Positions 1 through 64,000 of a stretch of 64,000 nt of DNA are shown here, one piece after another (position 1 is the stretch's first letter; every line of letters starts with the position of its first letter). Origin of the DNA: Planctomycetota bacterium (GTDB lineage: Bacteria; Planctomycetota; Phycisphaerae; UBA1845; UTPLA1); contig JACRIM010000003.1 in the NCBI GenBank assembly GCA_016235815.1, forward strand, positions 1 to 64,000, in the 5' to 3' direction. Both the position numbers and the translations under genes were made by a program. Below the pieces are notes generated by a model. That model had not been told where the DNA came from, ran no database searches, and saw only the letters and a program-made list of their open reading frames with translations.

Positions 1-58
1 AACAGGAACAGCTTGAGAGTCAACAAGGTAATCTCGATTTGAAATAAACGTGAACAAC

Positions 59-162
59 GGCCCCAACGGGGCCTTCCCAACGTGAACGCCCCCCTTTGGG
101 GGGCTTCCTAAAGCCACGCCCTATGGGCGTGGTTGATTACTGGTGCAGGCGTCCCTGCCTGC
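59..162. repeat. Array of four perfect short hairpins
   Basis: Four perfect inverted repeats follow one another: GGCCCC-AAC-GGGGCC (59-73), GCCCCCC-TTT-GGGGGGC (88-104), CCACGCCC-TAT-GGGCGTGG (114-132) and GCAGGC-GTCCCT-GCCTGC (145-162). The first two are each followed by TTCC. There is no T tract, so they do not look like an ordinary intrinsic terminator series. They could be the end of a mobile element, a structured RNA or an RNA 3' end. Bases 1-58 hold nothing certain; one frame closes at 45-47 after a hydrophilic stretch (QEQLESQQGNLDLK), which may be the tail of a gene outside the window. Confidence 0.6.
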
Positions 163-241
163 CAAGTGTGTGCACCCGATTTACATAATCCTGTCGTTTG
201 AAGCTACAATCGCGGTTTCGCTTCGATAAGGAATAAATGAC

Positions 242-1549
242 ATGGCACCATTAACAGCCGCGCTCCAGCAGGCCCCGCGCATCTGCAGATTGGCTTCTAT
301 AGTTATTTTCATGGTCGCTGCAGCCACAGCCTTGGCCGATGACCCTAAACCCATACTGGACAAGACCAAGCGACCCTGCCTCGCCGTGCTTGACTTTTAC
401 GTTTCCGGAAAAGTCGACGCTGCGGGCAGCCGCGCGGCCGCTGCACTGGTCCGCAAGGAGGTGAACGCCGGGAGCAAGTACGACCTGATCGACCGGCAGA
501 TGATGGTCGAGCGCATGGGCGAGAAGGATTTCGCGGCGACGACGGAGTGTGATCAGCTCAAGTGCCTCGTACAGTATGGCAAGAGCCTCGCAGCGGACAA
601 AATTGTTGGTGGGTCAATGGTCTCTTTCAGCGATTCGTGGGTGATCGAAGTACGCCTTGTGGATGTGAACACAGGGAGAGAGGAAAAGACGTTCGCCAAG
701 CGGCACAAAGGAACCATGGATGACCTGCTCGATTTGGTCGTAGAGGGGGCCGCGGAGTTACTCGGGGAAAATGCCGCAACTCCGCCATCCAGCCAACTTC
801 CGAGCAGTGAAAGAAATCCAAAAAAGCCTGACAAAATGCTTGATTTGGGTAGCGGCGTAAAACTCGCGATGATGTTGATCCCGGCGGGCGAGTTCGCAAT
901 GGGCTCGCCGGAAACCGAGCCTGATCGACTGGACATAGAAGGCCCACGGCATCGCGTGCGGATTACTAAGCAGTTTTACATGGGACAGTGCGAGGTGACG
1001 CAGGCTCAGTGGTACGCGATAATGGGCAATAATCCGTCGCATTTCAGCGGAGCGGACTTGCCCGTTGAGATGGTTTCGTGGGAGGATTGCCAGCAATTCT
1101 GCCGCAAATTGTCGGCGAAGACGGGATTAAGAGTGCGGCTACCGACGGAGGCCGAATGGGAGTACGCGTGCCGTGCGGGGAGTAAGGACCGGTTCTGCTT
1201 TGGAGCTGGTGGAGATATGGATAGCGGCTTAGACGCATTCGCGTGGTATCGCTTCAATTCAGATATGCAGACGCATGCGGTGGGTGGCAAGCGAGCGAAT
1301 GCGTGGGGGTTGTGCGACATGCACGGCAATGTATGGGAGTGGTGCGAGGACGTGTATCTTGGGGACTACACCGATACCCCGACGGATGGAAGTGCATGGA
1401 CGGGTAACGGCCCCGGCCGCGTCATACGCGGCGGCTCGTTTGGTTACTATTCTCCCGGCTGCCGCTGCGCTCGGCGCAACGGACACAAGATTGACATTCG
1501 CGGCGATAGCCTGGGATTCCGGCTCGTTGTTGAAGTGCCGGGTAGTTGA
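242..1549 (+). CDS. Secreted protein with formylglycine-generating-enzyme-type (SUMF1) C-terminal domain
   Basis: A 435-residue protein with a hydrophobic signal segment at about residues 15-32 (LASIVIFMVAAATALA). The N-terminal half (about 40-185) resembles CsgG/DUF2380-type regions that sense or bind at the envelope: a beta strand (CLAVLDF), then a 'YDLIDRQMM' helix and 'KIVGGSM'. The C-terminal part (about 205-432) is a SUMF1/FGE-sulfatase fold: MLIPAGEFAMGS, RLPTEAEWEYACR, GNVWEWCED, RVIRGGSF and GFRLV. In this family most bacterial members are not proven formylglycine generators and many serve as binding or regulatory modules. AAGGA at 228-232 lies just before the start. It stands alone after the hairpin array. 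Domain call is firm; enzymatic activity is unproven. Confidence 0.85.
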   Translation: MAPLTAALQQAPRICRLASIVIFMVAAATALADDPKPILDKTKRPCLAVLDFYVSGKVDAAGSRAAAALVRKEVNAGSKYDLIDRQMMVERMGEKDFAATTECDQLKCLVQYGKSLAADKIVGGSMVSFSDSWVIEVRLVDVNTGREEKTFAKRHKGTMDDLLDLVVEGAAELLGENAATPPSSQLPSSERNPKKPDKMLDLGSGVKLAMMLIPAGEFAMGSPETEPDRLDIEGPRHRVRITKQFYMGQCEVTQAQWYAIMGNNPSHFSGADLPVEMVSWEDCQQFCRKLSAKTGLRVRLPTEAEWEYACRAGSKDRFCFGAGGDMDSGLDAFAWYRFNSDMQTHAVGGKRANAWGLCDMHGNVWEWCEDVYLGDYTDTPTDGSAWTGNGPGRVIRGGSFGYYSPGCRCARRNGHKIDIRGDSLGFRLVVEVPGS

Positions 1550-1607
1550 CCCTTTGCGCACTTGGCACTGAGCCCTTGACCTGCTTTCGCCCAGCCCCCG
1601 CATTTTT

Positions 1608-1979
1608 CTATTGCTTCGTGAGCGTGACGGTATCACTCCCCCCTGTGACCGTAAGCGTGTTGCCACTGATTGAGAATGTGTCAACCACGGTTCCGAACAG
1701 AGAAGTAGTCACAATGGTAAGCTGGTTGCCTGAGGTCGAATAGTTAACGAGCAGCGTCGCGGCGCTACCCGCATTTACTCCAGGGAATTGCAGCAGCGTA
1801 GCGGTCCCGTCCGCGTTGAACGTGGCTTTAACTGTTTCGTCGGGAACCAATGGAAAACTGGGGCTCCTCCGAGTGCCTTCCCAACTCCCCACCAGCGGAG
1901 AAGGCGGCGTCACAGGGCAACCCGCCCCGAACAGACAGATTGGCAACAGTACGATCAAACCGACCTTGACGATTTTCAT
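1608..1979 (-). CDS. Small lipoprotein, lipocalin-like beta-rich domain
   Basis: A 123-residue lipoprotein. The signal peptide MKIVKVGLIVLLPICLFGAGC ends in a lipobox (LFGAGC), so the mature protein should be lipid-anchored. The mature part begins LVGSWEG and continues as alternating short strands (TVKATFNADGTATLL, NQLTIVT, NTLTVTG), the pattern of small extracellular lipocalin-like or DUF4488-type domains whose ligands are usually unknown. The frame is open further upstream to 2240, but the start at 1979 is chosen because it gives the signal peptide and has GGAG just before it. No operon partner is visible. Function is not known. Confidence 0.7.
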   Translation of the reverse strand: MKIVKVGLIVLLPICLFGAGCPVTPPSPLVGSWEGTRRSPSFPLVPDETVKATFNADGTATLLQFPGVNAGSAATLLVNYSTSGNQLTIVTTSLFGTVVDTFSISGNTLTVTGGSDTVTLTKQ

Positions 1980-2310
1980 GCTCGGACTCCAAAAGGGACT
2001 GTACGAAGACAATACCGGCTTACCTGCCTGCTGTAAACCACGACCAGCCCTTCCAAATTGGTGGCCCAAAGAAGCAACGCATTCAATTCCTCCGCCCGTT
2101 GACGCCTCTCCCGCCATCGTTAGAGCTTCGAGTGGAGTCGATTTCGCAAATCCCTCATTCAGTCGGTGACCTCCCAAAGTCGATCCAGTAGTGGCGGCGG
2201 GAATCCAATAGTTCCGCAGATTAGTATTGCGGTATTGCAAACTGAGTTTGCGGCCTCATACCACAGTCCACGGCCGATCTAGGGGTGGTCGCCACCGTCT
2301 TCGGATCCTG
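1980..2310. other. Intergenic stretch, no gene recognised
   Basis: 331 bases between two minus-strand genes. It would have to contain the promoter of the 1608-1979 lipoprotein gene, but no convincing -35/-10 pair was found. One small perfect palindrome (GCAAAC-TGA-GTTTGC, 2237-2251) is present and could be part of a terminator or protein site for the PIN gene side; it has no T tract. Confidence 0.4.
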
Positions 2311-2790
2311 CTATGAATTCTCGAATATCGTCCCCATGCTTGGGTCTGGAGGCTGTTCGATCCGCATCGGTTGAAGCCACGACTCGCCGTTGTGGGAGAG
2401 GAGCCCCTTCCGCTTACCCTTCCCCGAGTCGTAGGTGTAGAGCACATCGCACCCCGTCAGGATCGCCGTCGCAACATGAACCGCGTCCGACGGCTTGATC
2501 CCGTGGTCGCGGGAGATGAGGTTGGCCCGCTCCGCGATCATTCTATCGAGTGACCGAATTACAATGTAGGGATTCTCGAAAAACTCCAATATTTTCTTGG
2601 TCTGATCGTTGGGTTGCTTCCCTGTTTCGGGCAGCTTGCAGACCTCCGCGATCGTCAGTGCTGACGTCACGATGACCAAATCATTCACCGCAGCCTTCTG
2701 GCACAAGTCGGCGACCGCGGGCGCGCGTCGCTTCACGTCTTGCAACAGGTCGATGAAACAGCAGGAATCGAAGTAAACCCTATTGGGCAT
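2311..2790 (-). CDS. PIN-domain ribonuclease (VapC-like toxin)
   Basis: A 159-residue PIN-domain protein. The acidic metal-binding set is visible: Asp8 in VYFDSC, Glu49 in TIAEV, Asp102 in PSDAVHVAT and Asp121 in YTYDSGK. PIN proteins of this type are Mg-dependent RNases, usually toxins of type II toxin-antitoxin pairs. The start overlaps the end of the upstream gene by 11 bases (ATG inside its last codons), so the two are translationally coupled. The upstream protein is much bigger than a standard VapB antitoxin, so the pair may be a variant module or a PIN nuclease with another partner. PIN assignment is firm; the toxin role is inferred. Confidence 0.85.
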   Translation of the reverse strand: MPNRVYFDSCCFIDLLQDVKRRAPAVADLCQKAAVNDLVIVTSALTIAEVCKLPETGKQPNDQTKKILEFFENPYIVIRSLDRMIAERANLISRDHGIKPSDAVHVATAILTGCDVLYTYDSGKGKRKGLLSHNGESWLQPMRIEQPPDPSMGTIFENS

Positions 2791-3583
2791 CGCGCAGGCT
2801 CCGGATGTACTCTGCCGAGTCCACGCCGCCTGAGATGTCTACCCGGCCCGCCCCCTCGAAGTCCTGGGCCTGCGGGAGTTCGTTCTTTTCCTTGAGCACG
2901 CGGATTGACGCGACCTCGATGGCCAGCGGCTTGCCTTTGCGCGTTACTTTGGCCCGCCCCGTCACGGCCACGCGCTTTCGGAACGCGTCTTTGGCCTCCT
3001 CCAACTGCGAATCGTTCACCAAACATTCGACCTTGGTGTTAGTCAGTACGTCCCAGATCGAGAGCTTAGTCCCGTTGTGGGCCGAAATGACCTCCAAGCG
3101 GCCCTCGATGGTGGTCTCTTCCCAGTAGTGTGCATGCTGTTTCTTGCGAATTTCGTCGATGTTTGCGGCAGTATGCAGGGTGGGCTCGATGGCCGCTTCG
3201 CCCTGCGACGAAAACGCCATGCTCGCAACGCCGTTGTTCCGCAGGTCCACGAGCGAACGCATCTTCTCCAGCGCTTCTTCGCTCCAGTGGGCCGGGACCG
3301 TCGCGCCCTTTTCCAGCGTGCGCATTCCACCCAAAAACGACTTGACGACTTCGGCGCTGGTGTCGCGGCGGTTCTGCGGAATGCGCGGCCCCAGCGTCAT
3401 CGTCAACGGGCTGTTCATGGAAACCTTGACGACCTCCCATTGCAAACTCGCCCGTTGATTGTCGGACATCTCGATGTCAAGCTCGCGCAGCACCCCCAGG
3501 GCTTTTTCCAGCATCTCAATGAGGGACCGGACAGTTACCCGCGTGTCTTTTCCTTGCACCGTGATGACGAGTTCTTTTCCCAT
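2780..3583 (-). CDS. Uncharacterised 267-residue partner of the PIN protein
   Basis: A 267-residue soluble protein without signal or membrane segments. I do not recognise a family. It starts with a short beta strand (KELVITVQGKDTRVTVRSLIEMLEK) followed by a helix, and its C-terminal part (about 155-250) reads like a small beta-barrel with VEGR/EVISAHNGTKLSIWDV and AVTGRAKVTRKGKPLAIEVASIRVL. It ends DISGGVDSAEYIRSLRDAQ and overlaps the PIN gene by 11 bases. The coupling suggests it either neutralises or guides the PIN RNase. A TATACT box (minus strand, 3599-3604) lies 15 bases before the start. Gene reality is well supported by coupling and composition; function is unknown. Confidence 0.7.
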   Translation of the reverse strand: MGKELVITVQGKDTRVTVRSLIEMLEKALGVLRELDIEMSDNQRASLQWEVVKVSMNSPLTMTLGPRIPQNRRDTSAEVVKSFLGGMRTLEKGATVPAHWSEEALEKMRSLVDLRNNGVASMAFSSQGEAAIEPTLHTAANIDEIRKKQHAHYWEETTIEGRLEVISAHNGTKLSIWDVLTNTKVECLVNDSQLEEAKDAFRKRVAVTGRAKVTRKGKPLAIEVASIRVLKEKNELPQAQDFEGAGRVDISGGVDSAEYIRSLRDAQ

Positions 3584-4052
3584 TGCGCGTCTACTTTAAG
3601 TATAGGGGTTTTGACCGTTGTACGGACCACGGCCGTTTATGACTTTCGTTCCCCCCCCCATTCATCGTCGGCGTTTCTCGCGGTATCCCGCCAGTTTGTA
3701 GGCAGACTACACGATCGCCGTTGCCATATTATTATCAGCCCGTCAAGCCGTGTGTGGCTGCCCAACAGCTTCCCTGTCCTCCCAGCCCGGGCCAAGCTCC
3801 GATCGACGTCGATTTCGCCCCTCCTTCCCTATCCACAGGCCTTCAATGGGCCGTTTGGGGCCGCCAAGGCTCAATTCGCGTCCGTCGGCAATCGGCTTTT
3901 TCAAAATCCGCCCCCAACCCTCGCCCGCCACAAGACTTACCCTGTTCCGATATTTCGGCTTTTCGGTTTTTCAGCTTTTCCACTTGCCTTCCCCGGCCCA
4001 TGCGCTATATTTGTTAGGTAAGAGTTAGGAATGCTCGGAAAGGAGGCGTTCC

Positions 4053-4511
4053 ATGCACGCACCCCATCATCATTCTCTCAATCCACGCACGTGGACGCCG
4101 GCCACGTTCTGCCTTCAACACAATCGGTATCCATTTGCGCAATCTTCGGTTTCACCATCCGCAACGACCCGCAACGAGTTGCACTTTCTTGCGGCCAAAA
4201 ACCGCGTTTTGCGGCTATTTGCGGGTACCTCCCGTTATGGGGTCGGGCCAGTTCCCGCTGGTGCGAGTCGCAGAGTCGCCTTGGAGACAATCCCTTCTCG
4301 CACCTACCCGTTGGTCGAATCCTTTCCACCTCGGCTGGTGCGAGTCGAAGATCGGCTGGTGCGAGTCGCAGAGTCGCCTTGGAGACAACCCCTATCGCGT
4401 CGAAGATCCGCCGCGGCGGACACCCAATCTCCGGGGAATCCTTCCCCCTCACTCAGCCTCAGCCCGACACAAAAACGACGCAAACGGTTTGTGCGTTTTT
4501 GTGCGCGCTAA
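4053..4511 (+). CDS. Doubtful 152-residue ORF with a strong ribosome binding site
   Basis: The ATG at 4053 follows a perfect AGGAGG (4041-4046) with 6-base spacing, and the frame ends inside a possible intrinsic terminator, so the signals look like those of a gene. The protein is not recognisable: a His-rich start (MHAPHHHSLNPRTW), then low-complexity sequence, and its second half (about residues 70-115) runs through two copies of the GAGTCGC dispersed repeat (VRVAESPWRQ). It may be a small gene whose body has been invaded by repeats, a decayed gene, or chance. Coding is not established. Confidence 0.25.
   Translation: MHAPHHHSLNPRTWTPATFCLQHNRYPFAQSSVSPSATTRNELHFLAAKNRVLRLFAGTSRYGVGPVPAGASRRVALETIPSRTYPLVESFPPRLVRVEDRLVRVAESPWRQPLSRRRSAAADTQSPGNPSPSLSLSPTQKRRKRFVRFCAR
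4258..4294 (+). repeat. Dispersed GAGTCGC repeat, copy 1
   Basis: Reads GCTGGTGCGAGTCGCAGAG followed by TCGCCTTGGAGACAATCCC. The same 37-base unit recurs at 4355-4391 with one change (CAACCCC), a 5' half copy lies at 4334-4354, and a 32-base relative lies at 19089-19120. The 3' half can form GTCGCC/GGCGAC-type stems in the 19-kb copy. Confidence 0.7.
4355..4391 (+). repeat. Dispersed GAGTCGC repeat, copy 2
   Basis: Nearly identical to 4258-4294 and in the same orientation, 60 bases downstream of it. A partial copy (GCTGGTGCGAGTCG) directly precedes it at 4334-4347, so this is a short cluster of the element. Confidence 0.7.
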
Positions 4512-4532
4512 AACGGTTTTTCGCGCTTTTTT
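4503..4532 (+). terminator. Possible intrinsic terminator
   Basis: An imperfect stem (GCGCG ... CGCGC, with AAAA/TTTT pairing inside, 4503-4526) is followed at once by six T residues (4527-4532). It would end transcription reading rightward, at the end of the doubtful ORF 4053-4511. Confidence 0.4.
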
Positions 4533-4586
4533 GTGGGGGTAGTTTTTTTCACGCAAAACTCGGTCGCCCAGCGACTGCTTCCCAAT

Positions 4587-4732
4587 GCCTCAAGCCTCAA
4601 GCCTCAAGCCTCAGGTCTCAGGACTCAGGTCTCAAGACTCAAGACTCAAGACTCAGGACTCAGGACTCAGGACTCAAGCCTCAGGTCTCAGGACTCAAGC
4701 CTCAGGACTCAAGCCTCAGGACTCAAGACTCA
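4587..4732. repeat. Degenerate heptamer tandem array (CTCAAGA/CTCAGGA family)
   Basis: About twenty head-to-tail units of seven bases built from CTCA + AGC, AGA, GGA or GGT. The array runs into the stop of the small minus-strand gene at 4730. The same heptamer, in the opposite orientation, occurs inside the S9 peptidase gene at 34640-34717, so it is a dispersed family and not a local accident. In one frame it reads LRTQDS/LKPQDS without stops. Confidence 0.85.
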
Positions 4733-4894
4733 TTCCTCCGGCAGCACCTCGTTGAGGTACTTCTGAAACTCCCCCATCTTGTAGGAGATAAAACAAAAGG
4801 CATGATGCAGCGTGAGCCACTCGATGTCCGTCTCGTCGCCCTCGGCCTCGTGTCGCAACTCGTTCAACTTCGCCAATATCGTCTCCGCTTTCAT
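4730..4894 (-). CDS. Small hypothetical protein (54 residues)
   Basis: A 54-residue, mostly helical protein: MKAETILAKLNELRHEAEGD followed by an acidic-aromatic second half ending YLNEVLPEE. The start at 4894 is preferred over an upstream ATG because GGAG lies about 11 bases before it and because the upstream extension falls into a REP-like element. No family recognised. It has no close partner: the TMTC-like gene on the same strand ends at 5005, and the REP pair lies between the two genes. Confidence 0.5.
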   Translation of the reverse strand: MKAETILAKLNELRHEAEGDETDIEWLTLHHAFCFISYKMGEFQKYLNEVLPEE

Positions 4895-4925
4895 GGTGTG
4901 GGTACTCCGTCTGTCGTGCGCCATT

Positions 4926-4981
4926 GTAGGGTCCGCTGTGCGGACCGATCTCTCGTCATTGGTCCGAACAGCGGACCCTAC
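4926..4981. repeat. REP pair (REPIN-like), GTAG-type family
   Basis: Two 21-base REP units face each other (4926-4946 and 4961-4981) with one mismatch between arms and 14 bases between them. Each unit is GTAG followed by the perfect hairpin GGTCCGC-TGT-GCGGACC (the second unit has TTC for TGC on one side). A 5' GTAG plus hairpin is the known layout of REP sequences mobilised by RAYT transposases. A single unit lies at 14995-15015. Confidence 0.75.
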
Positions 4982-5004
4982 GCCTCAACAAGCGAAGTAT
5001 CCGC

Positions 5005-7041
5005 TCACGGCCGCGGCGTGACCAGCAGCTCATTCAACATCGCCGCAATGTCCGCGTTGTTCGGATCAATCCGCTTGCCCGCCTCCAGCGTCGCCGCCGC
5101 CTCATCGCGATTGCCGCCCGCCAGCAGCGCCTGCGCCAGGCGAATCCGCGCGGCGGCATTGCGAGGCGCCAGCTTCACGGCCTCCCGCAGCGCCGCAATA
5201 CCGCCCGCCGTGTCGCCCTTTTGCATCAGCACCGAGCCGAGATTCACAAACGCCTCGACGCTCTTCGGATTGCGCCGCGTAACCTCGCGATACTGGTTGA
5301 TGGCCTCGTCGCGCCGGCCCATCGCCCACAGCAGATTCGCATCGTTAATCCACGCCTCCCAGAAGTCGGGCTGCAATCGCATCGCCTCGGCATAGGCCCG
5401 CCGCGCCTCCTCGTTTCGGCCGAGCTTCGCCAGCGCATTGCCGCGTGCATAGTGGCCGGGCACGAGCGTCGCATCGAGTTCCAGCCCCTTGTCGATCCAC
5501 GGCATCGCCTCGGCCGCCTGGCCCTCGTCGAGCATCATCGCCCCGATGTTGATGTGCGCCTTGGCGTAGGTCGGCACAAGCCGGATGGCCTCTTGATAGT
5601 GTGCCATCGCCTCGGCACGGCGATTCACCCGCTGCAGCGCGAGGGCGAGGTTGAAGTGAATCTCCTCGGAGTTCGGCCGCAGCGCGAGCGACTTCTCGTA
5701 GTGCGGAATCGCCTCGGCATACTTGTCCTGCCCGCTGAGCCAGTCGCCAAGATTACCGTGGGCCATCCACGCGCCATCATTCTTCGCAATCGTGTCCTTC
5801 CAGAGCGTGCCCAGGTCGTAATACGCCTTCGATTGCTCGAACGAAAGCGCGGTCAAAACGAGCACCACGGCCACGGCGATCATCCCGCGCACCCCGCCCG
5901 CGACGCGCTTCGCCGCGATGGCCAGCACCGCCGCGATCAACGTCAGCCCGAACACGCTCGCATGATATTGAAAGTGATCGGCCACGAACGAATACCGATG
6001 CGGAAACACATTGAGGAAACCAATCGCCGGAAACAGCGTCCCCCCGAAACACATCGCCGCCACCACCGGCCCGCGCCCGATTCGCCCGCGCAGCGCCCAC
6101 AAGGCAACGACCAGCGCCACCGCCGCGACGGGAAACGCAAACTGCCACGCCTGCCCCGCGTCGATCACCCAGCGCGGATAGACAAACATGATCGGGTACG
6201 GCCACACCAGCTTGCCCGCGTAGAACCACACCGCCCGCCCCGCGAGCAGGCCGCGCTCCAGCAGCGACAGGTTCCACTCCTCGCCCTTGGCCCCGACATG
6301 GTGCTGCTCCATGTACGCCGTCATCAATCCAAACGCGATGCCCAGCACAAACATCGGGATCAGCGCGAGCAAGTCGTCGCGGCCAATTCGCCCGCGCCGC
6401 CACCATACGATCAACAGCAGCACCGCAGGCAGCGTGGCCGTCACGGTCTTACTGAGCAGCGCACCGAGAAAGCACGCCAGGGCGACGGCATAGAGGCTCC
6501 AGTTGCGCGGCGTGGGGGCCTTGTCTTCGTCCAGCGCTGCGAAGCGCGAGAAGTACGTCAACGAAAGCAGATAGAACAGACCGCTCAGTGTGTTCTTCCG
6601 CTCGGTGATCCACGCGACCGTCTCCACCTGCACCGGGTGCACCGCGAAGAGCATCGCCGCCAGCCACGCCCCCGGCACGCGCCACCGCGATAGCAATCGC
6701 CCCAGCAGGATCGCCGTCGCCGCGTGCAGGAGAATGTTCGTGATGTGATAGCCCGCTGGGCTTTGCCCCCAGAGCTGATGCTCCAGCCAATACGTCGTGA
6801 ACACCAGCGGGTAATACTGCGGATTCGTCCGAAGCTCCGTCCACGTCCGCACCAACCCGCCCGGCTCGGAGACATTCTTGTTCTCGCTGAGGTACTGATG
6901 ATCATCCCAGATAAAGTCGCCGCGAATAGCCGGCGCAAAGGCGATGAAGCTGCTCGCGACGATCAGCAGCGGAAAAAAAAGTTCAGACGCCCCCCGCGAC
7001 GGAGCAGACTCGGTCATTCGTTTGGCGCGCGCATGTGGCAT
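5005..7041 (-). CDS. TMTC-like polytopic membrane protein with C-terminal TPRs
   Basis: A 678-residue protein. Residues about 20-425 hold ten or more hydrophobic helices of a GT-C-type glycosyltransferase: the luminal acidic motif is GDFIWDDHQYL in the first loop, followed by HPVQVETVAWITERKNTLSG, the signature shared with eukaryotic TMTC O-mannosyltransferases. Residues about 435-670 are at least six tetratricopeptide repeats (for example AEAMAHYQEAIRLVPTYAKA). Planctomycetes carry many such proteins; they are assumed to glycosylate exported proteins or glycolipids, but no substrate can be read here. A TACACT box lies six bases before the start (minus strand, 7048-7053), suggesting a leaderless mRNA. 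Confidence 0.85.
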   Translation of the reverse strand: MPHARAKRMTESAPSRGASELFFPLLIVASSFIAFAPAIRGDFIWDDHQYLSENKNVSEPGGLVRTWTELRTNPQYYPLVFTTYWLEHQLWGQSPAGYHITNILLHAATAILLGRLLSRWRVPGAWLAAMLFAVHPVQVETVAWITERKNTLSGLFYLLSLTYFSRFAALDEDKAPTPRNWSLYAVALACFLGALLSKTVTATLPAVLLLIVWWRRGRIGRDDLLALIPMFVLGIAFGLMTAYMEQHHVGAKGEEWNLSLLERGLLAGRAVWFYAGKLVWPYPIMFVYPRWVIDAGQAWQFAFPVAAVALVVALWALRGRIGRGPVVAAMCFGGTLFPAIGFLNVFPHRYSFVADHFQYHASVFGLTLIAAVLAIAAKRVAGGVRGMIAVAVVLVLTALSFEQSKAYYDLGTLWKDTIAKNDGAWMAHGNLGDWLSGQDKYAEAIPHYEKSLALRPNSEEIHFNLALALQRVNRRAEAMAHYQEAIRLVPTYAKAHINIGAMMLDEGQAAEAMPWIDKGLELDATLVPGHYARGNALAKLGRNEEARRAYAEAMRLQPDFWEAWINDANLLWAMGRRDEAINQYREVTRRNPKSVEAFVNLGSVLMQKGDTAGGIAALREAVKLAPRNAAARIRLAQALLAGGNRDEAAATLEAGKRIDPNNADIAAMLNELLVTPRP

Positions 7042-7086
7042 GGAATGAGTGTAACGCGAGGCAACAGCGAGTTGAAACGGCTCATG

Positions 7087-7578
7087 TTACTTCTTACTGC
7101 GTCTCTTCTTCTTTTTTTTCTTCTTGCCCCGGCCATACTTGAGAAGTGATTCTACGTCCAACAAGTCCTTGGGACGCCCGACCGCCCGCTTATTCTCAAG
7201 AAGGTCCGCCCAAGAAATGACATGGACAGGCACTCCTCCAAGCGATGCGGGCACGCGCTCGTTCCACGCCTCGGAAAATTTCTTTGTTCCAATTCCCATC
7301 AAGATGTCGACGCGGCTTGGGAGCTTGCCCATCTGATAGACCTTGCGATCGTCAGCGAAGTCGCTCTGCTTGGTGTCCTCAAGTGGCGCGCCAAACGCCA
7401 CAAGCACCTTCCAAACGCGCGACGCGTTCTCAGGGGTCGGCTCCACCCACAAATCAAGATCACCGGTAAACCGAGGATCAGCGTGAATGATTACGGCGTG
7501 ACCGCCGACCACTAAGAAGCGAACGCCGCCGGCATTTAAGGACTGCAATAGTTCGATCCATTCGGAGCATAGATTCAT
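7087..7578 (-). CDS. Nucleotidyltransferase-fold protein, TA-module type
   Basis: A 163-residue member of the DNA polymerase beta-like nucleotidyltransferases: FLVVGGHAVIIHADPRFTGD with Gly-Gly at 25-26 and the DxD metal pair Asp40/Asp42 (GDLDLW), then a third acidic strand (VDILMG). Such small enzymes (DUF6036/MNT-like) act as nucleotidyl-transferring antitoxins or related regulators. The last residues are a run of lysines (KKKKKKKRRSKK). The start at 7578 has GAGG nine bases before it; an in-frame ATG at 7599 is possible. The gene overlaps the preceding 110-residue gene by about 100 bases, with conserved parts of both in the overlap. It is third in the alaS operon. Confidence 0.75.
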   Translation of the reverse strand: MNLCSEWIELLQSLNAGGVRFLVVGGHAVIIHADPRFTGDLDLWVEPTPENASRVWKVLVAFGAPLEDTKQSDFADDRKVYQMGKLPSRVDILMGIGTKKFSEAWNERVPASLGGVPVHVISWADLLENKRAVGRPKDLLDVESLLKYGRGKKKKKKKRRSKK

Positions 7579-7810
7579 CGCCGCCTCGCGCCATGACATA
7601 CCATTTTGTTAGTTCCCACGCTGCATTCAACTTGCCTTCGGGCCCAACACGCCGCCAAAACTCTCGATCAAAGCTCCCGTCATCCTCTTCGAATGTTGTC
7701 ATTTGGGCCATGAGCAGCTTGCCGTTGCGGCGGCCATACATGATCTTGCCGCGCGTGGGTTTTCTGTTGGCCTTCCCAGTTGCCTTTGCAGTTGTCTTTT
7801 TCTTCTTCAT
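7478..7810 (-). CDS. Small partner protein of the nucleotidyltransferase
   Basis: A 110-residue protein: a basic N-terminal tail (MKKKKTTAKATGKANRK), then FDREFWRRVGPEGKLNAAWE (48-66) and GGDESMLRMDRTIAVLKCRR (76-95). This 'FW-AAWE-GGDE-R-R' pattern is what I know from short ORFs that precede such nucleotidyltransferases in planctomycetes and proteobacteria; their biochemical role is unknown. The ATG overlaps the alaS stop as ATGA (7807-7810), so translation is coupled to alaS. Its 3' end overlaps the nucleotidyltransferase by about 100 bases. A toxin-antitoxin-like role is an inference. Confidence 0.7.
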   Translation of the reverse strand: MKKKKTTAKATGKANRKPTRGKIMYGRRNGKLLMAQMTTFEEDDGSFDREFWRRVGPEGKLNAAWELTKWYVMARGGDESMLRMDRTIAVLKCRRRSLLSGRRSRRNHSR

Positions 7811-10800
7811 AGCTTCGCCGTCACCCATTGGCTCGCCTTCGTCACCGCCTCGCCGATCTTCGTCGTGTCCGACCCGCCGCCCTGCGCCAGGTCCGGCTTG
7901 CCGCCGCCCTTGCCGCCGACGATGGGCGCGATCTCCTTGATCAGGTCGCCCGCCTTCACGCCCTTCGCCACCACGTCCGCCGTCATCGCCGCGAGCAGCA
8001 CCACCTTGCCCTCGTTTTCCGCCGCCAGCAAGATCGCAGCCGACCCGGCCCGGCTGCGCAGGCTGTCGCACGCCCCGCGAAGCTGATCGACCGTCGCCAC
8101 GCCGAGATCGCCCGCAATGATCGCCGTCGCCCCGACGCGCGGCGCATCGGCCAGAAGTTGATCGGCCTTGGCAACAATATCCGCCGCGCCGCTCTTGGCC
8201 TGCTGCTTGGCCGCTTTCTTCGCACGCTCCTGCAAGTGCGCCAGGTCCGCCCGAAGCTGATTTCGCTCGACGATGGGCAGCTCCATCTGGCTCATGACCG
8301 CCGTGATCTCCGCGACGCGCTGCGGCAAGGCGTCTTCATTCGCCTGCGACGCCTCTTTCAACATGCGCATGATCGCCGTCGCATCGTCCTCCGCCTTCTG
8401 TGCCCGTTCGCCCGTCACGCCGACCAGCCGCCGAATCCCCTTGGCGACGGCCGACTCCTCAACGATCCGGAACCTGCCGATCTCGCCGGTCGATTTGACA
8501 TGCGTGCCGCTGCAGAACTCGATGGAGTACTTCATCCACTCCGGGTTGTCCGGGTTCGCCAGCAAATCCTTCACCGGCGCGCCGATGGAGACGACGCGCA
8601 CCTTCTCGGGGTACTTCTCGCCGAACACGGCCCGCAGCCCCTTGATCTTCATCGCCGCCTTCTGATCGACCGGCACGTTGTCATTGGTATGCACCGGCAG
8701 ATTTTTGGCGATCTGCTCATTGGTCAGTTGCTCAATCCGCGAAAGTTCCTCCTCCGTGATCGCCGCGTGATGCGAAAGATCAAACCGCGTCTTGTCGGGA
8801 TCGACGAGTGAGCCTTTCTGCTGCACATGATCGCCCAGCACCTCACGCAACGCCCAATTCATGACGTGCGTGGCCGTGTGATTTTTCATTATGGCTGCAC
8901 GAGGGGCAGAATCGACAATTAGTATTGCTGTTTGGCCATACTTCAGTCCCTGTTCGTCAGGTATGTTGTCTAGTTCGTGATAATCGAAAACATGGAGAAC
9001 TTGATTCTGACTCCTGATTGTCGACGTAACTCGAATTGTCCCCTGCGCAAAGGTGATGCACCCAGTGTCGCCAACTTGCCCACCTTGTTCTGCGTAGAAA
9101 TTGGTCTTATCAAATACAAAAGCCTGTCTATTCTCGCCAACGCCAACTGCGAAGCGGTATTGCGCCGACAATTGCGTGAGTGGAAACGTGTACTTCTCAC
9201 CGTCATCTGTGACTTCAAGTAGATGCTCTTCAGGGATTCCGAGGACCGCGCTTATTTTCTTGGCCCGTGATTTCTCCCTTGCCTCCTCCATCAACCGCTC
9301 ATACTCCCCAATATCAACCGTCATCCCCCGCTCTTCCGCCATCAGTTCCGTCAGATCAATCGGAAAGCCATAGGTGTCGTGCAGCTTGAACGCATCATCC
9401 CCGGCGATCCGCCCGTGGTGATGCTTGCTCGCGTGGTCGGCCGCCTCCTCAAACAGCGCTATGCCGCGATCCAGCGTCTTGATGAACGACGCCTCTTCGT
9501 CGCGAATCAAATCCGCCACGCGCTGCGGGTTCTTCTTCAACTCCGGAAATGCCGCCCCCATCGCCTCTACGACGGCCGGCACCAGCTTGCACATAAACGG
9601 CTCGCGCGTGCCGAGATACTGCCGCCCATACCGCACGGCGCGCCTCAAAATGCGCCGCAGCACATACCCGCGCCCTTCGTTGCTCGGCACCGCGCCGTCC
9701 GTCAGTGCGAACGTCAACGTGCGAATGTGGTCGCCGATGACGCGGTAAGCGATGTCTTTCATCACGTCGGCGTGCGCTGGAACCGAGCCGCGACCGTCAG
9801 GGAGCGGGTTCGTTTTCGCCAGATCGGTTCCTTGTCGCTCTAGCGTGTATTCACAAGCCGCCGCAATCGACTGCTCATCCCACAGGTACCGCGTACTGCC
9901 ATGTCGTGACCAAGGATGCGTTTGATCATCCATCAGTTTCGCTTCGCGAAGCCGACGTGTGGCGTATGCCTTGAAGTCATTCATGATGCGTTCTGGTGTG
10001 TCGTTGCCCGTAACCACAACATGGACGTGATTTGTGCGTACGTGCAATGCGTGAATCTCCCACTTGCGATGGTCGGCAACCTCTCGAACGGTCCGCTCAA
10101 CTACCGACCGTTGCGATGCATCCAGAACAATCGGCGCGTGCCTCTGAATGTCTCGCTCGTGTTGTTCAAGTCCTCGCTGTGGATCGAGGAAAGGGGTGCC
10201 GGGCAGATTGTGTTCCGCGTCAACCGATCCATCATCACGGCCATGAAGCCATGTTCCGTAGGTGTGCCATGTGATGAAGTATGCGTGTGGGCCGTCGGAA
10301 CCCGCTCCCTGACGGTCGCGGCTCGGAAAAGAACCCGCTTCCTTACGGGCGCGGCTCGGATCGTTGGCGCGGCTTTCCAGCAACCCCGTATACGCCGGTG
10401 CGCCGGTCACGTTCTGAATCGCCGCGAAGATCGGCGTGAACACGTCCGTGTCGTAATTGCTGAAGTTCCCCAGCCGGCCGTGCCCCATGCCCTGCAGGAT
10501 CGACGTGATCCGCTCAAACCCCATGCCCGTGTCGACGTGCTTCGCCGGTAGCGGCGACAGCTTCCCGTCGTTGCCGCGGTTGAACTGGATGAACACCAGG
10601 TTCCAAATCTCCATCACCCGCGCATCGCCCGCGTTCACCAACTTCGCGCCGCTCTTGTCCGGCGTCAGATCAATATGAATCTCGCTGCACGGTCCGCACG
10701 GGCCGGTGTCGCCCATCTCCCAGAAGTTGTCCTTCTTGTTGCCGGGGTGGATGCGCTCGGGCGGCAGAATCTTCCCCCACAAATCCCGCGCCTCGGTGTC

Positions 10801-11262
10801 CGGCTCCAGCCCCTCGGCCGCATCGCCCTGAAAATAGGTCGCGTGCAGCCGCGTTGGGTCGATGCCCCAGACCTTGGTCAGCAACTCCCACGCCCACTCG
10901 ATCGCCTCCTTCTTGAAATAATCGCCGAAGGACCAGTTGCCGAGCATCTCGAAAAATGTGTGGTGATAGGTGTCGTGGCCGACATCGTCGAGGTCGTTGT
11001 GCTTGCCGCCGGCGCGGATGCACTTCTGCGTGTTGGCGGCGCGCGTTGCCATGCCGGGCCTGACGCCGGGCCATTTGTCCACATCCGGCGCCTGTTGGCC
11101 GAGGAAGATCGCTTTGAACTGGTTCATGCCCGCGTTGGTGAACATCAGCGTCGGGTCATTCAGCGGAACGCACGGCGACGACGGCACGAACGTGTGGCCG
11201 CACTTGCTGACGAAGAAGTCGATGAACTGCTGGCGAATCTGGGCGGCGGATGGAATACTCAT
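7807..11262 (-). CDS. alaS: Alanyl-tRNA synthetase interrupted in frame by a RAYT transposase
   Basis: A 1151-residue AlaRS; the family is usually about 870-950. Start at 11262 gives the standard N-terminus MSIPSAAQIRQQFIDFFVSK. Catalytic core (about 1-290) includes GPCGPCSEI and DTGMGFER; the tRNA-binding helical part resumes at about 500 (GDHIRTLTFALTDG, NEGRGYVLRRILRRAVRYGR). The editing domain keeps its zinc set His795/His799 (HTATH) and Cys917/His921 (CSGTH). Residues about 301-494 are foreign: a complete Y1 transposase with flanking REP sequences, read in the alaS frame without a stop. No second alaS is in the window. The first and last genes of the operon behind it are ATGA-coupled. 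Confidence 0.93.
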   Translation of the reverse strand: MSIPSAAQIRQQFIDFFVSKCGHTFVPSSPCVPLNDPTLMFTNAGMNQFKAIFLGQQAPDVDKWPGVRPGMATRAANTQKCIRAGGKHNDLDDVGHDTYHHTFFEMLGNWSFGDYFKKEAIEWAWELLTKVWGIDPTRLHATYFQGDAAEGLEPDTEARDLWGKILPPERIHPGNKKDNFWEMGDTGPCGPCSEIHIDLTPDKSGAKLVNAGDARVMEIWNLVFIQFNRGNDGKLSPLPAKHVDTGMGFERITSILQGMGHGRLGNFSNYDTDVFTPIFAAIQNVTGAPAYTGLLESRANDPSRARKEAGSFPSRDRQGAGSDGPHAYFITWHTYGTWLHGRDDGSVDAEHNLPGTPFLDPQRGLEQHERDIQRHAPIVLDASQRSVVERTVREVADHRKWEIHALHVRTNHVHVVVTGNDTPERIMNDFKAYATRRLREAKLMDDQTHPWSRHGSTRYLWDEQSIAAACEYTLERQGTDLAKTNPLPDGRGSVPAHADVMKDIAYRVIGDHIRTLTFALTDGAVPSNEGRGYVLRRILRRAVRYGRQYLGTREPFMCKLVPAVVEAMGAAFPELKKNPQRVADLIRDEEASFIKTLDRGIALFEEAADHASKHHHGRIAGDDAFKLHDTYGFPIDLTELMAEERGMTVDIGEYERLMEEAREKSRAKKISAVLGIPEEHLLEVTDDGEKYTFPLTQLSAQYRFAVGVGENRQAFVFDKTNFYAEQGGQVGDTGCITFAQGTIRVTSTIRSQNQVLHVFDYHELDNIPDEQGLKYGQTAILIVDSAPRAAIMKNHTATHVMNWALREVLGDHVQQKGSLVDPDKTRFDLSHHAAITEEELSRIEQLTNEQIAKNLPVHTNDNVPVDQKAAMKIKGLRAVFGEKYPEKVRVVSIGAPVKDLLANPDNPEWMKYSIEFCSGTHVKSTGEIGRFRIVEESAVAKGIRRLVGVTGERAQKAEDDATAIMRMLKEASQANEDALPQRVAEITAVMSQMELPIVERNQLRADLAHLQERAKKAAKQQAKSGAADIVAKADQLLADAPRVGATAIIAGDLGVATVDQLRGACDSLRSRAGSAAILLAAENEGKVVLLAAMTADVVAKGVKAGDLIKEIAPIVGGKGGGKPDLAQGGGSDTTKIGEAVTKASQWVTAKL
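9783..9811 (+). repeat. REP copy C, downstream border of the RAYT
   Basis: Begins CCGAGCCGCGACCGTCAGGG and ends AGCGGGTTC. It is the exact reverse complement of 10298-10326. In the alaS frame it is read as NPLPDGRGSV, a peptide that betrays this repeat when it lies inside genes. Confidence 0.9.
10298..10326 (-). repeat. REP copy A, upstream border of the RAYT
   Basis: On the minus strand it reads the same 29 bases as copy C, giving the perfect terminal inverted repeat of the nested element. Inner imperfect stem CCGC...GCGG. Confidence 0.9.
10331..10362 (-). repeat. REP copy B, variant unit beside copy A
   Basis: On the minus strand it reads GATCCGAGCCGCGCCCGT then AAGGAAGCGGGTTC. It is in the same orientation as copy A, four bases away, and belongs to the same subtype as the free copies at 19038-19071 and 28134-28166 (which have GTTAGG and GTCAGG at the variable site). 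Confidence 0.85.
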
Positions 11263-11536
11263 AACGCGAATTATCGTCGTTTTTCGCGCGATCCTCAACG
11301 TACGATCCCCTCCCCTTGCGACGGGGAGGGCAAGGTCTCCAAAGGCGACTCGCCGTGGCGAGGTGGGGTCGCGAAGCACAAATTGTTTCCATTCGCCCGC
11401 TCCGAAATGACGTCCACGTTGCGAAGCAACCCTTCCTTCATTAATCATTCTCCATTCGTCATTCCGCATTGCGAACAACACATCCCGCCCCCGTTCTTCT
11501 GCAAACGAAATCCCCACCCGATATCATGCCGATGCC
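11263..11536. other. Divergent alaS/thiE intergenic region with a strong hairpin
   Basis: The region between divergent alaS and thiE. A perfect 8-bp stem CCCTCCCC/GGGGAGGG with loop TTGCGAC lies at 11308-11330, followed by CTCGCC-GT-GGCGAG (11350-11363). Bases 11403-11475 are a run of phrases such as CATTCTCCATTCGTCATTCC, a dispersed word-like repeat also seen at 33505-33580. A TATCAT box (11522-11527) nine bases before thiE is its likely -10. Confidence 0.5.
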
Positions 11537-12571
11537 ATGCCCCCCCACCTCGCCCGCATCCTCGACGCCAACGCCAACCGCGCCCGCGAGGCCCTGCGCG
11601 TACTGGAAGAACATTGCCGCATGGTGCTGGACGACGGGCCGCTCACTCAGCGCGTCAAGGATGTGCGCCACGAACTCGCCGCCGCATTGAAACACTTCGG
11701 CGCCGACTCGCTCCTCGCCGCCCGCGACACTGAGCACGACGTCGGCACAACGATCACAACAGAAAGCGAGTCGCACCGCGCTGACACCCAATCGGTCGCC
11801 GTCGCCGCCGCGAAGCGCGCGGCCGAGTCTCTGCGCTGCATGGAGGAATACGGCAAGATCACCAACGCCCCCGCCGCCGCGGCAATCGAACAACTCCGCT
11901 ACCGCGTCTACACTCTTGAACAAGACATCCTTATCGGCGGCCCGCGTCGCGCCCGACTGCGCACCGCGCGGCTGCACGTCCTCGTCACCGCCTCGCTCTG
12001 CAAACGCCCGTGGCTGGACGTCTGCACCGCGGCCCTCGCCGGCGGCGCGGATGTGATTCAACTCCGCGAGAAAGAATTACCTGACACGGAATTGCTCGCC
12101 CGCGCCAAGTCGCTCCGCGAAATTACTGCTCGCGCGAACGCACTGCTCATCATCAACGACCGCCCCGACATCGCCCGTCTGGCCGACGCCGACGGCGTAC
12201 ACCTCGGCCAGACCGATTTGCCCGTTGCCGCCGCGCGAGAAATTGTCGGCGCAAACCGCCTCATCGGCGTCAGCACGCACAGTCTCGCCGAAGCGCGAGC
12301 CGCCATCGCCGCGCAGCCCGACTACCTCGGCGTCGGGCCGATGTTCGCGTCGCCGACCAAACCGCACGTTGCCGTGCAGGGTCCGAAGCTTCTCTCGGAG
12401 ATCGCCGCGATCACCCTTCTCCCCCTCGCCGCAATCGGCGGCATCAACGCATCCAACGCCCGCGACATCCTCGCCGCGTCTCCGCGCGCAGCGCTAGCCG
12501 TGAGCCACGCGATCCTCTCGGCGGATGATTGTGAGTGTGTAGTGCGGGCGCTAGTCGATCACAGCAAGTGA
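11537..12571 (+). CDS. thiE: Thiamine-phosphate synthase with N-terminal ThiD2-like domain
   Basis: A 344-residue fusion. Residues about 3-130 match the ThiD2-type domain that precedes ThiE in some bacteria (RILDANANRAREALRVLEEH, ARDTEHDVGT, ESLRCMEEYGK). Residues about 145-340 are the ThiE TIM barrel that joins HMP-pyrophosphate to thiazole phosphate: VIQLREKELPD, LLIINDRPDIARLADADGVH, LGQTDLPV, IGVSTHSLAEA, YLGVGPMFASPTK and AIGGINASNA. All are intact. TATCAT lies nine bases before the ATG, so the mRNA may be leaderless. No other thiamine gene or TPP riboswitch is visible nearby. Confidence 0.9.
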   Translation: MPPHLARILDANANRAREALRVLEEHCRMVLDDGPLTQRVKDVRHELAAALKHFGADSLLAARDTEHDVGTTITTESESHRADTQSVAVAAAKRAAESLRCMEEYGKITNAPAAAAIEQLRYRVYTLEQDILIGGPRRARLRTARLHVLVTASLCKRPWLDVCTAALAGGADVIQLREKELPDTELLARAKSLREITARANALLIINDRPDIARLADADGVHLGQTDLPVAAAREIVGANRLIGVSTHSLAEARAAIAAQPDYLGVGPMFASPTKPHVAVQGPKLLSEIAAITLLPLAAIGGINASNARDILAASPRAALAVSHAILSADDCECVVRALVDHSK

Positions 12572-12575
12572 CATG

Positions 12576-12794
12576 TTATTTTGATTGCAAGTATCTCAGT
12601 GGACGTGTGTGCTGCTCCGCCAAGTCCGACGGCAGCCCGGACACCGATCCGACGATCGGCTGAAGTTGCTCATAAAGCGTCGGAATGTTTTCGGACGCAT
12701 CGACGGATTCCACGCGCACGACCGTCCCCTCGGCCAATGTCGCATCACCATCGAGCACGACGACGCCGTTTCGGACTGTTCCACGCATGGTCAT
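12576..12794 (-). CDS. Orphan antitoxin-like small protein
   Basis: A 72-residue protein with a swapped-hairpin/AbrB-like start (MTMRGTVRNGVVVLDGDATL) and GLPSDLAEQHTRPL near the C-terminus. This is the layout of small antitoxin-type proteins (GxVxNGVVVLxxxxxLPEGTxVxV) normally followed by a PIN toxin; here no PIN gene follows, since thiE converges on it five bases later. The start at 12794 has GGAG (minus strand 12803-12806) before it and a TATAAT box at 12814-12819. It may be the survivor of a broken pair or act on a distant partner. Confidence 0.65.
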   Translation of the reverse strand: MTMRGTVRNGVVVLDGDATLAEGTVVRVESVDASENIPTLYEQLQPIVGSVSGLPSDLAEQHTRPLRYLQSK

Positions 12795-12813
12795 TTCAAA
12801 AACTCCACATTGG

Positions 12814-12819
12814 ATTATA
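12814..12819 (-). promoter_or_regulatory. -10 box of the orphan antitoxin gene
   Basis: TATAAT on the minus strand, 19 bases before the start codon at 12794, with the GGAG ribosome site between. The -35 side is not clear. Confidence 0.45.
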
Positions 12820-12930
12820 CCAATCCCCAACGGCATTTCCGAGCGCAAGTTTCGCACCCCTGAAATCGGACACCCCCTCAACCATTTCCCAACCCCCCGC
12901 CGATAGAGCTACGTCGCCATCCGAGTCTTC

Positions 12931-13890
12931 ATGACAACCTCGCTAGCCACTGCACCGCAAACGCTTCCACCACGTTCCGCGCCCGCCTCCGGCCTGCTCG
13001 ATTGGCCGCGGCTCTTGCAGCGATTCACCGACTATCTCGTCAGTGAATGCGGCCTCGCGCGAAACACCATCGAGGCCTACTCGCGCGATCTGCGGGAGTT
13101 CTTCGTCCATCTTCACGATGCGACCATCACCCTTCCCGCGCAGATCAGCACCAACGTCGTGCGCGGTTTCCTCATGCGCCTCTCCGAGCGCGGTCTCGCG
13201 CTCTCGACTATTGCGCGTCATCTCGTCTCCGTGAAGATGTTCCTCCGCTATCTGCATATCGTGCAGGTCATCACCGAGGATGTCAGCACGCTCCTCGAAA
13301 CACCCAAGAAATGGCGCACGCTCCCGCACACCCTCCGCCCCGGCCAGGTCGAAGCCCTCCTCGCAGCACCCGAACCCGGCGACCCGTTCTACTCGCGCGA
13401 TCGCGCCATCCTCGAAATGCTCTACGCCACCGGCATGCGCGTCAGCGAGCTCGCCGGTCTCCGAATGCAGGATGTGAATCTCAACGTCGGCTATGTCCGC
13501 GTCTTCGGCAAGGGCGGCAAGGAGCGAATCATCCCCATCGGCTCGCACGCCATCGACGCCGTCAACGAATACACCCGCGGCCTCCGCGCCGTGCTCACCG
13601 AGTCCGGGCCTCTCGACGCCCTCTTCGTCAGCCGAACCGGCAACCCCATGGACCGCACCAACATCTGGCGACTCGTCAGCCGCTTCGCCGGCCAGGCCGG
13701 CCTCTCCGGCAACGTCGGGCCGCACACCCTGCGCCACTGCTTTGCGACGCACCTGCTCGAAGGCGGCGCCGACCTGCGCATCGTGCAAGAGTTGCTAGGC
13801 CACGCCGACGTCGCCACGACGCAGCTCTACACACACGTCGACACCACGCGCCTCAAATCGATCCACCAGAAATTCCACCCACATCAGTAG
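12931..13890 (+). CDS. xerD: Tyrosine recombinase XerC/XerD
   Basis: A 319-residue site-specific recombinase of the size expected for Xer proteins. The SAM-like core-binding domain spans about 25-115 (FTDYLVSECGLARNTIEAYS), the catalytic domain about 130-315 with Arg170 (TGMRVSEL), Lys in GKGGKER (193-199), His265-x-x-Arg268 (HTLRH), His291 (LGHAD) and the nucleophile Tyr300 (TTQLYTHVD). It should resolve chromosome dimers at dif together with a second Xer and FtsK. XerD is favoured over XerC by the sequence around YTHVD and by overall resemblance, but the two are hard to separate by eye. Confidence 0.9.
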   Translation: MTTSLATAPQTLPPRSAPASGLLDWPRLLQRFTDYLVSECGLARNTIEAYSRDLREFFVHLHDATITLPAQISTNVVRGFLMRLSERGLALSTIARHLVSVKMFLRYLHIVQVITEDVSTLLETPKKWRTLPHTLRPGQVEALLAAPEPGDPFYSRDRAILEMLYATGMRVSELAGLRMQDVNLNVGYVRVFGKGGKERIIPIGSHAIDAVNEYTRGLRAVLTESGPLDALFVSRTGNPMDRTNIWRLVSRFAGQAGLSGNVGPHTLRHCFATHLLEGGADLRIVQELLGHADVATTQLYTHVDTTRLKSIHQKFHPHQ

Positions 13891-14016
13891 CCCGTGTGGC
13901 GATAGTAGACTGCCTAGCGAAGAAGTCCCGGGCAGCTGTATTTTCATTGACTGCTTATCACTCGCAGTGTCATCAACTCAAAGAAGGGTGCGGCGAGGAA
14001 GCATGCGCTCCTCGAA

Positions 14017-14110
14017 GGCCGGGCTTCAGCCGGCCGGCGTTTGCCGCCAACTTCAGTTGGTGGAACCCGGTGCCATTTGTATGGACACGAGCCGGCTTTA
14101 GCCGGGCTTT
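14017..14110. repeat. Array of three short hairpins
   Basis: Stems GGCCGG-GCTTCAG-CCGGCC (14017-14035), CCAAC-TTCA-GTTGG (14047-14060) and CCGGC-TTTA-GCCGG (14092-14105), followed by GCTTTGAACGGC. The plan (three small-loop hairpins in about 100 bases directly before a gene) is like the array at 59-162, though the sequences differ. Confidence 0.6.
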
Positions 14111-14134
14111 GAACGGCAAAGTACAATCCCCTCC

Positions 14135-14998
14135 ATGTTCCCTTCCGTTGGAAGCCTGTGGCAATTGGCCCCTCTGATTGCCCTCGCTTTCGTCGGCTGC
14201 GCCGCACCGACCCGCGCCCCCCGCACCATCGACGCGCTCGCCAAGGCCCCCATCCACACCTTCACCGATCAGGAGCTGGACACCTACCTTCACAACCTCT
14301 TCCTACAAAAACTCACCTTACAAGATCGCGTCCGCCTCCTCGCCCGCCAGTCCATCGGCCAACCCTACAAACTCGGCCCGCTCGGCGAATACCCCTTCGA
14401 ACTCACCGACCCCGATCCGCTCGTCTGTCTCGCCGCCAGCGACTGCGTGACCTTCGTCGAACAAACCTACGCGATGGCCCTGGCTGACGACTGGCCGTCG
14501 TTCGCCCGGCAACTCATTCGGCTGCGCTATCGCAATTCCATCATTGGTTTCGAGGATCGCAACCACTTTGTCGAAGCTGATTGGAATCCAGCGAACAACT
14601 GGCTGTTCGACGAAGTCTCGCGCCCCATCTCCCGCGGCAGCACGGTCACGATGAACACGCAGATCGATCGCGCCGCCTTCTTCGCCAAGCACGGCATCCA
14701 CAAGCAAATTGCCATAAGAGACTGTGCGGGCATCTACATCCCCACCGCGAAGCTCGGCCAATGCCTGGACCAAATCAAAGACGCCGACATCGTCGAACTC
14801 GTCAAAGGCAACGACAAACTCCAATACGTCTCCCACATGGGCCTGCTCTTTCACGATGCCGCCGGCCGCGTCACCATGCTGCACGCCGGCAAACCCGCCG
14901 TTCACGAATTGCCGCTCGAAGACTATCTCGCCGCACACCCCACCGTCCTCGGGATCAAAGTGCTCCGTCCGCGTCAACAAACGCTCCCCCTTCCGTAG
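14135..14998 (+). CDS. DUF1460 amidase-like lipoprotein
   Basis: A 287-residue lipoprotein: signal peptide with lipobox FVGC (Cys22), then a papain-like/NlpC-related DUF1460 domain. The presumed catalytic Cys is in ASDCVTFVEQT, the His in YVSHMGLLF, with supporting RDCAGIYIPT and VTMLHAG. The family is annotated as N-acetylmuramoyl-L-alanine amidase-like and is thought to act on peptidoglycan. A TACAAT box (14122-14127) seven bases before the ATG suggests a leaderless start. The stop codon TAG is supplied by the GTAG of a REP unit (14995-15015), so the end of the gene was set by that insertion or by REP placement. Confidence 0.85.
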   Translation: MFPSVGSLWQLAPLIALAFVGCAAPTRAPRTIDALAKAPIHTFTDQELDTYLHNLFLQKLTLQDRVRLLARQSIGQPYKLGPLGEYPFELTDPDPLVCLAASDCVTFVEQTYAMALADDWPSFARQLIRLRYRNSIIGFEDRNHFVEADWNPANNWLFDEVSRPISRGSTVTMNTQIDRAAFFAKHGIHKQIAIRDCAGIYIPTAKLGQCLDQIKDADIVELVKGNDKLQYVSHMGLLFHDAAGRVTMLHAGKPAVHELPLEDYLAAHPTVLGIKVLRPRQQTLPLP

Positions 14999-15015
14999 GG
15001 TCCGCTGTGCGGACC
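14995..15015 (+). repeat. Single REP unit, GTAG-type family
   Basis: GTAG followed by GGTCCGC-TGT-GCGGACC, identical to the left arm at 4926-4946. It overlaps the stop codon of the DUF1460 gene. Confidence 0.75.
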
Positions 15016-15131
15016 ACGAGTACGCACAACGCACCATGTAAGTCGTTTGTGCATGACGTGGAGACTTCTTCTACTTGGCCCCTCGGCCCCTCAAACCCTC
15101 TCTTCCCCCACTCGATATAATCCCAACCGAT

Positions 15132-16106
15132 ATGCCCTCACCGAACGTCGCCGTGGAAATGCCAACCAGCGAGAACAACCGCGATCGGCCGTCTCCTGCG
15201 CCGCAGCCAGAGAAACCCATTCCGGCCCTCGTCCGCGCCCGCATCTGGATCGTTCGAACCTTTCTCGTCCTCATCATCCGCTGCTTCAGCCTTTCCGGCC
15301 TGTTCCTCTTCGGCCGCGCCTTCGGATCAGTGGAATACTTCATCGACTACCGCCGCCGCCGCCGCGTCCGCCGCGAATTGCGCGATATGTTCAAGGATGA
15401 GTTTCCCCCCGCATGGCACCGCAAAATGGCATGGCGCTACTTCATGCGCATCCGCTGCGACAAGATGTTCTACACCATCATGGATCGCATCCCCCGCGCC
15501 AAGCTGATGAACCGCATCAAGATGAAGGGGCGCAAGCACATTGAAGGTGCCCTCGCGCAGAACAAAGGCGCCTACGTCGCCCTCTGCCACTTCGGCTCGT
15601 TCCACGTCGCCGGCCTCCTCGGCGCATTACTCGGCTACGACATCGTCGGCGTGCGCGACCCGAAGGAAAGCCACGTCCGCCGCTACATCGGCCGCAAGTA
15701 TCGCGAGACCTTTCCCGAAGTCGCCAAGATGCGGCTCTTCTACAGCGGTGCATTCCCCCGCGAGATCTATCGCCAATTCCAATCCGGCGGCATCGTCGCC
15801 AGCCTGCTCGACGTCGGCCGCCGCCGCGACGATCACCTCAAGACCTGCCCGGTGCAAATCTTCGGCGAGACGCGCGAGTTCCTCACCGGGCCGGTGCAGA
15901 TGGCCTTCCGCGCCGGCGCCCCGATCCTGCAGGCCTTTGTCGTCTCACGAAAAAACTTCTACTACCAACTCCTCGTCACACCGGTGCTCTACAAACCAAC
16001 CGGCAACGAGGATGAAACCAAGATCGTGCCCGACATCGTGCAGATTTACGCCACCGGCGTCGAACAATTCGCCCGCCAGCACCCCGATCATCTGATGAAT
16101 ATCTAG
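15132..16106 (+). CDS. LpxL/HtrB-like lipid acyltransferase
   Basis: A 324-residue protein with a membrane anchor at about 38-62 (IWIVRTFLVLIIRCFSLSGL) and a lysophospholipid/lipid A acyltransferase fold. The active-site block is ALCHFGSFHVAGLLGALLG, with GIVASLLDVG and a FGETREFLTGPVQMAFRAGAP substrate-binding part later. Family members add secondary acyl chains to lipid A; with lpxB in the same window this fits an outer membrane carrying a lipid A-like glycolipid. A consensus TATAAT (15116-15121) ends ten bases before the ATG, so the transcript should be almost leaderless. The stop overlaps that of the convergent M3 peptidase. Confidence 0.8.
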   Translation: MPSPNVAVEMPTSENNRDRPSPAPQPEKPIPALVRARIWIVRTFLVLIIRCFSLSGLFLFGRAFGSVEYFIDYRRRRRVRRELRDMFKDEFPPAWHRKMAWRYFMRIRCDKMFYTIMDRIPRAKLMNRIKMKGRKHIEGALAQNKGAYVALCHFGSFHVAGLLGALLGYDIVGVRDPKESHVRRYIGRKYRETFPEVAKMRLFYSGAFPREIYRQFQSGGIVASLLDVGRRRDDHLKTCPVQIFGETREFLTGPVQMAFRAGAPILQAFVVSRKNFYYQLLVTPVLYKPTGNEDETKIVPDIVQIYATGVEQFARQHPDHLMNI

Positions 16107-17803
16107 CGCGTCGCGTCTTGTGCCGCCGCAATCAACGGCCCCACCGTCCCCTGCGAAAAATCAAACCGCACCCCCGCCGCGGCGAACAACTCCGGCAACG
16201 GCCGACGCCCGCCCAGCGCCAGCGCCTTGCGATACGCCGCCACTGCCGCCGCGTAATCACTCCGCGAATTCCGCCATACGCCCAGCGCCCCAAGCTGCGC
16301 GATGCCATACTCCACATAATAAAACGGCACCGTGAATGGGTGCCCCTTGCGATGCCACGAATCGGCGATCACATCCTCGTATCCCGAATAATCCACCCAG
16401 TCATTGAACCGCGTGTTCAGGCTCAGCCACGCATTGTTCCGCTCGGCCCGCGTGTGCCCCGGATGCGTGTAGACCCAGTGCTGAATCATGTCCACGCACG
16501 CCATCCACGGAAAGAACTTCACCGTCTCCTGCAAATGATCCGCCCTCGCCCGCCCCGCATCCGCCGCCGAATAGAACTCTTCCAAATACCGCCCCGCCAG
16601 CAACTCCATCCCCATCGACGCGACTTCGGCAAACTCAATCGGCGCATCCCGCAGCGCGACCATCTCCTCATTCCGCGCCGCGAACCCGTGAAAGGCGTGT
16701 CCTCCTTCGTGCAGCATCGTCTGCACATCATCGTGCGTGCCCACCGCGTTCATGAAGATGAACGGCAGCCGCCGCCCCTCATACATCATCATGTATCCGC
16801 CCGGCGCCTTGCCCTTGCGGCTCTCCAGATCGAGCAACCCCTCGCGGCGCATCCGCCCGAACTGTTCGCCAAGGTCGGGCGCCACTTTTGCGAAAATCCT
16901 CCCCACGCCGTCCATCAACTGCGCCGCCCCCTTGAATGGCTTCAGCGGCGGACGCCCCTCAACATCCACGAACATATCCCACGGCCGCAGCGCCGACACG
17001 CCCAGCTTCGCCTTGCGCTCCTGCGCCAGCTTCCGCGCCGCCGGCACCACCACGCGCTCAATCGTGTCGGCGAACCCCACGCAATCGGCCGGCGTGTAGT
17101 CGAACCGTTCCATCTCCGCGAACGCCAGCCCGCGATAATCGGCAAACCCCGCGTTCTTCGCCATGCGCTGACGCAGTGCCACCATCTTGTCATAGATTTC
17201 ATCGATCTCATCGCGCGCCGCCCGCCACGGGCCGCACACCTTCTCCCACGCCTCCTGTCGCACGGCACGGTCCGGCTCTTCCAGATACCGCCCCATTTCC
17301 TCCAGCGTCTGCTCGCGCCCGTCGTGCTGCACCGTCATGCAACCCACGACCTTCTGATAGTGCTGCCGCAGCTTCTCATCTTCGGTCTGCAGCGGGATGT
17401 TCTCCTCGCGAAAGATCGCCACCTGATTCTGAATCGCCCGCAGGAACACCTCGTACCGCTCCCTGGGGAGCCGATTGACATACTCACACGCCAGCAGCTT
17501 GCGATTCAGCCGATCGCAGCACGCCTTGATCACCGGCGAGACGTTCTCAATGAAGTCCAGATACCGCTTCTCCCGCGCCGGGTCGTCCGTCTGGCAGGTC
17601 GACTCCACATAGCGCACCGACCCCTCCTCATCCAGCCACGCATCCAGCTCCGACCAATCACGCAACCACCCCTCCAGCGCCGCCGGGCTGCCTAACGGTC
17701 GCTTTTCCAGCGTGTCATACCATTGCCTGGCCACGGCCGGGTCGCCAAGGTCGGCCGTCGAATCGATGAATTGCGGCTTGAAATCGCCAATGTGCAAGGG
17801 CAT
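16103..17803 (-). CDS. M3 family oligoendopeptidase
   Basis: A 566-residue cytoplasmic zinc peptidase of the PepF/thimet type, close to the usual 560-600. The zinc motif is HEGGHAFHG with the third ligand Glu in FAEVASMGMELL; family blocks FIFMNAVGTHDDV and PFYYVEYGIAQLGA follow. It should cut short peptides. The start at 17803 (MPLHIGDFKPQF) is chosen because GGAGA precedes it; a TATCAT box lies about 24 bases upstream. It converges on the acyltransferase gene with the two stop codons sharing CTAG. Confidence 0.93.
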   Translation of the reverse strand: MPLHIGDFKPQFIDSTADLGDPAVARQWYDTLEKRPLGSPAALEGWLRDWSELDAWLDEEGSVRYVESTCQTDDPAREKRYLDFIENVSPVIKACCDRLNRKLLACEYVNRLPRERYEVFLRAIQNQVAIFREENIPLQTEDEKLRQHYQKVVGCMTVQHDGREQTLEEMGRYLEEPDRAVRQEAWEKVCGPWRAARDEIDEIYDKMVALRQRMAKNAGFADYRGLAFAEMERFDYTPADCVGFADTIERVVVPAARKLAQERKAKLGVSALRPWDMFVDVEGRPPLKPFKGAAQLMDGVGRIFAKVAPDLGEQFGRMRREGLLDLESRKGKAPGGYMMMYEGRRLPFIFMNAVGTHDDVQTMLHEGGHAFHGFAARNEEMVALRDAPIEFAEVASMGMELLAGRYLEEFYSAADAGRARADHLQETVKFFPWMACVDMIQHWVYTHPGHTRAERNNAWLSLNTRFNDWVDYSGYEDVIADSWHRKGHPFTVPFYYVEYGIAQLGALGVWRNSRSDYAAAVAAYRKALALGGRRPLPELFAAAGVRFDFSQGTVGPLIAAAQDATR

Positions 17804-18015
17804 AAAGGGTCTCCGTTGTCGCCATGATAACAACAGGCCTCGTCTCGCGCCTCAAGCCCACGAATCTCCATCCGTGGGTCTCGTTGCCCCTCTCGCCCAT
17901 CAAAATAAACGCCCCATCGGGTCCAATACCACCGTTGAACGGTCGCCGCGGCACCGTTCTGTCTAAGTAAAGGGTTCGCGCGGGCATTCGCCCCGCCTCA
18001 TTCTGGAGTATCACC

Positions 18016-19029
18016 ATGATTCGTCACTCGCGCTGGTGTGGTCTCGTTCTCGTCGGCCTCCTGCTCAACACGGCCGGCTGCATCGTCTACCCCGTTCGCG
18101 TCGAAGTGCAGGACCACAAGTCCGCAACGCTCGACGGCATGACGCGCGTCGCCGTCGAGACCCGCAACGGCGCGATCGAGGTCCGCTGCGATCCGACCGC
18201 CAGGCAAGTCGAAGTGAACACCACGCGCTCGGCCCGCGGCATGACGGAGAAAGATGCCCGCGAATTCGCCGAGAAGATTGAAATCGAAGTCGGCAAGGAC
18301 CCGTCGCGCCCCGACACGCTCCGCATCGCCGCCCGAATGCCCGTTGTCGAGGCCAATCGAAATCAGGGTGCCAAGTTTGAAATCGTCATGCCGCCGAGTG
18401 TCGAACTCGCCCTCGACACCCGCAACGGCCGCATCGACGCCGCCGGGTGCGACAAGGACATCCATGCCAACACCAGCAACGGCCGCGTGAACATCCGCGA
18501 TTGCGACGGCTCCGTGTTCGCCGAAACCTCAAATGGCGAAATCTCCGCGTGGGATATCAAAGGCGATGTCGACATCCGCACCTCGAACGGCCACATCGAC
18601 CTCCAGCGCGTCGGAAAGAACACGGTAAAGGCCGTCACCTCAAACGGCCGCATCAAAATCGTGGACGCCACCGGCGCTGCCAACCTCCGCACCAGCAATG
18701 GATCCATCGCGCTTCATTGCAAATCCGTCCCGCCCAGCCCCGACATCCAGGTCGTCACCAGCAACGGCCACGTCGAAGTCGAAGTGCCGAGCAACATCAA
18801 CGCCAGCGTCGATCTGCAAACAACGAACGGCCGCGTGCATTCAGATTTGAAGGGAGTGCAAGTCGCCGACCTCGAAACGCACCGCTCGTCGCTCCGCGCC
18901 AAGCTCAACGATGGCGGCGGCCGCATCAACGCCAGCAGCAGCAACGGCTCGGTCACGCTCCGCACCGTCAGCGACACCGCGCCGACCACCCCGCCGACGA
19001 CCGTGAAGCCAACCAACGCACGCTCGTGA
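18016..19029 (+). CDS. DUF4097-type beta-helix lipoprotein
   Basis: A 337-residue lipoprotein: lipobox LNTAGC (Cys22), then a right-handed parallel beta-helix made of about nine short repeats centred on T-(S/R)-N-G, such as NTSNGRVNI, ETSNGEISA, RTSNGHIDL, VTSNGRIKI, TTNGRVHSD and SSNGSVTL. DUF4097 proteins are surface or envelope proteins, often called putative adhesins, with no proven ligand. GGAG lies before the start. A REP unit lies nine bases after the stop. Confidence 0.85.
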   Translation: MIRHSRWCGLVLVGLLLNTAGCIVYPVRVEVQDHKSATLDGMTRVAVETRNGAIEVRCDPTARQVEVNTTRSARGMTEKDAREFAEKIEIEVGKDPSRPDTLRIAARMPVVEANRNQGAKFEIVMPPSVELALDTRNGRIDAAGCDKDIHANTSNGRVNIRDCDGSVFAETSNGEISAWDIKGDVDIRTSNGHIDLQRVGKNTVKAVTSNGRIKIVDATGAANLRTSNGSIALHCKSVPPSPDIQVVTSNGHVEVEVPSNINASVDLQTTNGRVHSDLKGVQVADLETHRSSLRAKLNDGGGRINASSSNGSVTLRTVSDTAPTTPPTTVKPTNARS

Positions 19030-19037
19030 TTTGCACT

Positions 19038-19071
19038 GATCCGAGCCGCGCCCGTTAGGAAGCGGGTTTTC
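19038..19071 (+). repeat. REP unit of the RAYT-associated family
   Basis: Reads GATCCGAGCCGCGCCCGT then TAGGAAGCGGGTTTTC, matching copy B inside alaS with only the variable base changed. It lies directly after the DUF4097 gene, the common position for REPs. Confidence 0.8.
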
Positions 19072-19088
19072 TTGTAGCACGCACGCTC

Positions 19089-19120
19089 GAGCGAGTCGCA
19101 GAGTCGCCTGGGCGACAATC
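19089..19120 (+). repeat. Dispersed GAGTCGC repeat, copy 3
   Basis: GCGAGTCGCAGAGTCGCCTG then GGCGACAATCCC; relative of 4258-4294. Here the 3' half makes a GTCGCC-TG-GGCGAC stem. It sits 17 bases after the REP unit. Confidence 0.7.
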
Positions 19121-19239
19121 CCATCTCGCCCGCACCAAGGCGGAACCCCCTTCCCGCGCACTCCCCCGCGCTTGCCACCGCGCGCACCTTCGCGTACGTT
19201 CCCCGCATCAACTAAATCATTCGAGGAGCCACCGCCCCC

Positions 19240-19428
19240 ATGCAAGTTCGCTTCGACTGCCCCGCCTGCAAGCAATCCCACGTCCTCGACATGCCCGAGA
19301 CGACGATTCACATGACCTGTTCGCGCACCGGCAAACACCTCGAACTCCGCCTCGGCCTCGGCGGCGAAGTGAAATCCAAGATCGTCGAAGATTCCGCCGA
19401 CGCCGAAGAAGTCGCGGCGGAAGAATGA
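19240..19428 (+). CDS. Small CPxC protein with acidic tail
   Basis: A 62-residue protein: MQVRFDCPACKQSHVLDMPE with a CPxC knuckle, a single further Cys and His pair (MTCSRTGKHLELRL), and an acidic C-terminus (EDSADAEEVAAEE). It resembles small FHA/zinc-ribbon-like proteins common in planctomycetes (family unknown). Only three Cys and two His can bind metal. GGAG precedes the ATG. It stands alone between a plus-strand lipoprotein gene and the minus-strand R-M operon. Confidence 0.6.
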   Translation: MQVRFDCPACKQSHVLDMPETTIHMTCSRTGKHLELRLGLGGEVKSKIVEDSADAEEVAAEE

Positions 19429-19551
19429 ATCGCTCCGCCCGTCGCGCCACGTCTGGCGCCGATGGAACTTCCGCCTGGAAAGACGATCAGTCGTTGAGCG
19501 CCCGCCCCACAAACCCCGCCACATCCACCTCGCTCACGATCCCGTCCCTGC

Positions 19552-22056
19552 TCATTCCTCTACCAGCCCCTCAAATGACGCTTTGAAGTCTTCTTCGGTT
19601 AGCGCCGTGTCGAACAACCCCACGTCCAGCCCCTTGTGACGGCTTACCCCCATGTACCGCAAGCTCGCATCCTCATACCGGCGGAACTTCCACACCGCAT
19701 CGTTCATCAGCGCACTATTGAACACGCCCAGACTCACAAGCCGTTCGAAATCTTCGGTCGTCAGCCCCGTGACGCGCTTGAACAGCTTTGGCTCCAGCTT
19801 AGTGATGACGTCCTTCAATCGCTGCTCGCGAAAATCGGTCAGATACATGAACACCGGCACGCGCGCCGCAAATTTAATCAGCTTCTCCTGCACCTGTTTC
19901 CGCAGGCTCTTACGTTCTTTCTCGGCCTCGGTCAGTTCCTTCTTTTCCTTGGCGGTGAGGTCTTCGCCCTCACCCGCCTTGCGTTTCGCGTCCTTGATCT
20001 GCTCGGATCGGTTGATGATCGTTTCCAAATCGGCGTTGAGGTTTCGAAAGCCTTCGATGGCTTCCAATGCCGCCATCGCCGCCGGATCGTTCATAAGTCG
20101 TGTCAGCGTGCTGTCGTCCACATTCACAAGAAGCACGCTCTCCCACCGCTTCGCGAGCAGCGTCGCACTCGTTCCGCTGGTGGCAATGTCGAGAATCGCC
20201 GCCGCATCAAGTTGACGCATGCTGCTGCCGTCGTATGCCAGCACCGGCAGGAACCCCACCAACTCCGCCACCCGCTGCTCCGGCGTGGTTTCGTCCGTCG
20301 CCAGTCGCGATCCGTAGTCGGCGATCTGCCGCAGCGCCCGATTCGGTGCGAAGTCGAATACATAGCACTCGGGCTTGACGACAATCTCATTCCCAGCCTC
20401 ATCCGACACCGTCCAAGGAGACTGCACTCGAAACGCCGATTGAAAGTACGTCTCCGGGCTGCTGCACTTGCGCAGCATCAGCATCCCCGCCCACGGGCGA
20501 ACCGTCACGCCCGTCGTCAGCTTTCCGCAACTTAGAGTGATGCTCTTGCTCGAAAGCGGCTCGTCCATCGCATCCAGCACAGGCGGGAGCGCCGCTGCCC
20601 CGATCCCTGCCCTCGAACCCGCCGCAATCACCACGCTGTAATCGTGATAAAATGTGTTGTTCTTCGCCTTCAGCAACTTCGCCATCGCGTAACACGATGC
20701 GACGCTCGGCAGGAACCAGAACGAATGCTGCAACACGCCCAACAGCCGCGAATCGCTGAACGGCAGCGGCGGCCGGTCCTTCCCCAGCTTCAAATCGTCG
20801 ATCGTGGTCCCGCGATACGCCCCGCGGATCAGGTCCAGCCACTTCTGCACCTCATCCTCATGCTCAAACTTCGCGTCCTCGCCTTCCCCCTCGGCCAGAA
20901 AGAATTCGTTCAGATCGAACTCGTTGAACTCGCCTTCCTCCGCCACCTGCCGAATGTCGTCCGGCAGCGTGTACGTCATCAAGACCAGTCTGGGCAACGC
21001 CGCATACGGGTTCGGCCCCGGCCCCTTCCAGTCGCGCTTAGCCCGCTGCTCGTCGCTGTAGGTCCAGTTGTAAATCTGTTCTTCGATAAACTCGCCCGAC
21101 GCCAGCGCTCGGAACGGCGTGCCCGACAAATACAGGTAATGCCCCGTGGTGATCGGCAGGATCGACTCGTCAAACTCCGCCTCAACCTTGGTCACTTCCT
21201 CTGCCACTTCGCCAGTGTCTTCCTCGTCCGCGCCGAACAACCCCTTGGCGTTCTCTCGCCACGCGCCATAGTGGTACTCGTCCAGAATCACACAGTCCCA
21301 GTCTGTATCGTGTACCCACTCGTTGCGCGGCTTGATGGCTCCGCTGGCCGTGCGCTGGAGGAAGTCCTGAAAGCTTCCGAAGCACACGATCGGCTTCTTC
21401 TTGTCCGCCTGTTCGTAGGTCAGTTCCCCGTCGCGCGTGATGAACTGCCACCCCTCAAAGTCGATATGCCGGGTCAAATCCTCCGACCACGCGTGAACCA
21501 CCGCCGGCTTGAACGTCAGCACCAAGACTTTCTTCCAGCCCATCGTCTTGGCCAGTTGATACGCAGCAAAGGTCTTACCGAAGCGCATCTTCGCATTCCA
21601 TAGAAAGTGCGGCGTGTGCCCCGGCTGTTCGGTCTTCGCCTTGCGAAAATAGTCCGCCGTCATCTCCACCGCTTCGCACTGCTCGGGGCGCATGCCGAAA
21701 TCTAGCGTGCGGTCTTCGACGTTCGCGGTCCGCTCGCGCACGGCCACCACCGCCGCCCGCACCTGCTGCACAGTGCATTTGAACCACTCGTGCGTGGTGT
21801 TCTTGATGCCCTTTGCGCGCAGATGCCGGTGGATGTCGTGATCGGTAAAGCTCGACCCATCCGCCCGCATCGCCGGCTCGATCAATTCGATACGATAGGC
21901 GTTCAGGCCGGTTGGGAACTGCTCCGCGATCCGATCGGCCGCGATCCGCTCGGTGTAGCCGACTTTCAGCAACCCCGCATGATCCGGGTGCGTACTGGCG
22001 AAGGCGTAGATCGTCGGCGCGGCGGCGGGGCGTGGGGGGAAAAAATCGTCGGCCAT
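19552..22056 (-). CDS. GIY-YIG (T5orf172)-SF2 helicase fusion, restriction subunit
   Basis: An 834-residue protein. Residues about 15-95 are a T5orf172/Mug113-type GIY-YIG nuclease domain (IYAF 16-19, KVGYT 31-35, Arg42, EWF 90-92). Then comes an SF2 helicase: Walker A MRFGKTFAAYQL with Lys161, DEYH box 259-262, SGTPF 311-315, and a C-terminal RecA-like half with TLSCGKLTTGVTVRPW. A charged coiled coil lies at about 690-730 (KAGEGEDLTAKEKKELTEAE). It is the last gene of the R-M operon and would supply ATP-driven translocation and cleavage. Which residues cut DNA, and the target site, cannot be read from sequence. Confidence 0.85.
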   Translation of the reverse strand: MADDFFPPRPAAAPTIYAFASTHPDHAGLLKVGYTERIAADRIAEQFPTGLNAYRIELIEPAMRADGSSFTDHDIHRHLRAKGIKNTTHEWFKCTVQQVRAAVVAVRERTANVEDRTLDFGMRPEQCEAVEMTADYFRKAKTEQPGHTPHFLWNAKMRFGKTFAAYQLAKTMGWKKVLVLTFKPAVVHAWSEDLTRHIDFEGWQFITRDGELTYEQADKKKPIVCFGSFQDFLQRTASGAIKPRNEWVHDTDWDCVILDEYHYGAWRENAKGLFGADEEDTGEVAEEVTKVEAEFDESILPITTGHYLYLSGTPFRALASGEFIEEQIYNWTYSDEQRAKRDWKGPGPNPYAALPRLVLMTYTLPDDIRQVAEEGEFNEFDLNEFFLAEGEGEDAKFEHEDEVQKWLDLIRGAYRGTTIDDLKLGKDRPPLPFSDSRLLGVLQHSFWFLPSVASCYAMAKLLKAKNNTFYHDYSVVIAAGSRAGIGAAALPPVLDAMDEPLSSKSITLSCGKLTTGVTVRPWAGMLMLRKCSSPETYFQSAFRVQSPWTVSDEAGNEIVVKPECYVFDFAPNRALRQIADYGSRLATDETTPEQRVAELVGFLPVLAYDGSSMRQLDAAAILDIATSGTSATLLAKRWESVLLVNVDDSTLTRLMNDPAAMAALEAIEGFRNLNADLETIINRSEQIKDAKRKAGEGEDLTAKEKKELTEAEKERKSLRKQVQEKLIKFAARVPVFMYLTDFREQRLKDVITKLEPKLFKRVTGLTTEDFERLVSLGVFNSALMNDAVWKFRRYEDASLRYMGVSRHKGLDVGLFDTALTEEDFKASFEGLVEE

Positions 22057-22081
22057 AGAGATCTTTTACGTTCGAATCGTT

Positions 22082-22426
22082 TCAGTTCACGCCCAAGCGA
22101 AACCCGTATTTTTCAACCAGTTCCCACCACAGCTGATTGTTATTGATTCGGTACCGATACCGATCTTTATATGGATGCCCGGTCTTAACTTTGAGCCCCA
22201 ATGATGTCGCGGCGCATGCGACAACATGTGAGTTAAAATAAACTCTACATTCTGCTGCGCGCTTATTCGGCTGTGACTGATACTCGGGAGGGTTCTTAGG
22301 AGTTACATTGACTCCTGTTGCGCCACGATATCGTTTCTGAAAGTTTGGTTGCGCCTTTGGCGAGACTTCGGCCTCCAAAAAGGCATTGTCGAGATATGCA
22401 AATCCATATGGGTCGTTTTGCGGCAT
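22082..22426 (-). CDS. Uncharacterised 114-residue protein in the R-M operon
   Basis: A 114-residue protein between the methyltransferase (gap 23 bases) and helicase-nuclease genes (gap 25 bases) on the same strand. I do not recognise it. The N-terminus is acidic-aromatic (MPQNDPYGFAYLDNAFLEAE), the middle polar (GVNVTPKNPPEYQSQPNKRA), and the end aromatic and basic (YKDRYRYRINNNQLWWELVE). Base composition here is visibly more AT-rich than in the neighbouring housekeeping genes, in keeping with a transferred defence locus. It may be a specificity or structural helper; no evidence beyond position. Confidence 0.6.
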   Translation of the reverse strand: MPQNDPYGFAYLDNAFLEAEVSPKAQPNFQKRYRGATGVNVTPKNPPEYQSQPNKRAAECRVYFNSHVVACAATSLGLKVKTGHPYKDRYRYRINNNQLWWELVEKYGFRLGVN

Positions 22427-22449
22427 ATCATGATCCCTTTCGCGTAGTC

Positions 22450-23952
22450 TTAGTCTTCGGTTCGGTCAAATGAACGAATTTTCGATTCAATGAACACCAC
22501 CTCGTCCGTTGTCAGCCCGTACCTCGCGATCAATTCGGCATCGTTCCAATGGTGCTTCATATCGAGGACGGGAACGAGTGCATACGCTTCCTTAGTGATG
22601 TGGTGCGAATACATGAATTGAGACACAAGGAATCGGAAAAACCGTGTCTTCATATAGGCGACAAGGTTTTCGGCCTCCTTCTTCGATGTGTAGTGGCCTA
22701 TCACGAGATAGGTTTCATTGCAGATCGTGCCGGGCGGAATTATGTCAATCTTTGAAAGCACTCGCCTGCGTCCGTCCGTTCCCGGATTACCCGCGTGGTC
22801 GTGTCCGACGTACGACGTGATGACCTTCCAACGATTGATCATCTCGATCCCGGTTGTAATCTCATCGCGCGGGTAGGGGCCTTCACCTTTCTGCCAGCGC
22901 AAGACCAGATCGCCGGTCTTCTTCGGTCGCTCGGTTGTTGCCAGTCCGAATGGTTTACGACCCGAGACTTGCTTGTTCATGCGAGCTTCGTCCTTCTCGA
23001 CGACCTTGCGCACGATTGAGACCGCCTCGCCATGGCGAATGAAGGTCTTGAACTCGTCTAATCTTCGCTCGGAAGTAGTCTCAGTGTTGCCGTGAACATT
23101 CGTCACACTACACAACCCCGGATTGTCTCTATCCCAGAGGAAGTAGCAGACACCGCCCGCAAGATCGATCCCTGAAAACACGTCGTTCACGTCCTCGAAG
23201 TCGACGATTCGCCGTACTCGATCGTCCGCAAGCATTTCTTCACGGAAATCATCCAGTCCCTTTCCGCCACCGAACCAACGAGAAGGGATGATCATCGTCA
23301 AATAACGTGGCTCCAGCTTCTTCGCCTGCCTGACAAACTGATGGTAGATCGGCGATGCGCTGCGACCGAATCCGCCATCGCTCAACTGATACGGCGGGTT
23401 CCCAATGATGACGTCAAACTTCACGTTAAATACCTCCGTCGGGTCGATGCCGTGGATGAACGGGTAGGCGTAAGCCTCGAATGTTTCGTCGCGGTCATAT
23501 TCGCCCTGGTTCGCGCCGCACAACTCGCACTTTCCGGCGGCGTTCCAAGTGTGATCGGTCTTGGGCAGGCGGATGTTGCCATCCGGCTTGGGGAACGCGG
23601 TAGCGATGCTGTATTTGCCGTCCGCCTTCTTTGAGCAATAGACGCTCCGCCGGCTGAGCAGCGCGGTGAGTTCGGTAATCGCCAGCCCGAAGACCTGCTT
23701 GGTAAGGATGTGATTGATGCGGGCCTGCTCATCCGGCATCTGATCTTTGAGGCCGTCGTTGAGTCGGCGGGCGATTTCGCGCAGGAAGACACCAGACTTG
23801 CAGACGGGGTCGAGAAATGTGGTATCGGGCCGTCGGAACAAGTCCTGCGGCAGGATGTCGAGCATCGCGGATGCGAGTTTGGGCGGGGTGAAGACTTCAT
23901 CCGCGCTGAGATTGGCGAGACAAGTAAGGATGTCGGGGTTATGGCCGTTCAT
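22450..23952 (-). CDS. N6-adenine DNA methyltransferase subunit with NPPY motif
   Basis: A 500-residue Eco57I-like methyltransferase. The catalytic motif IV is VIIGNPPYQLSDGG (NPPY 185-188). An N-terminal 'DEVFTPPKLASAML' helix motif is typical of this group. The SAM-binding motif I is FLDPVCKSGVFL (47-57), where the expected second Gly of CGSG is Lys, an unusual form. A CxxC (KCELCGANQ, 142-145) lies before motif IV. It overlaps the preceding methyltransferase gene by 14 bases. The C-terminal 250 residues (from about LEPRYLTMIIPSRWFGGGKG on) carry a target-recognition region. Probably works as a dimer with the upstream protein. Confidence 0.85.
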   Translation of the reverse strand: MNGHNPDILTCLANLSADEVFTPPKLASAMLDILPQDLFRRPDTTFLDPVCKSGVFLREIARRLNDGLKDQMPDEQARINHILTKQVFGLAITELTALLSRRSVYCSKKADGKYSIATAFPKPDGNIRLPKTDHTWNAAGKCELCGANQGEYDRDETFEAYAYPFIHGIDPTEVFNVKFDVIIGNPPYQLSDGGFGRSASPIYHQFVRQAKKLEPRYLTMIIPSRWFGGGKGLDDFREEMLADDRVRRIVDFEDVNDVFSGIDLAGGVCYFLWDRDNPGLCSVTNVHGNTETTSERRLDEFKTFIRHGEAVSIVRKVVEKDEARMNKQVSGRKPFGLATTERPKKTGDLVLRWQKGEGPYPRDEITTGIEMINRWKVITSYVGHDHAGNPGTDGRRRVLSKIDIIPPGTICNETYLVIGHYTSKKEAENLVAYMKTRFFRFLVSQFMYSHHITKEAYALVPVLDMKHHWNDAELIARYGLTTDEVVFIESKIRSFDRTED

Positions 23953-24601
23953 GCACAGCCTCCGCGTCGGGCACTCTCAGGTAGTGGCACGGCGGAAAGT
24001 CTCGAACGGTCCTCGGAACGTAAACGTCTTTCCCTGAGTCGCTGAACAGCGGCATGTTTGACACATGCGCGGTTTCAAGCAAGTGATCGTAAGCAAAGTC
24101 ACGGCGTTTGAGCATCGTTCCGTTCACGGGCGACCACTCGGGGAAAACGATCGGACGGTCACCGGAGGTGCGGAGCGTAAGGGCATCGCCCTGCACGACG
24201 TTTTTGGAGAGGATGTAAGCTGCGGCGCGGACGGCATCTTCGGGGAGAGGAATATTAAAACGGGCCGCGTGGGCTTCGGCGACAACCCTTAAGAGCCGAT
24301 CACGACACGCGACGATGTTGTCGGCCAGCAGGTCGATGCCATAAAGGCTGCACACGGATAAAACCGCGTCGCGTTCCCATTTGTCTCGGTTGCGGGCGTT
24401 CTTCTTGTCGACGTTGATCAGCTTTCGCCGAAGCACTTCGGCAAGGAAATTGCCATCGCCACACGCAGGTTCGAGAAAGCGCGAGTCGATGCGTTCACAC
24501 TCGTGGGAGACGAGGTCGAGCATGTCGTTCACAAGCTTGGCCGGGGTGAAGACTTCACCGTGGTCGATGATGCGCTGTCTCGATTTCACGGATGCAATCA
24601 T
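23939..24601 (-). CDS. Methyltransferase subunit with SAM motif but no NPPY
   Basis: A 220-residue protein starting MIASVKSRQRIIDHGEVFTP. Motif I is canonical, RFLEPACGDGNFLAEVL (41-57), and motifs II-III follow (GIDLLADNIVACR, VVQGDALTL), but no (N/D)PP(Y/F) catalytic motif is present. It looks like the SAM-binding half of an N6-adenine methyltransferase whose catalytic motif is on the next gene product, with which it overlaps by 14 bases. The start at 24601 is favoured because it overlaps the stop of the preceding 81-residue gene as ATGA; an upstream in-frame ATG at 24616 is possible. Confidence 0.8.
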   Translation of the reverse strand: MIASVKSRQRIIDHGEVFTPAKLVNDMLDLVSHECERIDSRFLEPACGDGNFLAEVLRRKLINVDKKNARNRDKWERDAVLSVCSLYGIDLLADNIVACRDRLLRVVAEAHAARFNIPLPEDAVRAAAYILSKNVVQGDALTLRTSGDRPIVFPEWSPVNGTMLKRRDFAYDHLLETAHVSNMPLFSDSGKDVYVPRTVRDFPPCHYLRVPDAEAVHERP

Positions 24602-24843
24602 ACTTGTTCGACCCATGACGAGCAGATTGTGTTGAAGCGGCCCCGGGCCAATCGAGCGATGCCGACATCGCACGCGTTGTCGCTGCACAGGACAAGATTG
24701 TTGTCCACCAACCAAGCCAGTCTCGGAAGTCGTCCAAACGTGTCGACTTCTTCTCGAATAGCGCGAGCGTCCCGGCCGCTGCCTCCCGCGCGCACTCTCT
24801 GCTGGCCCGACAGTTTATTCGCCTTCTCATGTGATTGGCCCAT
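24598..24843 (-). CDS. Small first protein of the R-M operon (81 residues)
   Basis: An 81-residue frame MGQSHEKANKLSGQQRVRAG ... ending NTICSSWVEQV. It has AAGG before the ATG and an ATGA overlap with the methyltransferase, which argues for a real, coupled gene. Its C-terminal half (RLAWLVDNNLVLCSDNACDV) is hydrophobic-acidic and does not look like the HTH of a C protein. No family recognised. It lies just downstream of low-complexity DNA. Confidence 0.45.
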   Translation of the reverse strand: MGQSHEKANKLSGQQRVRAGGSGRDARAIREEVDTFGRLPRLAWLVDNNLVLCSDNACDVGIARLARGRFNTICSSWVEQV

Positions 24844-25358
24844 TCCCTTAAGGTAACACCGCCGCCCCGCGACTCGCAACCCAACACACCCCCCCCCCCC
24901 CCCCCGCTCCCCGCCCGCGCCGCCCGTTTCGATTTTTCGACTTTTCGATTTTTCGGCGTTTCGGCGTTTTGGCGTTTCGGCGTTTTGGCATTTTGGCGTT
25001 TTGGCTTTTGACATTTCAATTTCCCAATCCCCCCGCCCCTTCGCCCCCTCGACCCCTCCGCGCCCTTGGCCCCTCGACCCTTTGAACCCTTGAACCCTTA
25101 AACCCTTAAACCCTTGAGCACCCCTATCCCCACTCCCAAGTCCCCCATTCCCCCGGCCCCCAGATCCCCAGATCCCCAGGTCCCCCGATCCCCCGGCCCC
25201 CCGGTCCCCAGATCCCCCGTTCCCCCTTCCCCATATCCCCAAGTCCCCCAATCACCGCCCCCCAAAGTCCTTTGATGCCCGCACCGCCCCCAACCCCACC
25301 CCTCGCGACGACGACTATGGAATGCGATATTTCAACTCCTAATATCATCATAAAACAA
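24844..25358. other. Low-complexity region before parB
   Basis: 515 bases of biased repeats: a C17 tract (24889-24905), then TTTTCGG/TTTTGGC phrases (24926-25020), then CCCTTGAACCCTTAAACCC-type and CCCCAGATCCCCAGG-type units (25060-25255) with strict C on the plus strand. From 25320 the sequence becomes AT-rich (AATATCATCATAAAAC), a likely promoter area for parB. No gene is seen. The frames crossing it are artefacts of the repeats. Confidence 0.7.
24910..24960 (-). repeat. 51-bp inverted repeat, left copy
   Basis: Reverse complement of 28035-28085 with three mismatches in 51 bases (A/G exchanges within GAAAAxTCG units). The unit is AACGCC, three GAAAAxTC-type steps, then GAAACGGGCGGCGCGGGCGGG. 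The two copies face each other 3.1 kb apart and bracket parS, parB and two more genes. Confidence 0.85.
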
Positions 25359-25374
25359 TGTTCCACGTGGAACA
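25359..25374. promoter_or_regulatory. parS site 1
   Basis: TGTTCCACGTGGAACA, a perfect palindrome matching the bacterial parS consensus (TGTTNCACGTGNAACA). With its flanks it is an 18-base palindrome. It lies 200 bases before parB and should nucleate ParB-CTP clamp loading. Confidence 0.93.
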
Positions 25375-25457
25375 TCGCTTGCGCGTCCACATCGCGCCAC
25401 CCTATCCAGTTGCCTCCGCTCCATCTCGTTGCCCCCACCCCATCCCCCAACAACCAA

Positions 25458-25473
25458 TGTTCCACGTGGAACA
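25458..25473. promoter_or_regulatory. parS site 2
   Basis: A second TGTTCCACGTGGAACA, identical to site 1 including the extra A/T flank, 99 bases further on and 86 bases before the parB start. Confidence 0.93.
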
Positions 25474-25558
25474 TTCGTTTGCCAAACCAACCTCGCCCCC
25501 CTATCCTGATCCGAGGCAAGGCCCGCCGTACGGGCCGCATTTCACCAAAGGTGCCATA

Positions 25559-26503
25559 ATGTCCAAGCAAAACCCCCCTCGCCTGGGTCGCGGCCTCTCA
25601 TCACTCATCTCCCCCGAACTCCGCGCTGGCCCCCAACCAGCCATCGCCGAGGCCCCAGACGCCCCACCCCAACCAAGCCAAACCGCCCTATCACCCACCC
25701 CCTCAAGCCAGATCCGGGCCTTGGTCCTCCCACTGACTGCCATCCGAGCCAACCCCTCCCAGCCCCGAAAGCTCTTCGAAGAAGACCTCCTCCAGGGCCT
25801 CGCCGAGTCCATCAAACAGTCCGGCATCATCCAGCCCATCCTCGTCCGCCCCTCCGGCACCGGTTACGAACTGGTCGCCGGCGAACGCCGACTCCGCGCC
25901 GCCACCCTGGCCGGCCTAACCGAAATCCCCGCCATCGTCCGCCCCGTCGCCGACACCGACATGCTCGAATTGGCCCTTATCGAGAATATCCAACGCCAAG
26001 ACCTCAACCCCATCGACCGGGCCAGGGCCTACCAAGCCCTCATGACCCGCCACGGCCTCACCCATGACCAAATCGCCGCCAAAACAGGCGAGGACCGGGC
26101 CACCATCTCCAACTTCCTCCGCCTCCTCGGCCTCCACAACGAGGTCCAGGTCATGCTCATCACCGGCGAGCTTTCCACCGGCCACGCCAAGGCCCTCTCC
26201 GGTATTACAGATAAACAACTCCAATATACGATTGCCCAAAGTGCCGTCAACGGCGCCTGGTCCGTCCGCCAGGTCGAAGCCGCCATCGCTAAGTCCAAGC
26301 AGGGCGGTCCACAACCCGCGCAACCCGAGGCCCGCTCTGTGGTTAAAGATGTGGAGGACGCTCTCAGCAAAGTCCTCGGCCTGCGCGTGCGAATTCACGA
26401 GGGCCGCCGAAAGCACACCGGCAAGTTGATCATCGAATACTATAACCTCGACGACTTCGAACGAGTCACCGCCCGGCTGGGCCTGGCGCCGGAGCCGGCG
26501 TGA
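25559..26503 (+). CDS. parB: Chromosome-partitioning protein ParB
   Basis: A 314-residue ParB. The N-terminal ParA-contact motif is RLGRGLSSLI (8-17), followed by a Pro/Ala-rich linker. The CTPase/clamp domain has NPSQPRK, GERRLRAA (CTP-binding box) and ENIQRQDLNP; the HTH is at about 165-195 (LTHDQIAAKTGEDRATISNF), and the C-terminal dimerisation part ends LIIEYYNLDDFERVTARLGL. The start at 25559 is the one giving the conserved N-terminus. Two parS sites lie in its leader, so it may also control itself. parA is not adjacent and not in the window. Confidence 0.95.
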   Translation: MSKQNPPRLGRGLSSLISPELRAGPQPAIAEAPDAPPQPSQTALSPTPSSQIRALVLPLTAIRANPSQPRKLFEEDLLQGLAESIKQSGIIQPILVRPSGTGYELVAGERRLRAATLAGLTEIPAIVRPVADTDMLELALIENIQRQDLNPIDRARAYQALMTRHGLTHDQIAAKTGEDRATISNFLRLLGLHNEVQVMLITGELSTGHAKALSGITDKQLQYTIAQSAVNGAWSVRQVEAAIAKSKQGGPQPAQPEARSVVKDVEDALSKVLGLRVRIHEGRRKHTGKLIIEYYNLDDFERVTARLGLAPEPA

Positions 26504-26548
26504 ACTGTGCCGAATGAGTGGCACAACTTCTGACCGAGTGGAACGCGG

Positions 26549-27316
26549 ATGCAATCGCCCCCACAACCCGATGCCGCTTTGCCGACCCCGCCGCGTAGCG
26601 GGCCGTGGGGCCACATCCTGGTGGCCGCGTCGGCCTGCGCGCTCACGGTCTCGATCGTCGGATCGGCCGTGTTTCTCACGCATCGGGCCTGGTCGCGATA
26701 TGAATTACAGGGAAAGATTCGCGATTTTCTCGTCTCCATCGAAAATCGCACGCCCGACGAATTGCAACAGCGGCTGGATCAGCTCGGCGACCGGCCGAAG
26801 CTGGTGGAGCAGATGCTGCCCGAGCTGATGGAAACGCTGCGCAACCCGCGCTCCGAGGAACAGCTCGTCGCCGTGCTGCACATCATCAAACCCTTCATGA
26901 AACACACCCGCGTCGTGAACGCGCTGGTTCAAGCACGAAGCGACCGGCGCGAACGCATCGCCGCGGCCGCCGTGGATGCAATGGCAAAAATCGACCCGCC
27001 GTCGAAGGCGGCCGAACTGCTCGGCCAGTGTCTCGATGACGCGGCAGGGGGGACGGTCGGGCCGGCCGCGGTCGATCGGGCATGTGCGGGGTTGTTCGAT
27101 CTTGGGCGCGAAGGCATGGACGTGGCCCGGACGCGCATCGGCAAACTCAGTGTGGATCGGCGCGTCTGGATCGTGACGTATGTGAACGAAGTGGGGGGGC
27201 CGTATCGATTGGCGTGGCTGGACTTGATGGCGGCCGATGCGGACGAGCGGGTGAAGCTGGCGGTGGCCGCGGCGCGGGTGCCGGCTCCAACCACGGCGAC
27301 GGCGAAGCAGGGGTAG
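26549..27316 (+). CDS. Membrane-anchored HEAT-like repeat protein
   Basis: A 255-residue protein: a transmembrane helix at about 24-47 (ILVAASACALTVSIVGSAVF) and then an all-helical region with HEAT/armadillo-like spacing (PELMETLRNPRSEEQLVAVL, VVNALVQARSDRRERIAAAA, LAWLDLMAADADERVKLAVA). It could be a scaffold facing the periplasm. It follows parB by 45 bases and precedes the DedA gene by 7, so the three may be one transcript. No family name can be given. Confidence 0.65.
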   Translation: MQSPPQPDAALPTPPRSGPWGHILVAASACALTVSIVGSAVFLTHRAWSRYELQGKIRDFLVSIENRTPDELQQRLDQLGDRPKLVEQMLPELMETLRNPRSEEQLVAVLHIIKPFMKHTRVVNALVQARSDRRERIAAAAVDAMAKIDPPSKAAELLGQCLDDAAGGTVGPAAVDRACAGLFDLGREGMDVARTRIGKLSVDRRVWIVTYVNEVGGPYRLAWLDLMAADADERVKLAVAAARVPAPTTATAKQG

Positions 27317-27323
27317 TGCGAGC

Positions 27324-28091
27324 GTGCAGGACTTTTTCTTTGCATTTATTGGCAAGTTTTCCTACATCGGCCTGTTCGGCATCCTGATCGCCGCGGGCCT
27401 GGGGATTCCGCTGCCCGAGGATATCCCGCTGATCGCCGCCGGCTGGCTGGTGCATAAGGGCCAGGCAAATCTGTATGGCATGATGGCGACGGGCCTCTTT
27501 GGTGTGATGGTGGGGGACTCGCTGCTCTTCTTCATGGGCAAGCGCTACGGGGATCATGTCTTCGAGCACAAGTGGCTGCGCAAGATCGCGAAGCCGTGGT
27601 TGATGGAAAAGGCGCGGCTGAAATTCGAACAGCACGGTGCGAAGATCCTGTTCGCGGCGAGGTTCATGCCGGGGCTGCGGTCGGTATTGTTCCTGACGGC
27701 CGGTGCGTTTCGCGTGCCATATTGGAAGTTCGCGATGATCGACGGCTTCGCAGCGCTGATCTCGGTGCCGCTCTGGGTGTGGGCCGGTTGGAAGTTCAGC
27801 GGGCGGATCGAAGAGTTCATCGGCGAGGCAAAGGTCGCCACGATGATCGTCGGCGGCGTGCTGTTCGCATGTCTGGTCGGCTGGGCCATCTACGAGTACC
27901 GCCACAACCTGAGCAAGCGCGCGGCCGAGCGCATCGCGGCCGAGGTCCACGAGAAGGAAGTGGCGCTGGCCGAGCGACGAAGCAGTTCGGGCCTGCTTCC
28001 GACAGCGGGAAACCTCGAAACGGCAAAACGCCAGAACGCCGAAAAGTCGAAAAATCGAAAAGTCGAAACGGGCGGCGCGGGCGGGAGTTAG
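27324..28091 (+). CDS. DedA family membrane protein
   Basis: A 255-residue DedA/SNARE-associated protein. Conserved parts: GLGIPLPEDIPLIAAGWLV, GVMVGDSLLFFMGKRYG, FLxARFMPGLRSVLFLTAGA and a C-terminal membrane helix. Members handle undecaprenyl phosphate or phospholipid flipping and proton-linked homeostasis. The last about 25 residues (LETAKRQNAEKSKNRKVE...) are encoded by the dispersed GAAAAxTCG repeat, so the natural end of the protein has been extended or replaced by repeat DNA. The start follows the HEAT-like gene by 7 bases; it may be co-transcribed with parB. Confidence 0.88.
   Translation: MQDFFFAFIGKFSYIGLFGILIAAGLGIPLPEDIPLIAAGWLVHKGQANLYGMMATGLFGVMVGDSLLFFMGKRYGDHVFEHKWLRKIAKPWLMEKARLKFEQHGAKILFAARFMPGLRSVLFLTAGAFRVPYWKFAMIDGFAALISVPLWVWAGWKFSGRIEEFIGEAKVATMIVGGVLFACLVGWAIYEYRHNLSKRAAERIAAEVHEKEVALAERRSSSGLLPTAGNLETAKRQNAEKSKNRKVETGGAGGS
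28035..28085 (+). repeat. 51-bp inverted repeat, right copy
   Basis: Partner of 24910-24960 (48 of 51 bases paired). It lies inside the 3' end of the DedA gene and codes its tail. Confidence 0.85.
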
Positions 28092-28133
28092 AACGGTTCC
28101 TGCGTGGGGAGATGTTCCGAGGCACGCCCTTCA

Positions 28134-28166
28134 GATCCGAGCCGCGCCCGTCAGGAAGCGGGTTCA
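28134..28166 (+). repeat. REP unit of the RAYT-associated family
   Basis: GATCCGAGCCGCGCCCGT then CAGGAAGCGGGTTCA; same subtype as copy B in alaS and as 19038-19071. It lies 42 bases after the DedA stop. Confidence 0.8.
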
Positions 28167-28223
28167 GCCGAGCGTGCATTGCGTCATCCCCCTGAACGAC
28201 GTCTGGGCCGGGCCGCAGCGAAC

Positions 28224-28253
28224 TTGGCGCGGAGGCTGCAATCTTGATATAAT
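28224..28253 (+). promoter_or_regulatory. Sigma-70-like promoter of the propeller-dockerin gene
   Basis: TTGGCG (28224-28229), 18-base spacer, TATAAT (28248-28253). The start codon at 28296 follows 42 bases later with an AAGGAG ribosome site. Confidence 0.6.
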
Positions 28254-28295
28254 GGGGAACGAATGGTGTAGGTGGCCGTTCGCAAGGAGCGACGC

Positions 28296-30890
28296 ATGGG
28301 CCGGGTGGGTTTTACGATTGCTATCGCGGGGATGGTTGCATTGTGTGCGGGCGCGGAGAGTGCGCGCGGGCAATGTACTTACGACTGGCAAGCAGGGCAC
28401 GGAATACCTGTGATTCGCGATGCGAAGCTATACGCTACATGCTTTTGGGATCCTGATGGGACGGGACCAAAACCGGAGTATTTCGTTGTGGCAGGCGATA
28501 CAGAGCAATATCCGCAATGGAACATCATGGCATGGAATGGCACGACGTGGCAGTCGCTCGGTGGTGGGTTACTTGCTGACGGTGAGGTAACCGTTAATTC
28601 ACTGGCAGTGTATCAAGGTGATCTTTATGCGGGCGGTAACTTCAAAACTGCGGACGGAGTATCCGCGAATGGGATCGCCCGGTTTGATGGACTGGCGTGG
28701 CACCCATTGGGGGCCGGACTTACTCCTCCCGAAGGGTTTGATTCGTATGACTTATTGGAGGGAGCGTTTTCTCTTGTTGTGTTCGAGGGAAAGCTCGTGG
28801 TGGGCGGGTGGTTTGCCACTGCGGGCGAATTAGACGTTGCGAATGTCGCATACTGGGACGGCGCTAATTGGAATGCGTTTGCGTCAGGGCTTGGCGAGCC
28901 GCAGTACCTCGACTTCGTATGGACATTCGAAGTTGTTAACGGTGAGTTAATCGCTGGAGGGCGCTTTCGAATTGGAAGCGAATTTCATGGGGTGGCACGC
29001 TGGACTGGGCAGTCATGGCAACCACTGGCCGGTCTCAATGGGAGCGTGTTTGATTTAGCGGTTTGGAACAATCAACTCTACGCAGGCGGTTACATTGATA
29101 GCGCGGGTGGTTTCTATTGCAGAAATATCGCCCGCTGGAACGGTATAGCGTGGCGACCATTTGGTGGCGGCGTTGATTCCGCGGTAAGGAAACTATTGCC
29201 AAATGGTGATGCCTTAATCCTCTCGGGGGACTTTAGCGAAGCGGGCGGAACATTTGCCTATGCAATTGCAGCGTGGAATGGGTCTGTATTTAGCCCGATT
29301 GGTAATGGCCTGACTGGGTTTGACAGCGTGCACTCGATCGCGCTGAAAGATGAAGAATTGGTTGTCGCGGGGTATCCCGGCGCGGCACTTCGGACCCGGA
29401 GTAATGAGACATGGCGCGAGTTTGATCGCGGGACGGGCATTGATGGCTGGGTTACGGACACTATCAAATGGGGCGACGAGATCGTTTCTTGCGGCGCCTC
29501 CAGTGATCCTAAGAACCCCGGTGTCGACATGATTTCGAGATGGAATGGTTCTTTCCTCGAGCCGCTTGCCGTCGGAGTCGGAATTTCCGACCGACAAACC
29601 ATGTACACACTCGGCACCTACAAGGGTCGTTTGATTGTTGCCGGAGCATTTTCGCAGATTGATGGGACTCCTTGCCGAGGAATTGCACAGTGGGATGGTG
29701 TCCGTTGGAGTCCATTGGGCGAAGGCATACCGGGCGCTGTTTACTCGGTAGCGGAATTCGAGGACGACTTGTATGTTGGAGGTTCATTTACTGTTGCCGG
29801 AGAGGTCGCCGCGCACAAGGTGGCACGCTGGGATGGAGCGGAATGGCACGCGGTAGGTGCGGGGTTTAATGATTCGGTCTGGGCATTGGCTGTATTTGAG
29901 GATCAATTGGTTGTGGAAGGATCGTTTGTTTACTCCGGATATACCCAACTGAACTGTGTCGGGCGATGGGACGGAAATCAATGGTTGCCAATCGGATCAG
30001 GGTTCACAGGCATACCCGGACAATTGAGCAATGGGCGTGTGGTGCTTGCATTAGAAGTGTATCAAGATGATCTGATAGCGGGCGGAATTTTTCCTCTTGC
30101 AGACGGACATCCAGTTCGAAATCTCGCACGTTGGAACGGTAACACCTGGTGTGCATTTGGTGATATAGAACCACTTTTTTCGAACGTCAACGCACTTAAG
30201 TCTGATGGCTCCAAACTTGTTGTTGGCGGCTACTTCTCAAGCGTCGATGGACAGACTGCAAATAACATTGTTTCTTGGAATGGGAGTAGTTGGTCTCGAT
30301 TGGGGGGCGGAGTTAATGGGCTAGTTCTCTCAATTGCCCAGCGCGGGACAGAAATCTTTGTTAGTGGTGTTTTCTGTATTGCGGGCGATTATTTATCCGC
30401 TTCTTTTGCTCGATATGGTCCTGCTGATCCAGCCCCTGAAATTACTCAGCATCCCGCTTCACCTTCGGTCTGCGTTGGATCTGCAATTTCACTTCGTGCG
30501 ACGGCGGCAGGTGACGGCGCGCTTTCGTATCGATGGCGCAAGAGCGGCGTGGAGTTGGTGGATGGCGGGGAGATGATGGGGGCGCAGACGAACACGCTTG
30601 TCTTTGTTCATGCGGGGGTGGGCGATGCGGGGGAGTATGATTGTGTGGTGAAGCTGAATGACTGCACGCAGGCCACGAGCAATGTTGCGACGCTGACGGT
30701 GTATCCGACGAACACGGCTGATGGGAATGGCGACGGTGTGGTGGATGGGCGGGATGTGCAGGGGATGGTGGATGCGCTGGTTGGATTCTCGCCGGTGAGT
30801 GCGGGGCTTTGTGCGTATGAGTTGAACGGCGATGGAATCGTGAATGAGGCGGATGTGGCGGGGTTTGTGGGGCGGGCGCTTGGGGGGTGA
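28296..30890 (+). CDS. Secreted propeller protein with Ig-like domain and dockerin
   Basis: An 864-residue exported protein. Signal peptide MGRVGFTIAIAGMVALCAGA; start fixed by AAGGAG. Residues about 40-700 hold twelve or more 45-55-residue repeats built on ARWDG-x-W-x-LG-x-G then VYAGGxF, forming beta-propeller blades. An Ig-like domain follows at about 705-795 (PEITQHPASPSVCVGSAISL ... GEYDCVVKLND). The end is a two-loop dockerin-type calcium domain (NGDGVVDGRDVQGMVDALVG and NGDGIVNEADVAGFVGRALG). Such planctomycete dockerins are not part of clostridial cellulosomes; they may anchor or sort proteins. Confidence 0.85.
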   Translation: MGRVGFTIAIAGMVALCAGAESARGQCTYDWQAGHGIPVIRDAKLYATCFWDPDGTGPKPEYFVVAGDTEQYPQWNIMAWNGTTWQSLGGGLLADGEVTVNSLAVYQGDLYAGGNFKTADGVSANGIARFDGLAWHPLGAGLTPPEGFDSYDLLEGAFSLVVFEGKLVVGGWFATAGELDVANVAYWDGANWNAFASGLGEPQYLDFVWTFEVVNGELIAGGRFRIGSEFHGVARWTGQSWQPLAGLNGSVFDLAVWNNQLYAGGYIDSAGGFYCRNIARWNGIAWRPFGGGVDSAVRKLLPNGDALILSGDFSEAGGTFAYAIAAWNGSVFSPIGNGLTGFDSVHSIALKDEELVVAGYPGAALRTRSNETWREFDRGTGIDGWVTDTIKWGDEIVSCGASSDPKNPGVDMISRWNGSFLEPLAVGVGISDRQTMYTLGTYKGRLIVAGAFSQIDGTPCRGIAQWDGVRWSPLGEGIPGAVYSVAEFEDDLYVGGSFTVAGEVAAHKVARWDGAEWHAVGAGFNDSVWALAVFEDQLVVEGSFVYSGYTQLNCVGRWDGNQWLPIGSGFTGIPGQLSNGRVVLALEVYQDDLIAGGIFPLADGHPVRNLARWNGNTWCAFGDIEPLFSNVNALKSDGSKLVVGGYFSSVDGQTANNIVSWNGSSWSRLGGGVNGLVLSIAQRGTEIFVSGVFCIAGDYLSASFARYGPADPAPEITQHPASPSVCVGSAISLRATAAGDGALSYRWRKSGVELVDGGEMMGAQTNTLVFVHAGVGDAGEYDCVVKLNDCTQATSNVATLTVYPTNTADGNGDGVVDGRDVQGMVDALVGFSPVSAGLCAYELNGDGIVNEADVAGFVGRALGG

Positions 30891-30988
30891 GGGTTCAAGA
30901 GTTCAAGGGGCCGAGGGGGCGGGGGGAGAAACGGGTCGGCTGGGCGGCGGAACTGCATGTCGAAAAGTCGAAAGTCGAAACGCCGAAA

Positions 30989-31101
30989 GCCAAAACTGAA
31001 ACGGGGAAACGGTGAACGCTGCCACGCAATATCCAACAGCTGGAAACTGAAAAGTCGAAAAATCAAAAGTCGAAAGCCGAAGACTCAAATTCGAGAATCT
31101 G
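30989..31101 (+). repeat. Long direct repeat, copy 1
   Basis: Starts GCCAAAACTGAAACGGGGAA, contains GAACGCTGCCACGCAATATC and AACAGCTGGAAACTGAAAAG, and ends TTCGAGAATCTGA. Nearly identical to 31295-31392. Confidence 0.85.
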
Positions 31102-31294
31102 AAATCTCAAATCGGATACCGAACGCCGAAAGCCAAAATTCTAGATTCTGAAATCTAAAATCTGAGATTTAAGAATGAAAGCCAATCGTCGAGCGCCCTG
31201 CCGGGCGGAGAGCGCGAAGAGGCCAACGCCGAAAATTCGAAATCCGACTTGCAAACAGCCAAAAACTAAAACGTCGAAAGCCGAAACGCCAACA

Positions 31295-31392
31295 GCCAAA
31301 ACTGAAACGGGGAAACGGTGAACGCTGTCACGCAATATCCAACAGCTGGAAACTGAAAAGTCGAAAGCCGAAGACTCAAATTCGAGAATCTG
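31295..31392 (+). repeat. Long direct repeat, copy 2
   Basis: Same unit, 306 bases downstream of copy 1, with one base change (GCTGTCACG) and a 15-base deletion in the GTCGAAA part. Confidence 0.85.
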
Positions 31393-31457
31393 GAATCGCA
31401 AACCGAAGAATCGAAAAGGCGAAACTTTGAGACCGCGGCGGAGTCTGCGCCATGTTG

Positions 31458-33539
31458 TTACTTTGGGGCGGGGGTTAGGCGGATCAGGACTGCGCCGTGG
31501 CGCGGGATTTTTGTGGTGAAGGAGCCGTCGGCGGGGGCGAGTTCTTGTTTTAGCCAGAGATTGCGCACGTTGTGTTTGCCGCGGATGCCGAGGTCGGGCC
31601 AGCGGGCGGTGACGGTTGCTTCGCCGGCACCGCGGTTGAAGAGGCCGACGGCGATCGAGCCATCTTCGAGCGGGCGTGACCAGATCTCGGTGACGTCGGC
31701 TTTGGGTCCGTAGAGCAGCGTGCCGGTTCGGGCGACGCGGGCGGCTTGGCGGCCGAGCGCATCCTGATTGATCGCGAGCACGTCGGCATTGCCGAGCAAC
31801 GAAAACGTCAGGTCGTCGAGTTGCGACAGATCGCAGCCGATGAGCATCGGTGCGGCGAGCAGTGACCAGAGCGTGATGTGCGTTACTTGTTCGTTCGGCG
31901 TGAGGCGCGTGGCGTGGAGTGTCGGCCCCCAGCCGACGCGGCCGACGACGAGCATGTCGGGGTCGTTCCAATGGCCGGGGCGGGAGAATTCGGCGTGGGC
32001 ATGTTCGGCAAAACCGATGACGGACATGCAGGCCCAGGTGTCGATGATGTCGCCGGTGGTTCGCCAGTAGTTCCCGCCGACTTCGGCGCCCCACTCCCAG
32101 ACTTTGCCGCGGCCGTATTGGCAGATGCTGTAGACGATGTCGCGTCCGCAGACGTCGAGTGCGGCGCGCATCAACTCGTAGGGCTTTCGCAATTCGGCGC
32201 GGGGCAGGTCGTTGCTGATTTTTCCGTAGCTGCACCAATCGTATTTAAGCAGATCGATGCCCCACTCGGCGTAGGTGCGGGCGTCGTCGAGTTCGTGATC
32301 CTTGCTGCCTTCGAATTCGGCGCAGGTCTTGGGGCCGGGTGAGGAGTAAATGCCGAGCTTCAGGCCCATGCGGTGCAGGTGGCCGGCGAGGGCGCGCATG
32401 TCGGGGAATTTGTCGTTGGTGCGAATGCGGCCTTGTGCGTCGCGCGAGCCTTCCCATGCGTCGTCGATGTTTACGTAGGCATAACCAAGTGCGGCGAGAC
32501 CGCTGGACTCGAAGGCGGCGGCGGCGGCTTTGACCTTTGCTTCGTCGACGGATGTGCCCCATGCATTCCACGAGTTCCAACCCATCGGCGGCGTCTGGGC
32601 GAGGCGGTGTTCGACGCCGATGATGGTGAGCGTCGAGGAGGAGCGGCCGAGTGAGCCTTGTGCCGCGATGGTGACATCGGTGCGTCCGCGCTCCTTGAGC
32701 GTGCCGGAGATGATGCCGGAGTTGGCGTCGATTTTCAGCCCGGCGGGAAGGCGGTCGGCCGTGAAGCGCATCGGCCCCGCGCCGGTGGCGGGGACGCGAA
32801 AGAGGAAGGGGCGGCCGGGCGTTGCACCGACGACGAAGGGCGGGTGGATCTCGGGGACGCCGGTGAGATGATCGCCGGGCTTCATCATGACGATGGCGGG
32901 CGGGGCGGGGTCGACGATGCGACTGATGCGCGGTTTTGTCGTTGCACCGGGCTTCATTTCGATGCGAGCCATGGCCCAGTCGGCGTAGTCTTTGTCGATG
33001 CCGTCGCCGCCATCGTCGACGACGAGCCAGAGGCGCTTGGCGTTGGTGAGGTCGACGGAGATTTCGCGCGGTGGGCCGCCGCCGCGGAGGATCGCGGTGT
33101 GAGCGGCGTCGCGGTCATCGACCCATACGCTGAAGACGGCCGAGCCGAGCTTGCCCACTTCGTCGTCGATGCTGACGACGGCTTGAAAGCGTGTGGCAGC
33201 ACCGTCGAGGTCGATGATGATTTCCGATGGAGCATGGACACCGACACCACGAGGATAGGTTTGGCCGGCGAGAATGATGGGCTTGCCGACGAAGCACTTG
33301 GACTTGCCGGGCGAACCGGAACGGTCGTCGACACTGGAAAGCTCGCAATCATCGAGCCACACGGTGTCGGCAGGTTGTGTGGTAGTGGCGATGATTTCGG
33401 CGGCCTTTCGATTCAGGACTCGCGCGCCGCCGGCGTCTCCGCAGCCGGTGAGTATGACGACGGCAAGAAATAAAGCTGCGGAGGGTCCGAGGGGCCGGGG
33501 CCGAATGACAAATGACGAATTACCAATTACCAATGACAT
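31458..33539 (-). CDS. GH27 alpha-galactosidase lipoprotein with NPCBM domain
   Basis: A 693-residue lipoprotein with lipobox ILTGC (Cys33). About 50-195 is an NPCBM domain (YPRGVGVHAPSEIIIDLDG, FSVWVDDRDA). About 225-310 is a putative-Ig (He_PIG) linker (LPAGLKIDANSGIISGTLKE). From about 320 the GH27 barrel follows: TPPMGWNSWNAWG, YVNIDDAWEG, GIYSSPGPKTCAEFEGSKDH; the nucleophile Asp is in LLKYDWCSYG and the acid/base Asp in WNDPDMLVVG. It should release terminal alpha-galactose. The first 15 residues (MSLVIGNSSFVIRP) are read from a dispersed ATTCGTAATT-type repeat. GAGG before the start fits 33539. Confidence 0.9.
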   Translation of the reverse strand: MSLVIGNSSFVIRPRPLGPSAALFLAVVILTGCGDAGGARVLNRKAAEIIATTTQPADTVWLDDCELSSVDDRSGSPGKSKCFVGKPIILAGQTYPRGVGVHAPSEIIIDLDGAATRFQAVVSIDDEVGKLGSAVFSVWVDDRDAAHTAILRGGGPPREISVDLTNAKRLWLVVDDGGDGIDKDYADWAMARIEMKPGATTKPRISRIVDPAPPAIVMMKPGDHLTGVPEIHPPFVVGATPGRPFLFRVPATGAGPMRFTADRLPAGLKIDANSGIISGTLKERGRTDVTIAAQGSLGRSSSTLTIIGVEHRLAQTPPMGWNSWNAWGTSVDEAKVKAAAAAFESSGLAALGYAYVNIDDAWEGSRDAQGRIRTNDKFPDMRALAGHLHRMGLKLGIYSSPGPKTCAEFEGSKDHELDDARTYAEWGIDLLKYDWCSYGKISNDLPRAELRKPYELMRAALDVCGRDIVYSICQYGRGKVWEWGAEVGGNYWRTTGDIIDTWACMSVIGFAEHAHAEFSRPGHWNDPDMLVVGRVGWGPTLHATRLTPNEQVTHITLWSLLAAPMLIGCDLSQLDDLTFSLLGNADVLAINQDALGRQAARVARTGTLLYGPKADVTEIWSRPLEDGSIAVGLFNRGAGEATVTARWPDLGIRGKHNVRNLWLKQELAPADGSFTTKIPRHGAVLIRLTPAPK

Positions 33540-33612
33540 ACGACCTCGCGCCATTTGTAATTCGTAATTCGACATTGGCAATTTGCTCTCGGTTGTGCCG
33601 GGGATTCTTTCG

Positions 33613-35781
33613 TCATTCGCTTTTTGCTGCCTTGTCGAGGCCGACGTCGATCTCGGCGGGGGGCGGGGCGCCGCCGGGGCCTTTCAGATAATGATCGAAC
33701 CATTGCATCATGCGGATGGTGTAGTCGAGTTTCAATGCGGCTTTTCGATTGCCGTGGCCCTCGCCGGGGAATTGCACGAGGCGGACTGGTGTCTGGCCGA
33801 CGGTTTTCAGGAAGCGATAGAGTTCGAGCGACTGGCTGGGGTGGACGCGCGTGTCGTTCTTGCCGCCCATGATGAGGATGGGCGTCTTTGCTTTTGCGAC
33901 GTGGAAGATCGGGCTGCGCTTGAGCGAGAAGAGCCAGTTCTTTTCGTCTTCCCAGATTTTCATGCGGGTGTGGACGAGGAAGTCTTCGTTGGGAATATCC
34001 GTCGTGGCTTTCTTGGAGATGGTGTCGCTGATGCCGACGGACATGACGCCGGCGGCGAAGTGCTCGGTGAGGGCGGTGCAGCACCATGCCGTTGCATAGC
34101 CGCCGTAGGAGCCGCCGGTGACGCCGACCTTGCTCTTGTCGATCGGGAGCGTTTCGCAAAGATACTTCGCGGCGTCGACGAGGTCGTCGAATTCGGCACC
34201 GGCTTCATCGCCCTGGCTGAGCTTGCTGAACGGCACGCCGCGGCCGGTGCTGCCGCGATAGTTGGGGTAGAAGGTGAAGTAGCCGGCGGATGCGCCGAGC
34301 TGGCCGGGTCGCCAGTAGTTGGTGAGCCAGCCGTCGCGTTCGTGGGATTCGGGCCCGCCGTGAACGCAGAGGATGAGGGGAAACATCATGCGCGGGGCTT
34401 CGTCGGCGGGGCGGATGAGGATGCCTTCGAGTTCAACTCCGTCGCGGGCCTTGTAGCGAATGACTTCCTGCTTGCCCATGTTCATGTTGGCGAGCCAGGG
34501 GTTGCTGTCGGTGAGTTTTCTTGGTGCGGCGTCGCCGTGTTTCATGAAGAAGAGTTCGGGCGGATAGTTTGCGGTGCTGCCGATGAAGGCGCCGTTCATG
34601 CCGTCGCGCGAGAGAGTGAAGTCGGTGAGGCTGAGAGGGGAGTCTTGAGTCCTGAGTCCTGAGTCTTGAGATTTGAGGCCCGCCACGGCGGATGTTCCAT
34701 TTGAGGCTTGAGATTTCGTCCCCGGTGCGACAATCAGCTTCTTGTTCGCCCCAGTCGCTTCCACCTTGCCGAAGCCGGTTTCGCAGCCTTCATCACCGAG
34801 GAACATGACGGTGTTGTTGTCCTGCCAGCCGAAGGCACTGACGGCGCCTTCGTATTTTGGAAGCACGTCGGTGAGTTTGCCGGTGGCGACACTGCCGACC
34901 ATGAGGCGGCCGTCGGAAGGATCGTGAATGTCTTCGGCGGACATGATGGCGATGTGTTTTCCGTCGGGCGACCAGGCGAGGGGGCCGAGCTTGCCGGGGT
35001 TGTCGAACATGAGCAGGACTTTGCCGGTTTCAACGTCGACGACGTGGACCTTGCGTTTCATGTATTCGTCGTCGACGAGGGGCGTGGGCGAGAGGGCGAC
35101 GAGGAGTTGATCACCGGTCGGGCTCCACTTGATCGTCGAGGCCGAGCCGGGGAGGTCGAGCATGCGCGGCTTGGCGTCGTCTTTGCCGAGTTCGGCGATC
35201 CAGATGCGGGTGTTTTGCAGTTCCTCTTCGTAGACTTCGGCGGTGAAGCCTTTGTCTTTGGCGTCCTTCTTGGCCTTGGGGGTTTCCTCTTTGGCGAGGA
35301 AGGCGACACGGTTGCCGTCGGGGCTGAGGGTGTAGCCGTCGAGATCGGTCTTGGCGGAGGCGATGCGCTGGGCCTCGCCGCCGTCGACGGCGATTTTGTA
35401 GAGCGAGGTGTTTTTATCTTTCGGTCGCTTGGCGAGGAAGGTGATGTACTTGGAGTCGGGCGTCCATTGGACGTCGTTGACGTTTACTTCGCCGGTGATG
35501 AAGGGGCGGGTTGCGCCGTCGGCAACGCGGACGATGTGAAGCTCGGCCCAGTTCGGACCGTCTTCGTATTTGTCGTCGCCGGTCTTGAATGGGTCGCGCG
35601 GGACGGAGAGGACGTAAGCGATGTGGGAGGCGTCGGGCGCGATGACGGCACTGGTGACGCTGCGTAGTTTTGCGACGTGGCGCGGCGTCCACGGTTCGCC
35701 GGCCGTAGCGGCGGCGGACATGGCGGCAAGCAGGCAGGCCACCAGACAGATTGATCGTCCACGTTTTTGAATCGTGCGCAT
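33613..35781 (-). CDS. S9 family (prolyl oligopeptidase-type) exported peptidase
   Basis: A 722-residue exported peptidase. Signal peptide at 1-27 (CLVACLLAAMSAAATA). An N-terminal seven-bladed propeller with WD40-like strands (WSPDGKHIA, LSPDGNRVA) spans about 35-440, and the alpha/beta hydrolase catalytic domain about 460-700 with Ser in TGGSYGGYATA, Asp in GGKNDTRVHPSQS and His in PGEGHGNR. It cleaves oligopeptides, acyl-aminoacyl peptidase-like. A heptamer repeat lies in frame at residues about 356-381 (GLKSQDSGLRTQDS). GAGGATGAC precedes the start. It is 73 bases upstream of the GH27 gene on the same strand. Confidence 0.92.
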   Translation of the reverse strand: MRTIQKRGRSICLVACLLAAMSAAATAGEPWTPRHVAKLRSVTSAVIAPDASHIAYVLSVPRDPFKTGDDKYEDGPNWAELHIVRVADGATRPFITGEVNVNDVQWTPDSKYITFLAKRPKDKNTSLYKIAVDGGEAQRIASAKTDLDGYTLSPDGNRVAFLAKEETPKAKKDAKDKGFTAEVYEEELQNTRIWIAELGKDDAKPRMLDLPGSASTIKWSPTGDQLLVALSPTPLVDDEYMKRKVHVVDVETGKVLLMFDNPGKLGPLAWSPDGKHIAIMSAEDIHDPSDGRLMVGSVATGKLTDVLPKYEGAVSAFGWQDNNTVMFLGDEGCETGFGKVEATGANKKLIVAPGTKSQASNGTSAVAGLKSQDSGLRTQDSPLSLTDFTLSRDGMNGAFIGSTANYPPELFFMKHGDAAPRKLTDSNPWLANMNMGKQEVIRYKARDGVELEGILIRPADEAPRMMFPLILCVHGGPESHERDGWLTNYWRPGQLGASAGYFTFYPNYRGSTGRGVPFSKLSQGDEAGAEFDDLVDAAKYLCETLPIDKSKVGVTGGSYGGYATAWCCTALTEHFAAGVMSVGISDTISKKATTDIPNEDFLVHTRMKIWEDEKNWLFSLKRSPIFHVAKAKTPILIMGGKNDTRVHPSQSLELYRFLKTVGQTPVRLVQFPGEGHGNRKAALKLDYTIRMMQWFDHYLKGPGGAPPPAEIDVGLDKAAKSE
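34640..34717. repeat. Heptamer repeat inside the S9 peptidase gene
   Basis: GAGTCTTGAGTCCTGAGTCC and following units (34640-34678) plus TTGAGGCTTGAGATTT (34701-34717), the reverse complement of the array at 4587-4732. It is translated as part of a propeller loop without breaking the frame. Confidence 0.8.
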
Positions 35782-35984
35782 GTCATCCTCGGTTATGAAG
35801 AAGGGCTTCCTTGCGGCTCGAAGCGAAAACGGTAATGGCAGTTGTGGGGCGTCGTCAAACCCCCCGGCTCGTTGCGGCGATGGGTAACAGCGAATTTGAG
35901 AATCCGCTTATTGCTCGGGGAAGGCAGGCAGGGACGCCGGCCCCACTCGAATATCACCAGAGCACTTGGCGCGGCGAACTGTCA

Positions 35985-37031
35985 TTACGGGATCGCGCGG
36001 ATTCGATAGGACTGGATCGTGTTGCCGACTCGGGAGAAATAGAGCCAGCGGTTGGCGCTGAGGTAGCGCGATTCGCTGCCCATGCCGTCGGAGTAGTCTT
36101 TGGTCGCGACTTCGGGCGATTCGAGAACCTTTTGCCATGTCTGCCCCTGATCGCGCGAGGCCAGCAAACAGGCGCGCTGTCCGGCTCGCGAGACGGCGGT
36201 GCCGACGAAGACCTGTCGCGCGTCCGACACTGCGAACCACATGAACTGTGAGCTGACATCCACGAGGCGCGTGCGGCCGGTGCGTTTGTCGATGGACTCG
36301 ACGCGGCCGGATTGGTCGTCACTGGCCCAGACGATGCTGTCCTGGCAGAAGGCGACGTCGGTGTGGCCCTGGTCGGGACCGCTGTCGAGGATTTCCCATG
36401 TGGCACCGCGATCCGTGCTGACGGCCTGGCCGCGCGTGGGGCCGTCGCCGTATGCAATGTAGAGACGCTTCACGCGGTCATCCCAGCGGACGGTGTGTAC
36501 GTGGTGGTTCGCGGCATCCTGCCACCCGGTTGTCCATGTGTCGCCGCCGTCGGTGCTTTTGTAGAGCGTGGCGACGTGCGCGGCGTCTTTGGTGTAATTG
36601 CCGGCGTAGAGATTGCCGGCGTCGTCTTCATCCATGCGCCAGACGGGGATGTTGAGGCTGGTTTGATAGGTTCGGCCGTCATCGGTGGAGCGCACGAGGG
36701 GCAGGCCGGTGGCGGAGGCGAAGATCGCGCCGGTTTTCGATACGAAGAGGCAGCGCCCCCACACATCGAAGGGGCGGCCCATGTGGATGGGGATGGCGTC
36801 GTCGGTGTTGTCGTTGTATTTCCAGAGATTGCCGGAGGGGTGGAGGAGATAGACGTCGTTTCCGCGGGCGAACGAAGCGGCAAAGGTGATCGGGAGCGGC
36901 TGGATTTCGAAACCGGTAGTGTCCACCGGCGTGGCCGACATGTCCGGGACGCCGAAGTTGACGATTCCGCAACTGGTGAAGAGTGGGAACAGCGCGAGGC
37001 AGACGAGCGATCGCGCGCGATGCAGTGTCAT
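35985..37031 (-). CDS. Asp-box propeller lipoprotein
   Basis: A 348-residue lipoprotein with lipobox LFTSC (Cys21). The mature part has four or more Asp-box (BNR-like, S-x-D-x-G-x-T-W) turns: STDDGRTY, STDGGDTW, STDRGATW and SRDQGQTW, regularly spaced, which mark a sialidase-like beta-propeller. The arginine triad of a real sialidase is not evident, so this is probably a binding or YCF48-like assembly propeller. No operon partner; the S9 gene downstream on the same strand starts 204 bases further. Function unknown beyond fold. Confidence 0.75.
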   Translation of the reverse strand: MTLHRARSLVCLALFPLFTSCGIVNFGVPDMSATPVDTTGFEIQPLPITFAASFARGNDVYLLHPSGNLWKYNDNTDDAIPIHMGRPFDVWGRCLFVSKTGAIFASATGLPLVRSTDDGRTYQTSLNIPVWRMDEDDAGNLYAGNYTKDAAHVATLYKSTDGGDTWTTGWQDAANHHVHTVRWDDRVKRLYIAYGDGPTRGQAVSTDRGATWEILDSGPDQGHTDVAFCQDSIVWASDDQSGRVESIDKRTGRTRLVDVSSQFMWFAVSDARQVFVGTAVSRAGQRACLLASRDQGQTWQKVLESPEVATKDYSDGMGSESRYLSANRWLYFSRVGNTIQSYRIRAIP

Positions 37032-37248
37032 GTGGGTATGAATCCTGAATCCGTATCCGTCATGCGAGGCGTGTTGGGGTTCGTGGCAATGGGATCATAG
37101 ACGAGCGCGGGAGATTTGTGGAAGGGGGAATGGTCGGTGGGCCGGTTGCGGGCTTTTCCTGCGCGGCGGTGAAGGGTACGCTAACCGGATCGAGGGCGTC
37201 CAGTATGTGCGCCGCTCTGCATCGCCCTTTCGCCTGAGGGAACATCCC

Positions 37249-39345
37249 ATGTCCGACACACTGGTCAAAACGCGTCTGCCGGAAAATGCCTACCGCGAGT
37301 TGAAACCCGGCGAGACCTATGAGCCGATGGTGCCTGCTGGGGCGGTGGTGCCGGAGGTGACGATGCGATCGATCGTCTTCGGCATCGTGATGAACATCTT
37401 GTTCTCGATGGCGGCGACGTATCTGGCTTTGAAGGTGGGGCAGGGGATCGAGACGGCGATTCCGATTTCGATTTTGTCGGTGGGGCTTTCTGGTTTTCTG
37501 CTGAAGATGGGGCGGCGGGCGAGTTCGCTACTTGAACACGTCAATATTCTCGCGATCAGCACCACGTCTGGAATCGTGGCAGGCGGCACCGTGTTCACGA
37601 TGCCGGCGATTTACGTGCTCAAGCTGAACGAACAGTTGAACATGAGCCGGACGACGCTGTTTCTCGAAATCTTTCTGGTGCCGCTGTTTGGCGCGGTTCT
37701 TGGCGCGATCTTTCTGGTTCCGTTCCGACGGTACTTCGTGAAGGAAATGCACGGCAAGCTGCCATTCCCCGAGGGGACGGCGACGAATGAGATTCTGGTG
37801 GCGGGTGCGTCGGAGAGCGGGGGGCAGGCGTGGATCCTGATTTATTCATTCCTGATCGGCGCGGTTTATAACTGGCTGTCGACCGCGATGAAGCTCTTCA
37901 GCGAGGTCTTCACCAAGACGTTGATTCCGAAGATCGGCGGCCTGGCGCACGACGTGAAAGCGGTGTTCTTCCTTGGAACCGGTGCGGAATTGCTGGGGCT
38001 GGGCTTCATCATTGGTTTGCGCTATGCGTCAATCATCTGTGCGGGCTCGTTCCTGTCGTGGTTTGTAATTATTCCACTGCTCGCGCCACTGACGCACGAT
38101 CAGTTGAAGCTGCTGAACCCGGCAGTCGTCAGTGATGCCCCGGAGCACATCTTCCGGGCCATTCCGCGAAACATCGGCATCGGCGGAATCTTCGCGGCGG
38201 GGTTGATCTCGATCATCAAGATGAGCAAGATCATCGTCACCGCGCTGAAGCAGGCGCTGGGCGGGCTATTTGCCGGGAAGTCGGCCGGTGTGACGGAGCG
38301 TACCGATGAGGACATCAGCTATCCGTCGCTTCTTGGCGTTGGTGTGGTGGTGACGATTGCGATGGGTTTTTACTTTCGTTACGTCGTGATGGACGGCATG
38401 GACGGCGCGTGGACGCTGACGTTGATTTCGGTCGCGCTCGCGCTGGGCGCGGCGTTTCTCTTTACGACGGTCTCGGCGTGGGCAATTGCGATGATTTCGA
38501 CGACACCGATTTCGGGGATGACGGTGACGACACTGATCATCACGGCGGTGGTGCTGCTCAATGCGGGGCTTCCGAAGTCGCCGGCGGGGATGATGGCGGT
38601 GCTGATGGTGGGCGGCGTGGTGGCGTCGGCACTGTCGATGGCGGGTACGTTGGTGACCGAAATGAAGATCGGCTACTGGATCGGAGCGAATCCGCGAAAG
38701 ATTCAGTGGAGCGCGATCATCGCGTCGGTGCTGGCGTCGATGCTGGTGACCGCCACGATCATTTTTCTTTCGAAGACAAAGGGGTTCGATCAGACCGTCA
38801 GCAAGGACGCCCTCTCCGCGCCGCAGGCCAACGTGATGGCCAGTGCGTTGCAGAGTTTTGTCGGCGGCGGCACGGTGCCGTGGCTGATGTACGGCGTCGG
38901 CGTCATTATTGCGATCATCATGACGATGCTCGGCATTTCCGGGCTGGCGTTCGCGCTGGGCATGTATCTGCCGATGGAGCTGAATACGCCGCTGCTCATC
39001 GGCGCGATTGTTGCTGAGCTGATCGCCAAGAGTTCCAGGGAGGAGAAGGTCTCCAAGGCGCGGTCGGACAAGGGGATGCTCGTTGCCTCGGGGTTCATCG
39101 CCGGTGGTGCGATCATCGGTGTGTTCATCAGCATCCTGACAGCGGTCAACGATGAGTACTTCAAGAAAATGGCGACGCCGTTTGACTTGATGAAGTGGAT
39201 TCAGATTCCGCCGCGGCTGCTGTCTTCGGGATGGACGGAACACAGTGTGGAGCAGTTTACGAATTGGCTTGGGTTGATCATGTTCCTCGCGCTGTGCCTG
39301 TTTGCGTATGTCGATTGTCGGCGGGCCAAGGCGGCGGCGCATTAG
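37249..39345 (+). CDS. OPT family oligopeptide transporter
   Basis: A 698-residue polytopic membrane protein of the oligopeptide transporter (OPT) superfamily with about 15 hydrophobic helices. Family blocks include RSIVFGIVMNILFSMAATYL, LALKVGQGIETAIPISIL, the loop PFPEGTATNEILVAG and GIGGIFAAGLISIIKM, and late ALGMYLPMELNTPLLIGAIV. It would import peptides by proton symport, which fits the exported peptidases around it. The start at 37249 is chosen at MSDTLVKTRLPENAYRELKP; GAGGGAA lies before it. The gene is single and faces away from the Asp-box lipoprotein gene. Confidence 0.93.
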   Translation: MSDTLVKTRLPENAYRELKPGETYEPMVPAGAVVPEVTMRSIVFGIVMNILFSMAATYLALKVGQGIETAIPISILSVGLSGFLLKMGRRASSLLEHVNILAISTTSGIVAGGTVFTMPAIYVLKLNEQLNMSRTTLFLEIFLVPLFGAVLGAIFLVPFRRYFVKEMHGKLPFPEGTATNEILVAGASESGGQAWILIYSFLIGAVYNWLSTAMKLFSEVFTKTLIPKIGGLAHDVKAVFFLGTGAELLGLGFIIGLRYASIICAGSFLSWFVIIPLLAPLTHDQLKLLNPAVVSDAPEHIFRAIPRNIGIGGIFAAGLISIIKMSKIIVTALKQALGGLFAGKSAGVTERTDEDISYPSLLGVGVVVTIAMGFYFRYVVMDGMDGAWTLTLISVALALGAAFLFTTVSAWAIAMISTTPISGMTVTTLIITAVVLLNAGLPKSPAGMMAVLMVGGVVASALSMAGTLVTEMKIGYWIGANPRKIQWSAIIASVLASMLVTATIIFLSKTKGFDQTVSKDALSAPQANVMASALQSFVGGGTVPWLMYGVGVIIAIIMTMLGISGLAFALGMYLPMELNTPLLIGAIVAELIAKSSREEKVSKARSDKGMLVASGFIAGGAIIGVFISILTAVNDEYFKKMATPFDLMKWIQIPPRLLSSGWTEHSVEQFTNWLGLIMFLALCLFAYVDCRRAKAAAH

Positions 39346-39354
39346 GCGCAGTTG

Positions 39355-40470
39355 CTAGAGCACGGCGGAGATGAGCTGGGTGATCGCGTCGGATTCGACG
39401 GGCGCGGCGACGGCGGCGGTGGCTGCCGTGGTCGGCCAGCGCCAGGGGATTTTTTTCCGTGGCGAAGCGGTGTTGGACCAGCCGGGATCGCCATGGAGGC
39501 GTTGATAGATCTCGGGGCGCCAGCGTTGGAGGGCGGCGGCGACGGGGGCGCGGAGGCGAAGGCGCGTGGGGACTTCGTGGGGGACGAAGCCGAGGGATTG
39601 CTTGAAGGCTTCGAGCGTGGGGATTCCGCTGACCAATGAATAGTGCGCGTGGGCGAGGCCGCGCTGCCTTGCGGCGACGAGCGCCGAAAAAATCATCGTG
39701 TCATTCGGGCGTTTTTCGAGTCGCCGGGTGTGCGAGGCGACGGTGTCGATGTAGAGCGTGTCGTCGATGCAGCGAACGATCATCCAGGCGCAGAGGGCGC
39801 GATCCTGCTCGGGGTCGCGGGCGGTGATGAGGGTCGTGCCGGGCCAGCGGTCCAATTCGGCGAAGCTCGCGGCGAATTCGCCCGGCCCCATGGTGCGGTT
39901 CCAGCCGGTGCGGGCAACGTGCTCGTTCCAGACGTCGAGTGCCTCGTCGATGACACAGACGTCGGCGGTCGATTCAGCGGTGATCTCCAGTTCGCGGAGG
40001 CCCTTCGCGACGGCGCGGCGCTTGGTGGGCGTTACCGAGTTCAGACCGTAGCTTTCCAATCGCCAGACGGCGTTCATGTGAACGCAGGAATCGGCGAGGT
40101 CTTGCAGGATCGGCCATTGCCAGCCGAGCAAAGCCCAGTGCGGGGCGCGCTCGGGCGCTTCGACGATCGGGCGGAAAAAACTGACGGGCCAGGCGAACCC
40201 GGGCTTGACGCGATACCACCAGCGGCCGGTGCGGTCGTCGAAGAACGGTTTGCTGTAGCCGCCAAACGGAGCGAGGCCGTTGAAGTACCACCAGAACTCG
40301 TTGCGCGAGGAGGCGAGGGCGGCGCGGCAATAGCGATCTTCGGAGGTTCGGGCGAGGCGCAGCGCGGGAAGCTCGAGGCGCGGATTCAGATCGGCCGCCA
40401 CAAGGGCGGGGACGACGCGCGGAGATTCTTCGGCATTGGCGGGGTAGGTCGGCACCCGGGGGCCCTCCAT
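39355..40470 (-). CDS. GNAT/FemAB-like acyltransferase
   Basis: A protein of about 371 residues. The middle and C-terminal part (about 150-330) look like an acyl-CoA N-acyltransferase fold (FemAB/BioF2-like): DEALDVWNEHVARTGWNRTM, LCAWMIVRCIDDTLYIDTVA and the end block MIFSALVAARQRGLAHAHYS with PTLEAFKQSLGFVP, the classical last helix-strand of GNATs. Substrate cannot be deduced. The start is uncertain: 40470 (MEGPRVPTYP) is used because an upstream ATG at 40536 lies inside a hairpin. The 3' end faces the OPT gene at 9 bases. Confidence 0.65.
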   Translation of the reverse strand: MEGPRVPTYPANAEESPRVVPALVAADLNPRLELPALRLARTSEDRYCRAALASSRNEFWWYFNGLAPFGGYSKPFFDDRTGRWWYRVKPGFAWPVSFFRPIVEAPERAPHWALLGWQWPILQDLADSCVHMNAVWRLESYGLNSVTPTKRRAVAKGLRELEITAESTADVCVIDEALDVWNEHVARTGWNRTMGPGEFAASFAELDRWPGTTLITARDPEQDRALCAWMIVRCIDDTLYIDTVASHTRRLEKRPNDTMIFSALVAARQRGLAHAHYSLVSGIPTLEAFKQSLGFVPHEVPTRLRLRAPVAAALQRWRPEIYQRLHGDPGWSNTASPRKKIPWRWPTTAATAAVAAPVESDAITQLISAVL

Positions 40471-40533
40471 CGTTGGAAGGTCGGACCGACAAGGAGGCCA
40501 CTTAAGCGCGGTATCGAATATTGTCAGACATGA

Positions 40534-40552
40534 CACCGACGAATGGTCGGTG
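40534..40552. repeat. Short hairpin
   Basis: CACCGAC-GAATG-GTCGGTG, a perfect 7-bp stem, between the subtilisin gene end and the GNAT-like gene. It has no T tract and may be another member of the hairpin repeats in this genome. Confidence 0.5.
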
Positions 40553-40628
40553 CCACGCGAATGTTTTGGGACGCAGGTTATTTGTTGGCAATGGTTCGCC
40601 TAGCGGACCTTGCGGAAACAGTACGTCA

Positions 40629-43600
40629 TTACGGACAGGCAATGCCCAGGAGACAATTGACGAAACTGGTGACGTCCGCGGTAGTGAAGGCGTTATCCAC
40701 GTTCATGTCGGCACAGATGCAGCCCGAGGTGAGCGGCGTGCCGGTTACAAAGCAGCGCGTAAATGCGGCGATGTCGGCGCCGTTCACTCCACCCGAGGCG
40801 GTCATGTCGCCTTTGGCCACGGGACACGGCACCGCGCAATTCGCGACGATCCTGGACATGACGGTCTGTCGATCGGCGGCGGAGGCAATCGCCTCGAAGG
40901 GGAAGCCCATGTACACGGTGCGATAGTTGAGCGCGGATTTGTAAATCGCCGCGTCGCCGGAATTGCCGGTGAACGCAAGGCCTGTCGCGGGGCCAAACGG
41001 TGACACGCGATCACTGTAGTTCGTGAAGGGATAAGCCAGCGTGTACGGGCCGAGTCCCGCGAACGGTCCACCGGCGGAGCCCGTGACGGTCGTCTGCGCG
41101 ACATCCGAGGTTGCGGGGTTGGCCAATCCCAAATACGCCTGCATGAATGTCGTCGGCGTGTTGTGGCCGGCACCGCCGCGATCCCATAGATAATCCTGGC
41201 TGGAGATGAAGAAACACTTGCCGCCTGTGGCGAGCCACGTTGACAGCGCCGCTTCGCCCGCCGTTCCCGGGCCGCAGGCTCCGCCGAACTCGTCGCCGGT
41301 GAACCAGATGACGAGCGTGTAGGGCGACAGGTCGCCGGCGGTTGGCTCGGTGTCGGTGTTGTTGGTGTTCCAGACGTCATACGACCAGCCGAGCGAGTCG
41401 AGCGCGGCGGTGTAGTAGGAGCGCACATCGGGACCGTTGTCATCGTCGTCGACAAGCAGGATGCTCGGCGAGAGTTTGGTGATGAAGTAGAACGGAGCCG
41501 ACCACGCGCCGGTGCCGCACAGGTTCGTTGAGCGCGAACGCCAATAGTAGGTCGTACCGGTTGTGAGCGGCGGCGAGACGCTAAAGGTCCCTGTGGCAAG
41601 GCCGGTCGCGCTGGCCACGATGTTCGTGAAGCCCGCGTCGGTGGCGACTTGCACGTCGTGGGTCACAGCCTGTGCGCTCGGTGTCCACGTGAGCGTCGGC
41701 GAAAGCACCAGATTGGCCGCGCCGTTGGTCGGCATATTGAGCGTCGGCGGCGTTGGAGCGGCGGAATAGAGCTTCAGTGTCACGGCGGCCGAACGGTTGA
41801 TGATGCCGGAGACGCCGTTGATGGAGAGGTTGTATGTTCCCGCGGCAGCCGAACCGGTGCCGGTGAGTGTTAATTTGGTAACTCCCGGCGGTGACACAGG
41901 GTTGGCAGAGAAGTTTGTCGCGGTGCCGGCGGGCGTGCCGGTAACGGAGAGCGTGACCGGATCGGTAAAGCCCATGACCTGCCCGACGTTGATGTTGTAT
42001 TCGGCGTCTGACGGGGCGCAGATGCTGAGGGACGTCGGCGTCGGGACGAGTGTGAAGCCCGGGTTTTGGGCGCAGTTGTAGCAGACGAACGCGAAATCCT
42101 GATCGGTGGCATCGCCCTGATTCGGGATGCCGTCGGAGGAAATGTTCGTCGCCTTGACCGTGACCGAGTAAGTTCCCGGAGCTGTGGGGCCGACGAAGAC
42201 ACCTTCGGTGTTGTTTTTGTCATCCGCGACGCCGCCGGTGGTCGACCATCCGCTCGCGTTGAAGACGTTTCCGCGATAGGTGTTGCCGCCATCGACGACT
42301 TCGAGATCGAGATTGTTGTTCCACGCCGGCGTCGCGCCGCCGAGTCCGTGGCCGGGGGCGTCGGTCCAGACGAGCATCATCTTCACCGGCTTCAATGGAT
42401 CCGCGGCGGCGACGGTGATGCTCCATTGCTCGCCGGTGTTGTCGAAGATCTGCGGATTGTCGAAGTAACGCACGGATACGGATGGATCGATGACGGCGTC
42501 GAGATCCATTCGGCCCCAGCCTTGCTTGCTGTCGAAGGGGTGGCCGAGGACGCCGCCACTGGCATCGAGGTGTGTGGCGAGGTCGTGCGCGACGGGGAGG
42601 AACGCGGCTTTCACCAGCGCGGGGCTTGGGTCGGAGGTGAAACCGGGCAGGCCGCGGTAATACTGGAAGAAGAGGGCGACCGCGCCGCTGACGTGCGGCG
42701 AGGCCATGCTGGTTCCGCAGAGCAACGTGTACGTGCTGGTCGTCGTGGTTGAATCGACATAGCAACCGGGCGCGACCATGTGCGGGATTGTTCGGCCGTC
42801 GAGTGCGGGGCCGTGGGCGCTATTCGAAGAAACATCGTCGATTTGCAGGATTTGCGTTCCGGTGCCGCTGTTCTGCATTTTGGTCGAGCCGATGGTGAAT
42901 ATGTTCTTGCCTTCATCGGGCGTACCTTGTGTGCTGGTGCCGCCGTTGCCGTTCATGAAGGAGAGGACATAGGTGAGCGGCTGATTGCCTGCAGCGCCTG
43001 GGTCAGCATCGCGCACACCGACGTCGACTTGTCTCGTGTCATCGTCATATCCGAGCGGCGAACCGGCCGGCCCCCAACTGTTGCCGGAAAGTTTGGCGCC
43101 ATTGTTGTAGGACTGGGTCATGAGCAGGAGCATTCCGCCGGGATTCTGAAAGGTCGGGCTGTATACCTGTTCGACCAGATTGGCGCCCGGCGCAACACCG
43201 AGGCCGCGCTTAAAGCCGCGTACATCGAGCGTTCCGGAGGCTGCGTCGCCCGCCATGATGCCGGCGGTGTGTGTTCCGTGGCTGCTGGATGCCGCGCCGC
43301 CACAGGTGGAGCCAACGCACGCGATAAGGCGACCAACCAGATCAGCGTGATTGTTCTGCACGCCGCCGTCGACGTTGGCGATGATGACGCCTGCGCCATT
43401 GATTCCGAGGTTGGTGAGATAGGATTGATAGCCGACGAAGGCGAGGTTGGTGCCGTCGTAGTTGCCAACGTTGATCTGATCGCTCATCTCGCCGCGGAGG
43501 CCGCCGTCGGTGGGGATCGGTCGCAAGGCATAGACGCCGGAAACCGAGACCGCGGAGTTGATCTTGTCGGCCGGGAGGACAAGCCTCACGGATTCGAAGG

Positions 43601-44291
43601 TCGCGTCGATGGTGCCGCGGCCCTCGATCTTTGCGCCCATCGCTTCCATCTCGGCGATGACACGGTCAACGTCGGCGGCGCGATAGATCATGATTCGTGC
43701 ATCGATCTCCGAAGCGGCCATTGCGCGCCATTGCGGGAGCACTTTGTAGGCGGGAACGAAATCGCCGGTCCATCGGATTTCGGAGGCGGCGCGATTCGCG
43801 GTCAGCGCCGCTGCATCGCACCAGACGACATAGGTGTAGGGATGGATGTATTGGACAATATGCACGCCGTTTTCTTGGAGCCGGGTGAGCCATTCGGCGC
43901 GGGTCGGCCCGACGAATTGCACCAGGCGCAGATCGGGACCGGTCGCGCGGGAGACTTCCCAGCCGGCGGGCAGTGTCGGCGCACCGTGTAGCGGGTCGAA
44001 CGAGACGCCGCCGAGGTGAAGCGCGAAGGTGTTGGTGTGATCCTCGATTTCATCGGGCGATAAGGCCAGCGCGGCAAAGTCGGCCTCGGACAATTCGAGC
44101 CAGCGGAATGCGCCGTAGTCATAGGCGTTGATCGGCGTGAGCGACGCGGTGGCGGCGCGGGCTGACGGTGTATTAACGACTTTGACGAAGCGACCGCGCG
44201 CGGGTTTCGAGTCGTTTGGTGCGGCATGGGCAGACACGGCCAAAGCCAGAACGACGATGACAGCGCGCGGCATGGAATCAAGAAAAAACAT
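40629..44291 (-). CDS. Large secreted subtilisin (S8) with C-terminal dockerin
   Basis: A 1220-residue exported protease. GGAGG five bases before the ATG at 44291 decides the start. After the signal peptide (MPRAVIVVLALAVSAHA) and a pro-region (about 30-270), the S8 triad appears as Asp in IIANVDGGVQNNHADL, His in SSHGTHTAGIMAG and Ser in LLCGTSMASPHVSGA. Downstream are beta domains (P-domain-like DNNLDLEVVDGG, an Ig-like and a fibronectin-like part) and a ThuA/GATase-like alpha/beta domain (ILLVDDDDNGPDVRSYYTAA). The end is a dockerin-like pair of loops (KGDMTASGGVNGADIAAFTR, CADMNVDNAFTTADVTSF). It lies in tandem with the next subtilisin gene. Confidence 0.9.
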   Translation of the reverse strand: MFFLDSMPRAVIVVLALAVSAHAAPNDSKPARGRFVKVVNTPSARAATASLTPINAYDYGAFRWLELSEADFAALALSPDEIEDHTNTFALHLGGVSFDPLHGAPTLPAGWEVSRATGPDLRLVQFVGPTRAEWLTRLQENGVHIVQYIHPYTYVVWCDAAALTANRAASEIRWTGDFVPAYKVLPQWRAMAASEIDARIMIYRAADVDRVIAEMEAMGAKIEGRGTIDATFESVRLVLPADKINSAVSVSGVYALRPIPTDGGLRGEMSDQINVGNYDGTNLAFVGYQSYLTNLGINGAGVIIANVDGGVQNNHADLVGRLIACVGSTCGGAASSSHGTHTAGIMAGDAASGTLDVRGFKRGLGVAPGANLVEQVYSPTFQNPGGMLLLMTQSYNNGAKLSGNSWGPAGSPLGYDDDTRQVDVGVRDADPGAAGNQPLTYVLSFMNGNGGTSTQGTPDEGKNIFTIGSTKMQNSGTGTQILQIDDVSSNSAHGPALDGRTIPHMVAPGCYVDSTTTTSTYTLLCGTSMASPHVSGAVALFFQYYRGLPGFTSDPSPALVKAAFLPVAHDLATHLDASGGVLGHPFDSKQGWGRMDLDAVIDPSVSVRYFDNPQIFDNTGEQWSITVAAADPLKPVKMMLVWTDAPGHGLGGATPAWNNNLDLEVVDGGNTYRGNVFNASGWSTTGGVADDKNNTEGVFVGPTAPGTYSVTVKATNISSDGIPNQGDATDQDFAFVCYNCAQNPGFTLVPTPTSLSICAPSDAEYNINVGQVMGFTDPVTLSVTGTPAGTATNFSANPVSPPGVTKLTLTGTGSAAAGTYNLSINGVSGIINRSAAVTLKLYSAAPTPPTLNMPTNGAANLVLSPTLTWTPSAQAVTHDVQVATDAGFTNIVASATGLATGTFSVSPPLTTGTTYYWRSRSTNLCGTGAWSAPFYFITKLSPSILLVDDDDNGPDVRSYYTAALDSLGWSYDVWNTNNTDTEPTAGDLSPYTLVIWFTGDEFGGACGPGTAGEAALSTWLATGGKCFFISSQDYLWDRGGAGHNTPTTFMQAYLGLANPATSDVAQTTVTGSAGGPFAGLGPYTLAYPFTNYSDRVSPFGPATGLAFTGNSGDAAIYKSALNYRTVYMGFPFEAIASAADRQTVMSRIVANCAVPCPVAKGDMTASGGVNGADIAAFTRCFVTGTPLTSGCICADMNVDNAFTTADVTSFVNCLLGIACP

Positions 44292-44417
44292 TACACCCTC
44301 CGATTATTTTGGAACTCCCGAGCGCCCCCAGCCCCGTCCATCAGATTGACGGACTTGGTTCCATGAGTACCAGTATACCGAACGGCGGAATGTGGCACAA
44401 TGATTTGCGAAAGGGGA

Positions 44418-46877
44418 TCAACAGCCGCCGGCGAGAATGCACTGGGCAAACGCGTCGGCATCGCCCACGTCGATTAACCCGTTGGTAGGCGGCGCGACAT
44501 CGCCGGCGCAGTGCTCGACGGGGAATCCGATATCACCCAGCACGATATCGATAAATCGCTGGATATCGGCTCCGTCAATGAAACCATCCCCGTTTACATC
44601 GCCTTTGACACATTCAACATTGACGGTGAATGCGGCAGGCAGTGTCGCGAATTGTAGATCGGGGTTGGCCACTTCGACATCCCATGCGCCGCCAACCACC
44701 CCGAAGAGCGGCAGGTTGCAGGTGATCTGCGATCCGCTCACGACATTGACCGCCGTGGCGTTCACATCGGAGAAGCCGGCGCGCTTGAGTTTCACTGTTG
44801 CGCCGACCTGGAATCCGGTTCCCGACAGATTGGTGATGTTCACAATGTTCTCGCTGTCGCCGGAGGATGGAAGAATCGCGGCGGCCGTCGGCGAGGCCCA
44901 ATTCGGGAACACTGCGCCGGTGAGCACGATCGCGTAGCCCTGGGTTCCGACATTCACCGCGGGCGCCTTGACCTTTACGGTCCACAGGCCGGCTTCGGGC
45001 GAGTTGAGGTGAACTTGCTCGACGTTGTTTTTGTCGTCCTTCGAACCGCCGGTCACCGAGACGCCTCCGGAGAAGACGTTTCCGAGATAGGTGACGGCGG
45101 ATGGCGTTGTTACTTCGAGGTCGAGGTCGTTGATCGCCGCGGGGCCGCCGCCGGTCGCAGCCGACGCGGGCGGGTCGGTCCACACGAGTGTCGCGCGAGC
45201 CTGTTCAGCCGACGGGATCACACGGAAAACGTATGACTGCTCTTGTCCCGTGGAAAGGCCGCTTGCATTTCGAATGTCCGCTGGGACGTAGATGCGCCTC
45301 GCGTCGCCGGGAAAGTAACAGGCATTGTCTAACAGGATGCGTCCCCAGCCTTCCTGGAAACTGGGATAACCGGCGATGCCGGTGGCATCGACGGAGGCGT
45401 TCAGCAGCGCGGCCTTTAGCAATGCGGCCGATGGTGTGTAGGCATTGGCGGGGGTGGCGATGCCGGTGGGATAGAACCCGTCGGTGAAATACTGGCGCAC
45501 CATCGCGCCGGCGGCGGTGACGGCCGGGCAGGCCATCGATGTGCCCATCAACGGTGCGACGCCGCAGCCCGAACCAGAGGCTGCGGAGTAGACGTTGCAG
45601 CCGACGGTCATGATCTCCGGCTTGCGACGGCCGTCGAGGGTGGGGCCTGTTCCGCCCTTGCAGAAAAGATTCTGGCCGGGGTCGTCTTGCACGGCGGCGA
45701 CGGCGAGGATGTTCTTTGCGTTCTCGGGGTTGGTGCAAATAGTCCCGTTGGAGACGGCGAAACAAACAAGGCTTTCTTCGAAGTCATAGGCGAACGAGTC
45801 GATGCCGCGGCAGAGGTCTTCGTAATTCCGCGTCGAGTCGTTTCCCCAACTGTTGCAATGCGCGCGGGCGCCCTGCGTGTGGTGGAGCTGGAGAGCGGAA
45901 TAGACGCCCATTTCCGTGAAGGTTGGATAGTAGTTGTAGACAAACTTCGCGCCATAGGCGATGCCGCGTGTGTCGTCGTTGATGCTGTTGTCGCCCGCGG
46001 CGATGCCGGCCACATGGGTGCCGTGGGTGGAGAGGCCGAGGGTCGTGTTGTAGGCGAGAATCTTTCGGTGCAGCGGGCCGATGGGGTTCACGGCATCGAA
46101 AAAGGAGCAGTGGTTCGAGTCGACGCGAAGGTCGGTGATTCCGATGATCTGACCGACGCCGGTGATGCCGTGGTCGTAGATCGGCGTGACGTTGGGGATA
46201 TTACTTTGGATGATCCATCGCGTGGTGGAATTGCGCGGCATGATCTCGGGGGCGTCGCTGACCCACTGCACATCGACCAGTCTTGCGAGGCGATGCACGT
46301 CGTTGGCGCGGATCGTCGCGGAAATCGTCTCGCAGTCGCCGACGCGCTCGACGTAGTACACGGCCGCGCCGGGCCACTTCGAAACCTCCGTGAGCGCGGA
46401 TTGCGCGGGGCGGCCGGCGAAGAGCGTGATGAGGACATGGGCGTCGCCGCGCGCGGCGGACGCAAGGCGTTCCGGGGTCGCATAGTTTCGCTTGGCAATC
46501 GTCGGGTCGAGTTTCCACGCCGCTTCATAGTCGCCGACCCATTCGACGAAGGGTAGTTCGCGCAGGCGCGCTGCGCCGCCGGCGCTGAGCGAGACCACGT
46601 AGGCGTTCGTCGGCAGGTAATCGCCCAGTCGAATGCCGGCGGCATCGAGTGCGGACTGCGTCTCTTTGGTGATGGGGCCGCTCAGTTGAATGATGTATGG
46701 TTGGGTCGTGTCCAGCCGGACAGTCTTGTCGGTCTTGAGGTTTCGGGTGCGCGTGGTGTCGAGGACGCGGTCGGCCACGTGGATGGGTTTGCGGGCTTGT
46801 TTGCGATCCTCGGCGCGCAGGCTATTCGACCATGCAAATGCAATGGCGCAGCCCAGGATTAGGTGCCGAATACCCAC
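44418..46877 (-). CDS. Secreted subtilisin (S8) with dockerin
   Basis: An 819-residue exported S8 protease. Start at the GTG 46877 (VGIRHLILGCAIAFAWSNSL, read as Met), chosen because a TATAAT at 46913-46918 puts the mRNA start near 46906, leaving room for GAGG; the longer frame from 46898 would begin almost at the mRNA end. Triad: Asp in GITDLRVDSNHCSF, His in STHGTHVAGIAAG, Ser in LMGTSMACPAVTAA. Then a P-like beta domain (DLDLEVTTPSAVTYLGNVFS), an IPT/TIG-like domain (PTAAAILPSSGDSENIVNIT) and a dockerin (VKGDVNGDGFIDGADIQRFI). Related to, but shorter than, the neighbour at 40629. Confidence 0.9.
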   Translation of the reverse strand: MGIRHLILGCAIAFAWSNSLRAEDRKQARKPIHVADRVLDTTRTRNLKTDKTVRLDTTQPYIIQLSGPITKETQSALDAAGIRLGDYLPTNAYVVSLSAGGAARLRELPFVEWVGDYEAAWKLDPTIAKRNYATPERLASAARGDAHVLITLFAGRPAQSALTEVSKWPGAAVYYVERVGDCETISATIRANDVHRLARLVDVQWVSDAPEIMPRNSTTRWIIQSNIPNVTPIYDHGITGVGQIIGITDLRVDSNHCSFFDAVNPIGPLHRKILAYNTTLGLSTHGTHVAGIAAGDNSINDDTRGIAYGAKFVYNYYPTFTEMGVYSALQLHHTQGARAHCNSWGNDSTRNYEDLCRGIDSFAYDFEESLVCFAVSNGTICTNPENAKNILAVAAVQDDPGQNLFCKGGTGPTLDGRRKPEIMTVGCNVYSAASGSGCGVAPLMGTSMACPAVTAAGAMVRQYFTDGFYPTGIATPANAYTPSAALLKAALLNASVDATGIAGYPSFQEGWGRILLDNACYFPGDARRIYVPADIRNASGLSTGQEQSYVFRVIPSAEQARATLVWTDPPASAATGGGPAAINDLDLEVTTPSAVTYLGNVFSGGVSVTGGSKDDKNNVEQVHLNSPEAGLWTVKVKAPAVNVGTQGYAIVLTGAVFPNWASPTAAAILPSSGDSENIVNITNLSGTGFQVGATVKLKRAGFSDVNATAVNVVSGSQITCNLPLFGVVGGAWDVEVANPDLQFATLPAAFTVNVECVKGDVNGDGFIDGADIQRFIDIVLGDIGFPVEHCAGDVAPPTNGLIDVGDADAFAQCILAGGC

Positions 46878-46912
46878 GCCTCTTCCCTCGATTCCCACCG
46901 GTAGGGATGTTA

Positions 46913-46918
46913 ATTATA
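46913..46918 (-). promoter_or_regulatory. -10 box of the second subtilisin gene
   Basis: Consensus TATAAT on the minus strand in GTGGATATAATTAAC. No strong -35 at 17-18 bases; the box alone is convincing. Confidence 0.5.
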
Positions 46919-47000
46919 TCCACTACGCAGGTGGGCACGCGGGCCGATAACGCGTTTTCGGTGACGGTCGGCAAGGGTGTGCGATAGAATACGCCCGCCC

Positions 47001-47606
47001 GTGACCACCACCGACACGACACTCGATGCCCGCACCGCCGTCTTTCTTGACCGCGACAACACCCTCATACATGACCCGGGGTATTTGAAGGACTCAGGCC
47101 TTGTGGCATTGCTACCCGGTGTGACCGAAGGGCTTGCGCGGCTGCGCGCGGCGGGCTACCAGCTCATCGTGGTCAGCAATCAATCCGGCGTAGCGCGCGG
47201 GCTTTTGACAGAGGCCGATGTCGTGGCGGTGAACGCGCGGGTTCAGGCGTTGCTCGAACCGCATGGGGCGGCCATCGACGCCTTTTATCACTGCCCGTTT
47301 CTGCCGGGGGATGAAGCGATCGTCGCCGAATTCCGGCGCGACAGCGACCTGAGAAAACCAAAACCCGGGATGCTGCTGCTCGCCGCGAAGGAACACCACA
47401 TTGATTTGACCCGCTCGTGGATGATCGGCGACTCGGTGCGCGATGTGGAGGCCGGGCGGGCGGCGGGGTGTCGGACGATTTTGATCGCGCGCGGTGGGTC
47501 CGCGCAAAGCGACGCGGCGGATCACGTGGAGCCCACGTTCTCCGCCGCGGCGATGAGAATACTTGAGGAGGGGAACAGGAATCAGGGAACAGGGGCTATC
47601 AACTAA
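47001..47606 (+). CDS. gmhB: HAD phosphatase, GmhB type
   Basis: A 201-residue HAD-superfamily phosphatase with the GmhB pattern: nucleophile/acid Asp pair in VFLDRDNTLIHDPGYL, Thr/Ser motif II in IVVSNQSGVARG, the zinc-loop region FYHCPFLPGDEA (only part of the usual Cys set is seen), Lys in KPKPGMLL and acidic motif IV in WMIGDSVRDVEAG. GmhB removes the 7-phosphate of heptose bisphosphate for LPS heptose or related sugar nucleotides. GTG at 47001 is preferred over GTG 46977: a TAGAAT box (46985-46990) ends ten bases before it, so 46977 would be upstream of the mRNA. Confidence 0.85.
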   Translation: MTTTDTTLDARTAVFLDRDNTLIHDPGYLKDSGLVALLPGVTEGLARLRAAGYQLIVVSNQSGVARGLLTEADVVAVNARVQALLEPHGAAIDAFYHCPFLPGDEAIVAEFRRDSDLRKPKPGMLLLAAKEHHIDLTRSWMIGDSVRDVEAGRAAGCRTILIARGGSAQSDAADHVEPTFSAAAMRILEEGNRNQGTGAIN

Positions 47607-47629
47607 AGCCTCCTGTCTCTTGCCACTGT

Positions 47630-48184
47630 TTACGGCTTTGACTGCACGATCGGGGGCTGCACCTCTTCCACCACTTCACCGTTTTCGGTGAGCAGTTGGC
47701 GGGCACGCATGATCACGCCTTCGAGCTGGCGAACCTCGGTGTCCGCCGGGTTGCGGCCGGACTTGAGCAGGTCGGCCCGCTTGCTGATGGCTTCTTCCAT
47801 CTTGACGCGAATCTGGGCGTAGATCAGGTCTTCGGCCTGGGCGCGTTTTTCGTCATCGGTCGCGGCCGCCGGCTGGGCGGGCGTTTCGCTCTTGGGTGGC
47901 GGTGTCGGCGCGGCTGTGACGGTTGTCTGCTTCGGCGGAGTGGAAACCGGGGCAACCTTCACCGGGGCCTCGGTTTTCTTGGTGGGCGCGGCCTGCGCCG
48001 TGGTGTTGTGGGTTGTGCCGGTCGAGGCCGAGCCGCCCATCTTGTCGGGGGCCTTCATGGGCTTGGCATCGGACCCCTGCTTGGAATCCGACACTTCCTT
48101 CTTCTCGTTGCAGGCCGCGACGATTAAGGCGCCGACCACGACGAGACAGCCGACACGGAACAAGTTTTTCATCGATGCATTCAT
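47630..48184 (-). CDS. Lipoprotein with Pro/Thr/Ala-rich linker
   Basis: A 184-residue lipoprotein. Lipobox VAAC (in ALIVAACNEKKE). A long low-complexity linker rich in Pro, Thr, Ala and Lys (about 30-110) leads to a helical C-terminal part (EKRAQAEDLIYAQIRVKMEE, VRQLEGVIMRARQLLTENGE). GGAG sits nine bases before the ATG at 48184. Such proteins may span between membrane and cell wall. No family recognised. The gene behind the next lipoprotein gene (48239-48655) on the same strand, probably one operon. Confidence 0.65.
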   Translation of the reverse strand: MNASMKNLFRVGCLVVVGALIVAACNEKKEVSDSKQGSDAKPMKAPDKMGGSASTGTTHNTTAQAAPTKKTEAPVKVAPVSTPPKQTTVTAAPTPPPKSETPAQPAAATDDEKRAQAEDLIYAQIRVKMEEAISKRADLLKSGRNPADTEVRQLEGVIMRARQLLTENGEVVEEVQPPIVQSKP

Positions 48185-48238
48185 TTGTTGATACTCCATC
48201 GCGCCGCGGCGTCGGCACGAAAAAACAAGACTACCCCA

Positions 48239-48655
48239 TTACGGATTTTTTGCAGGCTGCGTCGTTGCGGGTTTGGCGGGTGTGGTGCTTTTCCAGCCGC
48301 CCTCCGAAGCCCGCGTGACTTCCACCTTGGTGGCAACAAACTTGACGTCGTCGTCCTTGCCTTCCTTGAAGCCATAGACGAGAACCTTGTCGCCCTCTTT
48401 GACGTCCTCCAGCTTGGCGGCGCGGCCGTTGATGACGACTTCGGTGTCTTCCCGAATCGTGCCTTCGCGCGTCATGGTCTTTCCGGATTTATCGACCGTC
48501 TCCATGGAGACGAAGTTGTTTTTCAGGTCGATCTTCTTGGCGATGCCCTCGACGGCCTTGACCTTTTTGGCCTTCTTCTTGTCGTCAGAGCAGCCGGCAC
48601 CGGTTGCCAGCACGACGCCCACCAGACCGGTTAACAGGATCGTTCCGTATCGCAT
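48239..48655 (-). CDS. Small lipoprotein with OB-like domain
   Basis: A 138-residue lipoprotein with lipobox ATGAGC (Cys22), then a Lys-rich linker and a beta domain (GIAKKIDLKNNFVSMETVDK, DTEVVINGRAAKLEDVKEGD, KVLVYGF) like the small OB-fold 'DUF5666-type' domains of exported proteins. The C-terminal tail is Pro/Thr-rich. It is followed by the other lipoprotein gene on the same strand (54 bases) and faces a divergent membrane-protein gene. Role unknown. Confidence 0.65.
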   Translation of the reverse strand: MRYGTILLTGLVGVVLATGAGCSDDKKKAKKVKAVEGIAKKIDLKNNFVSMETVDKSGKTMTREGTIREDTEVVINGRAAKLEDVKEGDKVLVYGFKEGKDDDVKFVATKVEVTRASEGGWKSTTPAKPATTQPAKNP

Positions 48656-48799
48656 TCGTCACCACTCGCTTCAATCAATCAGACGGCAACGCCCTGTTGC
48701 CTGTGAAATGCAACTTTAACCTGACGGCGGAGGAGTGGCAAACAACGGCGGGCATCCGCCTTGCTAATCAACACGGTCGCATCTAACGTGTTGCCTGAC

Positions 48800-49489
48800 A
48801 TGAACCTATCGACGGGAGAGACTGCGACCATTGAGAGCGCGGGAGAATCGCCCGCTGCGGTGCGGGCCTGGCTCTACGCTCAGGTGCAATCTCTGCTTGT
48901 CCTCGCTGCGCTGGGGTGGCTTCTGGCCCGGCTGGTCTGGCTCTACTACTTCTTCGGCCTCTTTTTCTATCTTGTCGCCGGGCTGCTTGTCGGGGGACTG
49001 GCGTTTCGGACGGCTCGAAAGGCGCGGCCGTTGCCGAAGGCCCGGCTGGTGCGCGGGATTGTCATGATCACACTCGCCGCAACTGCCATCACCATCACGT
49101 GGGAGTATCGACACTTCTCCGGCACGGTCGGCCAGCCGCCGAAATTCGCCGAGGAGCGGAATCGCGCCATTGCGGATGGGCGTTCTTCCCGCGACATCAT
49201 GCATGAGGCGGCTGATCAGTTTGAAAAAAACCTGCGCGCCGACCATTCGCCCGGCGGCGTGCTGGGATATATCAAGTGGTCGGTGCGCGATGGAAAGATG
49301 TCGCTGACCGTCGGTGGGACGACCGAGCCGATCGTGAACGATCATGCCGGGTGGGTATGGCCGGTGCGGACGGCTGCTGGTGCGCTCCTTTTGGCGGCGG
49401 GGCTTTGGTTCAGCCTGGAGTCGCTTCGCTCGGCGGTGCCGGTGGCAAACGTGCTCAAGCCGGGTGAGGAATACATGGAGGATGATTGA
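48800..49489 (+). CDS. Membrane protein of unknown function
   Basis: A 229-residue protein (start at MNLSTGETATIESAG). Three or four hydrophobic helices: about 27-70 (LLVLAALGWLLARLVWLYYF and FYLVAGLLVGGLAFR), about 88-103 (GIVMITLAATAITITW) and about 190-210 (TAAGALLLAAGLWFSLESL). Between the last two lies a soluble part of about 75 residues (AEERNRAIADGRSSRDIMHE...). I do not recognise the family. It is divergent from the lipoprotein gene at 48655. Confidence 0.65.
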   Translation: MNLSTGETATIESAGESPAAVRAWLYAQVQSLLVLAALGWLLARLVWLYYFFGLFFYLVAGLLVGGLAFRTARKARPLPKARLVRGIVMITLAATAITITWEYRHFSGTVGQPPKFAEERNRAIADGRSSRDIMHEAADQFEKNLRADHSPGGVLGYIKWSVRDGKMSLTVGGTTEPIVNDHAGWVWPVRTAAGALLLAAGLWFSLESLRSAVPVANVLKPGEEYMEDD

Positions 49490-49783
49490 CGCATCGTTGT
49501 TTTCGGGCCGGCGAAACGCGCAGGTCACACTTGCCCACGGGGGTGCGACGGTCCTAGAATCAAACAGAGTCGTGGAGCGAATTCTCGCTTCCGCCTGATC
49601 GGCGACCTGCATCTCCCTTCGCCGATGCAACTAAAACGGCCATTGAGGCAGACGTGAGGCGCCGCCGAACCCGCACAGGCGCAACAAAGTACTCACGTTT
49701 ATTCCGGCTGTGCCGATGATTCGGTGTCGGCGTGTTTGCGGTCCTTTGACGCTTTTGCGCCCGGCATTGTGCGGGGTTCGATT

Positions 49784-50356
49784 ATGTCCAAACCAAAAGA
49801 AGTCCTGACAACCGGCGAAGTGGCGTCGCTCTGCAAGGTCGCGCCGCGGACCGTGTCCAAGTGGTTCGACAGCGGTCGACTCAAGGGCTATCGCATACCC
49901 GGTAGCAAAGATCGCCGCATCCCGCTCGATCAGCTCATCCGCTTCATGAAGACGCACAACATCCCGCTCAACGGGTTGGCATCGACGACGACGAAGGTCC
50001 TGATTGCCGAGGGTGATGCGGATATCGCGGACCTGCTCTCCACGGCCCTCGCCAAAGAAGCGGGCTACGAAGTGCAGGTGGCCCGCAGCGCGTTTGAAGC
50101 CGGCGCGGTGGCCGAGTCGACTCATCCACATGTGATGCTGCTGGACATGGACCTTGCCGGGCTTGGCGGCCGGGAGACCGTGCGATCGATTCGCAATCTG
50201 CCGAGCTTCGTTGAGACAAAGCTGATCGCGATTACATCGGTTCGGCGCGACGGTGAGGCCGAGGCACTGAAGCAGCAGGGCTTTGACGCGGCGCTGGCCA
50301 AACCGTTTGAAATCTCCGCCGTGGTCCGGGCCATCGAGGGCGTGCTCAACGCTTGA
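49784..50356 (+). CDS. HTH plus receiver-domain regulator
   Basis: A 190-residue fusion: a MerR/excisionase-type helix-turn-helix at 8-55 (LTTGEVASLCKVAPRTVSKW, GYRIPGSKDRRIPLDQLIRF) and a CheY-like receiver at about 70-185 (VLIAEGDADIADLLSTAL, the phosphorylatable Asp in VMLLDMDLAGLGG, Thr/Ser ITSVRR and Lys in ALAKPF). The reversed order, DNA-binding first, is typical of planctomycete and deltaproteobacterial response regulators. The HDOD gene follows by 37 bases and is likely its partner in signalling. No kinase gene is near. Confidence 0.85.
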   Translation: MSKPKEVLTTGEVASLCKVAPRTVSKWFDSGRLKGYRIPGSKDRRIPLDQLIRFMKTHNIPLNGLASTTTKVLIAEGDADIADLLSTALAKEAGYEVQVARSAFEAGAVAESTHPHVMLLDMDLAGLGGRETVRSIRNLPSFVETKLIAITSVRRDGEAEALKQQGFDAALAKPFEISAVVRAIEGVLNA

Positions 50357-50393
50357 GCGGCGCATCGAATTCCTTTTTTGGGGGCAGCCTGAC

Positions 50394-51395
50394 GTGACAT
50401 CCGCACCCACCGTCGATTTCACTAACTACCGCGAGCTTCTCGCGACCGCCATCCTCGTTGCGAAGGTGCGCCTGTCACCGATGACATCGCGGTTTTTCGA
50501 TCGCACCCCCATCGGCCCAATGGAGACGGCGACCGTGCTGGAGCGATATCCGCATTTGACCATGCCGCTGATTCGCATTGCCAACACGGTGCAATATGGC
50601 GCGGGCATTCCGGTGACGAGCCTGTCGGCGGCGGCGGTTCGACTCGGGCCTGATCGGATGCAGACGATTGCCATGGCGTATGAATTGACGCGGGCGCTGG
50701 CGGAGGTCATGCGTCCGGCGGGTGTTGATGTCGGCGAGTTCTGCCACAAGGGCCTGCTGCGCGCCAGCCTCGGCCGGGCGATGGCGATGATGCAGGATCG
50801 CAACATCGCGGGTGCGGCGTTCCTGGTCGGCTACTTGCAGGACGTGGGAAGGCCGTTGATCGCGGCGGCGTTTCCGGAAGAGTATCGACGGCTAAGCGAT
50901 GAGAGCGAGGGCTGCCCACTGCGATTTGCAGCGATGAAGTATCACGCACTTGGGATGAATCACATTCACGCCGGCGTAGAGTTGCTGGAGGGGGCGCGGT
51001 TCTCGAAGCTGGTGATCGATGCGATCGGCCGGCACCATACGAATGCGCCAACGACGCGGGCGACGGATGCGTCGCTCATGCTCTGGCAGATCGGGTATGT
51101 CACGGGCCTTGTGCCGGTTGGCGCAATGGCGGACGAGGCCGGCGCGCTGTCAATGGCACGGCGTTATTTGCCTTCGATGCCGGAGGGGGCGGGCGACCCG
51201 TTGGCGCGCGTGATGCGAGCTGCGGGTGAAGAATACGCCGACGTGGCGGAGTTGTTTGGGGAGTTCATTGGGGAGCGGGCGGGCAGGGGCCAACTTCTTG
51301 GTGGAATGGAACGGCGGCACGAATCAGAGACCGTGTCTACCATCGATCGGCTGAAGAGCGGCTTGTTCGCGCACGAGAGCGCCAACGTGTATTAG
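50394..51395 (+). CDS. HDOD domain signalling protein
   Basis: A 333-residue HDOD protein (HD-related output domain). Start GTG at 50394 gives VTSAPTVDFTNYRELLATAI; GGGGG precedes it. Core blocks: LERYPHLTMPLIRIANTVQY, AAAVRLGPDRMQTIAMAYEL, HKGLLRASLGRAMAM, AFLVGYLQDVGRPLIAAAFP and KYHALGMNHIHAGVELLEGA. HDOD proteins keep the HD fold but generally lack phosphodiesterase activity and connect regulators. Its close position after the HTH-receiver gene supports one regulatory unit. Confidence 0.85.
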   Translation: MTSAPTVDFTNYRELLATAILVAKVRLSPMTSRFFDRTPIGPMETATVLERYPHLTMPLIRIANTVQYGAGIPVTSLSAAAVRLGPDRMQTIAMAYELTRALAEVMRPAGVDVGEFCHKGLLRASLGRAMAMMQDRNIAGAAFLVGYLQDVGRPLIAAAFPEEYRRLSDESEGCPLRFAAMKYHALGMNHIHAGVELLEGARFSKLVIDAIGRHHTNAPTTRATDASLMLWQIGYVTGLVPVGAMADEAGALSMARRYLPSMPEGAGDPLARVMRAAGEEYADVAELFGEFIGERAGRGQLLGGMERRHESETVSTIDRLKSGLFAHESANVY

Positions 51396-51440
51396 CTGAA
51401 GATTCTCCTTTGTAGTCAGAATGCTCACTCCGCCGTCCAA

Positions 51441-52823
51441 TTATCTGTCTTTCGACTTGGCGTCAGCTTTGTGACTCTGTTCGCCCGTGAGTAAGCCGTT
51501 CAAGCGCTTCTTCATGTCCTCAAAGATGAACTTGATCGAGCCCCGCTCGATCTGTTTTATTGTCTCCGCTTCCATTGCCTTCGTCCTATCGTCGCCACCG
51601 TCAGGATTGGCCGGGCGAAATGTTATTCGCCCGGGTTCTTTGATTTTCTTGATTTCATCAAAGGCGTTTGATTGTGACCGCTTGAGAATCGCGTATGCCG
51701 CCTGAACTTGTTTTTCGTCCGCCGAGTGAAACAAACACCAGCGGCGAACAAAGGCCTCCCATTCGCTTGGGCTTGACGAAACGTTCTTAACTCCAAAAGT
51801 ACCGTCGTTTTCGTTCCACCATGCCGGGTAAGCGTAGTGGCCTGAGCCGGCGGCACGAGCCAGCATTGCTTTGAACGCGGACTCATCGCGCGGGACGGAT
51901 TTCCAGACTTCTTCGGTCACGACTTCGGAGCCTGTCCAGTAGCGATCTTCGCCCTGCTTCCATCCCATGTTGGGCTTGGCAGCGATGCGAACTCCAGGTG
52001 GCCAGCCAAATGACTCAAGCCCGATCTTTTTCGCATGATCTTGGCGGTCAAACGAGACAGATTCAGTTTCGACCGTAAATCTCATGCCGCCCGTGTCGGT
52101 CTTCGAGAATTGGGGCCACCACCTCCCATCGACTTGAGAATATGTGGTCTCAACTCTGGCCGCTGGGAGCGCCGTGCCGGACTCGGGCACGGTTTCCCAT
52201 GTTGCTAACACAATGGAATTGCCCCGTTCCTTGTCGAGATGCCATTCCCATTTCTCCGGCTCAATTACGGAATCTCCCTTGGGAATAATACAGGTGACGG
52301 TGATACGTGCGTCGCTGTCGTTTACTTGCCACTTGCTGCCCGGTGATACCTTTTCGTGGAGAAATTCTAGGGCGCGCGAGGGTGTTGAGTCCGGCAGCCA
52401 AGCTGGCAACAGCCCGACAATTCTACCGTCGAGGCGGCTATTCAACCGGGACTTGCTAACGCCCGCCGTGTCCTCGTCCTGACTCCACATCCAGTTATCT
52501 GCTTCGCGATCGCGCGTCAAGAACCATCGAGGTGCACACGCTAAGCCCGACCCAATTCCGGGTTGGCTACCGTTCCGAATGGAGACTATTCCGTCCCGGC
52601 TTCCGTGGTTGACAGATAGAACATTATGGCCAGACCATCGCTCTTCCCACCGCTGCTCCCACTTTATTTTGTGGGCGTCGTTTTCCATCGACAGGATATA
52701 ACGCAACACACATGTCGATTGCTTTTCACGGCTCAGGAATGCCTCTCGAAGCACCTTGGGGATCTCGGGCATTTCGCCAATTGGGCCGAACACGAGTATC
52801 ACAGCAACTACCTGTTGAAACAT
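51441..52823 (-). CDS. Secreted protein of unknown function
   Basis: A 460-residue protein with a signal-like start (MFQQVVAVILVFGPIGEMPE); GAGG precedes the ATG at a good distance. The body is polar and aromatic with no domain I recognise; the section at about 170-260 (DARITVTCIIPKGDSVIEPE, EWHLDKERGNSIVLATWETV) looks like a LolA/LppX-type beta sheet that can hold lipid, but this is a weak impression. The C-terminal part is charged and helical. Gene 52889-53404 lies 65 bases upstream on the same strand. Confidence 0.6.
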   Translation of the reverse strand: MFQQVVAVILVFGPIGEMPEIPKVLREAFLSREKQSTCVLRYILSMENDAHKIKWEQRWEERWSGHNVLSVNHGSRDGIVSIRNGSQPGIGSGLACAPRWFLTRDREADNWMWSQDEDTAGVSKSRLNSRLDGRIVGLLPAWLPDSTPSRALEFLHEKVSPGSKWQVNDSDARITVTCIIPKGDSVIEPEKWEWHLDKERGNSIVLATWETVPESGTALPAARVETTYSQVDGRWWPQFSKTDTGGMRFTVETESVSFDRQDHAKKIGLESFGWPPGVRIAAKPNMGWKQGEDRYWTGSEVVTEEVWKSVPRDESAFKAMLARAAGSGHYAYPAWWNENDGTFGVKNVSSSPSEWEAFVRRWCLFHSADEKQVQAAYAILKRSQSNAFDEIKKIKEPGRITFRPANPDGGDDRTKAMEAETIKQIERGSIKFIFEDMKKRLNGLLTGEQSHKADAKSKDR

Positions 52824-52888
52824 ATTTTCCTCACAATCGAAGACGTCTGCTGTGTCCGTTTTCCGTGAATTGCCGGATAGGCAAGAGC

Positions 52889-53404
52889 CTAGTAAGCGCT
52901 AACGCAACAAGGAGTGTCTCGCTTATACCAATCCAACGAACCTGACGATCCCCAGTATACGTTTCCACAGTCAAAGGACGTGACGCAAGTCCGGTTCTGC
53001 GAATTACCTTGAATCGGATGAACGCATATATATGCGTCGGTACACTCGTACGAAAGGAACTCAAAACACGAACCTGAGCAACCGCTTTCCGAACAAAAAG
53101 GAGAGTCATAGCTAGTTAGGTCACCCAACAGATACCTCTCTAGACCAATTCCGTAAATTGCAAGCGGAGGATTGCATAAACCGCTTACACATTCGCATGG
53201 ATCGGGGTCTGAGAAATCAAAACATCTCGTTACATTGGCACCCTCTATGCAGGTGATCGGAACCGAAGACGGCGGGCATGGGCAAATGGCCGGAATCGGA
53301 TCGGGCGGCGGCTCCGGTGCCGCCAACAGAATCGCGGTCGAGACCAAAACCAGAAATACTGCACATCGTGTAATCAATGTCGAACGAAGTGAATCCAACA
53401 ACAT
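52889..53404 (-). CDS. Secreted cysteine-rich small protein
   Basis: A 171-residue protein with a signal peptide (LITRCAVFLVLVSTAILLAA) and about sixteen cysteines in the mature part, in clusters such as ICPCPPSS, CECVSGLCNPP, SESGCSGSCFEF and TPCCVSAY. Disulfide-rich fold outside the cytoplasm is expected. A perfect GGAGG precedes the ATG. No family recognised. Probably in one transcript with the gene at 51441-52823. Confidence 0.65.
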   Translation of the reverse strand: MLLDSLRSTLITRCAVFLVLVSTAILLAAPEPPPDPIPAICPCPPSSVPITCIEGANVTRCFDFSDPDPCECVSGLCNPPLAIYGIGLERYLLGDLTSYDSPFCSESGCSGSCFEFLSYECTDAYICVHPIQGNSQNRTCVTSFDCGNVYWGSSGSLDWYKRDTPCCVSAY

Positions 53405-53534
53405 GACTTGGCCTCCGGGTCACTCAGGATTCCGTTACACCCAAACGGCTGGCGTTGTCTACGCTCAAGCAGCGGCTTGGTTCGGCGAGTAAGAGGGGCA
53501 GACCCAAAATCCCCCTTACGATTGAATACTTTAC

Positions 53535-53545
53535 CCCCCCCCCCC
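53535..53545. repeat. C11 homopolymer
   Basis: Eleven C in a row in the region between the Cys-rich protein gene and lpxB; a site prone to slippage. The 244-base stretch 53405-53648 otherwise shows nothing distinct. Confidence 0.9.
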
Positions 53546-53648
53546 GGTCTATTGTCAAGATTGAAATGGCCCCTGCGTTAGAATTTCTACCATCGATTTG
53601 GGTGCGTTATGCTGGAAAATACCATACCCAAATAAAACAGGGGGGCAT

Positions 53649-54830
53649 TTACATTGTCTCCCCACTCAAATTATCCAACATCCTCGCCGCGTTCGCTGCT
53701 GCGCCGGGTTTGGCGAGGGGGGCGAGGGTTTGTTGCAGATCGCGGCGGACGCGGGCCAAGGTGGTTGGCGTGGCCAGCCACTCCGTGACGCGGGCGATGA
53801 TCGGGTCCGTCGATTTGTAATACGGCATGAACTCGGGAACGATCTCCCGCCCGGCGAGGATGTTGGGGATCGACAGGAACGGCGTCTTCAGCAGCCAGCG
53901 GCCGACGAGTTCGTAGCCCCAGCGAGCCGTGTTGTACATGACGATCATCGGCGTGCCGTGGAACGCTACTTCCAGCGTGATCGTGCCCGAGGCGACAAGC
54001 ACCAGGTCGGCGGCGCGAATCGCAGCGGCGCGGTCGGCCTCGCCGCGGAGCAGTTCGAACTTCACGCCGGGATTCACTTCCTTCGCGACGGCATTAATCT
54101 GCTCGGCCGCTTGTTCGTTCGCCGCGACGACAAGAAAACGCGCCTTGCGATTGAGCGTCGACACGGCCTTGGCAATTTCGAGTTGGCCGGGAAGGACTTC
54201 ATCGATGACGTGGCCGCGCGAGCCGGGGAGAATGGTGAGCACGGGTGCGGCATCCTTGCGGAGGCTCGCGATGCGCTCCTCGTCAACCCGCAGCGCGCAA
54301 AGCCGGTCGAAGGATGGGTGCCCGACGAACGTCGCGTCGATGCCGTCTGCGCGAAAGTGCGGCTCCTCAAACGGCCAGATGCAAGCGACGCGCGAGACGC
54401 GGTCGCGCAGGCGTGCGTTGCGCCATTTGGTCCAGCCCCATGCCCAGGTCTGCGGGGCGATGTAATAGAGCACGGGGATGCCTGCGTTGCGACAGATCTT
54501 TGCGACGGAGAGATTCAGCGCTGGTGAATCAATAACCACTGCCGCGTCGTATTTCTCGTTTGCGACGTGGGCCCGAAGTCGCTTCATGAGCCGAAGGCCT
54601 TCGGGAATTCGGGCGATCGCCGCGGCGGCCATCGCCGACTTGGCGGTCATGTCGTGGAAGCATTCGCAGCCTTCGGCACGAAGAGCGGCGCCGGCAAGGC
54701 CGTTGAACTGCGCGGCGGGGTGGAGCAATTTGAACGCCCGAACGAGGCCGGCGGCATGTTCGTCGGCGCTTTGCTCGGCCACGCTGATGAAGATTCGAGG
54801 GTTTCGGGGTTCGTCGGGCACCGGGTTCAT
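53649..54830 (-). CDS. lpxB: Lipid-A-disaccharide synthase
   Basis: A 393-residue GT19 enzyme, slightly longer than E. coli LpxB. It joins UDP-2,3-diacylglucosamine and lipid X in lipid A synthesis. Typical blocks: FISVAEQSADEHAAGLVRAF, VVIDSPALNLSVAK, YYIAPQTWAWGWTKWRNARL (normally APQVWAW), FVGHPSFD, LTILPGSRGHVID, ASGTITLEVAF and MIVMYNTARWGYEL. AAAGGA precedes the start. With the LpxL-like gene it supports a Gram-negative type outer membrane. It points away from rpsB. Confidence 0.93.
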   Translation of the reverse strand: MNPVPDEPRNPRIFISVAEQSADEHAAGLVRAFKLLHPAAQFNGLAGAALRAEGCECFHDMTAKSAMAAAAIARIPEGLRLMKRLRAHVANEKYDAAVVIDSPALNLSVAKICRNAGIPVLYYIAPQTWAWGWTKWRNARLRDRVSRVACIWPFEEPHFRADGIDATFVGHPSFDRLCALRVDEERIASLRKDAAPVLTILPGSRGHVIDEVLPGQLEIAKAVSTLNRKARFLVVAANEQAAEQINAVAKEVNPGVKFELLRGEADRAAAIRAADLVLVASGTITLEVAFHGTPMIVMYNTARWGYELVGRWLLKTPFLSIPNILAGREIVPEFMPYYKSTDPIIARVTEWLATPTTLARVRRDLQQTLAPLAKPGAAANAARMLDNLSGETM

Positions 54831-54992
54831 TCCTTTGAGCGTGCGTACCTCATCTACCTTGAATGGTGGTGTTGGATTGCGCCACTACCAGATATTGTAG
54901 AGGCTGGAGGCAACCGATAATCCCACACGAAATCGGGTGAAAAACGGGTCTTCGGTTGCTTTGATGGCCGGGCACGCCGGTATGAAAACCGG

Positions 54993-55021
54993 CTTGACGC
55001 GGTATGTAAATCCCCGTATCT
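54993..55021 (+). promoter_or_regulatory. Predicted promoter of rpsB
   Basis: TTGACG (54993-54998), 17-base spacer, TATCTT (55016-55021); 59 bases before rpsB. The -10 lies inside a CCCCG...CGGGG inverted repeat (55011-55027), possibly a control feature of the ribosomal gene. Confidence 0.5.
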
Positions 55022-55080
55022 TCCGGGGTTCGTCGTCATCGTAAAGTAAGAGTTCACAACTAGATACCGGGAGGTGACTT

Positions 55081-55932
55081 TTGGCGTCGGCGTTGGTCCG
55101 CGGACTGATTGATTCGGGCATCCACTTCGGCCACCAGGTGAGCCGGTGGAACCCTCGTATGGCCCCGTTCATCTTCACGAAGCGGAATTCCATTCACATC
55201 ATTGATATTCGCGAGACCGTTCGCGGATTGCTTCGAGCGAAAAAGTTCCTCGCGGCCGTCGTCTCCCAGGGTCAGGATGTCCTGATCGTCGGGACGAAGC
55301 GACAGGCCCGGGACATCGTGGCAAAGCAGTCCACCCGCGTAGGCATGCACTACGTTAACGAACGCTGGCTCGGCGGTACCCTGACCAATTTCAAAACCAT
55401 CCGTTCGCGACTCGCCCGGCTCGAAGAGCTGGAGGCCCTTGAGACGACCGGAAAGATCAAAACGTACACCAAGAAAGAAGCCGCGGTCGTCAATCGCGAG
55501 CGCAAGAAGATCACCCGCAACCTCGACGGCATTCGGCGCATGACGCGCCTGCCCGGCGTCCTTGTCATTCTCGACGTTCGCCGCGAGCACATCGCCGTCA
55601 AGGAAGCGCGGAAGCTCGGCATCCCGACGATTTGCCTGGTCGACACCGACAGCGACCCGACCATCGCCGACATTGTGATCCCCGGCAACGATGACGCCAT
55701 GCGCGCCATCGAGCTGGTCGTAACCGAGTTGGCCGACGCTGTCGAAGAAGGCAAGCGCAGCCGACCGGCTCCGACCGAGGCTCCCGAGGATCCGAACGCC
55801 GCCCCCGGCGCAGCCCGCCCACGGCGCTCGCGGCGTATGACGACGTCACAGATCGCCGAAGAAGGCGCGGTGCCGGCCGACGTAATGGCCGCCCCTGCCG
55901 GCGCGGCGGTGCAAGTGCCCGACGGCGTTTAA
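55081..55932 (+). CDS. rpsB: Ribosomal protein S2
   Basis: A 283-residue S2, about 40 longer than in E. coli because of a C-terminal tail. The core is clear: SGIHFGHQVSRWNPRMAPFI, NSIHIIDIRETV, VNERWLGGTLTNFKTI and GIPTICLVDTDSDP. The start is TTG at 55081, fixed by an excellent GGGAGGTGA site just before it; no ATG is available in frame. The tail (about 225-283) is Pro/Ala/Arg-rich. It is followed by tsf after 125 bases, the classical rpsB-tsf order. Confidence 0.95.
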   Translation: MASALVRGLIDSGIHFGHQVSRWNPRMAPFIFTKRNSIHIIDIRETVRGLLRAKKFLAAVVSQGQDVLIVGTKRQARDIVAKQSTRVGMHYVNERWLGGTLTNFKTIRSRLARLEELEALETTGKIKTYTKKEAAVVNRERKKITRNLDGIRRMTRLPGVLVILDVRREHIAVKEARKLGIPTICLVDTDSDPTIADIVIPGNDDAMRAIELVVTELADAVEEGKRSRPAPTEAPEDPNAAPGAARPRRSRRMTTSQIAEEGAVPADVMAAPAGAAVQVPDGV

Positions 55933-56007
55933 TCGACGCAGTAGCGCGTGGAACCAACTACGATCGCCTGCCGTCGCGCGGGCTGGTCGATGGTAATTGT
56001 CTTACCA

Positions 56008-56027
56008 CGAGTCGCCCCGGCGACTCG
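56008..56027. repeat. Hairpin between rpsB and tsf
   Basis: A perfect 9-bp stem CGAGTCGCC/GGCGACTCG. It has no T run, so it is more likely an RNA stability or translation element, or a GAGTCGC-family repeat (compare 4258, 4355 and 19089), than a terminator. AAGGA follows before tsf. Confidence 0.6.
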
Positions 56028-56057
56028 CAGCCCAAGGATTTTAAAAGGACAGCAGCG

Positions 56058-56873
56058 ATGCCCGAGATCAGTGCAAAGCAAGTTCAGGCCCTTCGAGCCA
56101 AGACCGACCTCGCCATGATGGATTGCAAAGCCGCCCTCGTCGAAGCCAACGGCGACGAGACCAAGGCCATGGAGATCCTTCGCAAGAAGTTCGCCGACAA
56201 GATGAGCAGCCGCGCCGATAAAGAGGCCGCCAACGGCCGTATCGGCGTCCACGCTTGTGGCACATGCGTGGCGCTCGCTGAAATGCGCTGCGAGACGGAT
56301 TTCGTCGCCGGCAATGAATCCTTCCGCGAGTTGGCGGATTCGATCGCCAAGACGGCCGGCTCCACAGGCACGACCGATGTCGAGGCGCTGAAGAATGCAA
56401 AGATGGCCTCGGGCCGCACGGTCAACGAGACGCTCGTGGATGCCTTCGGCAAGCTGAAAGAGAACATGAATATTCAGCGTGTCGCGCGGCATGATGGACC
56501 CGGCGCGGCGTATGTTCACCATAACGGCAAGGTCGGCGCCGTCATCGCCTGCGACAAGGACCCCGGCGAAGCTGGTCGGCAGATCTGTATGCACATCGCG
56601 TCGAGCGTTGTGCTGATGGGTCTCGTGCGTGAAGACGTGAAGCCCGACGAAGTGGCCGCCGCCAGGGAAAAGGCCCGCGAAGAGGCCAAGGGCAAGCCCG
56701 AGCCGATCATCGAAAAGATCGTCTCCGGCAAAATGGACAAATGGTTCGGCGAGCGCGTTTTGCTGGAGCAACCCTTCGTGATGGACGACAAGAAGACGGT
56801 CGGCCAGTTCGCCAAGGAAAACGGCTTCACCGTGAAGGCGTATCTGAAATACGAAGTCGGCGGGTTGAGCTAA
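56058..56873 (+). CDS. tsf: Elongation factor Ts
   Basis: A 271-residue EF-Ts that recycles EF-Tu-GDP. The N-terminal UBA-like module (VQALRAKTDLAMMDCKAALV) and the TDFV motif (CETDFVAGNESFRELA) needed for displacement of Mg-GDP are both there, as is the C-terminal module ending LLEQPFVMDDKKTVGQFAKE. AAGGA (56034-56038) plus AAAAGGAC precede the start. It belongs to the rpsB operon; pyrH, often next, is separated here by an inverted gene. Confidence 0.95.
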   Translation: MPEISAKQVQALRAKTDLAMMDCKAALVEANGDETKAMEILRKKFADKMSSRADKEAANGRIGVHACGTCVALAEMRCETDFVAGNESFRELADSIAKTAGSTGTTDVEALKNAKMASGRTVNETLVDAFGKLKENMNIQRVARHDGPGAAYVHHNGKVGAVIACDKDPGEAGRQICMHIASSVVLMGLVREDVKPDEVAAAREKAREEAKGKPEPIIEKIVSGKMDKWFGERVLLEQPFVMDDKKTVGQFAKENGFTVKAYLKYEVGGLS

Positions 56874-56897
56874 AGCGGCGCAATTCTCCAGGCTCTC

Positions 56898-57512
56898 TCA
56901 GTGTTTGCTCCATAGCCTCCAATACGAATGGCTTCCAATTGCCGAGATTGCAATCAATAACACAAAGACCATGGGGGAATCCACGCGCAGGTCGAGTAGG
57001 CCCGATCCCCAAAGTGCAAACGGGGCCACGATTATGCACACAAACGCTTTGATGGTGTGAAGGTCTCGCGAAGCCCGAATTGCTTCGCGATCAATCGGCG
57101 CCCCAATCTCTGTCCCGCACTCCGAGCATATTCCAGATTTGTTGCCGCGGAGATTGTATCCACATTTCAGACACACGGGGTATTTGAGTGGGCGAACTCG
57201 CGAATTCTTGGACACGCGGAGTGTAAGAATCCCGAGCAATACAGGCGGCACGATCCACAACAAGAGTCCTAATGATTCAACAAGACCATGCCCAAGCTGG
57301 CCCGCTGTCGGCAGGGTGGCGGCGTCGATGAACCATGGTACCACGAGAGTAATCGCTAGTACTGAAACAAAGAGGGGAATCGCTAAGAGCGTCCACCCGC
57401 CGAAACGGGCGCATCGCCGATGCCCTGTTAATAGTCCGAACAACGACACAAGTGAAAGGGAAAGGACCGTACCAACATAGGCAAAAATAGTTTGGCCGAT
57501 TAGCTCCATCAC
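56898..57512 (-). CDS. Membrane protein with planctomycete-type zinc ribbon
   Basis: A 204-residue protein. Helices at about 8-30, 40-62, 82-100 and 155-190; between the third and fourth is a zinc ribbon CLKCGYNLRGNKSGICSECG with CxxC...CxxC. The phrase CGYxLxG...CxECG is abundant in planctomycete membrane proteins, with no known role. It is inserted against the direction of the rpsB-tsf-pyrH line. Its low GC phrases and odd position suggest a later arrival. Confidence 0.75.
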   Translation of the reverse strand: MMELIGQTIFAYVGTVLSLSLVSLFGLLTGHRRCARFGGWTLLAIPLFVSVLAITLVVPWFIDAATLPTAGQLGHGLVESLGLLLWIVPPVLLGILTLRVSKNSRVRPLKYPVCLKCGYNLRGNKSGICSECGTEIGAPIDREAIRASRDLHTIKAFVCIIVAPFALWGSGLLDLRVDSPMVFVLLIAISAIGSHSYWRLWSKH

Positions 57513-57599
57513 CGCCTCGTTTCACAGTGTATTCTGGCCCAATCGCCGGTATGATGCGACCCGTCAACCGGCAACCATTACGTGACATAAAGACTGCAC

Positions 57600-58346
57600 A
57601 TGACCAAAGCAAAAGCTCGTTCGAAATCTGTGAAAAAGAAGATCAACCGCGTCGTCCTGAAGATCTCCGGCGAAGGCTTCGGCAAGCCCGGCGGGTTTGG
57701 GCTGGATGGCGATGCACTCAAGCGCATTGCAGAGGAGATCATCTCGGTCACCAAGCTCGGGGCCCAGGTCGCCGTGGTGGTTGGCGGCGGCAATTTTCTT
57801 CGCGGCGCATCGGTCGCTACGCAGCTTGGCATTCAGGAAGCCTCAGCGCATTACATGGGAATGTTGGCAACGGTTATTAACGCCCTCGCGTTGCAGGACC
57901 GCCTCGAAGCGATGGGCCAGCAGACGCGCGTGCAGTCGTCCATTTCAATCACCAGCGCCTGCGAGACGTTTATCCGTCGCCGATGCATTCGCCATCTGGA
58001 AAAGGGTCGCGTGGTCATCCTCGCGGCCGGCACGGGCCGACCCTATGTCACCACCGACACAGCAGCGGCGCTGGCCTCCGTCGAAATCGGCGCGGACCTA
58101 CTGATAAAGGCGACAAACGTGGATGGCGTCTATACGGCGGACCCCAAGAAAGACTCGTCGGCGAAGTTCCTTGAGTCGCTCAGCTACAATGAAGTGATCG
58201 ACCGTCGGCTGAAGGTGATGGACGTGTCGGCCGTCGACATGTGCCAGCGGCATGGCGTGCCCATCGCGGTGTTCAGCCTGCTGACGCGCGGCAACATGCG
58301 AAAGGCCGTGCAGGGTCGGCTGATCGGCACGCGGATTCATCATTGA
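57600..58346 (+). CDS. pyrH: Uridylate kinase
   Basis: A 248-residue UMP kinase of the amino acid kinase fold, normal length. Blocks: RVVLKISGEGFGKPGGFGLD, VAVVVGGGNFLRGASVATQL, ARQ-equivalent MLATVINALALQDRLEAMG, RRCIRHLEKGRVVILAAGTG (with its substrate loop) and DLLIKATNVDGVYTADPKKD. It makes UDP and is a hexamer regulated by GTP/UTP. The basic N-terminal tail (MTKAKARSKSVKKKINR) is an extension. Followed by rlmN after 52 bases. Confidence 0.95.
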   Translation: MTKAKARSKSVKKKINRVVLKISGEGFGKPGGFGLDGDALKRIAEEIISVTKLGAQVAVVVGGGNFLRGASVATQLGIQEASAHYMGMLATVINALALQDRLEAMGQQTRVQSSISITSACETFIRRRCIRHLEKGRVVILAAGTGRPYVTTDTAAALASVEIGADLLIKATNVDGVYTADPKKDSSAKFLESLSYNEVIDRRLKVMDVSAVDMCQRHGVPIAVFSLLTRGNMRKAVQGRLIGTRIHH

Positions 58347-58398
58347 TTGTCATCACAACACGGGGATCGCACTGATTGAAAACCGGTGCCACACCACC

Positions 58399-59487
58399 AT
58401 GACGACGCGCCAACACCTACTGGACTTCGATCAAGATCGTGCGTTGCAACTCTTCGCAACGCTCGGTGAGCCGGCGTTTCGCGCGACGCAGGTGCTGGAG
58501 TGGATCTACGAAAAATCCGCCCCCTCCATCGAGGCGATGACGAATCTATCGAAACCCCTGCGGCAGAAGCTGGCCGACGGGTATGACCTGTTCACGTCGA
58601 CGATCATCCGCCGAGCCGCCTCGAAGGATGGCACGGTGAAGTTGCTGCTCCAGTGGCCCGACGGCGCGACCAGTGAATGCGTGATGATCCCGAGCGAGGA
58701 ACGCAAGACGGCCTGCATCAGCTCGCAGGTCGGCTGCCCCGCGGGTTGTCGCTTCTGTGCGAGCGGGCTGAACGGCGTCGAACGAAATCTCACGGTCGGC
58801 GAGATCGTCGAGCAAATCCTCCGCGTGCGCGTGGAGGCGGCACTGGCGGGCGGGCGGCTCTCAAATATCGTCTTCATGGGCCTTGGCGAGCCGCTGGCGA
58901 ATTATGAGAATGTGATGCGCGCTGTGCGGATCATAAACGCGCCGTGGGGTTGCAACATCGGCGCGCGGAAGATCACCATCAGCACGGTCGGTTTGCCCAA
59001 GCAGATTCGCAAGCTCGCCGATGAGGGGCTGCAATTGAATCTCGCTCTTTCGCTTCATGCGCCGAGTGATGCGCTTCGCGCCGAGTTGATTCCGTGGGCA
59101 GAGAAGATCGGGCTTCAGGAGTTGACGGCCGCGTGTCGCTACTACTTCGAAAAGACCGGTCGCGAGATTACGCTGGAGTACATTCTGCTGCACGAAGTGA
59201 ACGACCGCCAGCCCCATGCGGCGCAGCTTGCGAAGTTCACCAAGAACCTGCGCTGCAACGTGAACCTCATTCGCTACAACCCGGTCGAGGGTCTGCCGTA
59301 TGAACGCCCCACCAGCGAGGCGACGGCGGCTTTTCAGAAACACCTGCGCGACAACGGGGTGAACTCGCACGTCCGCAGCTCCCGCGGCCTCGATATCGAT
59401 GCCGCCTGCGGGCAGCTTCGCCGCAAGGAGATGCAGGCGGCGAGCGCGACGGTGCAGTTGACGACGCATTCAGAACAGCAGCCGTAG
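58399..59487 (+). CDS. rlmN: 23S rRNA/tRNA (adenine-C2) methyltransferase RlmN
   Basis: A 362-residue radical SAM enzyme of ordinary size. The [4Fe-4S] triad is in CPAGCRFCASG (Cys-x3-Cys-x2-Cys), preceded by the first conserved Cys region CISSQVG, and the substrate-holding Cys near the end in RGLDIDAACGQL. MGLGEPLANYENVMRAV and TISTVGLPKQIRKLADEG are diagnostic. RlmN methylates A2503 of 23S rRNA and A37 of some tRNAs. It lies 52 bases after pyrH and may be co-transcribed. Confidence 0.95.
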   Translation: MTTRQHLLDFDQDRALQLFATLGEPAFRATQVLEWIYEKSAPSIEAMTNLSKPLRQKLADGYDLFTSTIIRRAASKDGTVKLLLQWPDGATSECVMIPSEERKTACISSQVGCPAGCRFCASGLNGVERNLTVGEIVEQILRVRVEAALAGGRLSNIVFMGLGEPLANYENVMRAVRIINAPWGCNIGARKITISTVGLPKQIRKLADEGLQLNLALSLHAPSDALRAELIPWAEKIGLQELTAACRYYFEKTGREITLEYILLHEVNDRQPHAAQLAKFTKNLRCNVNLIRYNPVEGLPYERPTSEATAAFQKHLRDNGVNSHVRSSRGLDIDAACGQLRRKEMQAASATVQLTTHSEQQP

Positions 59488-59522
59488 GGTTGCGTGTTCC
59501 GCCGACACAAACCCACCGCCTG

Positions 59523-60698
59523 TTACGATGAACTCCCCTGCTTTTTTATCACGATGGCACCTTTTCCATCAATCGTGATCCGTGGCGTGGGCCGCAGTGG
59601 AATCGGAAGATGGTATCGCGCGTATCGCCTTTCCCCTGTTCGATTCAGCGCGCCACAGGCGACCATTTCGGCGAGATCGCGCGTCGCAGTGGCCGGTGAA
59701 GTCTTGGCGATGGTCGCGTAGTTGCCGGCGCTGAGGCCTCCTTTGAAGCCCTCCGGACCTTCCTGCAATACGCGCACAAGCACCCGACGTTGTCGGGCGT
59801 TCAGCCGGTCGCGATATCGATCGAGCAACCTTGCTTTGTCCAGCACGAATTCCACCTGGTCGAGCGTTCGCTGCTGCGCCTCGAGACCGATGCCGGCAAA
59901 CCAAGCGAGCCATGCGGTGATCTCGTTGTCTTTGTTCGCCGCTTCGAGCGCCGCATAGTAAGCCTTGCGGTGAGCCAACAGAGTCGCGGAGAGGGCGGCC
60001 AACGTGGGCTTGCCCATACCCTGGGCCATGATCTTTTCCGCAATCGCGCGGCCGATTCGACCGTTTCCATCTTCAAACGGGTGGATACTCTCGAAATACA
60101 GGTGGGCGATTCCAGCGCGCGTCAGGATGGGCAGTGGTCGTCGCCCTGCAGGCGCGGTGTCGTTGAACCACGTGATGAACCTTCGCATCTCGCGCGCGAC
60201 GTGGCGAGAAGGAGGCGCCTCAAAATGGATCACAGGCTCATAAATCGGGCCGGACACCACTTGCATAGGCTCGGGATGCGTTCGATAGCAACCAAGGTCG
60301 CGAAGATCGGCCCGCCCCTTCATGACCTTGGCGTGCCATGAGTACAGGGTGCGGTCGTCCAGCGCCTTCGAGTAGCTGCGATACACATCCACTGACATTT
60401 CGCTGATGCCCTGTTCGGCGGGCGAGACTCGTCGGTGATCGGTCGCGAACCCGAGGCAACGACGGATTGATGATTGCACGCTGTCGCGATTGAGAATCTC
60501 CCCCTCAATCTCAGATGTTGTGACCGCTTCTTTGCTGATTGATTCAACAATGACTCGATCGCGGTCCTCTGAAGACAGGTGTTTCACTGTCCCGAGAAAC
60601 TGGCCGCCACCCAAAAGAAACCGCTCTTCCGCCTTGGCGAGGCGAGCCTTGTCCCATTTGAAATCGGGCCAATCGGGTTGTTGCCAGTTCCACGTCAT
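59523..60698 (-). CDS. Fic/DOC family AMP-transferase with winged helix
   Basis: A 391-residue Fic protein. DUF4172/Fic N-terminal region, then the self-inhibitory helix motif TSEIEGE (about 61-67, S/T-x-x-x-E-G), the active-site loop HPFEDGNGRIGR (about 206-217) and a flap region. The C-terminal part (about 295-375) is a winged helix (RQRRVLVRVLQEGPEGFKGG, AKTSPATATRDLAEMVACGA). It would AMPylate a host protein and bind its own promoter. A palindrome sits just upstream. No toxin-antitoxin partner is adjacent, in keeping with its class II fused inhibition. Confidence 0.9.
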   Translation of the reverse strand: MTWNWQQPDWPDFKWDKARLAKAEERFLLGGGQFLGTVKHLSSEDRDRVIVESISKEAVTTSEIEGEILNRDSVQSSIRRCLGFATDHRRVSPAEQGISEMSVDVYRSYSKALDDRTLYSWHAKVMKGRADLRDLGCYRTHPEPMQVVSGPIYEPVIHFEAPPSRHVAREMRRFITWFNDTAPAGRRPLPILTRAGIAHLYFESIHPFEDGNGRIGRAIAEKIMAQGMGKPTLAALSATLLAHRKAYYAALEAANKDNEITAWLAWFAGIGLEAQQRTLDQVEFVLDKARLLDRYRDRLNARQRRVLVRVLQEGPEGFKGGLSAGNYATIAKTSPATATRDLAEMVACGALNRTGERRYARYHLPIPLRPTPRITIDGKGAIVIKKQGSSS

Positions 60699-60716
60699 GA
60701 GCGATAGGGCCGCCTT

Positions 60717-60751
60717 CTATCGATCATAATATCACTATTCATGATCGATAG
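60717..60751. promoter_or_regulatory. Palindromic operator upstream of fic
   Basis: CTATCGATCAT (60717-60727) and its exact reverse complement ATGATCGATAG (60741-60751), 13 bases apart. On the minus strand the spacer contains GATATTAT, a -10-like box, and the palindrome starts 19 bases before the fic ATG. This is the expected position for an autorepressor site bound by the Fic winged helix. Confidence 0.7.
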
Positions 60752-60878
60752 CTATCCATCCCATCGCTCAAAGAGAGTGCTGCTGTTGAATCGTGTTGGG
60801 CCTGACGTTTTGCCGCACATTCCGGCGGCATGACAACCGCCGACCTTGTCCGTGCCCGGCTCCAATACAATTCGCTTC

Positions 60879-61958
60879 ATGGATGCCCGACAACTCCACA
60901 AACGTCTCGCCGACGCCACGGCCGAGTCGCTACCGGCCGGTGCGGCGATCGTCTGCGCTGTCTCGGGCGGTGTTGACTCCGTCGCCATGCTTCACGGGCT
61001 TGTCGCGGTGAATGAAATCCATGAGCGGCGGTGGCGGCTGCATGTGGCACACCTCGATCATGGACTGCGCGAGGCCTCGGGCGGCGACAGTCGTTTTGTG
61101 GAATCGCTTGCGAAGTCGCTGGGGCTTCCGTACACGCAGCAATCATCCGACATTCGCGGGGAGGCCAAGCGGGCGCGCAGGGGCATCGAAGAGACCGCGC
61201 GGCGCATTCGTTACGATTTTCTCGAATGCGTCGCCTGCGAGATTGGCGCAGCACACATCTGCGTCGCCCATCACGCCGACGATCAGGCCGAGACGGTGCT
61301 GCATCGCATTCTTCGGGGCACGGGCATTCGCGGGCTTGCCGGGATGGCCGCCGCGCGTCCGATTCGGGAGGGCAGCGACATTCAGCTTGTCCGGCCCGTG
61401 CTTTCGTTCTGTCGCCGCGAATTGCAATCGTATCTCGAAACTCGTGGCGTAGACTGGCGGCACGATGAAACCAACGACGATCCCGACGCCGCAACACGCA
61501 ACACAATTCGCCATGACCTCCTGCCGAAACTCTGCGACGCCGTGAACCCCGAGGCCGCCGCCGCACTTATCCGCCTCGCTGAACACGCACGTCGATGCGA
61601 CGAGGCCATTCGCCAATTCGCGCTCGATGCCCTGCGGCATATGCATGTCGATGAATCTCCCGGTTCGGTTCGCCTTGCCGCCGCGTCTGTCGCGGGCCTG
61701 CCGACCGCCGTGCAGAGCGAGATTGTCACCATCCTTCTCGATCGAGTCGCCGCATCGCGCAAGGAGATCGGCCTTGAGCGCATCGACGCCGTCCTGGCCC
61801 TCATCGGTGGCGGCGATCACAAGCGGCATATTGAGCTTCCGGGTGGAGTCGCCGCCACGCGCCAGGGCAAATGGTTCACCCTGGCGTGCATTGCAACCGA
61901 CAACAGGGCCGCCCTCGAATCAACACGCGACTCCGCGCACAATCCAACGCCGCGATGA
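60879..61958 (+). CDS. tilS: tRNA(Ile)-lysidine synthetase
   Basis: A 359-residue TilS. The PP-loop ATP motif is IVCAVSGGVDSVAMLHGL, followed by LHVAHLDHGLREASGGDSRF and ICVAHHADDQAETVLHRILR (with GTGIRGLAGM), RPVLSFCRREL and DETNDDPDAATRNTIRHDLL. It modifies C34 of the AUA tRNA. Start at 60879 with a TACAAT box (60866-60871) seven bases before it, suggesting a leaderless mRNA. Its stop overlaps the next gene as ATGA. Confidence 0.93.
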   Translation: MDARQLHKRLADATAESLPAGAAIVCAVSGGVDSVAMLHGLVAVNEIHERRWRLHVAHLDHGLREASGGDSRFVESLAKSLGLPYTQQSSDIRGEAKRARRGIEETARRIRYDFLECVACEIGAAHICVAHHADDQAETVLHRILRGTGIRGLAGMAAARPIREGSDIQLVRPVLSFCRRELQSYLETRGVDWRHDETNDDPDAATRNTIRHDLLPKLCDAVNPEAAAALIRLAEHARRCDEAIRQFALDALRHMHVDESPGSVRLAAASVAGLPTAVQSEIVTILLDRVAASRKEIGLERIDAVLALIGGGDHKRHIELPGGVAATRQGKWFTLACIATDNRAALESTRDSAHNPTPR

Positions 61959-63256
61959 GAGAGCGCACCACCGAATCCAATTCATCCGGCCCCTACCGCC
62001 GCCGACTCACGATGATCGTCCTCGCCGGCCTCCTCGCCCGCGGCGCGGTCATCGTCTACGCCGGCCAGCATCCGAAGACATTCGACTTCCCTGATTCGCA
62101 CCGCTACTTCACCGTGGCCCGCAACATCGCCGCCGGGCTTGGGCCGATCGACTCGCCGACGGTCCGCGCAGGGACCGATCCGATCTATCCCGGCTTGCTC
62201 TCTGTGGGCGTCTGGTTTGGCCTGACCGCCGATGATCAGTTGATGCGCTGGGCGCAGCTCATCAACACCGCGACGGGCGTGGCATCCATCGGTGTTCTGG
62301 CCTCGCTGGCTCGGAAACTCTTCAGCGAACGTGTCGCGCTCATCTGTGCCGCCATCGTCGCGGTTGATCCGATTACATTGTTCTTCAATGCGCTCGCGCT
62401 AACAGAGACGCTCTACTCGACACTTTTGGTCTTTGGTGTCTACCTGCTAATTCCGGGCGGAAAGAACAAATCCCAGCCAAATACTGTTGGCGTGGGTCAA
62501 TGGGCATGGGGTGGCGAGCACATGGAACAGACCATTGCATCAATGCGCGGAGTGTTCTTGGCATCGGGTGTTTTAGGTATTTCCGCACTTACGAGAAGCA
62601 GTGGTCTGCTTTTCCCTTTCTTGCTTTGGGTGGTGTTGTGGAATTGCTTTGCACCCACATTTCGGCGTGTCGTGTTCGCCCTATTCTTCTCGATTCTGTT
62701 TGGTGTGATCCTTGCGCCCACAATGGTGCGCAACCTTCATTTCTTTCACACTTTTATTCCCGTTCGTGTCGGCTCGGGCGCGAGCCTTATGGAGGCGCTT
62801 GGCCCATGGGCCGACGGCGCGCCGGGTATGGATCGCATCGTGTATCCGACCTTTCCGCCGAATGCGAACGAGCATGAGCGCGACCAAATCTGTCGCGACG
62901 CCGCCATCGAGTGGGCAAAGCAAAACCCGGGCCGCGTCCTCAGCCTCGCGTGGACCAAGTTCTGTCGGACATGGTCCATCACTATTAACGCCTCTGACTA
63001 TTCGTCCGTCGCTTACAAACTGGTCGGCTGGCTGACGGTTGCGCCGGTGTTCGCGCTGGCCATCGCCGGTGTCGTGATGCTCCGTCGAAATGTCGCCACG
63101 CTTGCGTTATTGCTTGCGCCCGCGGCGTACTTTACGATCCTGCACATGATTTTCGTCGGATCCGTCCGGTACCGAATGCCGGCGATGCCGTTTGTCTTCA
63201 TCCTCGCCGCGTTCGCACTCAGCCGACTCTTCGACCGCAAGGCCGCGAATGTCTGA
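61955..63256 (+). CDS. GT-C type membrane glycosyltransferase (ArnT-like)
   Basis: A 433-residue polytopic protein. The first periplasmic loop has the acidic motif FDFPDSHRYFTVARNIAAGL and GTDPIYPGLL, typical of GT-C (ArnT/PMT/dolichyl-phosphate-sugar) enzymes; then about ten helices (VALICAAIVAVDPITLFFNA, LLFPFLLWVVLWNCF, ALAIAGVVMLRRNVATLALL). It should transfer a sugar from a lipid carrier to a glycolipid or protein. Start overlaps the tilS stop (ATGA at 61955-61958), so it is translated with tilS. Confidence 0.8.
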   Translation: MRERTTESNSSGPYRRRLTMIVLAGLLARGAVIVYAGQHPKTFDFPDSHRYFTVARNIAAGLGPIDSPTVRAGTDPIYPGLLSVGVWFGLTADDQLMRWAQLINTATGVASIGVLASLARKLFSERVALICAAIVAVDPITLFFNALALTETLYSTLLVFGVYLLIPGGKNKSQPNTVGVGQWAWGGEHMEQTIASMRGVFLASGVLGISALTRSSGLLFPFLLWVVLWNCFAPTFRRVVFALFFSILFGVILAPTMVRNLHFFHTFIPVRVGSGASLMEALGPWADGAPGMDRIVYPTFPPNANEHERDQICRDAAIEWAKQNPGRVLSLAWTKFCRTWSITINASDYSSVAYKLVGWLTVAPVFALAIAGVVMLRRNVATLALLLAPAAYFTILHMIFVGSVRYRMPAMPFVFILAAFALSRLFDRKAANV

Positions 63257-64000
63257 TTCACCCATCATGCGCTCCTTCAAACCCACCGTCGCCCAGCCGC
63301 GGCGGCCCGGCCTGCGCCGCATGATCGAGGAGCGCGCCTGGGTGCGGCACCCGGTCTCGACGACGCGGCAGCGCGTGTCGTTCATCTTGCTGTGTCTGCT
63401 CGTCGCCGGGTTCGCGTCGTATCTTTACAACACGCGCGACGAGGCGATACGCCAGCGCGTCATCGCCATTCTGGAGGATGCCACGGCCGGCGAGGTGAAG
63501 GTCAGGCAGGCGCACTTTCGCATGTTCGGCGGCATTTCGCTCGATCACATGCAGATCTCGGTGCCGTATGACGAACAGCTCGACCCCGCCGCGAAGGACC
63601 CTTTTGCCCGGCAGATTTTTTCCGCCAGTTCGGTCACGCTCATTCACAACCCGTGGCGCTTGCTCATCGGGACATTGACGATCGAGCACATCATCGCGGC
63701 CGAGCCGACCATCACGCTGGTTCACAACGTGGACACGGGCCTGCGCAACTGGCAACTGTTGGCGCGGCCGGATAAGCCCCGCGATCCCAGGAAGCCGCCC
63801 GCCAACCGCCCGCGGATCACCATTCGCTCGGCAAAGGCCGTCGCCGTCAGCGTGCATTCCGACGGTCTGCGCGAATGGCGGACGGAAGAACTGGATGCCG
63901 ACATCCGCCCGCAGGCACAAAACGACACCGGCTACTTCATCGAGATGCGCCGCACCAGCGACCCGGCCGAGCGGACGACGGTGGTGTTTGATCCGACGAC
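63249..64000 (+). CDS. AsmA/TamB-like envelope protein, partial at window end
   Basis: An open frame from ATG 63249 (overlapping the previous stop by 8 bases, ATGTCTGA) to the end of the window, 250 codons and still open. It begins MSDSPIMRSFKPTVAQPRRP, has one membrane helix at about 49-66 (FILLCLLVAGFASYLY), and then the N-terminal AsmA-like pattern: ATAGEVKVRQAHFRMFGGIS, LIHNPWRLLIGTLTIEHIIA and TGLRNWQLLARP. AsmA-like proteins bridge inner and outer membrane for phospholipid transport. Third gene of the tilS operon. Confidence 0.8.
   Translation, partial: MSDSPIMRSFKPTVAQPRRPGLRRMIEERAWVRHPVSTTRQRVSFILLCLLVAGFASYLYNTRDEAIRQRVIAILEDATAGEVKVRQAHFRMFGGISLDHMQISVPYDEQLDPAAKDPFARQIFSASSVTLIHNPWRLLIGTLTIEHIIAAEPTITLVHNVDTGLRNWQLLARPDKPRDPRKPPANRPRITIRSAKAVAVSVHSDGLREWRTEELDADIRPQAQNDTGYFIEMRRTSDPAERTTVVFDPT

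Follow-up and report, generated by a model that had tools for sequence, protein, structure and literature searches.

Introduction

Heptamers are over-represented in bacterial genomes, and the parts of PMC4692102 and PMC4679880 considered here set out the idea that this reflects the footprint of the polymerase. According to the same portions of these papers, the arrays known as STRRs (Calothrix, Nostoc, Xanthomonas with GGGAATC, Beggiatoaceae with TAACTGA) consist of 7-nt tandem units of many families, lie mostly between genes and vary in unit number. The intervening sequence (IVS) of 23S rRNA with its S23p ORF is 428 nt long in Coxiella, where it has been called a selfish element and where heptameric repeats ahead of S23p differ in number between strains; the sections of that paper drawn on here (PMC4990558) give heptamers beside S23p without generalising from them. 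Small dispersed repeats may also be translated inside proteins, as described, in the excerpts used, for in-frame REPs, with uvrA and dnaE2 among their hosts, and for the Rickettsia RPE (PMC3733652).

Here we describe heptamers of one family, CTCARGN, in a stretch of 64,000 nt of planctomycete DNA (the window) and in the genome from which it comes. With STRRs these arrays share tandem 7-nt units, many families and a mostly intergenic placement, and their unit number varies within a paralogous pair; they differ in that many lie in frame within core genes and in that their class is tied to the arms of elements carrying a gene for the four-helix-bundle 23S-rRNA-intervening-sequence protein (hereafter 4HB). 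Such elements resemble the Coxiella IVS in protein family, size, stem-forming complementary ends and ORF-adjacent heptamers, but the loci analysed here lie outside rRNA genes (between genes, or in dnaE2), have arms made of 7- or 8-mer arrays and show a short imperfect duplication at some sites. Unlike REP and RPE, which are single palindromes, the units are tandem heptamers. Among titles and abstract openings of the open-licence literature, no statement linking heptamer arrays to 4HB element arms outside rRNA genes was found.

Results

An in-frame heptamer tract in an S9 peptidase gene

The host gene and its tract have the following coordinates in the window.

33613-35781, minus strand: gene for an S9 (prolyl oligopeptidase family) peptidase of 722 aa, host of the tract (ORF call; PF00326, E=1.7e-44, residues 494-700)
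34629-34712, minus strand: tract of 12 heptamers (84 nt, 28 codons) coding for the TKSQASNGTSAVAGLKSQDSGLRTQDSPLS region, without counterpart in homologues
34678-34698, minus strand: 21-nt module GGAACAT CCGCCGT GGCGGGC within the tract

In minus-strand register, the tract reads CTCAAGC CTCAAAT (GGAACAT CCGCCGT GGCGGGC) CTCAAAT CTCAAGA CTCAGGA CTCAGGA CTCAAGA CTCCCCT CTCAGCC, the module being set in brackets. Its units are mostly CTCARGN and are translated on the coding strand into a peptide of SQDSGLRTQDS type, ahead of the conserved C-terminal half of the protein, which begins at about residue 385 as judged from tblastn matches. An earlier note on this DNA had reported heptamers here, of the same family as an array at 4.6 kb, inverted and read as SQDSGLRTQDS. 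Minus-strand CTCARGN units are indeed read in frame as that peptide, but the tract spans 34629-34712 and not 34640-34717. The S9 reading frame is kept because 12 heptamers of 7 nt make 84 nt, that is, 28 codons.

In an alignment of 24 S9 sequences from the same order, the tract was missing from all 20 usable homologues, whose loop is uninterrupted at this position with a net difference of 27-28 residues. The four rows left uncounted were L039 (wrong strand taken), L031 (the chosen ORF fails to align in this region), L055 (of insufficient length) and L054, which is only distantly related and likewise lacks the insert. Thus, the homologues do not share the loop, conservation of which the earlier note had regarded as telling against its reading. 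The 60 relatives searched included no other genome of the source genus. Inspection by eye revealed no target duplication at the insert, and the tract comprises one arm only, with neither a PF05635 ORF nor a complementary-end stem; in place of the single GTAG- or CGTC-tagged palindrome of a REP or RPE, it has the untagged CCGCC..GGCGG module.

The CTCARGN family is dispersed in the genome and present in genes

The second CTCARGN locus of the window is intergenic.

4589-4732, plus strand: intergenic CTCARGN array of about 20 units (TRF)

For this array, the earlier count of about 20 units agrees with the 20.6 copies found by TRF; the end at 4732 stands, and the start is corrected to 4589. Its last bases provide the TGA stop of a small minus-strand ORF (4730-4924). 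The window has 12 matches to three consecutive CTCARGM units, whereas 100 dinucleotide shuffles gave 0. Across the 4.58-Mb, 60-contig assembly, exact, overlapping matches numbered 97+56; a reversed-pattern control gave 10+5 but lacks independence, since reversing CTCAGGA merely rotates it. With these matches and 46 mapped arrays, tandem 7-nt units are scattered over many sites of one genome, as is the case for STRRs. The absence of further arrays, the other finding that the earlier note had thought fatal to its reading, is contradicted by dozens besides the S9 tract, and several contigs end near arrays, so the true number is probably higher. The occurrence of the triplet is patchy: it was present in 15 of 294 genomes of the phylum and in 10 of the 61 in the nearest set, the source genome (G000) being included in both.

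Many arrays are preceded by ..GCGC or ..GCAC, and at several of them repeats are stacked in a constant order, namely GTGCCTC-type octamers, GTTCCCC heptamers, CTCARGN and then TTTTGCGGCC-type decamers. A similar 21-nt CCGCC NN GGCGG module precedes or interrupts CTCARGN arrays at five loci (S9, L094/L102, L111, L114 and L119). No inverted CTCARGN pair within 900 nt was found among the arrays fetched in the source genome; therefore, the arrays there, that of S9 included, would be solo arms. In heterocystous cyanobacteria, rnpB genes with a repeat array occur; rnpB of the source genome has none.

When the 46 arrays (one entered twice through overlapping contig ends, L094/L102) were mapped to predicted ORFs, 17 lay wholly inside (two of them in a doubtful upstream extension, L118), 2 overlapped only the 3′ end of an opposite-strand ORF and 27 overlapped none, the last figure matching the mostly intergenic placement of STRRs. 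This supports the earlier interpretation of a seven-base repeat spreading even into genes. The coding strand is the CTC strand in 17/17 in-ORF arrays, a rule that needs no mechanism, since 21 nt of (NCYTGAG)n suffice for a TGA in every frame. A total length suited to the frame, which had been proposed as the requirement for survival, is what the 84 nt of the S9 tract provide; elsewhere in genes, unit counts are often 4, 5, 7 or 8 and hence not divisible by three, and partial units and flanking bases therefore absorb frame as well.

By profile search, the hosts above curated cut-offs are UvrA (three inserts), SMC, error-prone DNA polymerase, PurK and a TIGR03960 radical-SAM protein; MutL (two inserts), a class I/II aminotransferase and an M48 peptidase were identified by profile as further hosts, and a PKS/PfaA-like fragment matched below cut-off. 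Five inserts in three proteins were aligned with relatives (UvrA at three places in 14 rows, the aminotransferase in 5 rows, the TIGR03960 protein in 14 rows), and all lie at length-variable positions. The aminotransferase exceeds three of the four homologues shown by 8-9 residues and the fourth by 2, and the TIGR03960 protein exceeds 12 of 14 homologues by 10 residues and two by 7. The same loop of the TIGR03960 protein contains about two and a half ATCCGCA units in the sister genome G012 (L156); therefore, other families may enter the same loops. The UvrA linker that holds CTCARGN in the source genome reads NPKSKI and NSEWRIANSE in sister genera (L122 of G012 and L123 of G008), which at the protein level resemble the peptides of other heptamer families.

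Recent activity, as the earlier note had suspected, is supported by two one-heptamer differences. One separates a paralogous pair in the source genome (L113/L114; 1130 nt, 91% identity; 4 and 5 units), and the other separates two Nostoc plasmids, 97.5% identical here, in an arm of another family, GGGAACA. In L113/L114, the extra unit shifts the N-terminal stretch common to both copies out of the frame of their common body, a possible on/off switch. The paralogues (L113:2636-3712 and L114:2343-3065) have no known family.

Other repeat families and hairpins

Several 7- and 8-mer families coexist in the source genome, beyond what the earlier note had seen. Three further features belong to the window.

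24925-25250, no strand assigned: octamer arrays, TRF consensus TTTCGATT, TTTTGGCG, CCCCTCGC and GTCCCCCG
33506-33540, plus strand: left arm of an inverted pair of a second heptamer family, TKACNAA
33553-33587, minus strand: inverted partner arm, ATTYGTA units

The TKACNAA pair forms a hairpin that has a 12-nt loop and lacks a 4HB gene. The ORF at 31458-33581, next to the S9 gene, has its predicted start in this hairpin, so the N-terminus of its product (..VIGNSSFVIR) would be repeat-derived. Exact TKACNAA triplets number 24 in the source genome, and another gene-less array hairpin of this family lies at L297 9017-9123. Compared with MITEs, the TKACNAA hairpins have inverted ends, whereas the S9 tract has a single arm. 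The TTTTGGCG unit is also found in the weak arm of a 4HB gene at L294. Exact triplets of TTTTGGCG or GTGCCTY are absent from the window and from an 800-kb sample of the genome, so these octamers are linked by TRF consensus and by reading. Near-perfect arrays in the 800-kb sample, counted at a threshold that misses degenerate ones such as that at 4589, numbered 14, of which 9 had period 7 or 8 (5 and 4, respectively); codon-block shuffles gave 0.

A GTAG-tagged palindrome, GTAGGGTCCGCTGTGCGGACC, occurs with an inverted partner at window positions 4926-4982 and abuts arrays in L100, L104, L107 and L117; the hairpin is translated (VGSAVRT) in DnaE2 and in the PKS-like protein.

4HB genes are usually flanked by inverted 7- or 8-base arrays

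Arrays of these kinds are the arms of 4HB elements: 4HB genes are flanked by tandem arrays of mostly 7-base, otherwise 8-base units, usually inverted. We compiled 55 loci, comprising 49 plasmid or IMG/VR loci found by protein similarity alone, two from the 800-kb sample, and L075 and three dnaE2 loci, which, having been found via arrays or alignments, do not count as blindly sampled. For plasmids, 19 of 28 matches were scored (16 of the 19 cyanobacterial), and for IMG/VR 30 of 30. PF05635 matched with E-values of 2e-18 to 3e-36 in the six loci scanned, the others being identified by a custom profile. The protein also matches the DGR accessory protein Avd weakly (bAvd, E=6.5e-06, below the Pfam cut-off), but by curated cut-offs it is not Avd, and no reverse transcriptase lies within 1.5 kb among the listed features of the 17 annotated plasmid loci. 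Solved structures of relatives are 2gsc and 2rld.

On 200-bp flanks, the inverted-repeat score exceeded 24 in 42 of 55 loci (38 of 47 non-redundant), compared with 10 of 121 neighbouring genes, whose flanks are partly the same arrays, and 4 of 476 genes of the source genome, a control that differs in base composition from most 4HB loci and whose 99th percentile, once seen, set the cut-off. Fisher's P for 38/47 against 4/476 is about 1e-44, a guide only, as the loci are interrelated. Within the 49 similarity-found loci, the score was exceeded in 36 (12/19 plasmid, 24/30 IMG/VR). A tandem score of at least 8 on at least one side was reached by 48 of 55 loci (42 of 47 non-redundant), 58 of 121 neighbouring genes and 71 of 476 source-genome genes. 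The best left-arm period among 40 scoring non-redundant loci was 7 in 34 and 8 in 5; in the source-genome control, period 7 or 8 occurred in 9/35. Thirteen of the 55 loci were at or under the score cut-off, with L349 having neither arm nor score, and at L326, L328 and L360 the best arrays on both sides run in the same direction.

The spaced 800-kb sample contained two 4HB genes, both above the score: one with GCGAATA arms (50), between atpG-like and atpD-like genes named from their translated ends, and one with weak CCAAAACG-type octamer arms (31). The arms pair on RNA folding of three elements (z of -9.2, -3.2 and -4.1; 25 shuffles each), so the elements have the stem-forming complementary ends of an IVS. 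As for location, an IVS lies in 23S rRNA and is excised by RNase III, whereas the annotated plasmid loci and six loci of the phylum lie outside 23S and other rRNA genes. Elements were also noted between cas6 and cas4 (L325, L328), between cas10 and a cmr3 gene (L327) and beside sufB (L338). A plasmid of Trichormus variabilis ATCC 29413 has an element that is identical to L330 across that stretch.

Arms and 4HB gene arrive together at empty sites

DnaE2 of the source genome has a further insert, 186 codons over the empty site, which holds a 123-aa ORF in a different frame. This ORF encodes a 4HB protein (PF05635 E=1.5e-32, TIGR02436 E=1.3e-32) and lies between octamer arrays, AGGCACAA and, inverted, TTGTGCCT. 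At the same place in dnaE2, G015 has a 4HB gene between GGGAACA and TGTTCCC heptamers (171 codons) and G003 one between AGGCACGA octamers (297 codons), the DnaE2 frame being open through all three inserts. The empty site is 36 aa long in G013 and G007, and the insert is also missing from G008, G001, G014 and G009 in the alignment. An antisense transposase was considered for the DnaE2 insert and rejected, as within it the minus strand lacks any ORF of at least 80 aa and the 4HB ORF runs along the plus strand.

In seven aligned pairs of filled and empty alleles, representing six sites, arms and 4HB gene arrive together, and none of the seven empty alleles has an array. Between Trichormus (filled) and Nostoc linckia (empty), the sides are 99.3% and 98.5% identical and the filled allele is longer by 428 nt; an imperfect 8-bp repeat (GTAATAAA/GTAATTAA) marks the ends. 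At one site, two filled Nostoc plasmids are 418 nt longer than an empty one (flanks 88-97% identical) and show an imperfect 10-bp repeat; a third filled plasmid has 506 nt more, with a 3-bp overlap, where a stop and a start codon meet (TAATG). The 8-10 bp duplications at two sites, seen where BLAST pieces overlap, contain one to three mismatches and may in part have arisen by chance. In three of the seven pairs, 42, 32 and 11 nt were replaced rather than cleanly interrupted. Between Nostoc sp. C052 and N. edaphicum, the right arm differs by one heptamer.

Links between CTCARGN and 4HB genes

CTCARGN itself is tied to a 4HB gene at one locus only, L075 of G107 in the same phylum, which was fetched because it bears an array: CTCAGGA units lie downstream of the gene, and inverted GAGTCAT/GAGTTCT units upstream. 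Within the source genome, the link is by class. There, GTTCCCN is dispersed, a unit that forms the arms around 4HB genes in G015 and Nostoc, and the only fetched array region with a 4HB gene is that of DnaE2, about 0.9 kb off and with other arms. In viral sequences, 53 IMG/VR stretches had CTCARGM triplets; a permuted pattern was found in 20, and the difference is too slight to bear weight. None of the 53 had a 4HB match, and 4HB genes are present on 30 IMG/VR contigs. The 4HB protein of L321 had no match in GenBank phages (E 1e-5). Carriage of the arrays by phages is thus not supported.

Discussion

We consider it probable, at about 0.6, that the S9 tract, drawn from the dispersed CTCARGN repeat, represents an arm of the 4HB-element class, solo or relic, that lies in frame. 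In the mechanism we propose, 7- and 8-nt tandem repeats would be the terminal, usually inverted arms of small mobile elements, about 420-560 nt (once 891 nt) in size, that carry the 4HB 'S23' gene (PF05635/TIGR02436). An intact element (arm, 4HB gene, inverted arm) would enter intergenic sites, many of them stop/start junctions, and in some cases genes such as dnaE2; gene-less hairpins and solo arrays such as that of S9, which may descend from a 4HB element, would be its relics. Within genes, the survivors would be copies of frame-keeping length with the CTC strand coding, since the reverse strand has TGA in all three frames, and settled arrays would gain or lose whole heptamers, presumably by slippage. 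Movement might proceed via hairpin RNA or single-stranded DNA and might be aided by the 4HB protein. More tentative, at somewhat under even odds, is the generalisation that 4HB (S23/IVS) elements are the makers and spreaders of heptamer STRRs in bacteria at large, their solo arms entering genomes and, in frame, proteins. On this view, one arm might be synthesised or corrected from the other via a hairpin intermediate, as is suggested by arms that match within an element yet differ between elements sharing a site.

The same arrays might instead be ordinary STRRs that grew from chance seeds by polymerase slippage and recombination, with a 7-nt period given by the length of DNA held by the polymerase and an incidental link to 4HB. 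Slippage and a 7-nt polymerase footprint have been proposed in the parts of PMC4692102 and PMC4679880 cited above, and the one-unit length differences observed here fit; yet this leaves unexplained the 21-nt module common to five loci, S9 included, the joint arrival of arms and 4HB gene at empty sites and the period of 7 or 8 in 39/40 scoring left arms, and we regard it as unlikely. Homing of the 4HB gene into pre-existing array hairpins, so that the arms are its target and not part of the element, would account for gene-less hairpins (L297 9017-9123; window 33506-33587) and for arms that differ between elements at the one dnaE2 site. As the empty allele is array-free in all seven pairs, homing is disfavoured at those six sites, and overall it seems improbable.

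We likewise give little credence to carriage of the arrays, with REP palindromes, by Y1/RAYT transposases. GTAG-type GTAGGGTCCGCTGTGCGGACC hairpins do abut arrays at the four loci named above, in-frame REPs are described for uvrA and dnaE2 elsewhere (PMC3733652, in the excerpts used), and of the ten PF01797 (Y1_Tnp) matches in the source genome two lie within about 1.2 kb of a CTCARGN array (C31:3056-3400, C56:6-197). This proximity could be chance, however; most listed arrays, that of S9 included, have no such hairpin in the 35 bp shown, and 7/8-mer arms appear to accompany 4HB genes whether or not a REP is near. Selection of the inserted peptide (SQDSGLR/TQDSGLK) for a function in the host protein, or a regulatory role of the arrays, appears very improbable. 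Several hosts are DNA-repair or replication genes (UvrA, MutL, SMC, DnaE2), and regulation by TAACTGA repeats has been proposed for Beggiatoaceae in the part of PMC4679880 considered; against this, one peptide is common to unrelated proteins, and the five aligned positions are length-variable in relatives.

If 4HB elements write heptamers, the over-representation of heptamers in bacteria would have a single cause, and the in-frame copies in UvrA, MutL, SMC and DnaE2 would illustrate how such DNA reshapes core proteins. The wider reading brings together heptamer repeats and the S23/IVS protein, both of which have long lacked an explanation in bacterial genomes: were the repeats the arms of IVS-type elements, the protein would gain a candidate role, in movement or arm binding, and the repeats an origin.
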